Source: an uncultured Candidatus Saccharibacteria bacterium
GTDB taxonomy: Bacteria > Patescibacteriota > Saccharimonadia > Saccharimonadales > Saccharimonadaceae
Reading direction: 5' to 3'
Assembly (NCBI GenBank): GCA_946527885.1
Contig: CAMMYO010000004.1
Location: forward strand, 1 to 41,250
DNA: 41,250 nucleotides
Position numbers and translations under genes: made by a program. Shown here piece after piece: positions 1 through 41,250 of the stretch (position 1 is its first letter; every line of letters begins with the position of its first letter). The notes beneath the pieces are model-generated. The model saw nothing but the letters and a program-made list of their open reading frames with translations, searched no databases and was not told the DNA's origin.

Positions 1-35
1 CCATGGAAGCGCTCTACCAAATGAGCTAGTGCCCC
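1..35 (-). tRNA. partial tRNA-Ala(GGC), 5' half only, truncated by window edge
   Basis: Reverse complement GGGGCACTAGCTCATTTGGTAGAGCGCTTCCATGG: acceptor strand, D-arm, 5' anticodon stem CTTCC and loop start ATGG.. consistent with a GGC anticodon. Confidence 0.75.
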
Positions 36-82
36 AACAAAGTTTATTATATCACAAGGGGAGAATTTTATCAATACATAAG

Positions 83-110
83 CAAAAATAAGCCCCGCAT
101 CGCGCGGGGC
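83..110 (-). terminator. intrinsic terminator for the 124-735 gene
   Basis: GCCCCGC/GCGGGGC stem followed on the minus strand by TATTTTT. Confidence 0.7.
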
Positions 111-123
111 AGTAGTTATGAAG

Positions 124-735
124 TCAGTCAGACGCAAAAGCGCTAGGGTCAAAAGAATCATAAAGCGCATCTAGCCATTGCTCGCTCTCTTTATAATAGA
201 CCGATACGAACTTTGCAAAACCGGTATTATTGACCAGGAAGTTCATCTCGGCGACATTGAAAGCATTGGCAGAACGCACAGAAACCGGATGAGCCTTATC
301 GGGTCTCCGCTCTTCGTAAATCCATGCGATACCGTTACCAGAAACGTCCTGTACCCAGGCCGGCACAAACTCCAACCCGAAAGCACCGGAGTCAATCAGT
401 AGATATACGCGTTCGCGCAAATGGTCAAATGGTCGAGCAATCGGCAAGTATGGCCGAGATTCCGCTTTCTTCATCAGCCGATTAAGCAGAGCAATATAGC
501 CATCAAAGCGCTCGATTTCGTCGTGAAGCTTTTGGAAAGTACGATCATTCTTCCACTTACGAGCTTTCTCTTTATCTCGCCGGCGCATATAGCTTTTTCT
601 TTCCTTAGTCCAGATTTCCTGTAGCACGGCCAGGTTTTCTTTTCCCAGTTCAAGCAACTGAGCTTCGGTTTTAATGTGCAAGGGCAACCAGCTTTGCGGA
701 ATAATCCGCTTATCGATTCTAGATTTGCCGTCCAT
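124..735 (-). CDS. ORFan protein, 203 aa; distant paralogue of the 839-1552 product
   Basis: ATG with AAAAGGAGGG SD, own promoter and terminator; shares RPYLPIARPFDH motif with neighbour. Confidence 0.8.
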   Translation of the reverse strand: MDGKSRIDKRIIPQSWLPLHIKTEAQLLELGKENLAVLQEIWTKERKSYMRRRDKEKARKWKNDRTFQKLHDEIERFDGYIALLNRLMKKAESRPYLPIARPFDHLRERVYLLIDSGAFGLEFVPAWVQDVSGNGIAWIYEERRPDKAHPVSVRSANAFNVAEMNFLVNNTGFAKFVSVYYKESEQWLDALYDSFDPSAFASD

Positions 736-789
736 TTAAAATCCCTCCTTTTAATGGTAAGCGGCGAATATTCGAATATGCATACTATA
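736..789 (-). promoter_or_regulatory. promoter/leader: -10 TATAGT, short AU hairpin ATAT-TCGA-ATAT, SD
   Basis: Minus strand TATAGTATGCATATTCGAATATTCGCCGCTTACCATTAAAAGGAGGGATTTTAAATG. Confidence 0.5.
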
Positions 790-801
790 ACATAATTTCT
801 C

Positions 802-831
802 AAAAAAATAAACCCCGCCGAAGCAGGGTTT
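802..831 (-). terminator. intrinsic terminator for the 839-1552 gene
   Basis: AACCCTGC TTCG GCGGGGTT then TATTTTTTT on minus strand. Confidence 0.7.
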
Positions 832-838
832 AAGGAAC

Positions 839-1552
839 TTAGGGAGCGAAACGACTCGGAACCGGACCCGGCTCAACAAAATCGCAGGGCGGAGCCAGGT
901 TTTGGCGCAGACTCATAAGGTGGCTAAGAAATTGTCTACAAGTTTCGTCGTCGTAGCCATAATAGGACAGCATATAGCTCGCGAAATCCAAGTCATAACA
1001 GAGATACTGCAAATCTATAGGCTTGAGAATCGCGATATTGTCAAAGGGCACATGTATTACTTGCTCAAAACCACAATACTTCGGCAAAGCGACGGTTACG
1101 TGACCAAATTCGGATTGCTCCTCGGTGAATTTTAGCTTGTAGTAGCCATTTTTTGACACATTGGGCAAAAAATATTCCGACAGCCAAACGTATGCCTCCT
1201 TGCATCCGTCGAAATGATCGGACGGACGGTGCTGCGGCAAAATAGGCTTATCGGCAGCCCCTGCCATCGCCTCCAGAATGACTGATTCCGAACGCGACAG
1301 TTCGCGCCAGCGCTCCACACTTTCATCGTAGCGCTTTTTGTAATAGTCCATATGGTATTTCTGATACATACGATCATTACAAGCAGCAACGACATCCAGC
1401 GTTTTGAGCTCGCACTCAAAGCTATCCAAGAGCTGATGCAAGGTACCAAGACCAAGCCAGCGGAAATCGGATGTGCTAGCAGCCCGCACATCACGCCAAC
1501 CATGTGGCAAAGGCAGAGATTCAGGCTGTTTTATTTTGGGCTTTCTCGACAT
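839..1552 (-). CDS. ORFan protein, 237 aa; distant paralogue of the 124-735 product
   Basis: ATG preceded by AGGAGG; motif KPILPQHRPSDH. Confidence 0.8.
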   Translation of the reverse strand: MSRKPKIKQPESLPLPHGWRDVRAASTSDFRWLGLGTLHQLLDSFECELKTLDVVAACNDRMYQKYHMDYYKKRYDESVERWRELSRSESVILEAMAGAADKPILPQHRPSDHFDGCKEAYVWLSEYFLPNVSKNGYYKLKFTEEQSEFGHVTVALPKYCGFEQVIHVPFDNIAILKPIDLQYLCYDLDFASYMLSYYGYDDETCRQFLSHLMSLRQNLAPPCDFVEPGPVPSRFAP

Positions 1553-1623
1553 CTAAAACACCTCCTAAAGATCGATTGGCTTCCCAATTGTCACTATTAT
1601 AACATATTTTTCCAAATCATCAA
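1553..1623 (-). promoter_or_regulatory. promoter/leader with 5' stem-loop ATTGG-GAAG-CCAAT
   Basis: Minus strand TTGATG-N16-TATAAT, stem at 1575-1588, SD AGGAGG. Confidence 0.6.
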
Positions 1624-1648
1624 AAATCCCCGACCGAAGCCGAGGATT
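1622..1648 (-). terminator. intrinsic terminator for the 1666-2445 gene
   Basis: AATCCTCGGCTTCGGTCGGGGATTTTTG on minus strand. Confidence 0.65.
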
Positions 1649-1665
1649 ATGAATCGAGGGGGGTA

Positions 1666-2445
1666 TTAATAAAGTTGATACATTCCTTTCGGAATCTTCA
1701 GTTTAGCCTCGCAGTAGGCCAATTCCATCAAAATAATCATTGCATCGCGCCCAGGAATTCCGCGCGTCCTGTCAAGCGTCGAAGCAAAAACGATGTCATG
1801 CGACCATTTACTTCCGATTTTCTTACTATACTTCTCATCAGACGACTTCTTACGATTCTTCTTGTTGTCGTAAATTTTCTTCGTAATTTTGGTCGGCTTT
1901 TTACCGCGAATGATGCGATAAATCAAACCCATCGGGAACTCAAACTTATCCGCCATGAAGCATGGGTTACCTTCTTCATTCTGAAAGGCCTCGAGATCCT
2001 CGAGATAAGCCCGCTGAAGTTCGAGCGGATAGCCGGCATAGCATTTCTTCGCGAACGCCAAACCGATTGCGTTCTTCTTTTCCTTGTCATAGCTGCCATC
2101 GGCAAGCATGTCACAACCTGTCGCAATTTCATCGTACTCGTGGTCAACGATCAACCGCACAACTCGACAATCGATTGGATATTGCTGCGGGCGGAGTACT
2201 GAGCACTCGAGATATATCTTCAGCATCATATAGGTATGGCACTGATCATTCTCGATTTGTCTCAGAAAGTGAACCCGCTCCCTGAACTTCTTCTGTTTCT
2301 TCGGATGCTTCTTACGGCAAACGTCGAGCCGAAGCGAATGATGACCTTTACGAATAATTTCGCGAAGCAGATAGCCCCGCTTGATATTGTCCCAAGCACA
2401 CATATACGGCACGAGCTCAGCTTCTGTCATTTGTTCAATCAGCAA
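1666..2445 (-). CDS. ORFan protein (start uncertain: TTG at 2445 or ATG at 2430)
   Basis: Long ORF; promoter TTGATT-N17-TATAAT (2494-2522) and GAAAGGGG SD lie inside the upstream part of the ORF-track call, so the true start must be downstream of them. Confidence 0.7.
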   Translation of the reverse strand: MLIEQMTEAELVPYMCAWDNIKRGYLLREIIRKGHHSLRLDVCRKKHPKKQKKFRERVHFLRQIENDQCHTYMMLKIYLECSVLRPQQYPIDCRVVRLIVDHEYDEIATGCDMLADGSYDKEKKNAIGLAFAKKCYAGYPLELQRAYLEDLEAFQNEEGNPCFMADKFEFPMGLIYRIIRGKKPTKITKKIYDNKKNRKKSSDEKYSKKIGSKWSHDIVFASTLDRTRGIPGRDAMIILMELAYCEAKLKIPKGMYQLY

Positions 2446-2672
2446 AGCAAATACACCCCTTTCAAACGTACGATCCACCCCCGATATGCCAAGATTATAA
2501 ACGGCGATAAGATTAAAATCAAGCAACTTGAGAAAATAGCCGCTTGTGGTATAATACAGATATGGAACATTTGTCCGCATTTATACCATATTGGCGACCA
2601 TAGAGCCCCGCAAAGCGATTACGCTTGATTTTTACAGCAAAATATGATATAATATAAGGATAATTCAATCTT

Positions 2673-3698
2673 ATGCAAACTATACTAACCGGCGTTCGCG
2701 CCAATGAAGAACCAACAATCGGCAATTTTCTCGGCGCCTACTTGCCAATGATTAATTTGTCGCACGAGCACGCTAATGATTCGCAAATCAATATGTTCGT
2801 GCCGGATCTACACTCATTTACGACACCTATCGACCACAGCAAATTCTATGCCCAGATTATCAAGGGCATCAAATATTACATGGCCGCCGGCCTAGATGTT
2901 GACAACCCAAACGTTCATATCTATCGCCAATCACGCGTACCGGCGCACTGCGAACTTGCTTGGATACTAGATTGCTTCACACCATTCGGCGAAGCTAGTC
3001 GCATGACACAGTTCAAGGAAAAATCCGAAGAGCACAAAGAATCCGTTACGGTCGGCCTCTTTAACTATCCAGTCCTGATGGCCGCCGACATCCTACTTTA
3101 TGACGCAAAATACGTTCCGCTCGGCGAAGATCAATTCCAGCACCTAGAGCTCGCTCGCAATATCGCTATTCGCATGAACAATAAGTTTGATCAAGAGCTG
3201 TTTACATTACCAGCATCAGAAGCAGAACAGGTCAAATTTATGCATCTCGAAAAAGGTCTTCGTATCCGCAGCCTGACGGATCCGACCAAAAAGATGAGCA
3301 AGTCCAGCACAAATGAAAAATCGAAAATCTCGCTCAGCGACGATCCGAAAGTTGCCGCCAAGAAAATTATGTCCGCCACGACTGACAGCGAAGGCGTCAT
3401 TCGCTTCGATATGGTTAATCAGCCGGGTATCGGCAACCTAATGGCTATCGAGGCCTTATTTACGCATCGCGACCTACAGGATGTTATCTCGGACTACGCC
3501 GGCCAAACCCGCTACGGCGATCTAAAAACTAAAGTTGCCGATACCGTCTCACATTTCTTGTCAGATTTTCAAGAGAAGGTCGCCAATATCAGCGACGGCG
3601 ACGTAGAACGTGTGCTAGAGCAGGGCGAAGCTTACGCAAACGAAGTTGCGGATAAAAAGCTACACACCGTTCAGAAAGCTCTCGGCCTCCGCAAATAA
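2673..3698 (+). CDS. trpS: tryptophanyl-tRNA synthetase
   Basis: PTIGNFLGAY (HIGH-motif region), KKMSKSSTNEKSKISL (KMSKS), GEDQFQHLELARNIA. Confidence 0.92.
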   Translation: MQTILTGVRANEEPTIGNFLGAYLPMINLSHEHANDSQINMFVPDLHSFTTPIDHSKFYAQIIKGIKYYMAAGLDVDNPNVHIYRQSRVPAHCELAWILDCFTPFGEASRMTQFKEKSEEHKESVTVGLFNYPVLMAADILLYDAKYVPLGEDQFQHLELARNIAIRMNNKFDQELFTLPASEAEQVKFMHLEKGLRIRSLTDPTKKMSKSSTNEKSKISLSDDPKVAAKKIMSATTDSEGVIRFDMVNQPGIGNLMAIEALFTHRDLQDVISDYAGQTRYGDLKTKVADTVSHFLSDFQEKVANISDGDVERVLEQGEAYANEVADKKLHTVQKALGLRK

Positions 3699-3709
3699 CA
3701 AACATACAT

Positions 3710-4222
3710 ATGGCACGCGCAAAATTAGATAAGCATTTTAGTTCAAAAGAAGCCGTCTGGCACTACGGTGCAGATGTTTTGGATTCCGAAATTTATAGCC
3801 AATGCGCCTGCTACATCCAGCACGGCAATACGAGCGTCCGCGAACATAGCATTTCGGTCGCCATGACCAGTGTTGCAATTGCGCGTCGCCTACCGTTCAA
3901 ATTCGCATACAGCTCGCTCGTTCGCGGCAGTCTTTTGCATGACTTTTTCCTGTACGACTGGCACGATAAGGAAAAGCCAATCGATAATCACGCCCTCGGG
4001 CACGCCAGTCGCGCGTTAGAGAACGCTGCGCAGTGGTTCTCAATCAACCCGCTTGAAGCAGATATGATCAAAAAGCACATGTTCCCATTGAACATAACGC
4101 CACCAAAGTATCGCGAAACGGTCATTCTGACCATCGCAGATAAAATCTGCAGCTTCAAAGAAACTTTCGAGATTGGTGCGCATCGCCACGAGCATAAAAC
4201 CATTAGCAATGTGCTAAAATAA
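3710..4222 (+). CDS. HD-domain phosphohydrolase-like protein
   Basis: REHSISVAMTSVAIARRL, LLHDFFLYDWHD, ALGHASRALENA. Confidence 0.75.
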   Translation: MARAKLDKHFSSKEAVWHYGADVLDSEIYSQCACYIQHGNTSVREHSISVAMTSVAIARRLPFKFAYSSLVRGSLLHDFFLYDWHDKEKPIDNHALGHASRALENAAQWFSINPLEADMIKKHMFPLNITPPKYRETVILTIADKICSFKETFEIGAHRHEHKTISNVLK

Positions 4223-4226
4223 GACC

Positions 4227-4955
4227 GTGGAAACCTTTTCGAAATATTTCTTATATTTTCTAGCATATAGTTTTATCGGATGGCTCTGGGAAGTCTTTTT
4301 GAGTCTCGTTCGCACGCACCGTTTCGTTAACCGCGGCTTTCTAAACGGCCCCTACTGCCCGATCTACGGTTTCGGCGCACTGATATTTTTGCAACTTCAG
4401 CGTTTTACGCAGCGACCGCTCGAACTCTTTCTTATCGGCGCCGTCGCCGCTTGTGCGCTAGAATACTTCGTATCGTGGATTCTAGAAAAAATCTTTAAGG
4501 CGCGCTGGTGGGACTATTCCAACTGGCCAATGAACCTAAACGGACGCATCTGCCTGTATGGCTTCATCGTGTTTGGTATTTCGTCTGCCGTTCTGCCAAC
4601 AGTCCATACGAGCATTTCCGGCGTAGTAGATAGTTGGCCGACCGATACCCGAAATATTATCGGCGCAGTTTTGTTCGTATTGTTCCTCATCGATATTGCT
4701 AGTACAAACACGGCAATGGCAAAATTCAACCAAACTCTCCGCAAATATCAAGAAAAATTCAAACTTCCAAGCTTCATTCAGCAAAAAATCGACCAAGGTC
4801 GCCAAATTCTCAACTTCCAGCAGCGACGTATCTTGAAAGCATTCCCGGACTTTATTTCGATTCGCTATGAAGACGCTTTTAAACATATTCGCCAGCTCAA
4901 CGAAAAATATAGCAAAAAACTCAAAGAATCCAAGTTTAAGCCTATTCGCAAATAG
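4227..4955 (+). CDS. putative ABC-transporter type IV / CmpB-like membrane protein, GTG start
   Basis: FLAYSFIGWLWEVFLSLVRTHRFVNRGFLNGPYCPIYGFGAL signature; TAAAAT 6 nt before GTG. Confidence 0.75.
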   Translation: METFSKYFLYFLAYSFIGWLWEVFLSLVRTHRFVNRGFLNGPYCPIYGFGALIFLQLQRFTQRPLELFLIGAVAACALEYFVSWILEKIFKARWWDYSNWPMNLNGRICLYGFIVFGISSAVLPTVHTSISGVVDSWPTDTRNIIGAVLFVLFLIDIASTNTAMAKFNQTLRKYQEKFKLPSFIQQKIDQGRQILNFQQRRILKAFPDFISIRYEDAFKHIRQLNEKYSKKLKESKFKPIRK

Positions 4956-5000
4956 CTCAAGCTTAAGGTTTTGTACAAAATTTGCTAAAATCAATAAAAT

Positions 5001-5885
5001 ATGTCAAAAAAGTTTAGTAAGCCAGAATTGTCGCGCAAAATCAACGGAGATATTCCGAGCGACCTCAAAACGCCAGCAGCCGATACGGTACCGACGATTC
5101 GTTTTGATATGGCCATACTAGAGCAATATCCGCGCTATAGTCGCGCCACGATTCAAAAATTCATCAAAGACGGCCGCGCCAAAGCAGCCGGTCAAGTTAT
5201 TTTGAAGCCGAACTACATTATCGATGAAAATACCGAAGTAGAACTCGACGAGCCGCAAGCAGAAGCAACCGAAAAGCCGCCAGTAATTTATGAAGACGAC
5301 AATGTAATTGTTTTCGACAAGCCTGCCGGTATGCTCTCGATCAAAAAGGGCGACTACAGTAGCGAGCCAGCCATCGAAGATTTCGGCGAAATCGTTCATC
5401 GCCTCGACCGCGACACTTCTGGCGTCATCATTGTTGCGAAAAATTTCGAAACTAAGGGCTATCTACAAAAGCAATTCCAAGAGCGCAAAACTCACAAAAC
5501 CTACTACGCTATCACTTGCGGCATCCCAAATCCGCCGCACGCAATCATCAATGTACCACTCGCACGAAATCTAAAGAAGCCGACCACCTTCACGCCAGAC
5601 AAGAACGGCCGCGAAGCCATCACGGAATACCGTGTCGAAGATTACAGCGACAAGCTAGCATTTGTCGAGCTAAAGCCAAAAACCGGACGCACGCATCAAC
5701 TTCGCATCCATTTGGCGCATATCGGTACGCCAATTCTTGGCGACAAAGTTTATAATCCGAAAAGCCCAAAAGCCGACCGCATGTATCTGCACGCAGCCGC
5801 GCTAGAAATCACTATTCCTGGCGGTCAACGCATGACTTTTACGGCGAATCTGCCAGAAAACTTCCGCGATGTTCTTAAAAAATAA
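5001..5885 (+). CDS. RluA-family 23S rRNA pseudouridine synthase with S4-like N-terminus
   Basis: EIVHRLDRDTSGVIIVAKN, KPKTGRTHQLRIHLAHIGTPILGDKVY. Confidence 0.9.
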   Translation: MSKKFSKPELSRKINGDIPSDLKTPAADTVPTIRFDMAILEQYPRYSRATIQKFIKDGRAKAAGQVILKPNYIIDENTEVELDEPQAEATEKPPVIYEDDNVIVFDKPAGMLSIKKGDYSSEPAIEDFGEIVHRLDRDTSGVIIVAKNFETKGYLQKQFQERKTHKTYYAITCGIPNPPHAIINVPLARNLKKPTTFTPDKNGREAITEYRVEDYSDKLAFVELKPKTGRTHQLRIHLAHIGTPILGDKVYNPKSPKADRMYLHAAALEITIPGGQRMTFTANLPENFRDVLKK

Positions 5886-6537
5886 GGACAGCATCGAAAA
5901 AATCGCCAAACTATCCGGTTTCTCAATTTTTGAAGTGCCAAAAGAAATCGAACAAAGCGAAATCATCCCAAACGCCGTCCGAATCACGCCAAACGAAAAG
6001 AACAATATTAATACTGAAAAAATCAAAGAAATTCAATCGCTCATTCGTAACAAACAAAACGACGACCTAATCGTACTCGCGCAACAAGCCGAGCTGATGA
6101 CTGAAGAAGCCGCCAACGCATTTCTTAAAGCGCTTGAAGAGCCGAATGACAAAATTCATTTCGTATTTTTGACTAGCCAACTTTCGCAAATTTTACCAAC
6201 CATCAAATCACGCGCTCAAATCTACTACCTACCAAAAGAACAAAAAATCGCCGATCCGCCCAAAATGGATAGCAAGAGCAAAGACGAAGCACGAGCATAC
6301 ATATCAGCAACACCCGAACAGCTCATCGAAATCGCCGACAAAATCAATAAAATCAAAGAAGGCAAGCGCGAAAAAGCCCTCGAATTAGTCCGCAACGCAA
6401 TCGAATTGGCATATAAAAGCTATTTCATCACCGGCAACGAAAAATTACTCTTAAAACTCGAAAAGCTCCTCAAAACCGAGGCGGCATTAATGGCGAACGG
6501 CAACATCAAACTCCAACTCGTCGCAAATATGCTATAA
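5869..6537 (+). CDS. DNA polymerase III delta'-like clamp-loader subunit (short form)
   Basis: AQQAELMTEEAANAFLKALEEPNDKIHFVFLTSQLSQILPTIKSRAQIYYL. Confidence 0.75.
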   Translation: MFLKNKDSIEKIAKLSGFSIFEVPKEIEQSEIIPNAVRITPNEKNNINTEKIKEIQSLIRNKQNDDLIVLAQQAELMTEEAANAFLKALEEPNDKIHFVFLTSQLSQILPTIKSRAQIYYLPKEQKIADPPKMDSKSKDEARAYISATPEQLIEIADKINKIKEGKREKALELVRNAIELAYKSYFITGNEKLLLKLEKLLKTEAALMANGNIKLQLVANML

Positions 6538-6544
6538 TTAGTTT

Positions 6545-7318
6545 ATGCTTGCAGCAGGAGTAATTTTAGTATTCGCACTATTCACTATTTTTTTCGTGCC
6601 CGCATATAGCGACCGCGAAGAAGAGGAAGTCGATACGAACAAAACTCCGCAGATTAAAAAGCTCTGGAATATGGCGCAGACCGCCATGCAAGAGCGCAAA
6701 CCACTTAAAGCCGAAAAAGCACTTCTGACTATTTTGAAATTCGACGAAAAAAACGCCGCCGCCTACAACCGCCTCGGTATTCTCTATGCTCGCGAAAAGC
6801 ATTTTAAAGAAGCTATCGAATGTTTTGAAATCGCGCAAAGCCTCGACAATAACGCCTCGAGCCTTCACAATGTTGGTCTAATTTACTACGAAACCGGCAA
6901 ATACGAACAGGCCGCAATCGCATTCCAGCAAGCAATCGACATCGAGGGCGATCAGCCAGCTCGCTATATCGCACTCGCCAAAGCACTCGAGAAACTCGGC
7001 AAGCGTAAACAAGCAGTTGACGCACTCGAAACGGCTTATAGCTTCGATCCAAACTCGACTGTTTTGCGTCATATGCTCGAATTTTATGAGAACATTGGCG
7101 ACGCCGTAAATATTGCCCGCGTCCAAAAACGTCTCGAAGAACTCGCCGCCGCCTCAACAAGCGCCAAAAAGCCACGCGCTCATATTATTCGCACCAAATC
7201 AACCAAAGAAGCCCACGTCCAAAAACCTGCCAAAGAGCCAAAAATGAAGCCAGTCCCAGCAGCAGGCAAAACAACTCGCCGTATATCACGTCTTTCCAAA
7301 TCAAAGAAAATCAGCTAA
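6545..7318 (+). CDS. membrane-anchored TPR-repeat protein
   Basis: N-terminal TM; AAAYNRLGILYAREKHFKEAIECFEIAQSLD and following TPR units. Confidence 0.8.
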   Translation: MLAAGVILVFALFTIFFVPAYSDREEEEVDTNKTPQIKKLWNMAQTAMQERKPLKAEKALLTILKFDEKNAAAYNRLGILYAREKHFKEAIECFEIAQSLDNNASSLHNVGLIYYETGKYEQAAIAFQQAIDIEGDQPARYIALAKALEKLGKRKQAVDALETAYSFDPNSTVLRHMLEFYENIGDAVNIARVQKRLEELAAASTSAKKPRAHIIRTKSTKEAHVQKPAKEPKMKPVPAAGKTTRRISRLSKSKKIS

Positions 7319-7333
7319 AATATAGTAAAGCTC

Positions 7334-7409
7334 GCCGCAATAGCTCAGTTGGTAGAGCAGCCGCCTTGTAAGCGGCAGGTCATCGGTTCAAGTCCGATTT
7401 GCGGCTCCA
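7334..7409 (+). tRNA. tRNA-Thr(TGT), CCA encoded
   Basis: Acceptor GCCGCAA/TTGCGGC, anticodon arm GCCGC-CTTGTAA-GCGGC, T-arm GGTTCAAGTCC. Confidence 0.95.
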
Positions 7410-7416
7410 TTTCAAC

Positions 7417-7438
7417 ACAGGCCAGAGCCTGTTTTTTT
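7417..7438 (+). terminator. tRNA-Thr terminator
   Basis: ACAGGC-CAGA-GCCTGT + T7. Confidence 0.8.
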
Positions 7439-7442
7439 ATTG

Positions 7443-7910
7443 CTAATCTTCAAGAATATCTAGACCGCCGAAAATATCGCAAGTCTTTTCCTTCGCCACC
7501 GACAGCGCTTTACGAAAATCAGCGATCCGCAAAATGCCTTCAAGCTTTAGCAGTACATCAGAACTCCCGCGCAAATCATAATCAACACCATCGAGCGAAA
7601 CAGTCACATTATTATAAGTCTGCGGATTAAAACCATCCCGACTAAAGCTACTAATATCTTCAAAATCACGCGCGCGAATCTTATCGAGATATCGCGGCAG
7701 AGCAATACAAGCATCTCCAGGAAGCTCAAAGCTACTATTTATCGAAACACTATCATTATGACGAAAAGTATTCGATTCTACACGAGCAAAACGCAATTCG
7801 GATGCGCAATTACAAATAATTCCATCAATAAAAAAGGAATATTCCTCAATATTGGCATCATCGGTGCTCGATTGATAAGTAATTCGAAAATTCGCTTTAA
7901 AATCTTCCAT
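7443..7910 (-). CDS. hypothetical protein, 155 aa
   Basis: ORF with AAAGGAGA SD upstream of ATG. Confidence 0.7.
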   Translation of the reverse strand: MEDFKANFRITYQSSTDDANIEEYSFFIDGIICNCASELRFARVESNTFRHNDSVSINSSFELPGDACIALPRYLDKIRARDFEDISSFSRDGFNPQTYNNVTVSLDGVDYDLRGSSDVLLKLEGILRIADFRKALSVAKEKTCDIFGGLDILED

Positions 7911-8009
7911 GACTCTCCTTTTCTATATAATAGCATGCCGCTCAAGCTAAAATCCTAAAGGAACTTTTCGCTTTGCAAACCACGGTAAATATGCTAATAT
8001 TAATACATC

Positions 8010-8095
8010 GCTGGGATAGCGAAGTGGTCAAACGCATCAGACTGTAAATCTGCCGGCTTCGGCCTTCGTAGGTTCGACTCCTACTCCCAGCACCA
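8010..8095 (+). tRNA. tRNA-Tyr(GTA), type II, CCA encoded
   Basis: GCTGGGA/TCCCAGC acceptor, CAGA-CTGTAAA-TCTG anticodon arm, long variable arm. Confidence 0.93.
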
Positions 8096-8097
8096 AG
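8078..8097 (+). repeat. tRNA-Tyr 3' tail, copy 1 (in the tRNA)
   Basis: CTCCTACTCCCAGCACCAAG. Confidence 0.9.
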
Positions 8098-8255
8098 AAA
8101 AACTCCGAACATCTGTTCGGGTTTTTTCTTGTTCTGCGGAGTGGGAGAAGAACCGCAGGTTCGGACGAGGTAGGAGCCGAGCGAAGCAGAAATGCTCGCA
8201 TTTCTATTTCCGAGGCGACGCCCCGAGTCAAGCAAATCTCGAAGAGATTTGCGCT

Positions 8256-8275
8256 CTCCTACTCCCAGCACCAAG
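8256..8275 (+). repeat. tRNA-Tyr 3' tail, copy 2, identical 20 bp
   Basis: CTCCTACTCCCAGCACCAAG again, exactly 178 bp downstream, followed by another hairpin CCCGAGCATCGCTCGGG + T-rich tract. Confidence 0.9.
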
Positions 8276-8342
8276 CAAACTGCCCGAGCATCGCTCGGGT
8301 ATTTTGCTTACTTGAGTCGAGCAATTCTGAAAGAGCTGCGGG

Positions 8343-8358
8343 CTCCTACTCCTAACAT
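8343..8358 (+). repeat. degenerate tRNA-Tyr 3' tail, copy 3
   Basis: CTCCTACTCCTAACAT. Confidence 0.6.
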
Positions 8359-8394
8359 CATTCTTGCTAACTGCTGTATGCTCAAATCCACAAA

Positions 8395-8476
8395 TTGACA
8401 TTCATGCTGAATTATGTAATAGTATACGAAACCGGCCTTGAAGCCGGAACGCCCTTTAGTAGAAAGGATTGGTCTT
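8395..8476 (+). promoter_or_regulatory. promoter/leader: TTGACA-N16-TAATAG, stem CCGGC-CTTGAA-GCCGG, SD
   Basis: Stem at 8432-8447; CCTTT-AGTAG-AAAGG (8453-8467) can occlude the SD. Confidence 0.6.
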
Positions 8477-9229
8477 ATGAAGCAAAAGGTTTCAAGAAAC
8501 GACAGACGCACAATAAGAGCCGTCATATCGTTAGAACAAAACCACCAAGCCGCAAAAACCGAACGCGAACAAATGCATTACAATATGGCAATCGCGCAAG
8601 CAATCACCACACTAGATATCGACATCGTCCAGGAACTCATTGAATCTCTGCACGGCATCAAAATCGAAAACGAGTGCGATTATTCGTACCGGTTCTACAT
8701 CCTTGAGCCGGGCGAACGCTGCTACGACTTTGTCGAAATATGCAGAGTCATCAAAACACTGCGCCATATCGCCGACATAAACGATCAGCTTTCAGACGTC
8801 AGATATCTTGCAGACGTGGTATTCTCGAAGACAGACGGAGAATGCCATAACAATCTATATGGCGCATGTTGCGCATCACTATCAAACATCTCCAAAATTG
8901 CCGGGCTTAACGCTAAGCTTGGAAAAGACGAGCTTTTGGTCAAGGCATATATGCTCAAGTTTTTCGAAAGGCTACACAAGCAGCTCATCGACGAACGCGA
9001 CATGAAGGACATACTCGGCCTGGAGACAATCTTCAGAAACGCTATCGGCAATGCAGCCGACCGCTATGGCGAAAACGAAAAATATGGCGTTGTAAATCTC
9101 ATTGTAAAGGCGGAAGAAATGGCCGAATTGTTACACAGCTTCGTCACGAGTTTCATCTATGCATCGCTGGTTATTACGGAAAGCCACAAAATGCTCATCG
9201 ATAACGTTAGAAAAATAGTCAAAGCATAA
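8477..9229 (+). CDS. ORFan protein (MKQKVSRNDRRTIRAV...)
   Basis: ATG after GAAAGGATTGGTCTT; the ORF-track start at 8438 falls inside the leader hairpin. Confidence 0.75.
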   Translation: MKQKVSRNDRRTIRAVISLEQNHQAAKTEREQMHYNMAIAQAITTLDIDIVQELIESLHGIKIENECDYSYRFYILEPGERCYDFVEICRVIKTLRHIADINDQLSDVRYLADVVFSKTDGECHNNLYGACCASLSNISKIAGLNAKLGKDELLVKAYMLKFFERLHKQLIDERDMKDILGLETIFRNAIGNAADRYGENEKYGVVNLIVKAEEMAELLHSFVTSFIYASLVITESHKMLIDNVRKIVKA

Positions 9230-9242
9230 ATCAATCCACCAA

Positions 9243-9267
9243 AAAGCCGCCAGTGAATGGCGGCTTT
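9243..9267 (+). terminator. intrinsic terminator
   Basis: AAAGCCGCCAGTGAATGGCGGCTTT. Confidence 0.75.
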
Positions 9268-9268
9268 C

Positions 9269-9841
9269 TTATTGTGGCAATTCAAAATTATCACTGCCAT
9301 TCTGAATCGCATCGACTAATTCGGCAGGCAACTCGTCCGCGCCCAATAAAGTATCGTGCTCAATCGAAACATAACCATCGATATCATAACCAGCTTGAAC
9401 CAATTCATCATTGCTAACCTCGCGAATCGCACCACGAATTCTCGTGTCAAAAATCTTGTTGTAATCAACGCCGTCCTCGACCTGAGCTAAAACTTTCAAA
9501 AAGATGTAGTCGCTATAACTAGCCGCACCATACTGCAGACCTTCGATTTTCGGACTGTCGCTATTGTAGGAAACGAAAGTCTTGCGACTTTTTACGACAT
9601 AATTGTGAAGATACAGCTTATGTTGAGCCAAATAGCGCACTACAACCGAGCGAATCTCGTCGTCATTCAAATAGCGATCCACTGACGTACTAACAAAACC
9701 GTAGCTCACCGGGTTCTTTGAGGTATCGTCATAAAATTCAATCGAACGCTCAACCGTATAGACGCTTCTACCATCAAGCTCAAAATTAATCGCCATACAC
9801 AGTGTCGTGCTTTTGTATTTGAAATCAATTGGCTCTTCCAT
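9269..9841 (-). CDS. hypothetical protein (MEEPIDFKYKS...)
   Basis: ORF; TACAAT 6 nt upstream of ATG at 9841. Confidence 0.65.
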   Translation of the reverse strand: MEEPIDFKYKSTTLCMAINFELDGRSVYTVERSIEFYDDTSKNPVSYGFVSTSVDRYLNDDEIRSVVVRYLAQHKLYLHNYVVKSRKTFVSYNSDSPKIEGLQYGAASYSDYIFLKVLAQVEDGVDYNKIFDTRIRGAIREVSNDELVQAGYDIDGYVSIEHDTLLGADELPAELVDAIQNGSDNFELPQ

Positions 9842-9859
9842 GCAACCATTGTAGCATAT

Positions 9860-9927
9860 TTGACTATTAGTCAATTTAGTGATATAATAGAACAATCTGT
9901 GGTCATCTCGAAAAAGGAGGGATTATT
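9860..9927 (+). promoter_or_regulatory. promoter/leader TTGACT-N17-TATAAT with AAAAAGGAGGG SD
   Basis: -35 9860-9865, -10 9883-9888. Confidence 0.65.
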
Positions 9928-10359
9928 ATGACCAAGACGTACCCGCTCAAAATAGAGACCGAGATTCGCATCGAGTACAGCACTGCAAAATTCGAACTCA
10001 TCCCTGACGTCGCCGAAAAGCTCGGAAACGATGAAGTCGTGAACTATCTTGTTATGTACGACGAAGGCAAGATATGGGTTCACGAAAACGCACCTGACTG
10101 GTACGCGCTGCTGGCTACGCTTCACGAGTCAATCTGCTGCGGCAAACAGCACGAAAAATTCATCGAATTCAGCGACGACCCCGACATGCGATGTGCCGAA
10201 GTCGAAGCGTTCGTCCTGACGCAAGCAAAAGACAAGAAGCAGGAATACATCTGGGCGCGCATCGCAATGTTCGACGCGCTGATTCAGAAACAGCTTGCCG
10301 CCACGAGCGACATCAGAAAACTCCAGAATGCTCGAGATTACCTCGCGTCTCAGCTCTAA
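9928..10359 (+). CDS. ORFan protein, 143 aa
   Basis: Strong SD, own promoter and terminator. Confidence 0.8.
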   Translation: MTKTYPLKIETEIRIEYSTAKFELIPDVAEKLGNDEVVNYLVMYDEGKIWVHENAPDWYALLATLHESICCGKQHEKFIEFSDDPDMRCAEVEAFVLTQAKDKKQEYIWARIAMFDALIQKQLAATSDIRKLQNARDYLASQL

Positions 10360-10367
10360 TGAGCTGC

Positions 10368-10390
10368 ACCCCGCCAAGGCGGGGTATTTT
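10368..10390 (+). terminator. intrinsic terminator
   Basis: ACCCCGCC-AA-GGCGGGGTATTTTTATT. Confidence 0.8.
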
Positions 10391-10461
10391 TATTGGTAAA
10401 ATTTGACCACAAGCGGAATTCTTGTTACAATATAAGCACAAATAATTTGGATCAAACAAAA

Positions 10462-12216
10462 ATGCGAGTAAAAATAAAAAATCTAATCTATCTATTTTTT
10501 GCGACGCTCCTTGTAGCAATCGCTAGCATATCAACAAATTCGTATGCCTCAGAGCAAGGCATTACAACCCAACTCATCGGCTGCCAATTCGCCGACGAGC
10601 CAATTAACTGTCAATTGACAGACTCAAATCTTCAGGTCAACAGCATCAATTTTACCGAGCAAGGTCAACATTTTGATGCAACCATATCTTTCACGAATAG
10701 CGGTGATGCTGACATGAAAGCGAGCGACGACTCCGTCCAGCTCGAGAATTCAAACATCGTACGAGAAATTGTTACGCCGGATGACTTCAGTGGCATCCTA
10801 AAACCAGGAGAAAGCGTCCAAGTCATTTTTAGACTTACTTATACAACCGCAACCACCGACACGCTAAATCTTTCGGACGATCTCGGCTTCAATTTAAGCT
10901 TCAGCCCAATCGAAACAACGACCACCGAAACTGTCACGGAAGTCGTAAAAGGAGAAGAGTTAGAAGTAACTGGCGAGCCAGAAAGCGTCGGCGAACAAAG
11001 CGCCGAAGAGAGCCAAAACCCGAAAACCTTCGATTCCGTCCTGCCATTTGCCATTTTTTCAGGCTCATGCCTGGTACTGGCATTTATTCTCCGCAAAAAA
11101 GCCAACACTCGCTGCCTACTAATCGCATTCCTAATTGGCGGCACCGCCTTGATCCCGTTCACGGAAGCCGACGCCTTATCCAAATTTACATTCTCACTCA
11201 AGCTCGTTGATATAACCGGCGAAAACCTCGTGATTTCCATCAATAAACCAGTCGAAGAGCTACCAGAAGAAAGCCTAGAACCAGAAGCAGCACAAGAAGA
11301 GCCTACACGAGAACCAGAAGCAGTTCCAGAAACGACCGAACCAGAAACAACACAAGAAGCTCAACCTGAGACAGCCGAATTGCCAACTAGATCCGCAAGT
11401 ACCTCAGAACCAGAAGAAAAAATCGAGCCAACAACAGAACCGACGGAGGAAGCCGAGAAAGAACCGACGCAAGAACAGGAACCAGAACAGGAACCAGCGA
11501 TCAAAGAGCCTGAACCAATCTCCAAAGAAGCGCAGTCGGCAACCGAACAGAACAAAGCCAACATTGAAGAAGCGCAACCAACCACGGAACCAACCGAAAC
11601 TATCGCCGAAGAAGTACAGACCGAGCCAGAACAGCAGCCAGAAGCAACTCAAGAAGAAGAACCAGGCGAAGAAGCGGAGCAAGCAGGACAGGAATCAGCG
11701 CCTGAGCTCTCCGCTATCGAAAGCGCCACTCCGCAGCAAACCGAAATCCAAATCGAAGAAAAACCGGCAGAGCAAAAACCTACAGCCGAAGAGCCGCAAG
11801 CACTCTACAAAGGTGGCTACAAATACGCCAACATCTGCCCAGGCAGTAAAGACAGTCAGTTCGACGACTGGGGCTTCTACATTTGCGAATGCGTCAGCTA
11901 TTCCGCGAACCGCGTCTTCAATAATCTCGGTTTCTTCCCGAACTGGCGCGGCCGCGGCAACGCCAATCAATGGATTGCTAACGCCAGAAATGAAGGCTAC
12001 GTCGTATCTGACACACCAAAAGTCGGCGCCATTGGCGTCAATCTATCCGGCAGATACGGCCACACCGTTTACGTCGAAAAAGTCGAAGGTAACCGCGTCT
12101 ACATCTCACAATACAACGCGCGTATCGCAGCTACAAATTATATTGCAGGCGAATACTCAGAAGTCTGGGACAACGCATCAAATTACCAATACATCTACTT
12201 CGATCAGCACCAATAA
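10462..12216 (+). CDS. secreted/surface protein: signal peptide, internal NPKTF + TM segments, Pro/Glu/Thr-rich linker, C-terminal CHAP amidase-like domain
   Basis: MRVKIKNLIYLFFATLLVAIASISTNSYA signal peptide; CECVSYSANRVF...GAIGVNLSGRYGHTVYVEKVEGNRVYISQYN CHAP signature. Confidence 0.82.
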   Translation: MRVKIKNLIYLFFATLLVAIASISTNSYASEQGITTQLIGCQFADEPINCQLTDSNLQVNSINFTEQGQHFDATISFTNSGDADMKASDDSVQLENSNIVREIVTPDDFSGILKPGESVQVIFRLTYTTATTDTLNLSDDLGFNLSFSPIETTTTETVTEVVKGEELEVTGEPESVGEQSAEESQNPKTFDSVLPFAIFSGSCLVLAFILRKKANTRCLLIAFLIGGTALIPFTEADALSKFTFSLKLVDITGENLVISINKPVEELPEESLEPEAAQEEPTREPEAVPETTEPETTQEAQPETAELPTRSASTSEPEEKIEPTTEPTEEAEKEPTQEQEPEQEPAIKEPEPISKEAQSATEQNKANIEEAQPTTEPTETIAEEVQTEPEQQPEATQEEEPGEEAEQAGQESAPELSAIESATPQQTEIQIEEKPAEQKPTAEEPQALYKGGYKYANICPGSKDSQFDDWGFYICECVSYSANRVFNNLGFFPNWRGRGNANQWIANARNEGYVVSDTPKVGAIGVNLSGRYGHTVYVEKVEGNRVYISQYNARIAATNYIAGEYSEVWDNASNYQYIYFDQHQ

Positions 12217-12240
12217 GCTTATGTTAAAATAAGGACAGCT

Positions 12241-13107
12241 ATGCAAAACGATTTTAGTTCACCACAACCAAATGCGCCTTTAACGCCAGGCGCGGGTCCG
12301 AATCCGAACCCGAACCCAATGCCGCCACAACCGGCTCCATACATGTCGCCAAATCCGAATCAGGCACCAGTACCGCCAATTCAACCTATGCAGCCAGCCA
12401 TGCCGCAGCAGGCGCCAATTCAGCCAGCAACTCCATATAAACCGCCGAAGGCAGGCGGAATCGCCAAAACCGCAATCATCTTCCTGCTTATCTTCACAAC
12501 CATCGGTGCAGGCATTGTAGCATTCCTATTCTGGCAGCGAAGTGAAGACATGAGCAAAAAGCTTGCCCAAGTCGAGTCCGAACTTGCTAGCAAAGCCGAT
12601 TGCGCCAGCGCCAACACGCCAAGCGACGAAGAAATTACCGACATAATTGAAAACTATTATCATTTCTTGCGCATTACTCAGCTCAGCTCGCCGGCAAAAG
12701 CGCTCGAATATCTCGAATTCAAGAATTTCGATGGCGAAACCAACGACAATTACACGAAAACAACCATCAAGTACGAGAAATTCCGTAAAGCCATTCATGA
12801 TAATATCGGCACGGATAGCTTAGCACTCGATAGCGATATCTACAAAAACTTCAAGAATACCGACGGAGTACTTTACTATAAAGCCGATGTTAAAACGCGC
12901 GAAAATATGGGCTATGAAGATAAAGTAAATAGCGTCAAGCTCATCGATATCGACACGCTACACTACGAAGTAACAATCGAAACTAAGCAAATCGAGAACC
13001 GCAACGACACGAGCAGTATCGGAGCAGAATCAACTAACAATTACGATGTTTACTTCGTGCGAGACAGCAAAGGAAATATCGTCTTAGACAAAATCACGCA
13101 AAAATAG
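12241..13107 (+). CDS. proline-rich N-terminus + single TM + extracellular domain protein
   Basis: PNPNPNPMPPQPAP... then AIIFLLIFTTIGAGIVAFLFW. Confidence 0.75.
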   Translation: MQNDFSSPQPNAPLTPGAGPNPNPNPMPPQPAPYMSPNPNQAPVPPIQPMQPAMPQQAPIQPATPYKPPKAGGIAKTAIIFLLIFTTIGAGIVAFLFWQRSEDMSKKLAQVESELASKADCASANTPSDEEITDIIENYYHFLRITQLSSPAKALEYLEFKNFDGETNDNYTKTTIKYEKFRKAIHDNIGTDSLALDSDIYKNFKNTDGVLYYKADVKTRENMGYEDKVNSVKLIDIDTLHYEVTIETKQIENRNDTSSIGAESTNNYDVYFVRDSKGNIVLDKITQK

Positions 13108-13114
13108 CCCCCAT

Positions 13115-13138
13115 ACCCGCCAAATGGCGGGTATTTTG
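13115..13138 (+). terminator. intrinsic terminator
   Basis: ACCCGCCAAATGGCGGGTATTTTGTT. Confidence 0.75.
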
Positions 13139-13221
13139 TTGACAATTCCTGAAAATATGCTAAAATGATAACAATATATTCACGCCAAAAGCGTAAGGGA
13201 GGTGCCAAGAGGCACTTTTTT
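13139..13221 (+). promoter_or_regulatory. EPS-locus promoter followed by putative attenuator
   Basis: TTGACA (13139-13144)-N16-TAAAAT (13161-13166), then GTGCC-AAGA-GGCAC-TTTTTT (13202-13221) before the ATG at 13262. Confidence 0.6.
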
Positions 13222-13261
13222 GATAGATATATTAAAGCATTAGTGAATTCAAAGGGAGAGC

Positions 13262-14146
13262 ATGGAAGCAAATCAGTCTTCAGCTGCAGACTATAAGACC
13301 GTTGTCCGCAAAATCGTTGATCGCAACAAGGCAAAACATTTTGCCGTAAATACTGTTTTTGCCGCCAAGCGCAAACTTTTTAACAAGCACCGCCTCGGCC
13401 GCGCGCTAGTTACCGGCGTTAGTGAAGACGCTTACTACGATGCGTATATCGAGCAAACTGGCGTTCTTGGCGATCTTGCTATCGATTCTTTTGAAGAACG
13501 CAAGCCGACCGCGCTTTACTTCGCCACCAAGCGCGCTTTTGACGCATTCGTCGGTCTATTTGGTTGTATCGGACTTGGTTTAGCTCTGCCATTTATCAAA
13601 ATTGCCTATCTTGTCACCGGCGACACCGCACCACTCCTACTCAAGCAAGAACGCTTAGGCCAAAACGGCAAAAAGTTTACTTTCTACAAGATTCGTACAA
13701 TGATTACCGGCAAGAATGGCAGCCTTGAAGCCGCTAACTTGCTAGAAGATCTTTTCCGTGAGCATCCTGAAATGCGCGAAGAATACACAAAAACCAAGAA
13801 GCTCAAGAATGACCCGCGCATCACGAAAGTTGGCAAGATTCTCCGCCGCACTAGCATCGACGAATTCGCGCAATTCATTAATATCTTTAAAGGCGATATC
13901 TCCGTCGTAGGCAACCGTCCATACCTTCCAGCCGAAGAGCAAGATATGGGCTTCTTCCGCGACGATGTTCTATCTACCAAAGGCGGCCTCATTTCCTACT
14001 GGGCAGTCAATGGCCGCAATGAGCTAGATTTCCATGAACGTCTTCGCCTAGAGCAATACTATTCCAAAAATCAATCTCTTCTCCTTGATCTAAAAATTAT
14101 TTATCGCGCATTCGGCGCCGTCTTTGGCGGTAAAGGCGCCAAGTAG
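13262..14146 (+). CDS. polyprenyl-phosphate sugar-phosphate transferase (WcaJ/ExoY-like)
   Basis: KRAFDAFVGLFGC...LLKQERLGQNGKKFTFYKIRTM...RRTSIDEFAQFINIFKGDISVVGNRPYLP. Confidence 0.92.
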   Translation: MEANQSSAADYKTVVRKIVDRNKAKHFAVNTVFAAKRKLFNKHRLGRALVTGVSEDAYYDAYIEQTGVLGDLAIDSFEERKPTALYFATKRAFDAFVGLFGCIGLGLALPFIKIAYLVTGDTAPLLLKQERLGQNGKKFTFYKIRTMITGKNGSLEAANLLEDLFREHPEMREEYTKTKKLKNDPRITKVGKILRRTSIDEFAQFINIFKGDISVVGNRPYLPAEEQDMGFFRDDVLSTKGGLISYWAVNGRNELDFHERLRLEQYYSKNQSLLLDLKIIYRAFGAVFGGKGAK

Positions 14147-14201
14147 CCCACACTTGTCAAAACAACATTTTTCTGTCATAATATAGACGGAGGTGATAAG
14201 C

Positions 14202-14822
14202 TTGATTAAAGCAATATATTTTGATTGTTTTGAAGTCTTGATTCCTGGCCTCTTGAAAGACGGAATAATGGGCCAGCTAGTCGAGCAAAAACTAGGAATG
14301 ACTCGCGAGCAATATGCTCAAAAAGACACAGGGTCACTTTGGGCGATATTCCTCGAACTCAACCGCGGACATCTGACCGAAAAAGAATACTGGAGTATAG
14401 TTATCAAATCGACCGGCTGGAAATGTAATCCTGAGCAAATAATCGCGCTTTCGGACGAAGTCAGCCGCGGCTGTATGCCGGGAATGCTCGAAATCGTGCA
14501 GCAATTGCACGCTTCCAACTACGAGCTTTACATGATATCCGATGTTTGGGCAGAACAAAAGCAACGACTCTTACTTGCTCACCCATGGATCAGCAAGCTG
14601 TTCAAGGAGTGCTTTTTCTCCTACGAACACGAACGAATCAAATCTGACCCAAACTTCTTCGAACAGATCACCGAAAAATGGCACAATAAGCCTGATGAAT
14701 GCCTGTTCATCGATGACTACCACGTCAATACCGAAAACGCCAGCAAGGCCGGCTACAAAACAATCATCTTTCAAAATGCTTCGCAACTTAAAAGTGAGCT
14801 ACGCGCAATGCAGCTTCTTTAA
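14202..14822 (+). CDS. HAD-superfamily hydrolase, TTG start
   Basis: IKAIYFDCFEVL, LYMISDVWAEQ, DECLFIDDYHVNTENASKAGYKTI; GGAGGTGATAAGC SD. Confidence 0.8.
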   Translation: MIKAIYFDCFEVLIPGLLKDGIMGQLVEQKLGMTREQYAQKDTGSLWAIFLELNRGHLTEKEYWSIVIKSTGWKCNPEQIIALSDEVSRGCMPGMLEIVQQLHASNYELYMISDVWAEQKQRLLLAHPWISKLFKECFFSYEHERIKSDPNFFEQITEKWHNKPDECLFIDDYHVNTENASKAGYKTIIFQNASQLKSELRAMQLL

Positions 14823-14852
14823 AAAATCCCCCGCAAGTCTGCGGGGGTATTT

Positions 14853-15572
14853 TCATGCCGTACCGGTCTGGGCATACTCTTCGAATCTTTGAACGTGCAA
14901 CTTGATATAATCAGCCATGAATTCAGTTAAGACCATATTCGCAATCGTTATAAGACCAATCACAATCAATAGCGCCAAATTCCAATAGCGCGACTTCTTA
15001 ATAAACAACCGCTCATCGCCGCACTCACGCTCATGACGGTCCTTGCTTCGCTGCCGAATATACAAAACCACCGCAACAATTAGACTCAACGGAAAGCCAA
15101 ACATGTATAAAATCGCGCCAATTCCAACTGGCAACAAGAAAATCGAAACCATAACAGGCACCGTACAGGCAGCAAGAATATTCACGCGGCGCATCCGAGT
15201 ATCATTCTTTCGCAACCGCGACCACAGCAGGGCAGCAAAGAATAAAATCCCGACACTAGAAAAGAACGCCGGTGCCATCGCAATCGAAAACTGAATCGCA
15301 TAGCTAGCGCTATAGCCCGGGATCTGGCCGGAATACGCATAAAAACGAAAAGCCGCGCCAAAAAACCAAACACCCAAATACGAAAGCATGCAAAATATGC
15401 CAAAACGCTCCGCGAGCATTCCTTTTCGGCTCGCCGGTTTTGCTTCTTTGACGGATTCGCTAAGCTCGAGCGCCTCTTCAAGCTTACTTTTCTTCGTTCC
15501 TTTTTGCTGCTTCTTCAGCCTTACGCGGACAATCTCTGCATCCTGAATCTTTGCGCTCTTTTTCGTAGCCAT
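14853..15572 (-). CDS. membrane protein, multiple TM segments
   Basis: Hydrophobic segments; ATG at 15572 with TATGAT 6 nt upstream. Confidence 0.7.
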   Translation of the reverse strand: MATKKSAKIQDAEIVRVRLKKQQKGTKKSKLEEALELSESVKEAKPASRKGMLAERFGIFCMLSYLGVWFFGAAFRFYAYSGQIPGYSASYAIQFSIAMAPAFFSSVGILFFAALLWSRLRKNDTRMRRVNILAACTVPVMVSIFLLPVGIGAILYMFGFPLSLIVAVVLYIRQRSKDRHERECGDERLFIKKSRYWNLALLIVIGLITIANMVLTEFMADYIKLHVQRFEEYAQTGTA

Positions 15573-15625
15573 ATCTATATCATAGCACGCCACGCTATTC
15601 ATAAACAGTTTGCTATAATTATCCT

Positions 15626-16162
15626 ATGGATTGGAGAATAATTGTTACACTAGTACTCGTTGCCTGCATCATGATTCCGCTTTTTATCTTTCTGGTCACC
15701 GGCATCATGGGCGCACCGTACGTCCCGAGTGAAGCACCGGACATCCGTAAGGCCTTTACTGAATTATACGCACTGAGCGACAAAGACTTATTGATAGATT
15801 TTGGTAGCGGCGACGGCACCGTGCCGCAAATCGCAACAGAATACGGCGCCAAAGCCATCGGCATCGAAATCAATCCAATCTTAGTCTGGTTTTCCAAACA
15901 CAGATTACGCAAGAATAAAAATCTTAAAATCAAGCATGCCAACATGTATCGTTATCATCTGCCAAAAGACACGACCGTGATTTATATGTATATGTTGCCA
16001 CAAGGGCTCGAGTCGGCTTATCGCCACATCAAGAAAGAAGCTACTCGCCTCGATAAAACACTCTATTTGATTTCAAATGCCTTTGATTTAAAAAAGGTTA
16101 AGCCGACAGAGCACGCCGCTCCACTATACCTATACAAAATCACGCCCGAAAAGCAAAAGTAG
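15626..16162 (+). CDS. SAM-dependent methyltransferase-like membrane-anchored protein
   Basis: LLIDFGSGDGTVPQIATEYGAKAIGIEINPILVW; N-terminal TM. Confidence 0.75.
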   Translation: MDWRIIVTLVLVACIMIPLFIFLVTGIMGAPYVPSEAPDIRKAFTELYALSDKDLLIDFGSGDGTVPQIATEYGAKAIGIEINPILVWFSKHRLRKNKNLKIKHANMYRYHLPKDTTVIYMYMLPQGLESAYRHIKKEATRLDKTLYLISNAFDLKKVKPTEHAAPLYLYKITPEKQK

Positions 16163-16218
16163 CTATCAGAGCGCAGACTTGCCAATTAGTCAATATTATA
16201 ATATAATATGCGCTAATT

Positions 16219-17715
16219 ATGGCATCAAAAACAACCAAACAGGTCAGCAAGCGTATTCATAAACTTGCATCAAAAGAAGAGCAGAAACCCGCAAGCACGG
16301 CGCGCTGCGTCGCGATTATTGCTTGTGCTACTCAATTAATTAGCAGTATCCTACTTTTCGTCGCTCTACGCCGACTAAATCTTTTGCAAACTTGGCAGCT
16401 AGTAATTGCCGCCCTCATCGTTTTGACTTTGCAATTTTTCAATTCAAAGCTCGCACTAAAACAGAAAAGACATCGCGCAGGCTACATTGCGTCAACGATT
16501 ATCGCCATTTTACTCTCGTGTTGCTATCTATGCGGCTATCATTACGCACGCCACACGACCGACTTCATTCAAGGCATCACGGGCGTACATTACGAGACGC
16601 AAACTTATTCCGTCCGCGTGCTCAAGACTAGCGGCTTTAACGAAATTTCGCAGCTACGCAATCAGCATGTCGGCTTCATGTCTACCAATCCAAATCTAGA
16701 AGACACTAAATCAAATCTCAAAGCCGCGGTAAACTACAAAGCGCAAGATTTCGACAATCTCGGCACGATGGTTTCGAGTATTTACGCATTCGAGACGGCC
16801 GCCATCGTTTTGAACGATAGCTACACCCAGTATATCGAAGAGACAGACAGCGAATTCGTGAACGATTCAAAGGTCATTTATACTTTTGAAGTGCGCAAGA
16901 TTTCCGATGACGAGCCGGTGCGCGTCGATGTGGCGAACAAGCCGTTCATCGTCTATCTCAGCGGCAGCGACTCACGTGGCACGATTAGCGACGTTGCTCG
17001 CAGCGACGTTAATATTGTTATGATTATCAATCCGCAAACTGGCAAAATCCTACTCGTAAACATTCCACGCGATTATTATGTGCAATTGCATGGTACGACC
17101 GGCCTTCGCGACAAGCTAACACATGCCGGTATTTACGGCGTAAATAAGAGCAAAACAACTATCGAAGATCTGCTCGGCATCGAAGTGAACTATACAGTCA
17201 AGGTCGGTTTCAATACCGTCATCAAGGTCGTTGATGCGATTGGAGGCATTGATATCTATTCAGATAAAGAGTTTACGGCATTCACGAATAAGACTTGTCA
17301 CTTTAAGTACGGCACCCAGCATGTTGATAGTACCTGTGCGCTCGCATTCTCGCGCGAACGCTATGCCTACGCCAGCGGCGATCGCCATCGTGGCGAGAAC
17401 CAACAGGCGGTCATTACGGCTATTATCAATAAGCTGTCAGATCCGAAGTACATGCTAAAGTATACGGATATTCTCAACGCCGCCGAAGGCTCGTTTGAAA
17501 CGAATCTGAGCTATGACGAAATCACCGGCTTTGCTAAGCAACAGCTATCCGAGCTCAAGCATTGGGAAGTCGAGTCTATCGCTCTCGATGGTACGGGCGC
17601 CAGCATGCCAACCTATAGTATGGGCTCGCAACGCCTTTATGTCATGGTTCCAAACCAAACTACCATTGATGCAGCCAAGGCAAAAATTGCCGAATATCTC
17701 AAAACCCCTCTTTAG
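16219..17715 (+). CDS. LytR-CpsA-Psr (LCP) family protein
   Basis: VYLSGSDSRGTISDVARSDVNIVMIINPQTGKILLVNIPRDYYVQL; ALAFSRERYAYASGDRHRGENQQAVI. Confidence 0.92.
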   Translation: MASKTTKQVSKRIHKLASKEEQKPASTARCVAIIACATQLISSILLFVALRRLNLLQTWQLVIAALIVLTLQFFNSKLALKQKRHRAGYIASTIIAILLSCCYLCGYHYARHTTDFIQGITGVHYETQTYSVRVLKTSGFNEISQLRNQHVGFMSTNPNLEDTKSNLKAAVNYKAQDFDNLGTMVSSIYAFETAAIVLNDSYTQYIEETDSEFVNDSKVIYTFEVRKISDDEPVRVDVANKPFIVYLSGSDSRGTISDVARSDVNIVMIINPQTGKILLVNIPRDYYVQLHGTTGLRDKLTHAGIYGVNKSKTTIEDLLGIEVNYTVKVGFNTVIKVVDAIGGIDIYSDKEFTAFTNKTCHFKYGTQHVDSTCALAFSRERYAYASGDRHRGENQQAVITAIINKLSDPKYMLKYTDILNAAEGSFETNLSYDEITGFAKQQLSELKHWEVESIALDGTGASMPTYSMGSQRLYVMVPNQTTIDAAKAKIAEYLKTPL

Positions 17716-17732
17716 TGCTCAAAAATCCGTCA

Positions 17733-18229
17733 CTTATGTAAATTGTCTAGGAAAAATTGACGATTTGTCTTTTCGTGGTTTCATTTTGCAACATATACCG
17801 AATACATCTCGTGCCGCCCAAAACTCAGCCCCATCTCAGATAAACATGCATACGTAATTATGCTTCATGATCGCCAGCCGCGCATAACCAAAACTGTCCA
17901 AAAAGCGCCGCGCCTTCGCATTTCGAACGTGAAGCGCAATGCTAGCCACTACTTTGGCAGAGTAAAAGCGCTCGTACGTGTGCCGGTTCGCACTATACGC
18001 TCTAGATATCCGTACGAAATACGCGCAATTCAGATTGCTCAGATGCGCGCTTCAGCTCTGCCGGCTAATATCCAAAATCTGCCGCGCCGCCTTACTAGAG
18101 AAATAAAAGTCATACATTATAAAAGAATAGAAAATTCCAACCAAAAACTAAATCATAAGCACAATTCTAGCAACAACACAATTCGCCAAAAAGACAAATC
18201 GTCAATTTTTGCTTTACTTTCTACATAAG
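17733..18229. mobile_element. MITE-like element A, TIRs CTTATGTA-N11-AAAAATTGACGATTTGTCTTTT
   Basis: 22-bp perfect inverted repeat 17752-17773 / 18189-18210 plus CTTATGTA / TACATAAG ends at the same distance. Confidence 0.7.
17836..18117 (-). pseudogene. GNAT-like ORF remnant with one in-frame TGA
   Basis: Minus-strand frame: MYDFYFSSKAARQILDISRQS*SAHLSNLNCAYFVRISRAYSANRHTYERFYSAKVVASIALHVRNAKARRFLDSFGYARLAIMKHNYVCMFI; TATAAT just upstream. Confidence 0.4.
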
Positions 18230-18386
18230 CAACAGAGAAAGAGTGCGAAACAAGCATTCCGCGCGCGATGCTAACACTTGCATTTTTGCGCAAAATGTGC
18301 TATAATCATTGAAGAATGTTATCAATTCTGTTGTTCGAGGCATATTTTTGGCGTACAACACATAAATTAAAGGGAAGAACAAGTTA

Positions 18387-19733
18387 ATGGAAGAAATCGA
18401 CATCAAAGATTTTCTTAATTATTTAAAGAAATTCGCCGTACCGGCAATTATTTTGGCGTCTCTTACGCTAATCGGAACGGTTATCTACGAAAGCTATTTT
18501 AAAACTAGTTTATACAAGAGCTACACTACCGTCGTGCTCGCGCAGAATGCTTCATCCGAAACTGGCACTACTACGCTTAACGATATCAATATCAACCAAA
18601 AGCTCATTGGTACTTATAGCGAGATTATTAAATCAAACACCATCCTAAACCAGGTGCGCGAAAGACTCGAACTCGATCAAAGCGCCGCCGAACTCGCCAA
18701 AAAGATCACCGTTACCGCCGTTGAAGACACGGAAATTATCAAAATCTCCGTCAATGACGAAGATAATGAGCTTGCTGCCAAAATCGCCAACGAAACCGCC
18801 GACGTCTTTACGAACGAAGTTCATAGCCGTTTTGGTCTCAATAACGCCACCGTCCTCGATACCGCAACACCAAGCTTGACTCCGAGCAACGATACTCGTC
18901 TTCGCGACTGCGCCGTCGCACTTCTTCTCTCGATTTTTGGCGTTATCGCCGTCGCTTTCATTATTTACTACTTCGACGACAGCGTAAAATATAGTGAAGA
19001 TCTTGAACAGCGCATCAAGATGCCAATCGCCGGTAAAGTTATCAAGAGCGAAATCAAGCAAAAACCTGGCCAAAGCGAAGTTTTGGTCGAAGCTTATCCA
19101 AAATCCGCCATCAGCGAAAGCATCAAGTCGCTCCGCACGAATCTACAATTTGCATCGGTCGACAACGGCTTCAAGACCCTTCTAATTACCAGCTCAACAC
19201 CAGGCGAAGGTAAAAGCTTTGTTGCTGCCAACCTTGCCGCATCGTTTGCCCAAACCGGCAAAAGGGTGCTTCTTGTTGATTGCGACTTGCGCAAAGGCCG
19301 CACACACAAAATGTTCTCCGTACCTAATACGCTCGGTCTGTCATACCTTTTGACCGAAACCGCCGATCAGTACAAGAAGTATGTTCAAAAGACTCAGATC
19401 AAGAATCTTAGCGTCATTACGCGCGGCGCATTCCCGCCAAACCCAAGCGAATTGCTCGCTTCGCAAAAGAACAAAGATCTTATCGAAGAGCTCAAAAAGC
19501 ATTACGATCTTATTATCTTCGATGGCGCACCATGCAATAGCGTAACCGACTCTGTCGTTATGTCTACCATTGTCGATCAAGTTCTCGTAGTCGCCCGCGA
19601 AGGCAAAACCCCACGCAGCGCGCTCGAATCTACCAAAGAGTCACTTGGCAAAATTAACGCTCCAGTTGCTGGCTTGGTTCTAAACGCCGTCAATAAGGGC
19701 GTCGCCAAGTACTACAGCTACTACGGTGAGTAA
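18387..19733 (+). CDS. fused Wzz chain-length determinant / bacterial tyrosine (BY) kinase
   Basis: Two TMs flanking a Wzz domain; LLITSSTPGEGKSFVAANLAASFAQTGKRVLLVDCDLRKGRTH; C-terminal Tyr cluster KYYSYYGE. Confidence 0.92.
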   Translation: MEEIDIKDFLNYLKKFAVPAIILASLTLIGTVIYESYFKTSLYKSYTTVVLAQNASSETGTTTLNDININQKLIGTYSEIIKSNTILNQVRERLELDQSAAELAKKITVTAVEDTEIIKISVNDEDNELAAKIANETADVFTNEVHSRFGLNNATVLDTATPSLTPSNDTRLRDCAVALLLSIFGVIAVAFIIYYFDDSVKYSEDLEQRIKMPIAGKVIKSEIKQKPGQSEVLVEAYPKSAISESIKSLRTNLQFASVDNGFKTLLITSSTPGEGKSFVAANLAASFAQTGKRVLLVDCDLRKGRTHKMFSVPNTLGLSYLLTETADQYKKYVQKTQIKNLSVITRGAFPPNPSELLASQKNKDLIEELKKHYDLIIFDGAPCNSVTDSVVMSTIVDQVLVVAREGKTPRSALESTKESLGKINAPVAGLVLNAVNKGVAKYYSYYGE

Positions 19734-19734
19734 A

Positions 19735-20442
19735 ATGATCGATTTACATTCACATATCCTGCCGGGGATTGATGATGGCGCCAAAACTTTTGACGACAGT
19801 CTCGAGATTTTGCGCGGTCTGGCTAGTCAGGGCATCACGGAAGTTGTTCTGACGCCACATTATGTTGTCGATACGAGCTATGTTAGTACGCGCAAGGCAA
19901 ATCAAAAAATCTTTGCCGAGTTACAAACCAAAATCAAACAAGCCAATATTCCAGTTCAAGTTTATCTAGCAAACGAAATCTACATCGATCGCGAGATCGA
20001 GAAACTCCTAAAGGCGGAGATTATTTCGCCAATTAACGACACAAAGAACATCTTGGTCGAGTTGCCAATGAGTGGCGAATTCCAAGATTACGAAGACATC
20101 TTGCTATCGCTCAAATATGCTGGCTGGAATGTGATTCTCGCACACCCAGAGCGCTACCATTCATTCCAGAAAAACTACAATTTGATTTTGTCGCTCGTTA
20201 ACCAAGGCATTCTTTTGCAATCTAATCTAGGCAGCATTATCGGTCAGTATGATAAGGAAGCCAAAAAGACCGTCAAGCACCTCGCAAAAGACAAGCTAAT
20301 TTATTGCTTTGGCACCGATATTCATCGCGTGCGCGACTTCTCAGAAATCGCTAAGGCGCAAAAGAAACTTCGCAAGTACTATTCCGAAGAAGAGCTCGAA
20401 GAAGTGCTAAATCGTAATCCACACAAAATCATTCACCCATAG
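19735..20442 (+). CDS. PHP-domain tyrosine-protein phosphatase (CpsB/YwqE type)
   Basis: MIDLHSHILPGIDDGAKTFDDSLEILRGLASQGITEVVLTPHY, NVILAHPERY, FGTDIHR. Confidence 0.9.
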   Translation: MIDLHSHILPGIDDGAKTFDDSLEILRGLASQGITEVVLTPHYVVDTSYVSTRKANQKIFAELQTKIKQANIPVQVYLANEIYIDREIEKLLKAEIISPINDTKNILVELPMSGEFQDYEDILLSLKYAGWNVILAHPERYHSFQKNYNLILSLVNQGILLQSNLGSIIGQYDKEAKKTVKHLAKDKLIYCFGTDIHRVRDFSEIAKAQKKLRKYYSEEELEEVLNRNPHKIIHP

Positions 20443-20476
20443 TCATAGCGCGCCATAAAATGTTAAAATTAAAGTA

Positions 20477-21178
20477 ATGTTTAAGACTTGGTGGCGCGAC
20501 TATAAATCCCTACTTGATACCGACCGACGCTGGATTGCGATTTGGTTGCTGACCTATTTTACATTTTTAATTTTGGACATCTTTTTTCCGGGTTTTCGCG
20601 GCTCCGCACTGTTGAAATATGCCGGGATTTTTTCGTGCATCGTTTACGCATATCAGCGCAGTCGCAAGGATGCCGCACTCATTTTGGCACTATTCCTGAC
20701 GTTTTTGGCCGACACCATACTCGTTTGGACAAATTGGGAAGTCTTCGGTGTTACAATTTTTAGTTTCGCGCAATTTATGCACATCTCGCGCCAAGCCGAC
20801 AAGCCGCCAAAGGCCATCCTAGGTTTTAGCATTGTTCTAATTCTTCTATATACTTTTGCCCGAATCGCCGGCTTCTCATCAATTTACGCCATCGGCATGA
20901 TTTACGCCACCGAGCTAATAATCAATGTCGGCCTGAGCGTGCAGCGATACAATAAGCACAAGCGCCAACTCAGCGCGCGCTGCGGTTTTTACGGTTTTCT
21001 TTGTTTTATCGCATGCGACACCTGTGTCGGTATCCGGCATCTGGCGCTAGACGGAGTTTTTACGCCAAAAGTGCTGGCGCTCGCGTCATTTTTGGTCTGG
21101 TTTTTTTACTTTCCGTCGCAAATCTTACTCGCCAACAGCTCGACCCTACCGTCAAAATTGCAAAATAAAACACGATAG
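20477..21178 (+). CDS. multi-TM membrane protein
   Basis: Repeated hydrophobic helices; TAAAAT 7 nt before ATG. Confidence 0.7.
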   Translation: MFKTWWRDYKSLLDTDRRWIAIWLLTYFTFLILDIFFPGFRGSALLKYAGIFSCIVYAYQRSRKDAALILALFLTFLADTILVWTNWEVFGVTIFSFAQFMHISRQADKPPKAILGFSIVLILLYTFARIAGFSSIYAIGMIYATELIINVGLSVQRYNKHKRQLSARCGFYGFLCFIACDTCVGIRHLALDGVFTPKVLALASFLVWFFYFPSQILLANSSTLPSKLQNKTR

Positions 21179-21192
21179 GTTACACTTTAGTT

Positions 21193-21696
21193 ATGAATGG
21201 GAAGTCAAAGCCTTACGCAATCTTAGTTTTCGGTGCGCCAATGAGCGGCAAAACCTATTTTTCGGAACAATTTAGCGAAAAATTCAACGCTCCTTACCTA
21301 AATCTTTCAGAACTTAACGAGCAATATCACGTCAGTCGCAAAGTTGGCTTAATTTTGATTTCCCAAATCGCAAAATGCAAGCAAACTCTTATCATCGAAG
21401 GCGCTATCGATACCGAAAAACAGCGCAACGAGGTCCGCGACCTGCTTTCTAAAGCCGGCTACACACCTGTCCTTATCTGGATTCAGACCGATTTGAATGC
21501 TATCAAGCAGCGCATGCGCCGAAAATACAAGACGCTCGAGGAGGCAAAAACTGCGCTCGCCGAATCTTATCAAAAAATCGAAGCGCCAGCCGAGCACGAA
21601 AATCCGCTCGTTATTTCGGGCAAACACATGTTCCAGACGCAATGCAAGAACGTGTTGCTCGGCCTCTCCGAACGCAAAATCGCTACTAAAAAATGA
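21193..21696 (+). CDS. P-loop kinase/AAA-type ATPase
   Basis: AILVFGAPMSGKTYFSEQFSEKF Walker A. Confidence 0.75.
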   Translation: MNGKSKPYAILVFGAPMSGKTYFSEQFSEKFNAPYLNLSELNEQYHVSRKVGLILISQIAKCKQTLIIEGAIDTEKQRNEVRDLLSKAGYTPVLIWIQTDLNAIKQRMRRKYKTLEEAKTALAESYQKIEAPAEHENPLVISGKHMFQTQCKNVLLGLSERKIATKK

Positions 21697-22238
21697 CCTT
21701 CAACGATCCAGAATTTGGCGAAGTAGTTGTTCGCCATAATGCCTGGGTGCGTGGCTATAAGATTTCCGTCGCAACTTCCGGCCATCTTACGATTACAGTT
21801 CCGCCAGGGATTGGCGTGTTTTTGGCGAAAAGATTTATCAATGCCTCACGAGAAGATATTCGCAATAAACTCGATATTAAGAACCCGTCCACGCAGCGCG
21901 CCCGCGATGCGCAGAAGAAGCTTTTGACGAAAAAAGCTCGCGAGTATCTACCGTATCGTCTCGAATTCTGGGCGCAAAAATTCGGCTATCAATACAGCGG
22001 CGTGCGCCTCTCGCATGCCAACACGCGTTGGGGTAGCCGCAGCTCAACTGGCACGATTTCGCTAAATATCGGGCTCATGAAGGTCCCTGAGCCGCTTCGC
22101 GATTATGTAATTTTACATGAACTTGCCCATATTAATCATATGGACCATTCAGCGGAATTCTGGGCCGAGGTCGGTTCGCACGACCCGAATTACAAGCGTC
22201 ACCGCGCCCAGCTAAAACAATTCTCGCCTGGCGTCTAA
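21693..22238 (+). CDS. YgjP-like/DUF45 M48-type metallopeptidase
   Basis: NTRWGSRSSTGTISLNIGLMKVPEPLRDYVILHELAHINHMDHSAEFW. Confidence 0.9.
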   Translation: MTFNDPEFGEVVVRHNAWVRGYKISVATSGHLTITVPPGIGVFLAKRFINASREDIRNKLDIKNPSTQRARDAQKKLLTKKAREYLPYRLEFWAQKFGYQYSGVRLSHANTRWGSRSSTGTISLNIGLMKVPEPLRDYVILHELAHINHMDHSAEFWAEVGSHDPNYKRHRAQLKQFSPGV

Positions 22239-22297
22239 CTCGCCAAGCCCCTAACAATAATCGATCGCTATTCATGCGCCCAAATTCGCAATTTTTG

Positions 22298-22494
22298 TTT
22301 ACGTAAACTAAAAATTTACACCACTACGCAATAACGGCGCTCGTGCGGTAAACTATTAATTTACGCTTCTTAGTGGGGGCTGCATCAGTAAACTAATTCT
22401 TTACCCACATAAGCCTAAAAATAGTCCGTAAATTATTAGTTTACGCCAAAAACAGAGATAGAAATTTAGGACGTAAAGCAATTCTTTACGTAAA
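22298..22494. repeat. mirror-symmetric array of five GTAAA-N7-TTTAC inverted repeats plus two outer half-sites
   Basis: Sites at 22303-22319, 22348-22364, 22388-22404, 22428-22444, 22473-22489; outer TTTAC 22298-22302 and GTAAA 22490-22494. Confidence 0.92.
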
Positions 22495-22517
22495 ACAAAA
22501 AAGCACGAAAATAGAAG

Positions 22518-22892
22518 TTAAAACTCGAGCTTCAAACTGACCGTAGTATCATAACCGTAGCGCGCCTTCGCCTCATAACCAGCCTTTTTCAAAGCCTCTT
22601 TTTCACTAGAAAGCAAAGTCTTTCCGCTATTTTTTATTGTCAAAATAACTTCACTAGCCGTCATCGACTCGGAAACGATAATATGATCCCCATCGCCGCA
22701 ACTCTGCAAACAGCGCTGAACCTGCGACTCGAAAAACCTATAAACCTTATCTAAATCCTTCTCGGCGATCCGCAAGGAAAGATGCGGAATATCCATTCCA
22801 ATCGAAATTCCGCGCTGCTCGCAAATACTAATCAGTTCCTGATAAAGTGAACTTACAATTTCGCCAATCGTTTTCGAGCCGTCGTCGCTCAT
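22518..22892 (-). CDS. small protein resembling a stand-alone HATPase_c (histidine-kinase ATPase-like) domain
   Basis: DLDKVYRFFESQVQRCLQSCGDGDHIIVSESMTASEVILTIKNSGKTL; start overlaps the GH97 stop by 4 bp. Confidence 0.5.
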   Translation of the reverse strand: MSDDGSKTIGEIVSSLYQELISICEQRGISIGMDIPHLSLRIAEKDLDKVYRFFESQVQRCLQSCGDGDHIIVSESMTASEVILTIKNSGKTLLSSEKEALKKAGYEAKARYGYDTTVSLKLEF

Positions 22893-24859
22893 GCCTTAAC
22901 AATCTCCATCGCAAAGCCGCCGCCTGGCGCCATATAAATCTCGACACGATCACCACGACGAAAAATCTTCTCCTCGATCACATAAGCCAATTGATTGTCG
23001 CGATAATGCGCATCTTCCGCATCGCGATATACTTTCGCACGATAGTTTACGCCTTCTTCCAAGAAATCGAGATACAACTCAACGCGGCGCCCCTCTTCAT
23101 TCGTCACGCCGCCAATATACCAATTTGGCGATTTCCATGCCTGGCGCGCAACTACATAACTCTTGCCAATCTCGCCAAACAGCGGCACCGTCTTTTCCCA
23201 AGACAAAGGCACATTCTTAATAAATTCAAACAAATCCGGATAATTCTCCTTATAGAAGCGCGGGCGATCCGCCGCCATCTGCATCGAAGAATAAATCGTC
23301 ACATAATACGCAACCTGGCGCGCAATCGTCGTAGCAATACGCTTCGTATAATTGCAAACATCAAAGATACCGCTCGTATAATCCATACCGCCAGCCAACA
23401 AACGCGTATACGGCAAGAAGCAAGCATGCGACGGCACCAAAGCACCACCTTCATATTCCTGACCGCGAGCACCTTCGCGCGTCATCAAATTCGGCCAAGT
23501 ACGCTCAATGCCTGTACTCTTAATCGGCTCGTGCACATCCAGCATAATATGATATTTCGCCGCCAACTCGAGCGCGCGCTGATAATGCAAAACACCCAAC
23601 TGCGAATGATGGAACTCGCGGTTACCATTAATAACCATGCGCGAACCAGCGTAACCGGACTTAATATAATGCACGCCATAGGATTGCAAATATTTATATG
23701 CATCTTCCATCTGCGAAACATAATTATCCACAAAACCAACCGTCTCATGGTGACCAATCAATTCAACACCATTTTCGCGGCAATAATCCGTGACTTCTTT
23801 AATATCGAAATCCGGCGTCGATACCATAAACTTATTGTTTACGCCATTCTGAAGCCAATCGCCTTCCCAACCGTCATTCCAGCCTTCAATCAAAAGACCG
23901 CGCAAACCGAGATCGCGACAATAATCGATATATTCCTTCGCGTGCTCGGTAGTCGCGCCATGACGATCACCAGGCGCCCAAGTCCATTCGCCGACAAACA
24001 TTGCCCACCAAATACCAAGGAATTTAATCGGTTTCACCCAGCTAAAGTCACCGCGCGGCGGCTCGTTCAAATTCAACATCATGCGGCTTGTCGTCAAATC
24101 AAGCGCGTCATTCTCAATAATCATCATGCGCCACGGCGTCGAGAAAGGCAGGGAAACATGCGCCCGCGTACCATCCGACAATGGCGTAATATCAGTCGAC
24201 AAAGCCACACGCTTATTCAACTTTACGGTCATCGAGCCATAGTTATAAAGCGCCGCCTCGTGCACCGCTACGTAGTGGCCAGCCGTCGTCAAAATCGTCA
24301 GCGGCGTATGTACTGATTCACGCAATTCATGCACGCGATGCTCATGATAATCATATTCGTAACGATCTGGCTGATAGGCAGGAATACTCCAAGAGCGCGA
24401 ATTTGTATCAAATGAAAACTCGGTCAACTCGTCCGTAATCGTAATTTTTTCCATCTCTGGCTGTGCCGGAATCTCGTAGCGGAACGCAACACCATCATCA
24501 TAGGCACGAAAGCGCAAAGTCAACAAGCGCGCCGGCTTTACTACCTCTTCGAGATAAATCGTCGTCTCATTGTAATTATTCCGAATAACACGCTCTTCGC
24601 CCCAATATGCTTCCCAAGTATTATCTACATGGCGATTATAAGCGCGAACCACGCACAAACCTTCACCAAGCGGCGCCAAATCCTGCAACTCGATGCCTAA
24701 CTTCGAGCGGCGAACAACAACTTTCTCGTCTTTACTGACGGCATAAAAAATCCGCCCATGATCCAAAATAAAAGATAAGGTTATACGGCCATTCGGCGAC
24801 TTGACTTCATAAATGGCATCCGTTTTTTGCTTTTTAAAAAGCCCACCCCAAAAACTCAC
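22889..24859 (-). CDS. GH97-family glycosidase (alpha-glucosidase/galactosidase-like), probable GTG start
   Basis: LRGLLIEGWNDGWEGDWLQNGVNNKFMVSTPDFDIKEVTDYCRENGVELIGHHET...YHIMLDVHEPIKSTGIERTWPNLMTREGARGQEYE. Confidence 0.88.
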   Translation of the reverse strand: MSFWGGLFKKQKTDAIYEVKSPNGRITLSFILDHGRIFYAVSKDEKVVVRRSKLGIELQDLAPLGEGLCVVRAYNRHVDNTWEAYWGEERVIRNNYNETTIYLEEVVKPARLLTLRFRAYDDGVAFRYEIPAQPEMEKITITDELTEFSFDTNSRSWSIPAYQPDRYEYDYHEHRVHELRESVHTPLTILTTAGHYVAVHEAALYNYGSMTVKLNKRVALSTDITPLSDGTRAHVSLPFSTPWRMMIIENDALDLTTSRMMLNLNEPPRGDFSWVKPIKFLGIWWAMFVGEWTWAPGDRHGATTEHAKEYIDYCRDLGLRGLLIEGWNDGWEGDWLQNGVNNKFMVSTPDFDIKEVTDYCRENGVELIGHHETVGFVDNYVSQMEDAYKYLQSYGVHYIKSGYAGSRMVINGNREFHHSQLGVLHYQRALELAAKYHIMLDVHEPIKSTGIERTWPNLMTREGARGQEYEGGALVPSHACFLPYTRLLAGGMDYTSGIFDVCNYTKRIATTIARQVAYYVTIYSSMQMAADRPRFYKENYPDLFEFIKNVPLSWEKTVPLFGEIGKSYVVARQAWKSPNWYIGGVTNEEGRRVELYLDFLEEGVNYRAKVYRDAEDAHYRDNQLAYVIEEKIFRRGDRVEIYMAPGGGFAMEIVKA

Positions 24860-24915
24860 AATATATACCCTTTTACCATAAGAATATTGTAACACGCCGT
24901 GATATAATACTGCTA

Positions 24916-25827
24916 ATGTTTTGGCTCATATTATGTATCGTCGTTGCAGTCGCCTATGCCATTAGCGCAATCCTAGACAATTATCTCATCGACGTATTCT
25001 ACAAAAACAAACACGCCGAAGCGATCAAGGCCATTAACGCGCCATTCTATATCGTGCTTGGCTTGGTCGTGATTGCTATTTTTGGATCAAAAATTGATTC
25101 GCCAAATTCGGCTATCATCGCCGCTATTTCAGGCGTCGTTGTGTCACTCGCCAGCATCCCATACATTCGCGCGCTAAAAACCGAAGAGGCTACCACTACC
25201 GCCATCTTTTACCAAATGCAGCCAATCATCTTTCTGCTAATCGACATCACCTTGTTGCAAAAAACACTCTCAGGCAACGATTTGCTCGGTTTCATCGTCA
25301 CACTTTCTGCGCCGATCGTCGTGATTCTTTCGGCGCGCAGCAAAAAAGGGCGCAAAGTCGAGCTATCATCAGCATTACTACTAATCGCATACAATGTCCT
25401 AGCCGTGGCAGCCACATCGACCTATGCCTATCTCGGCAAATCAAACGACACTTTCTCGATCTATGGTTTCTACATTCTCGGCCGAGGTCTTAGCGACTTA
25501 TGTCTTACGCGTGTTATTCCAAGCTGGCGCAAACGCGACAAATTTGTTCGCAAATATTACGGCATGCGCCTAATCCTAATCGAGGGCGCCAACCTACTCA
25601 TTTACAGCGCCGCCGATTTTACTTTGCGCTACGTCTATACGGTTGCACCAACATCACTATCATCAGTCGTTACAAATGCCGCGGAATTAATCTTTACCTT
25701 CCTGCTCGGTATCATCCTGACCATTTTCTGGCCGAAACTCGGCCGCGAAAAGCTCAACCGCCGCAGCATCATCGCGCACGGGATCGCCGTCATATTGGCA
25801 GTTATTGGCATAATTGTCTTAAATTAA
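24916..25827 (+). CDS. EamA/DMT-family transporter
   Basis: ~10 TM helices in two halves; IRALKTEEATTTAIFYQMQPI. Confidence 0.8.
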   Translation: MFWLILCIVVAVAYAISAILDNYLIDVFYKNKHAEAIKAINAPFYIVLGLVVIAIFGSKIDSPNSAIIAAISGVVVSLASIPYIRALKTEEATTTAIFYQMQPIIFLLIDITLLQKTLSGNDLLGFIVTLSAPIVVILSARSKKGRKVELSSALLLIAYNVLAVAATSTYAYLGKSNDTFSIYGFYILGRGLSDLCLTRVIPSWRKRDKFVRKYYGMRLILIEGANLLIYSAADFTLRYVYTVAPTSLSSVVTNAAELIFTFLLGIILTIFWPKLGREKLNRRSIIAHGIAVILAVIGIIVLN

Positions 25828-25841
25828 TGTAAAATAAAATT

Positions 25842-26366
25842 ATGAACAATCTAGAACCACTCATTGGCGCATTGCTCGTAGCGGCGGTCCTTTTCTTCGG
25901 CTACCGTATCAAGCGCATCGCGCTAGCAATACTAGCATTTGTCATTGGCTATTCGATTGCCGGACAGTACCTTACGCAATATGTAGAGGGCGCATTCTTG
26001 CAAACACTATTGCCGCTCGCAATCGGTCTCTTGCTCGCACTTCTGAGCGCAAGCATTGAGAATCTAGCCATCTTTGCAGTCGGCGCTTTCACCGGCTATG
26101 GCGTAGCGGGAGCCTACCTAGATCAAAATACCTGGGCCGGCATCGGTATTAGCATCGCAATCGCGGTCATCATTGGCACGATCTGCGTCGCAATCAAAAA
26201 GCCAGCCATCATTGTCCTTACTGCCGTCGCATCAGCACACGTCATCGCGACCGCTATCATTACGATGGCTTCGCTCGACACGCATCCATACTACTTAATC
26301 ATCGTAGCCGTACTAGCAACCATCGGTGCGCTCTTCCAGTTCAAAAACACTAAAGGCCTAGCCTAA
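25842..26366 (+). CDS. multi-TM membrane protein (DUF4203-like)
   Basis: Glycine/alanine-rich TM helices; TAAAAT 6 nt before ATG. Confidence 0.65.
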   Translation: MNNLEPLIGALLVAAVLFFGYRIKRIALAILAFVIGYSIAGQYLTQYVEGAFLQTLLPLAIGLLLALLSASIENLAIFAVGAFTGYGVAGAYLDQNTWAGIGISIAIAVIIGTICVAIKKPAIIVLTAVASAHVIATAIITMASLDTHPYYLIIVAVLATIGALFQFKNTKGLA

Positions 26367-26429
26367 AGCATTACTCAAAATACCGTCACCGCCAGCGCGC
26401 CTGGCGGTATTTTCATCTCATTTCTCAAA

Positions 26430-26585
26430 CGTATGTAGTTTGTCAAACAAAAATTGACGTTTTGTCTATTTTGGAAAATATGTCACAATAGTCCACAGAG
26501 CCACATCGCAATATCTCAACGTCACGCTACAACACATTCTCACAGAAAGGAAAATCGTCAATTTTATCACGACATTCTGCATAAG
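26430..26585. mobile_element. MITE-like element B (156 bp), same TIR family as element A
   Basis: Left CGTATGTAGTTTGTCAAACAAAAATTGACGTTTTGTCT; right (rc) CTTATGCAGAATGTCGTGATAAAATTGACGATTTTCC. Confidence 0.6.
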
Positions 26586-26632
26586 CCGCGGAAAAGCGGC
26601 ACAAAAATAAGCCGCAATGACGGCTTATTTAT

Positions 26633-27700
26633 CTATTTCGCTTTCAAGACTCCGTCGAAAGTACCCTTAATCAGCTCAAGCGCCAGCTGCTTCGACTCGT
26701 CGTCGACTTCTTTGCCGAACTTATTAATCGCGCGCAGCAAAATCCGTGGATTCTTTAGTTGATAAGTCTCAAGCAAACCAGATTTGCGCAAAGTACCAAA
26801 AATCGCATCACAAACCTTTTTGCGTTCCTTGTCATCATGCGTATCGAGCCAATTCAAAACCGATTTCTCCAAAGCCACGCTACGCGGCGACAAGGCACCA
26901 CGACGCAACTTACTATCGATAATTTCCCAAGAAGAAATCTCGTGGCTAATCGGCGCCGACTTCATTGACTTCACGACCTTATATTTATCGTGCCGTAAAA
27001 GCATACCAACCACCGAGCTATCCGGCACGATATGCACATACTTATCCTTAATACTGCGATAACGAGCCGATTCGAACTCTTTGCGACGCAAGCCCGGACC
27101 ATCATTATTGTAAATACGTAAGATTTTGCGTTTCTTCCAATAGCTCATGAACATCGACGATACAAGCGCAAGATTGCCGCCTTTAGAATGACCGCCAACA
27201 ATCACGTCTGGACCAATCGTCTTGATATTTCGATTCAAAAACTCTACCGCCTCAACTTGCGCCGGCACTGGGAACATGTAAGACAAATCCGCATCTTCCT
27301 TCCAGCCTACAATCAACTGATCGGTACCTTCGAAGGAAACGTAAATCAAATCTGGTAGCAATTCAAACACGACCGCACCAAATTGCATCTCGGAATTCAC
27401 ATTATAATCATAGTCAAGAATTCGCAAATTCGCATAACGCGGCTTATCGATCAACTTTTTTAGTAATTTATGCGCATCATACATGCCCAATCCGTAATAT
27501 TTGCGCATTTCCGCATCGTTATGTGTCTCCAGATATTCGCGCCCAACTTCAGCCAGAGTACAAATCTTGCGATCGACCTTAGTGTCGCGCAAATCAACAT
27601 AAGCGAGCGCAGAGAAGATGAGATTATCCACCTCATTAAAACGCTTTTGACGAAAAGTCAAATCACCATATTTCTCCACATAATCAAAAACGTTTGCCAT
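26633..27700 (-). CDS. Mbeg1-like (DUF2974) alpha/beta-hydrolase/lipase
   Basis: VIVGGHSKGGNLALVSSMFMSYWKKRKILRIYNNDGPGL. Confidence 0.88.
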   Translation of the reverse strand: MANVFDYVEKYGDLTFRQKRFNEVDNLIFSALAYVDLRDTKVDRKICTLAEVGREYLETHNDAEMRKYYGLGMYDAHKLLKKLIDKPRYANLRILDYDYNVNSEMQFGAVVFELLPDLIYVSFEGTDQLIVGWKEDADLSYMFPVPAQVEAVEFLNRNIKTIGPDVIVGGHSKGGNLALVSSMFMSYWKKRKILRIYNNDGPGLRRKEFESARYRSIKDKYVHIVPDSSVVGMLLRHDKYKVVKSMKSAPISHEISSWEIIDSKLRRGALSPRSVALEKSVLNWLDTHDDKERKKVCDAIFGTLRKSGLLETYQLKNPRILLRAINKFGKEVDDESKQLALELIKGTFDGVLKAK

Positions 27701-27724
27701 CTTGGAATAAGTATAGCACACTGC

Positions 27725-28153
27725 TTATGCGTGGTGATAAGGATGACCGGCGCAAATCTCCTGCGCCCGATAAATCTGTTCCGCCAAAATCAAACGACAA
27801 ATCTGGTGCGGAAAAACCAATTTCGACAAACTCCAAATCACATTCGCGCGCGCTTGCATCTCGGGCGAAAAATGCCCAAATGCACCACCCAAAACCAGCA
27901 CGACTTCACGCCCGGATTCTAGCGGCTCCCGCAAAGTCTCCGCCAGAGCAGGGGAATCCAAAATCTTGCCACGCTCATCGAGCAAAACCACAAATACTTC
28001 GCGCGGCAGTTTCAGAACTTTTTCGTCCAACTTTCCCTCATCAACAAACTGCCATTCAATCACAAATGGCTTCCGCAAGCGCTTTTCATACTCCGCGCAA
28101 GCCTCAGCCAACCAGCCATTATGCTTCTTTCCGCCAGCCAAAATCTTAATCAT
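27725..28153 (-). CDS. rlmH: 23S rRNA (pseudouridine1915-N3)-methyltransferase RlmH
   Basis: VVLLDERGKILDSPALAETL, LVLGGAFGHFSPEMQARANVIWSLSKLVFPHQICRLILAEQIYRA. Confidence 0.92.
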   Translation of the reverse strand: MIKILAGGKKHNGWLAEACAEYEKRLRKPFVIEWQFVDEGKLDEKVLKLPREVFVVLLDERGKILDSPALAETLREPLESGREVVLVLGGAFGHFSPEMQARANVIWSLSKLVFPHQICRLILAEQIYRAQEICAGHPYHHA

Positions 28154-28175
28154 ATCTACATTATACCACGCATTA

Positions 28176-28264
28176 TTGACCACAAACGAGTTTCATTATA
28201 TAATATGCAAGTTAGCGTATCACAGGATACACCGCCCTTTAGACAACTTGAAAGGATGAATAGT
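28176..28264 (+). promoter_or_regulatory. promoter/leader: TTGACC-N17-TATAAT, stem GTATC-ACAG-GATAC, SD
   Basis: Stem 28217-28230; CCTTT (28236-28240) complementary to AAAGG SD (28251-28255). Confidence 0.65.
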
Positions 28265-28690
28265 ATGAAAAACTACCTTAAATCGAGCAAGGCAGAACAT
28301 CAAGGCAAGCACGAATGTATGGCCTACTATCCGTGGGTCCTTGTCGGCTGGATTGTCAATCCCAATTATGAAGGCAACGCACATATGCGCTACATGGACC
28401 CGAAGCTCGAAACGCTCGCAAGAAAACTCTGGGATACGGCAAAAGACAGAGAGAAAAATCTGATCGCGGCGTATATTGAGGATGAATTCGAATACTCCGA
28501 AGACAAATGCGCACCGGTCGGCAAAGAAACCATGGATCTGATCAAAGAATACTTCAGCAAAAAATTCGACTCCGAACACGTGCCGAAGGAAATCAGAGAG
28601 TTCGCGCAGATTGTCGCAAAATGGAAAAGAGCGCTCTACACAGAATTCGGAGACGCTCTCCGCTATTGCATTTCGTATTCAAACGGGTAA
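28265..28690 (+). CDS. ORFan protein
   Basis: ATG after GAAAGGATGAATAGT; own promoter and terminator. Confidence 0.78.
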   Translation: MKNYLKSSKAEHQGKHECMAYYPWVLVGWIVNPNYEGNAHMRYMDPKLETLARKLWDTAKDREKNLIAAYIEDEFEYSEDKCAPVGKETMDLIKEYFSKKFDSEHVPKEIREFAQIVAKWKRALYTEFGDALRYCISYSNG

Positions 28691-28700
28691 TCCTTTCACC

Positions 28701-28723
28701 GAGCCTCTCCGGAGGCTCTTTTT
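28701..28723 (+). terminator. intrinsic terminator
   Basis: GAGCCTC-TCCG-GAGGCTCTTTTT. Confidence 0.8.
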
Positions 28724-28744
28724 GTGCTCAGAACACGCTCAAGA

Positions 28745-28831
28745 TTGACTTTTTTCGCATTTTGTGCTATAATTATATGGTTAGCCAGTGCCGCAAGGCA
28801 CAATCTCGTACCTTACAAGGAGGGTATTATA
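28745..28831 (+). promoter_or_regulatory. promoter/leader: TTGACT-N17-TATAAT, stem GTGCC-GCAA-GGCAC, SD
   Basis: Stem 28788-28801; CGTACCTTACAAGGAGG. Confidence 0.7.
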
Positions 28832-29785
28832 ATGGAAAGATACGAACTCGCCGCAATGGCACTGCTGAGCTCAGAGAAGCCTGTCCCGCTCAACTCCGCA
28901 CAGATCAAGTATCTGCGCGAGAAGCTCGACGCACTCCCGGCCAGCAGTAAGGCACTGATCTGCGACACCTTCAAGCACTATAGAGGCGTTGACAACGTTG
29001 AAGGCATCATCCGGGTCACACCGGGCCTGAGCAAGGCAATCGAAGAGCTCCGCGCTATTACCAGTCTCGACGTCATGTCGCTCGGCCTGAAGACTAATGA
29101 CCAGGTCACCAGAATGGTCATCGATTTGCTCGAGCGCCAGCCCAAACAGCTGGAAAATCAGCCGGAAGATCAGGAGACTGCAGCCGAAGACACACCCAAG
29201 GAAAGAAACGAAGGCGAATTGCTCGCCATCAAGGACTTCTGGCATCTCACAGAACGCGAAGTTCGCGATCATGCATTCATCAAGGACCAGTGCGAAAAAG
29301 TCATCGAATCCGTACATGCGCCGAATTATGTCGACTTCATGGTCGAACTCGTACAAGCGTTCAAGGAAATGGCTCCGGAAATCTACAAGCGCTTCGACTT
29401 CCGTTTTGACGGATTCGTCGAGCTTTTGCAGAAGTATCAGCACATGACGACAATCGAACCGCGCGTCATCGCATATTTCTGCGACAAGGCAATCTACGAA
29501 GCGAAGTATCCGGAGCGCATGATGGACTTCACTACATACTTCCTTGGCGAAGACAGCGAAGCGAAGACTCTGAGCACGACCAACAGACTCGGAAACTCAG
29601 GAATCTACACCATCGACGATCTGCTGATGAAGTATATCTGGGGCTTCGATTTCAAGCGCCATTGCCACAGATTTGGCGCAGGCGCTATGACAGAATTGCA
29701 CCGATTCTTCGACTACTACATCGGCGAGATGACTCTCGATGAACTGAAAGTCAAGTTCCCGGTCGACTACGACAGCGAAAACTGA
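28832..29785 (+). CDS. ORFan protein; distant paralogue of 31206-32192
   Basis: ATG after strong SD; shared EKPVPLNSAQIKYLREKL / DRPVPLLDPQANYVSDKI motif. Confidence 0.8.
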   Translation: MERYELAAMALLSSEKPVPLNSAQIKYLREKLDALPASSKALICDTFKHYRGVDNVEGIIRVTPGLSKAIEELRAITSLDVMSLGLKTNDQVTRMVIDLLERQPKQLENQPEDQETAAEDTPKERNEGELLAIKDFWHLTEREVRDHAFIKDQCEKVIESVHAPNYVDFMVELVQAFKEMAPEIYKRFDFRFDGFVELLQKYQHMTTIEPRVIAYFCDKAIYEAKYPERMMDFTTYFLGEDSEAKTLSTTNRLGNSGIYTIDDLLMKYIWGFDFKRHCHRFGAGAMTELHRFFDYYIGEMTLDELKVKFPVDYDSEN

Positions 29786-29846
29786 TACCCGCCAAAACCA
29801 GGGCTCCCGCAAGGGGGCCTTTTTCTTGCAATGCTATAATAAGCTT

Positions 29847-31106
29847 ATGAAGCTTGAAACTTTGAACGAAAGCCAAATCATCATTACGTTTATTGCGCTA
29901 GCCTTGCTGCTAATTTTTGCGCACATTTTCGGCAACCTGCTCGAAAAAATCAAAGGTCCGCGCGTAGTTGGCGAGATTCTCGGCGGCATGATTTTAGGCG
30001 GCAGCTGCCTATTTTTACTATTCCCAGATTTCGCTCAGCAAATCTTCTTTAACTATGAAGGCGAGGGCAAAGTTCTCAACATCTTCTACCAACTCGGCCT
30101 CATCTTCTTAATGCTGCTTTCCGGCTACAACACTGACATCAAAATCGACAAACGCAGCACTAAAAATATTGCGCTCATTTTTCTCGGCGCGACCGTCTTG
30201 CCTATGCTGTGCGCCGTTCCATTCGTAAAGTTATTTAGTCCATACTTCATTGGCGAAGTCAGCAACCAGCTTTCGTTCGGCTTCGTATTTTGCATCGGCG
30301 TCGCCATCACGTCTATTCCGGTCATTTCGAAAATCTTCTTCGATATGGGAATAATGAATACGAAATTCGCCAACACGATTCTGACCGTCGCCACCTTTCA
30401 AGATCTCTGTCTCTGGATTTTGCTAAATATCGCCACCGGCATCGCCGCGACTGGCGAAATAGATATTCCGCGCATGATCCTAATCTCAGCCATCACGCTC
30501 GGCCTATTTGCCGTAGTGGCAATTATCGCCAAAAAGCTGCCGAAAGAGCGCAAATCGGTCAAAACCCGCACGCTCTATACGGTCAGCTTTATTGCGCTAC
30601 TTTTGACTTGCGGCGCACTGTCAAAACTCGGTATTAATATCATGTATTCCGCATTCCTAGTCGGCTACGTCATTAAAGCCATGTTTGGCAAAACCGATCA
30701 TGTTAAACAAAAAATTGGCAACATCGAAGATTTTGCCTTTACCTTCTTCGTTCCAATCTATTTCGCGCTCGTTGGCATCCAACTCAATGTCATTCATGAT
30801 TTCTCGCTTGGCAGATTCTTGCTATTCTTTGCCGTTGCTTTCATTTTAGAATTTATTGACACCTGGGCAGCATTGCTATTTTCAAAAATCAAGAAACCGG
30901 CACGCGTCAATTTTGCAGTTACTATGAACGCTCGCGGCGGCCCTGGTATCGTACTAGCCACCGTGACCTATGCTGCTGGCATTATTAACCTCGAATTCTT
31001 TACCGTACTCATATTGACCACCATGATCTCGTCCATGATTGCGGGTTACTACTTACGCTACCAGCAGGGCAAGAACCCAAAGATTTTCGACCACTTCGAA
31101 GACTAG
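29847..31106 (+). CDS. CPA2-type Na+/H+ (cation:proton) antiporter
   Basis: GPRVVGEILGGMILGGS, LMLLSGYNTDIKID, NARGGPGIVLATVTYAAGII. Confidence 0.9.
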   Translation: MKLETLNESQIIITFIALALLLIFAHIFGNLLEKIKGPRVVGEILGGMILGGSCLFLLFPDFAQQIFFNYEGEGKVLNIFYQLGLIFLMLLSGYNTDIKIDKRSTKNIALIFLGATVLPMLCAVPFVKLFSPYFIGEVSNQLSFGFVFCIGVAITSIPVISKIFFDMGIMNTKFANTILTVATFQDLCLWILLNIATGIAATGEIDIPRMILISAITLGLFAVVAIIAKKLPKERKSVKTRTLYTVSFIALLLTCGALSKLGINIMYSAFLVGYVIKAMFGKTDHVKQKIGNIEDFAFTFFVPIYFALVGIQLNVIHDFSLGRFLLFFAVAFILEFIDTWAALLFSKIKKPARVNFAVTMNARGGPGIVLATVTYAAGIINLEFFTVLILTTMISSMIAGYYLRYQQGKNPKIFDHFED

Positions 31107-31111
31107 CATCA

Positions 31112-31205
31112 TTGACTTTTTAGGCATTTTGTGATATAATATACATATTGGAGCGTCTTTTTGACGCATAGGCCCAAAGTATCTTACCAGGAGGAATACG
31201 AAAAA
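31112..31205 (+). promoter_or_regulatory. promoter/leader: TTGACT-N17-TATAAT, stem GCGTC-TTTTT-GACGC, SD
   Basis: Stem 31153-31167; SD CAGGAGG. Confidence 0.7.
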
Positions 31206-32192
31206 ATGAAAAAAGAGTATTTTGACGCATCCGCATTGCTGCAGGACGTATTCGGTACAGACAGACCCGTGCCACTGCTTGACCCTCAAGCTAACTACGT
31301 CTCCGACAAAATCGGCGAGCTCGATGACGAACTCATTGATGCGATTGTCGCCTACTACAACGCAGAAGAGCCTGACTCTCCCAAGCCCACAAAGGAAGCG
31401 AAGTATACGAAAGAGCAACTCTTAAAGACCCTGCGCCATCACCTCAGCGAAGATATCTGCCTGCTTAGCATGAAAAGCCACGACGCAATCATTTCCGGCT
31501 ACATCCGCCAGCACGAAGAAATCGAAAAGCTCAGAGCCGAGCTCGCAGAAAAAGCAAAACAGACCGAAGTTGCAACCAATGCCGCAATTGAAGAGCAGAG
31601 CGAAGACTCGGTCGTCACAGAACAAAACAAAAGCCCCGCCACCAAAGCCTACGATTTCTTCATGGAGAACATAATGTATCGCTGGAGCGATTTCTTCATG
31701 AGACAAGTCAAAAGGGTGGTCGACAAAGCGTATGTCGAAGCTCAGGCAAAGAACATGAATTACCTCGAAACGTTGGAACTCTTCCGCCAGAGCATCGAAA
31801 CACTCGAAAAAGGCTCCGATAGAGATCGCACCTGCCGCTCGATTGAGCGTTATGTTAAGCGCTATAAACAGCTCAGCGCATACCAGAGCATTGACCCCGA
31901 GTGGCTCTATTGCCTCGAACGTACTGGTTTCTACTGCAAAGACGAAATCAGCAAACTCACCGGTCTCGACAGCAATCAGTACTTCCCCCGTCTCGGTGCT
32001 AGAGCGCACATTCCGCCCTATATTGGCGAAATCGTCACTCGTTATCTCGAAAAAGGCGAATTCACACACTGCTTCAATATCGGCCCGAAGCGTTCCGCTA
32101 GAATCTGCGAATTTATCCACAAGATTTTTACGGATGAGCAGATTTCGGAACTGAAATACAGAAAATACTTCTACGATTATAGCAAATGCTAA
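31206..32192 (+). CDS. ORFan protein; distant paralogue of 28832-29785
   Basis: ATG after SD; see paralogy motif. Confidence 0.8.
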   Translation: MKKEYFDASALLQDVFGTDRPVPLLDPQANYVSDKIGELDDELIDAIVAYYNAEEPDSPKPTKEAKYTKEQLLKTLRHHLSEDICLLSMKSHDAIISGYIRQHEEIEKLRAELAEKAKQTEVATNAAIEEQSEDSVVTEQNKSPATKAYDFFMENIMYRWSDFFMRQVKRVVDKAYVEAQAKNMNYLETLELFRQSIETLEKGSDRDRTCRSIERYVKRYKQLSAYQSIDPEWLYCLERTGFYCKDEISKLTGLDSNQYFPRLGARAHIPPYIGEIVTRYLEKGEFTHCFNIGPKRSARICEFIHKIFTDEQISELKYRKYFYDYSKC

Positions 32193-32201
32193 TATTCCTC
32201 C

Positions 32202-32225
32202 AGAGCCCCAATGGGGCTCTTTTTC
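32202..32225 (+). terminator. intrinsic terminator
   Basis: AGAGCCCC-AAT-GGGGCTCTTTTT. Confidence 0.85.
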
Positions 32226-32261
32226 TTGCATTTTTGCGCCAATTCTGATATAATGCTCCCA

Positions 32262-32407
32262 GTTACCAAAGACAGCGGCGGTCTGAAATAGACTTAATCA
32301 TGCCGCCGAGGAATTATTTCTTATAATTTGGTGACGTATGCCCGCTCGCAAGAGCAGGATGTTTAACATTCTGGCTATACTAACACACCAAAAGGAGATT
32401 TCTATCT
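32262..32407 (+). promoter_or_regulatory. ribosomal protein L10 leader (rplJL autoregulation)
   Basis: ACCAAAGACAGCGGCGGTCTGAAATAGACTTAATCATGCCGCCGAGG directly downstream of TGATATAAT and upstream of rplJ. Confidence 0.8.
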
Positions 32408-32932
32408 ATGGCAATTAGCAAAGATAAGAAACAACAATTGGTTGCCGACTTAAACGAGTTACTTTCCGACGCCAAAATGACAGTTTTTGCAAAGTACCAG
32501 GGCCTTACGGTCAAGGAAATGCAGGAACTTCGTGCGGCTGCTCGCGAAAACAATGTTAAGATTAAAATCGTCAAGAACCGCCTCGTTCGCGTTGCGATGA
32601 AAGAAATCGCTGTCTACAAAGACACCGACACGAACGCGCTTGAAGGCCAGCTCCTCTACGCTGTTTCCAACGAAGACGAAGTTGCTCCAGCACAGGTTCT
32701 TGCCAAGTTCGCTAAAGACCACGCTGCTCTTGAACTCAAGGGCGCCTTCAGCGGCGAGGGCGCAGCCCTCAGCGAAAACGACGTCATCGAGCTCTCCAAG
32801 CTTCCAAGCAAAGATCAGCTCATTGGCCAGGTTGTCGACATGCTCCTCAGCCCAGTCAACGACATCACCAACGGCCTTTCTGGCAACTTGCACGCATTGC
32901 TCGACGGCATTGCCGACAAAGCAGGCAACTAA
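32408..32932 (+). CDS. rplJ: 50S ribosomal protein L10
   Basis: FAKYQGLTVKEMQELRAAARENNVKIKIVKNRLVRVAM. Confidence 0.95.
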   Translation: MAISKDKKQQLVADLNELLSDAKMTVFAKYQGLTVKEMQELRAAARENNVKIKIVKNRLVRVAMKEIAVYKDTDTNALEGQLLYAVSNEDEVAPAQVLAKFAKDHAALELKGAFSGEGAALSENDVIELSKLPSKDQLIGQVVDMLLSPVNDITNGLSGNLHALLDGIADKAGN

Positions 32933-32993
32933 TTTATTTTATTTCGCGCAATTTTGCGCAAGCTATTAACCTTAAATCGAAAAGGAGTCTATC

Positions 32994-33371
32994 ATGGCTG
33001 CTGATGTAAAGAAAATCGCAGAGGAATTGGTTAAACTCACCGTCCTCGAAGTTAACGAGTTGAAGAATGTCCTTAAGGACGAATATGGCATCGAGCCGGC
33101 TGCTGCTGCAGTCGCCGTTGCTGCTGCTCCTGCCGAAGGTGGCGCTGCTGCCGACGAAAAGAGCGAATTTGACGTTGTCTTGAAGGATGCTGGCGCTCAG
33201 AAGATCGCCGTCATCAAGGCCGTCAAGGAAGCTACCGGTCTTGGCCTCGGTGAAGCTAAGGCTATCGTTGATGGTGCTCCAGCTACCGTCAAAGAGAAAG
33301 TTGCTAAGGACGAAGCTGAAGCTCTTAAGAAGAGCCTCGAAGAAGCCGGCGCAACCGTCGAACTCGCCTAA
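32994..33371 (+). CDS. rplL: 50S ribosomal protein L7/L12
   Basis: [70 protein letters not shown]. Confidence 0.97.
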
Positions 33372-33407
33372 GTTCTATCAAATTATTAGCCAGAATGTTT
33401 CAAAATC

Positions 33408-33429
33408 GAGCTCGCAAGGGCTCTTTTTT
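33408..33429 (+). terminator. intrinsic terminator
   Basis: GAGCTCGCAAGGGCTCTTTTTT. Confidence 0.65.
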
Positions 33430-33436
33430 GATGCCA

Positions 33437-33533
33437 TTGACAAAATGGCGCTATCTGGATTGTAATAAAATCATTCCGACCGGACGCACATTCATTCGCA
33501 TTCTATGAGTACCTTAAAAGGAGATGACTAAAA
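33437..33533 (+). promoter_or_regulatory. promoter/leader: TTGACA-N18-TGTAAT, stem TCCG-AC-CGGA, GAGTACCTTAAAAGGAG
   Basis: Stem 33475-33484 (short, 2-nt apical loop as drawn). Confidence 0.5.
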
Positions 33534-34046
33534 ATGAGAGTTACGCCAAACGAGCGCTACGCAGAATACCTCAAGTATATTTGCGATAGCACTGCCCAGA
33601 AGCTATCCGTCAATGAAGCGCGCGAAGGCTACGAAACCATCGCCGCCACCAACAAAATCATTCTGCTCCCCACGGACAAAAACTTCATCGTCAGCCACGA
33701 CAATACCGAACGCTATATCGTTACTACAGATAATCAGATTGAGTTGTTCGGCAAGCCTTATCGAGCTCTCATGATGCTCGCCAACAACACATTGTCAACT
33801 GTTATGTATTCCGGAAGCACGATTGCTGTCAGCACTGAGAATGATTTGGAAACAGAAGGCATGTATGCCGTCGGCGAAAAAGCTTCAATAATCACAAATC
33901 TGCACCGCCATCCAATCTACACGCAAGTATTCGATCCGAATACTAATCAGAACGTGATTACGGTCAAGTATTACGACCTTGGAAGATTGAAGTTCTCTAC
34001 CGATGATACACGCATCACCATCTCTTTTCCTCAGACCTCGTCATAA
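33534..34046 (+). CDS. ORFan protein, 170 aa
   Basis: ATG after AAAAGGAG SD. Confidence 0.78.
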   Translation: MRVTPNERYAEYLKYICDSTAQKLSVNEAREGYETIAATNKIILLPTDKNFIVSHDNTERYIVTTDNQIELFGKPYRALMMLANNTLSTVMYSGSTIAVSTENDLETEGMYAVGEKASIITNLHRHPIYTQVFDPNTNQNVITVKYYDLGRLKFSTDDTRITISFPQTSS

Positions 34047-34068
34047 TGGCGAGGTTTTCTTTTGCGTA

Positions 34069-34157
34069 TTGACTAGTAGATAAGTTTGTGATATAATAGA
34101 AAAATGACGCGTTACCAAACGCAGTCTGAAATATCGTACCTTGAAAGGAGTTTTTCA
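34069..34157 (+). promoter_or_regulatory. promoter/leader: TTGACT-N17-TATAAT, stem GCGTT-ACCA-AACGC, CGTACCTTGAAAGGAG
   Basis: Stem 34109-34122. Confidence 0.7.
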
Positions 34158-34682
34158 ATGCTCGCTGCACAAATTTTTAGTGAACGGCACAAGACCTCGA
34201 TGGCTACTCGACTCGAGAACGCCGCATCGGTGCCAACCACTGGTTTGGTCAAATTCTACGACCACAACCAGATCGAAACCCGCGCCTACGCATTCTCTAC
34301 CACAACCGAGCCCCACATTTACTGCGCAGACCGCATCAAGGCATACGTTTGTGACGAGGGTCGCTACGTGCTGCTCCATCACGCCGAGGGAGGCACTGCT
34401 CTGATCCGCAGACCGCACGGTGCTACCCGCATCCACGTTGTCGAGACTGAAGGCGCTGTCTATGCCGGCTTTATCAATGACAGCAATCCGAACGTTGTCG
34501 CTGGCGAGATTGAGGGCAATTTCTTCGTCCTTGACGAGCGTCGCCTGCGCAAGTGGTGCCGTATGAACAATCTTCGCTTCGACCAAGAGACAATGATCGT
34601 CGGATCGGCCGAGAAAGTCAACGTCGCACCGACCAAGAAAAAGAAGAATCGCAAGAACAGAATGCGCGTTCGTCACGCCTAA
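34158..34682 (+). CDS. ORFan protein (MLAAQIFSERHKTS...), basic C-terminus KKKKNRKNRMRVRHA
   Basis: ATG after GAAAGGAG; the ORF-track start at 34104 is within the leader. Confidence 0.78.
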   Translation: MLAAQIFSERHKTSMATRLENAASVPTTGLVKFYDHNQIETRAYAFSTTTEPHIYCADRIKAYVCDEGRYVLLHHAEGGTALIRRPHGATRIHVVETEGAVYAGFINDSNPNVVAGEIEGNFFVLDERRLRKWCRMNNLRFDQETMIVGSAEKVNVAPTKKKKNRKNRMRVRHA

Positions 34683-34700
34683 CAAGCAACTCCGCAAACC

Positions 34701-34726
34701 AGCCCCGCACCGCAAGGTACGGGGCT
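34701..34726 (+). terminator. intrinsic terminator
   Basis: AGCCCCGCACCGCAAGGTACGGGGCT then TTCTTATT. Confidence 0.75.
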
Positions 34727-34732
34727 TTCTTA

Positions 34733-34808
34733 TTGACAAAACACCAAATACTTGGCATAATATATCAAACATTTCAGCCTAGCTGGAAGCACATTAGGAG
34801 GTGAGCAT
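34733..34808 (+). promoter_or_regulatory. promoter/leader: TTGACA-N17-CATAAT, stem CAGC-CTA-GCTG, AGGAGGTGA SD
   Basis: Stem 34775-34785. Confidence 0.65.
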
Positions 34809-35462
34809 ATGAAATCTTTCGAAGGAGGTCTTCGAGAAGCATTCTTTTCCGGGCAACACACGATTATTTCAACTACGCGACCGCATAAAAAGATTCGCCA
34901 TCTGCGACAATCACTCAGGATCATCGACGATTATCTTGAAGATAGCGGCTGTTATGAAAACGGCCACGATTACTACGCATCGACCACAATCCGCGCCCAA
35001 AAAATCGGCTGCGAAACAACATTCATTCGTTTCGCAAAAGGAACATTCGTTATTGGGCAACTTTGCGACTACACCCGACAATTCGACGATAGGATTATTA
35101 TCTACGCGTGCTACTTTAGCTCAAATCCCAACGAGCATTGCGCGCAATTCATCGCCGTACCGCCGGACGCAAAGATTATCGTAGGTTTGGGCCGCGAAAA
35201 CGGGCGCTGTTATGTCTGTATGACCTGCAAGCAAGAATGGCTGCAACTCTGCTACGAAACCGGGCATGCCTATTCATGCAAAGCAAAGCATCGAAAGACT
35301 GCACACCCAGAAGTCTACCGAAGCAACACGGAAATCGAAATTCCAACGATAGATTTTACGCAGACTGGACTCGACGAAGCTCAGCAAATCCACAAAGCCA
35401 ACGAGAAATGGGGCAATGAAAGATTCCTCATTTTCGTAAACGGCCAACTGAGACTCCAATGA
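34809..35462 (+). CDS. ORFan protein with Cys cluster (CYVCMTCKQEW...YSCKAKH)
   Basis: ATG 6 nt after AGGAGGTGA. Confidence 0.78.
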   Translation: MKSFEGGLREAFFSGQHTIISTTRPHKKIRHLRQSLRIIDDYLEDSGCYENGHDYYASTTIRAQKIGCETTFIRFAKGTFVIGQLCDYTRQFDDRIIIYACYFSSNPNEHCAQFIAVPPDAKIIVGLGRENGRCYVCMTCKQEWLQLCYETGHAYSCKAKHRKTAHPEVYRSNTEIEIPTIDFTQTGLDEAQQIHKANEKWGNERFLIFVNGQLRLQ

Positions 35463-35467
35463 CAACG

Positions 35468-35490
35468 ACCCCGCTTCGGCGGGGTTTATG
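35468..35490 (+). terminator. intrinsic terminator
   Basis: ACCCCGC-TTCG-GCGGGGTTTATGTTTT. Confidence 0.8.
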
Positions 35491-35675
35491 TTTTGAATAA
35501 AAAATATGCTCAAAATGAAGTTAAAAATTGCCGTATAGTCAATGGTAAAATTTACAACAGAATCGCGTCTACCCCTGTTAAATATGTGGAAAAGTCACAT
35601 TGTGAAATATTGACATTCTATTGGCGAGCATATATTATAGAATCAGTAAAATATAATACAGACAGGATTGCGAGG

Positions 35676-36194
35676 ATGTCTGAACTACCAGAAAAACAAA
35701 TAAAGCGTTTGCGTAGTCTTCTCTCGGAGGCAGAGACTAATCTTGCCGCTGCGAAAGAATTACTTACGTCAATGCTAGGCGACGGTGATATTATTACCGC
35801 CCCAAGCGCTACTATTAGCGAAAGTCCAGAAGGAAAGATTATCGAGGGCGTCTTTGATGGCCAAATCATGATCGGTCCAGATGGCAAGAATTACCCAGTA
35901 CCAGCTAACTATGCTAGTAAGTCGAAACTTGTCGAAGGCGACATTCTGAAACTCACTATCGGCGAAACTGGCAAATTCCTTTACAAGCAAATTGGACCAG
36001 TCGAGCGCCGCACCGTTATTGGTACACTCACTAGCCACGATGACCAATACTTCGTCGAAGTCATGGGTAAGGAATATAAAATTCTTTACGCATCAGTTAC
36101 TTATTTTCGCCTCAAGGTCGGCGATCAGGTAACGGTCGTCATTCCAGCCGATAACAACGAAGCCACTTGGGCAGCCGTTGAAGCAAGTCTATAA
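35676..36194 (+). CDS. conserved hypothetical protein with beta-rich (OB/SH3-like) repeats
   Basis: ATG at 35676 after GCGAGG; EGDILKLTIGETGKFLYKQIGPVERRTVIGTL. Confidence 0.7.
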   Translation: MSELPEKQIKRLRSLLSEAETNLAAAKELLTSMLGDGDIITAPSATISESPEGKIIEGVFDGQIMIGPDGKNYPVPANYASKSKLVEGDILKLTIGETGKFLYKQIGPVERRTVIGTLTSHDDQYFVEVMGKEYKILYASVTYFRLKVGDQVTVVIPADNNEATWAAVEASL

Positions 36195-36200
36195 TAAATA

Positions 36201-36232
36201 ATCCGCCAACTACAACTTGGCGGATTTTTGTT
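36201..36232 (+). terminator. intrinsic terminator
   Basis: AATCCGCCAACTACAACTTGGCGGATTTTTGTT. Confidence 0.75.
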
Positions 36233-36234
36233 GC

Positions 36235-36903
36235 CTAAATTTGCTCGCAGTAGAAGTTTGCCGGCGCAGAATAGAAAATCGTCTTATCACCAAAATCCAT
36301 CTTGTAGCGCACCGAATCAAAACCGGACTCTTTCGGCGCATAGTTTTCCGAAATGCGAACATTCAAATACAACTCATCGCCAAGCTCTGAAAAGCCATAA
36401 CTTCCCGTAACATACTCCTCGAGATTATTTAGGTTAAAGATTTTCCAAAAACGACTACTCGTCATTCTAATTCCGACTTCAGCCTCGCCATCCATACTGT
36501 GCGCACAAATATATTCCGCCGAAATAAACTTTTCATCAATCGAAGCAACCTTTTTATCGGCCTCGATCTTTGAAACGCCGATAATCGAAGCACAGAACAT
36601 CGCGCCCGCAACCGCCATCATAATTATCGACGGCAACAGCTCAATTCCGCGCGATTTATACTTTACAACATTCAAAACCGCAACCATAAAGGCAGTCGCC
36701 GCAGCAGCCGGCGCCAAAAGAGCCAAGAAAATCGAAATATCATCCCAGCCGCCACTAATCATCAGGGCAAAATTGAACGCCGTCACCGCCAACGAAATCG
36801 CCGCAAAAAGCGAACTTGTCAATTTCATAAAATGACGTCGAGTCAAAATTTCGCGTTTTAGCAAAGCTTTTTTCTTTTTGCGACCGGCTTTTTTATTTGC
36901 CAT
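36235..36903 (-). CDS. membrane protein
   Basis: Several TM helices, basic N-terminus MANKKAGRKKKKALLKRE. Confidence 0.7.
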   Translation of the reverse strand: MANKKAGRKKKKALLKREILTRRHFMKLTSSLFAAISLAVTAFNFALMISGGWDDISIFLALLAPAAAATAFMVAVLNVVKYKSRGIELLPSIIMMAVAGAMFCASIIGVSKIEADKKVASIDEKFISAEYICAHSMDGEAEVGIRMTSSRFWKIFNLNNLEEYVTGSYGFSELGDELYLNVRISENYAPKESGFDSVRYKMDFGDKTIFYSAPANFYCEQI

Positions 36904-36975
36904 AAGTATTATTATTTTAACATATCTTTGCTATAATAAACGTAAACATAATCAATCTCTAAATAAGGAATCCAA

Positions 36976-37650
36976 ATGGAGAAAAACCTCAAAAAATACA
37001 TTGCCGAAGCCATTGGCACCATGATTTTGGTCCTATTTGGCTGCGGAACCGCCGTATTAACAGGTGGCGACGTCGTCGCAACATCACTCGCATTCGGTCT
37101 CGCTATCGTCGCAGCCGCCTATGCGATTGGCGATATTTCTGGCTGCCACGTCAATCCAGCCGTCAGCTTGGCGATGCTCATCACGCAAAAAATCACCGTC
37201 ACTGATTTTATCGGCTACGTCGCCGGTCAGCTCGTCGGCGCATTTGCTGGCTCAGGCTTGCTATATGCATTCCTTAGCTGCACAAACCTTGGCACCGGCA
37301 ATCTTGGCGCCAACAGCTTTAATGGCGGCAACGGATTGACCGCCTGCGGCGCGTTCCTAGTCGAAATCGTATTGTCATTCGTGTTTATCTATACGATTCT
37401 CGGCGTCACTTCCGACAAAGCCAAAGCAACCATCGCGCCAATCGTAATCGGCCTCACGCTATGCTTCGTACATCTTATCGGTATGAATCTTACCGGCACG
37501 AGCGTCAACCCAATTCGTAGCCTTGCTCCAGCAATTATGCAAGGCGGCGAAGCAGTGCGCCAACTTTGGATCTTCTTAGTCGCACCGTGCATCGGCGCAG
37601 CCTTCTCGGCTTGCACCTTCACGCTTCTCAACGGCGGCAAGAAGAAATAA
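36976..37650 (+). CDS. aquaporin/MIP-family channel
   Basis: GDISGCHVNPAVSLAML and TGTSVNPIRSLAPA. Confidence 0.92.
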   Translation: MEKNLKKYIAEAIGTMILVLFGCGTAVLTGGDVVATSLAFGLAIVAAAYAIGDISGCHVNPAVSLAMLITQKITVTDFIGYVAGQLVGAFAGSGLLYAFLSCTNLGTGNLGANSFNGGNGLTACGAFLVEIVLSFVFIYTILGVTSDKAKATIAPIVIGLTLCFVHLIGMNLTGTSVNPIRSLAPAIMQGGEAVRQLWIFLVAPCIGAAFSACTFTLLNGGKKK

Positions 37651-37668
37651 TTTAGCGACCAGTCCAAA

Positions 37669-37695
37669 ATATCCCCAGTTCTGGGGATATTTTTC
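37669..37695 (+). terminator. intrinsic terminator
   Basis: ATATCCCCAGTTCTGGGGATATTTTT. Confidence 0.75.
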
Positions 37696-37713
37696 TGTGG
37701 TATCATATATCTT

Positions 37714-39105
37714 ATGAAGGCGTTATATCGGAGGTATCGACCAAAGACTCTAGATGAGGTGATTGGACAACCTCAAATTACTGATATTCTGAAAAAATCT
37801 CTCCAAAACGGTAAACTATCGCATTCTTACCTATTTGTCGGTCCGCGCGGCTGCGGCAAAACTTCTGTCGCCCGTATTCTTGCGCACGAAATCAATCATT
37901 TTCCATACGAACTAGAAGACGAATATTTAGACATTATCGAAATCGACGCCGCGAGTAATACTGGCGTCGACAATATCCGTGACTTGCGCGAAAAAGCCAT
38001 CATCGCACCAGCAAAGGGCAAATACAAGGTTTATATCATCGACGAAGTCCATATGCTTTCCAAATCCGCCTTTAACGCCTTGCTCAAAACCCTGGAAGAA
38101 CCGCCGGAGCACGTGATTTTCATCATGGCAACCACCGATGCGCACAAAGTCCCTATCACCATCACCTCGCGCAGCCAGGTATATACTTTCAAGCTTGCCG
38201 ACCCAAGCACAATGCTTGAGCATCTCAAAAAGATCGCCAAAGCCGAAAAAATCGACATCACAGACGAAGCACTCGCAATTGTCGTCAAACGCGGTGGCGG
38301 CTCATTCCGCGACTCACTCTCGCTGCTCGACCAAATCTCATCAATTAGCGAAAAACAAATCGACGCCGAAACCGTCAATACTGCGCTCGGACTACCACAC
38401 GAAGACGCTATCAACTCACTATTACAATCCTATCTATCTGGCGATCTCAGCACAATTCGCACGCAATTACAAAATCTCTTCGATTCAAATATCAAAGCGG
38501 AATCAATTGCAGACAGCCTTATTTCGGAAATTATTCGCAACCCTAATGCCGCCCACCTTAACTTGCTCGACAATCTAATCGAAGTTCAGCGCTCACCATA
38601 CCCGCAAGTAAAACTGTTGTTAGCGCTCTCGACCAATGTGCCAAAAAATATCAGTTACGAACCAGTTGTCACGAATGTTCCGGCTGTATCCGCTCCACAG
38701 CCGACGCCAAAAGCAGCTCCAAAAACAGAAAAGAAAACTCCGGCAGTAGAGCAGAAAATCGAAACAGCCATTGCGCCAAGCACGCCAACCGTCGAGCGCG
38801 CACCGTCCGGCGCCCCAAATCCAGAGCTATGGCAGAGAATCCTCGATCATGCCCAGGAAAACGCACCGAGCATTCACAAATATCTGCTCGATTCCGACTA
38901 TCTCGTCGACGGGAACTTACTTACGATTTACGCCAAAAAGAAATTTGCCAAAACTCAGCTCGACAAGAAAAAATCTATTTTGTCAGCCGTTTTGCCAGAA
39001 AATATGACCATTGAAATTAATGCTGAAACATTAATCAAAGACGAAGCAATCGCAGATATTGCCGCCATTATGGGCGGAGGAGAGGAGGTTCAAATCGATG
39101 CCTAG
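37714..39105 (+). CDS. dnaX: DNA polymerase III subunit gamma/tau
   Basis: MKALYRRYRPKTLDEVIGQ, FVGPRGCGKTSVARILA, IIDEVHMLSKSAFNALLKTLEEPPEHVIFIMATTDAHKVP. Confidence 0.95.
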   Translation: MKALYRRYRPKTLDEVIGQPQITDILKKSLQNGKLSHSYLFVGPRGCGKTSVARILAHEINHFPYELEDEYLDIIEIDAASNTGVDNIRDLREKAIIAPAKGKYKVYIIDEVHMLSKSAFNALLKTLEEPPEHVIFIMATTDAHKVPITITSRSQVYTFKLADPSTMLEHLKKIAKAEKIDITDEALAIVVKRGGGSFRDSLSLLDQISSISEKQIDAETVNTALGLPHEDAINSLLQSYLSGDLSTIRTQLQNLFDSNIKAESIADSLISEIIRNPNAAHLNLLDNLIEVQRSPYPQVKLLLALSTNVPKNISYEPVVTNVPAVSAPQPTPKAAPKTEKKTPAVEQKIETAIAPSTPTVERAPSGAPNPELWQRILDHAQENAPSIHKYLLDSDYLVDGNLLTIYAKKKFAKTQLDKKKSILSAVLPENMTIEINAETLIKDEAIADIAAIMGGGEEVQIDA

Positions 39106-40480
39106 GACAAAAGAAGAGACAGAGCAAGTCGAGCGCGCAAGCGGCCGAATACCGCCGCAGCATCTCGATATCGAGAAATCTCTGCTTGGCGCCATTTTAA
39201 TTTCCGAAGATTGTTTGCCAGATGTAACCGAAATTGTACGCCCGGATGATTTTTATGACGAACGCCACCGCCATATTTACGGCGCTATGTTCAATTTGTA
39301 TGAGCGTCATCGCCCAGTCGATCTAGTAACGGTCAGCGCGGAGCTTCGCGCCAAAAAACTAACCGAACGCGCTGGCGGCGCCACCTATCTTTCTGATCTC
39401 GCCAACTATGTTCCGACCGCCGCGCATGCCAAAGCTTATGCTGAAACCGTCAAAGAAGACTCGACGCGCCGCAAACTCATCGATGCGGGCGCCGAAATCG
39501 CCGAAATCGCCTACGACGAAACTAGCGACACGCAAGAAATCCTCGGCGAAGCCGAACGCGCGCTATTTAAGGTTTCAGAGCAAACCAATAAGGGCGACAT
39601 GTATGCAATCTCGGATCTTTTGTCCGAAACTTTCGACCGTCTGGAGGTGCTACACGAAAACAAAGGCGCCATTGCTGGTCTAAAAACTGGTTTCACGGAT
39701 CTCGATAAAGTTACGGCCGGACTTCATCGCTCGGACCTTTTGATTCTAGCAGCGCGCCCTGCCATGGGTAAAACCGCATTTGCACTTAATGTCGGCCGCC
39801 AGGTTGCAAATATTAACAAAAAAGCCGTGCTTATCTTCTCGCTCGAGATGGGCAAGGAGCAGCTCATCAATCGTATGCTCGCAGACGCATCCGGCGTTGA
39901 TTCGTTCAAGCTCGAAACTGGTACATTTAGCGGCGACGATTTTGCGCAAATTTCCGAAGCAATGGCCGAACTTTCTGAAGATCAAATCTTCATCGATGAT
40001 ACACCGGGCCTTACTGTTACTTCCATGCGCACCAAAGCACGCCGCGTCGCACACGAAAATGAGCTCGGTCTAATTATCGTGGACTATCTGCAGCTCATGT
40101 CTGGTACCAGCAAACAGGCGCAAGGCAACCGTGTGCAGGAAATTTCAGAAATTTCGCGTGGCCTCAAGTTAATTGCGCGCGAACTAGACGTGCCAGTAAT
40201 TGCGCTTTCACAGCTCTCTCGCTCCGTCGAGCAGCGCGACGTTAAAATCCCGATGCTATCCGACCTTCGCGAATCCGGTTCTATCGAGCAGGATGCTGAC
40301 ATTGTCATGTTCTTGTACCGTGAAGATTACTACAATCCAGATACTGAGCGCCAAAATATCGCCGACCTGATTCTTGCAAAGCATCGCCGCGGCGCCACAG
40401 CAACAATCGGACTGTACTTCGATAAAAAGCACGTACGATTCATGTCGCTCGACACACATCACGATGAACCGAATCTCTGA
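39098..40480 (+). CDS. dnaB: replicative DNA helicase
   Basis: PPQHLDIEKSLLGAIL, ILAARPAMGKTAFALNVGRQ, VDYLQLMSG, SQLSRSVEQR; start overlaps dnaX stop by 8 nt. Confidence 0.95.
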   Translation: MPRTKEETEQVERASGRIPPQHLDIEKSLLGAILISEDCLPDVTEIVRPDDFYDERHRHIYGAMFNLYERHRPVDLVTVSAELRAKKLTERAGGATYLSDLANYVPTAAHAKAYAETVKEDSTRRKLIDAGAEIAEIAYDETSDTQEILGEAERALFKVSEQTNKGDMYAISDLLSETFDRLEVLHENKGAIAGLKTGFTDLDKVTAGLHRSDLLILAARPAMGKTAFALNVGRQVANINKKAVLIFSLEMGKEQLINRMLADASGVDSFKLETGTFSGDDFAQISEAMAELSEDQIFIDDTPGLTVTSMRTKARRVAHENELGLIIVDYLQLMSGTSKQAQGNRVQEISEISRGLKLIARELDVPVIALSQLSRSVEQRDVKIPMLSDLRESGSIEQDADIVMFLYREDYYNPDTERQNIADLILAKHRRGATATIGLYFDKKHVRFMSLDTHHDEPNL

Positions 40481-40588
40481 TTTACTCAATCGCAAACAAA
40501 ACTTACACTCCAATACGGAGTGTATTTTTTAGCAAAATAAGCATTAGCATTTTTGACCAAGGCACAGATTTATGCTAAAATCAGAGCA

Positions 40589-41250
40589 GTGAAAAAGACT
40601 AAAAAAGAGCCTTTTTTATTAAGGCAACGTCTTACAATCGGCTACATCGCACTCGCGATCGTATTTTTCTTGTTGCTTAGCTTTCTGCCAAATATCGCGC
40701 CAGGCGGTCTAAGCAACGCCGAAATGGACTCGGCCGTATTTGCGCACAAAGTCAACTGGGACTTCATTTCTGCCGGCAACGTCATCGATTTTCCATACTA
40801 CGGCGCCCAAAAACTCTGTTTACATTTGTTCGGTCTCAGTCTTTATTCAATCAAACTTCCGTCCATTATTTTTGGTACACTCGCCGCATTCTTTATGGTA
40901 CTATTACTAAACCGCTGGTTCAAATCCGATGTCGCGATTATCGGCTCCGTTCTAACCACACTTTCGACCGCATTTCTATCACTCGCAACTTTCGGCACGC
41001 CGGTAGTCATGTATATTTTCTGGCTTAGCGTGATCTTGTGGGCGGGCTCAAAAATCGTCGGCAACAACAAACCGCCATTCCTGCTCGTCGTTTTCTTCGT
41101 ACTATGTTTAGGTCTAGCAACCTACACGCCGCACCTATGCTATATCATCGCCGGAATCGGTATCGCAGGCATCGTTCATCCACACCTTCGCTTCGCACTC
41201 AAACAGCTACATCCGGTAAAGTTTACGATTTGTGCCGCCGTCGGTATTGG
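40589..41250 (+). CDS. membrane protein, glycosyltransferase-39/ArnT-like, truncated by window end, GTG start
   Basis: Open frame from GTG: VKKTKKEPFLLRQRLTIGYIALAIVFFLLLSFLPNIAPGGLSNAEMDSAVFAHKVNWDFISAGNVIDFPYYGAQKLCLHLFGLSLYSIKLPSIIFGTLAAFF; absent from the ORF track because it runs off the edge. Confidence 0.65.
   Translation, partial: MKKTKKEPFLLRQRLTIGYIALAIVFFLLLSFLPNIAPGGLSNAEMDSAVFAHKVNWDFISAGNVIDFPYYGAQKLCLHLFGLSLYSIKLPSIIFGTLAAFFMVLLLNRWFKSDVAIIGSVLTTLSTAFLSLATFGTPVVMYIFWLSVILWAGSKIVGNNKPPFLLVVFFVLCLGLATYTPHLCYIIAGIGIAGIVHPHLRFALKQLHPVKFTICAAVGI

Follow-up and report, generated by a model that had tools for sequence, protein, structure and literature searches.

Introduction

REPIN-RAYT systems combine REP doublets with REP-associated tyrosine transposases (PMC3116915, PMC8049555). 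Correia elements are MITEs, that is, short intergenic inverted-repeat elements (PMC10969869), and stoperators are the repressor sites of cluster A mycobacteriophages, which are asymmetric and oriented with transcription (PMC9283540). Here we compare with these systems, and with parS/plasmid centromeres, an array of GTAAA-N7-TTTAC dyads from an uncultured Candidatus Saccharibacteria bacterium. The window, the whole 41,250-nt stretch that was analysed, makes up the entire contig C4 of a draft genome of 930 kb (G000; 52 contigs, 90.8% complete), and the comparison set comprised 45 genomes of the genus, with one genome per species. We consider it somewhat probable (about 0.55) that the window array represents a gene-less (solo) copy of a short element with inverted repeats, and that a small winged-helix protein binds its sites.

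Results

The window array contains five perfect GTAAA-N7-TTTAC dyads, with steps of 45, 40, 40 and 45 bp between their starts. Its GTAAA half-sites begin at 22303, 22348, 22388, 22428, 22473 and 22490, the first five of which open the dyads, and its TTTAC half-sites at 22298, 22315, 22360, 22400, 22440 and 22485; reflection about 22396 converts the one list exactly into the other, and all 12 half-sites are mirror-placed. An earlier, sequence-only reading had reported the dyads, steps, outer half-sites and mirror placement, and every coordinate was confirmed exactly, as was the convergent setting between a YgjP-like metallopeptidase gene on the plus strand and a small 124-aa ORF on the minus strand. 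The five dyads in the window compare with 0.08 expected and were equalled in 0 of 100 shuffles, the array holds 12 half-sites per 197 bp against a window average of 0.55, and mirrored steps have a chance probability of about 8e-4 under uniform sampling of steps from 27 to 60 bp. No promoter-like site was found in the array, and positions 17500-23000 gave no Rfam match at E<=1. As a single strand, the array unit folds more stably than shuffled sequence (z -3.9) without forming one full-length hairpin.

Table 1. Coordinates of the window array, of the second repeat family and of candidate winged-helix genes
Feature	Position	Strand	Remarks
Whole solo array	22298..22494	.	Five 17-bp dyads and two outer half-sites, mirror about 22396
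Left end module	22298..22364	+	TTTAC + GTAAA-N7-TTTAC - N28 - GTAAA-N7-TTTAC, 45-bp step
Central dyad GTAAACTAATTCTTTAC	22388..22404	.	Optional from array to array
Right end module	22428..22494	-	Left module inverted, 45-bp step, outer GTAAA
Paralogous small winged-helix ORF	17839..18117	-	Candidate binder family, one in-frame TGA
Left inverted repeat, second gene-bearing element	17726..17773	+	48 nt, 81% complementary to right repeat
Right inverted repeat, second gene-bearing element	18189..18236	-	48 nt
Gene-less copy of second family	26430..26585	.	Inverted CTTATG..GTCAA-N7-TTGAC..TTTGTC ends, another convergent gap
Second-family solo copies	L032 about 340-450; L034 about 3910-4045; L039 about 9280-9410; L040 about 1877-2030		
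Candidate cognate gene	G000:C6:9347-9733		Between two GTAAA arrays
TGA-bearing winged-helix genes	L036:7848-8237; L145:4490-4882; window 17839-18117	+; -; -	Loci L259-L286

Exact dyads number 42 in the whole genome, against 4 for a reversed control motif, and 31 of the 42 sit in seven arrays on six contigs: in the window, after groEL on C2, twice on C6, and on C18, C23 and C34. The genes beside these same-letter arrays (groEL, infB, prfB-ftsE, ksgA and tlyA) are mutually unrelated. The arrays are all intergenic, convergent and co-directional gaps both being used, and all seven end in 45-bp steps with the pairs facing inward, although a few end sites are degenerate. The C2 array has steps of 45/40/40/45, exactly as in the window; inner spacings among the arrays are 37, 51, 40+40, 38+45+41 and 50+27+51, and the outer edges of most arrays show a T-run followed by TTTACGTAAA. 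Mirror symmetry is therefore not peculiar to the window array: each array has two 45-bp end modules in inverted orientation, and its symmetry results from them. The half-sites are nearly perfect and the gap sequences close to random, with a mean gap identity between copies of 0.30 against 0.26 for shuffled sequence, which leaves a slight residual similarity. The sequence-only reading had held that spacing rather than gap sequence is conserved, which agrees with these near-random gap letters, and we judge that it was right to predict a multi-protein DNA-binding array rather than an operator at the promoters of the neighbouring genes. Its remark that the steps lie near four helical turns fails in general, since the only invariant step is 45 bp, or 4.3 turns, and inner steps range over 27-51 bp. 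Next to the C2 array (L031, about 7520-7585), a sequence of about 31 bp (gagctgtggagattgtgggtttgcttggtg) is imperfectly duplicated in tandem.

Chance or an assembly artefact, for which the draft state of the genome in 52 contigs might speak, is excluded as the origin of the window array; against the shuffles, the seven same-step arrays on different contigs and five more in another assembly we give it practically no weight.

That other assembly is the sister species G024. Among the 45 genomes, dyads with GTAAA letters are enriched only in these two, and arrays with such letters were found in none of the other 43, including G003, which is equally close (G000, G003 and G024 form a near-trichotomy). 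With up to three mismatches allowed, G000 contains 15 copies of the 45-bp end module and G024 nine, of which one is a chance-like single match with three mismatches; the module's reversed control occurs in neither, and elsewhere in the genus the module has at most one match. Ends in G024 read CTAGCAAAAmGGTAAACTnnnAATTACC-N28-GTAAACTnnnAGTTTAC, and gap identity between G024 copies is 0.36 against 0.28 for shuffled sequence, with one pair, of left ends, at 86%. Exact 45-bp pairs elsewhere, three unrelated single matches in GTDB genomes and five matches in IMG/VR, were set aside as chance.

In G003 and G024 the metallopeptidase gene and the gene next to it nearly abut, with no array between them; the window array is apparently an insertion, or else was lost in both. 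G003 likewise lacks an array after groEL. Array positions differ between species, and three of the five G024 arrays share a locus with G000 (rpsA-infB, prfB-ftsE and tlyA-DGK). Third codon positions of InfB differ by 0.41 and intergenic DNA is otherwise hardly alignable between the two, and no conservation of gap sequence was detected at the common loci. The sequence-only reading had named absence from close relatives and loss of the spacing as grounds for giving it up: the array is indeed missing from the window gap in relatives, yet its family is present in the sister species, where the 45-bp step is retained, partly at the same loci, and the inner steps are not fixed. Upstream of infB, the stretch holds different genes or no array depending on the species (L115, L117, L119, L128, L133, L139), and it is a possible insertion hot spot.

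In most relatives examined, prfB and ftsE are separated by about 24 bp; the distance is 51 bp in G003 and reaches 857 and 937 bp in G000 and G024, in both of which the gap is filled by an array, an ORF and another array. The enclosed ORF (129 codons in G000, 130 in G024) is homologous between the two at 60% identity, carries one TGA, at codon 41, in each, and has its stop codon inside a half-site in both. Before the TGA dN is 0.27 and dS 1.25, and after it dN is 0.42 and dS 1.74; dN/dS is thus about 0.2 on each side, at a dS near saturation, a pattern that suggests that both parts are translated. Structure prediction yielded a winged helix that has additional helices (pLDDT 85); the PDB gave no fold match for it, and the protein has no Pfam match or known catalytic domain. 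Profile scores fell below the curated cut-offs for RhuM (15.1 bits vs 33.7), Bro-N (15.5 vs 25.6) and P22_AR_N (16.2 vs 30.7), with weak hints also to CI-repressor HTH domains and a weak HTH match to PDB 7r6r, the immunity repressor of a mycobacteriophage (E=0.034); searches of 50,697 phage records and of IMG/VR, at the sensitivity applied, recovered no relative. This ORF is most likely the cognate gene of the GTAAA sites, an assignment made by linkage because the paralogue in the window has repeats of its own. A gene of about 100 aa beside a lone dyad at C2:55367 was rejected as the binder: it is present in 39 of the 45 genomes irrespective of arrays, and it resembles the start of an IS transposase.

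The window paralogue belongs to a second element family and is not the cognate gene of the array at 22298. The complementarity of its flanking repeats exceeds the 95% control level. In the 207 kb of G000 that were sampled there are 11 occurrences of the repeat core of this family, TTGACGWTTTGTC (reversed control, 0), mostly as inverted pairs without a gene, in the window and on C2, C3, C18 and C20; the gene-less pairs number five and have GTCAA-N7-TTGAC-like ends. Most second-family ends contain GTMAA-N7-TTGAC, again of 5-N7-5 form, and the family repeats the plan of the GTAAA arrays with their winged-helix ORF.

The valS gap yielded separate observations. Between valS and a conserved gene of about 70-100 aa, many genus members (L197-L224) carry a parS-like TTTCACGTGAAA, with TTTCACATGAAA about 34 bp upstream. 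In G000 this gap contains a lone GTAAATTTTTAGTTTAC and one second-family end, and species-specific inverted-repeat arrays stand there in G043 (AACTGTAAA, L210:1953-2060) and G041 (AACTTATGA, L211:2037-2175).

A profile of the winged-helix family recovered 28 genes in 19 of the 45 genomes. No arrays were detected at most of the 28 loci, and differently lettered repeats stand beside some: two CTTGC-N7-GCAAG dyads 54 bp apart in G057 and G011 (degenerate in G049 and G014), GCAGATAGTAAAG arrays in G003, TAACGTTAA repeats in G018 and G010 and ACTCGCAAC repeats in G009, two of the letter sets retaining the 5-N7-5 form. Several of these links come from flanks read by eye and from few independent lineages. 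Repeated N7 dyads were present at 3 of 28 family-gene loci and at 0 of 138 background loci, a count that stands for few independent events because the CTTGC pairs of G057 and G011, with their degenerate counterparts, may be one inherited operator. The recognition helix ISRQNFY/ISKQNFY goes with GTAAA in G000, G024 and G003, and SESCL/DESCL with CTTGC; similar recognition helices are accompanied by similar site letters. An in-frame TGA is found in 15 of the 28 genes, frequently within the wing region that directly follows the HTH. There is no internal TAA or TAG in the 28, save TAA in four in which the profile match overruns the end of the frame, and elsewhere TGA serves as a normal stop codon, in 29 of 138 long ORFs. 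In contrast to the dispersal seen in G000, every clustered GCARATNGTAAAG array of G003 is on contig C8 or C9, and these two contigs match the window region on its two sides.

Discussion

The plan of these arrays is best read as that of a two-part system of REPIN/RAYT likeness, in which a winged-helix protein would take the place of the tyrosine transposase. As in REPIN-RAYT, two inverted end units surround a highly diverse spacer and are dispersed in extragenic space, gene-less copies exist beside a gene-linked one, and sequence groups are paired with specific proteins. In contrast, each end here is built from dyads with a constant 45-bp step, not from REP palindromes, the copies are few (under ten seen), and the protein, of about 130 aa, is by its model and lack of Pfam match a winged helix; we do not claim membership, because the protein is no tyrosine transposase.

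We propose that each element end is a pair of 17-bp 5-N7-5 dyads exactly 45 bp apart, and that two such ends are oriented towards one another, with a spacer of unconstrained sequence and length between them. The winged-helix protein is predicted to bind the sites, its dimers occupying the dyads and pairs of dimers being set by the 45-bp step, and the two inverted ends would be brought together in one complex; such pairing would account for fixed site positions with drifting gap letters. Gene-bearing copies would supply the protein and solo copies the sites, the element having inserted into gene-free gaps, presumably by transposition or copying, with help from the winged-helix protein or another enzyme. 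Site letters would change between species along with the recognition helix. The sequence-only reading had listed a recombination site among its options, which comes close to the mobile element favoured here. Several points count against such an element: the protein has no known catalytic domain or PDB fold match, no clear target-site duplication was seen, most of the 28 gene loci showed no array, and the near-unrelated gap sequences of G000 are unlike those of recent transposon copies.

The locus also resembles MITEs and Correia elements: the arrays are short, intergenic, bounded by inverted repeats with two sites per end, present in several non-coding copies, and absent from orthologous gaps of relatives, and ends in G024 have CTAGCAAAAmGGTAAACT in common. 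They could then be ordinary MITEs derived from a DDE or HUH transposon, the complete form of which has been lost or is missing from the assembly, the winged-helix ORF being a passenger or repressor. This is improbable, for no IS parent or transposase was found beside any array, and two families are each paired with a winged-helix ORF. In a genome 90.8% complete, such an ORF was the only gene seen between array-type ends. Copies hardly share internal sequence in the gaps of G000 and G024, whereas half-sites are kept perfect. Inspection of G000 by eye revealed no clear target-site duplication; TA/CTAG was weighed for the G024 ends but not established, CTAG being present there with conservation extending past it.

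Slightly better placed, though still doubtful, is a host-serving role, in which a chromosome-organising, insulating or silencing protein would bind dispersed arrays kept by selection, their element-like look reflecting past duplication. The common loci of G000 and G024, at the divergence given above, could reflect such selection, as could near-perfect half-sites between near-random gaps. Yet the GTAAA letters are absent from 43 genomes, G003 among them, positions vary between species, one array copy contains a gene, and the second family, with unrelated letters, has gene-less copies on the same plan. Still less probable is a captured phage-style repressor with dispersed transcription-stopping operators. 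Stoperators too are numerous and scattered through short intergenic spaces, all serving one HTH protein, and the RhuM, Bro-N, P22_AR_N and CI-repressor hints together with the weak HTH match to 7r6r would be the trace of homology; but phage relatives are lacking in the collections searched, the window array has no promoter-like site, and these arrays lie on a host chromosome as symmetric multi-dyad units independent of transcription direction, whereas stoperators are asymmetric and follow it (PMC9283540). With parS and plasmid centromeres the arrays share clustered sites for one protein at fixed spacing. The centromere, parS or replication locus put forward in the sequence-only reading is not favoured, because same-letter arrays are scattered over six contigs beside unrelated genes rather than clustered in one domain, and infB and the metallopeptidase gene lie 220-240 kb apart in the relatives G057 and G049. 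The protein family also differs, and the parS-like TTTCACGTGAAA occurs separately in the genus.

Extending the solo-copy reading to the genus is more tentative. It is possible that a two-part system, selfish or domesticated, exists there in which a winged-helix protein of about 130 aa keeps and spreads dyad arrays, each gene having a letter set specific to it, the recognition helix co-evolving with these letters between species and the TGA read through in about half of the genes. If true, this would be a minimal class of element, made up of a single small gene for a DNA-binding protein plus sites at strict spacing, in small genomes. It would also offer a natural series of proteins and sites (GTAAA, GTCAA, CTTGC and others, several of 5-N7-5 form) from which the co-evolution of recognition helix and target might be read directly, and it would raise the question of how an element moves without a recognisable transposase.
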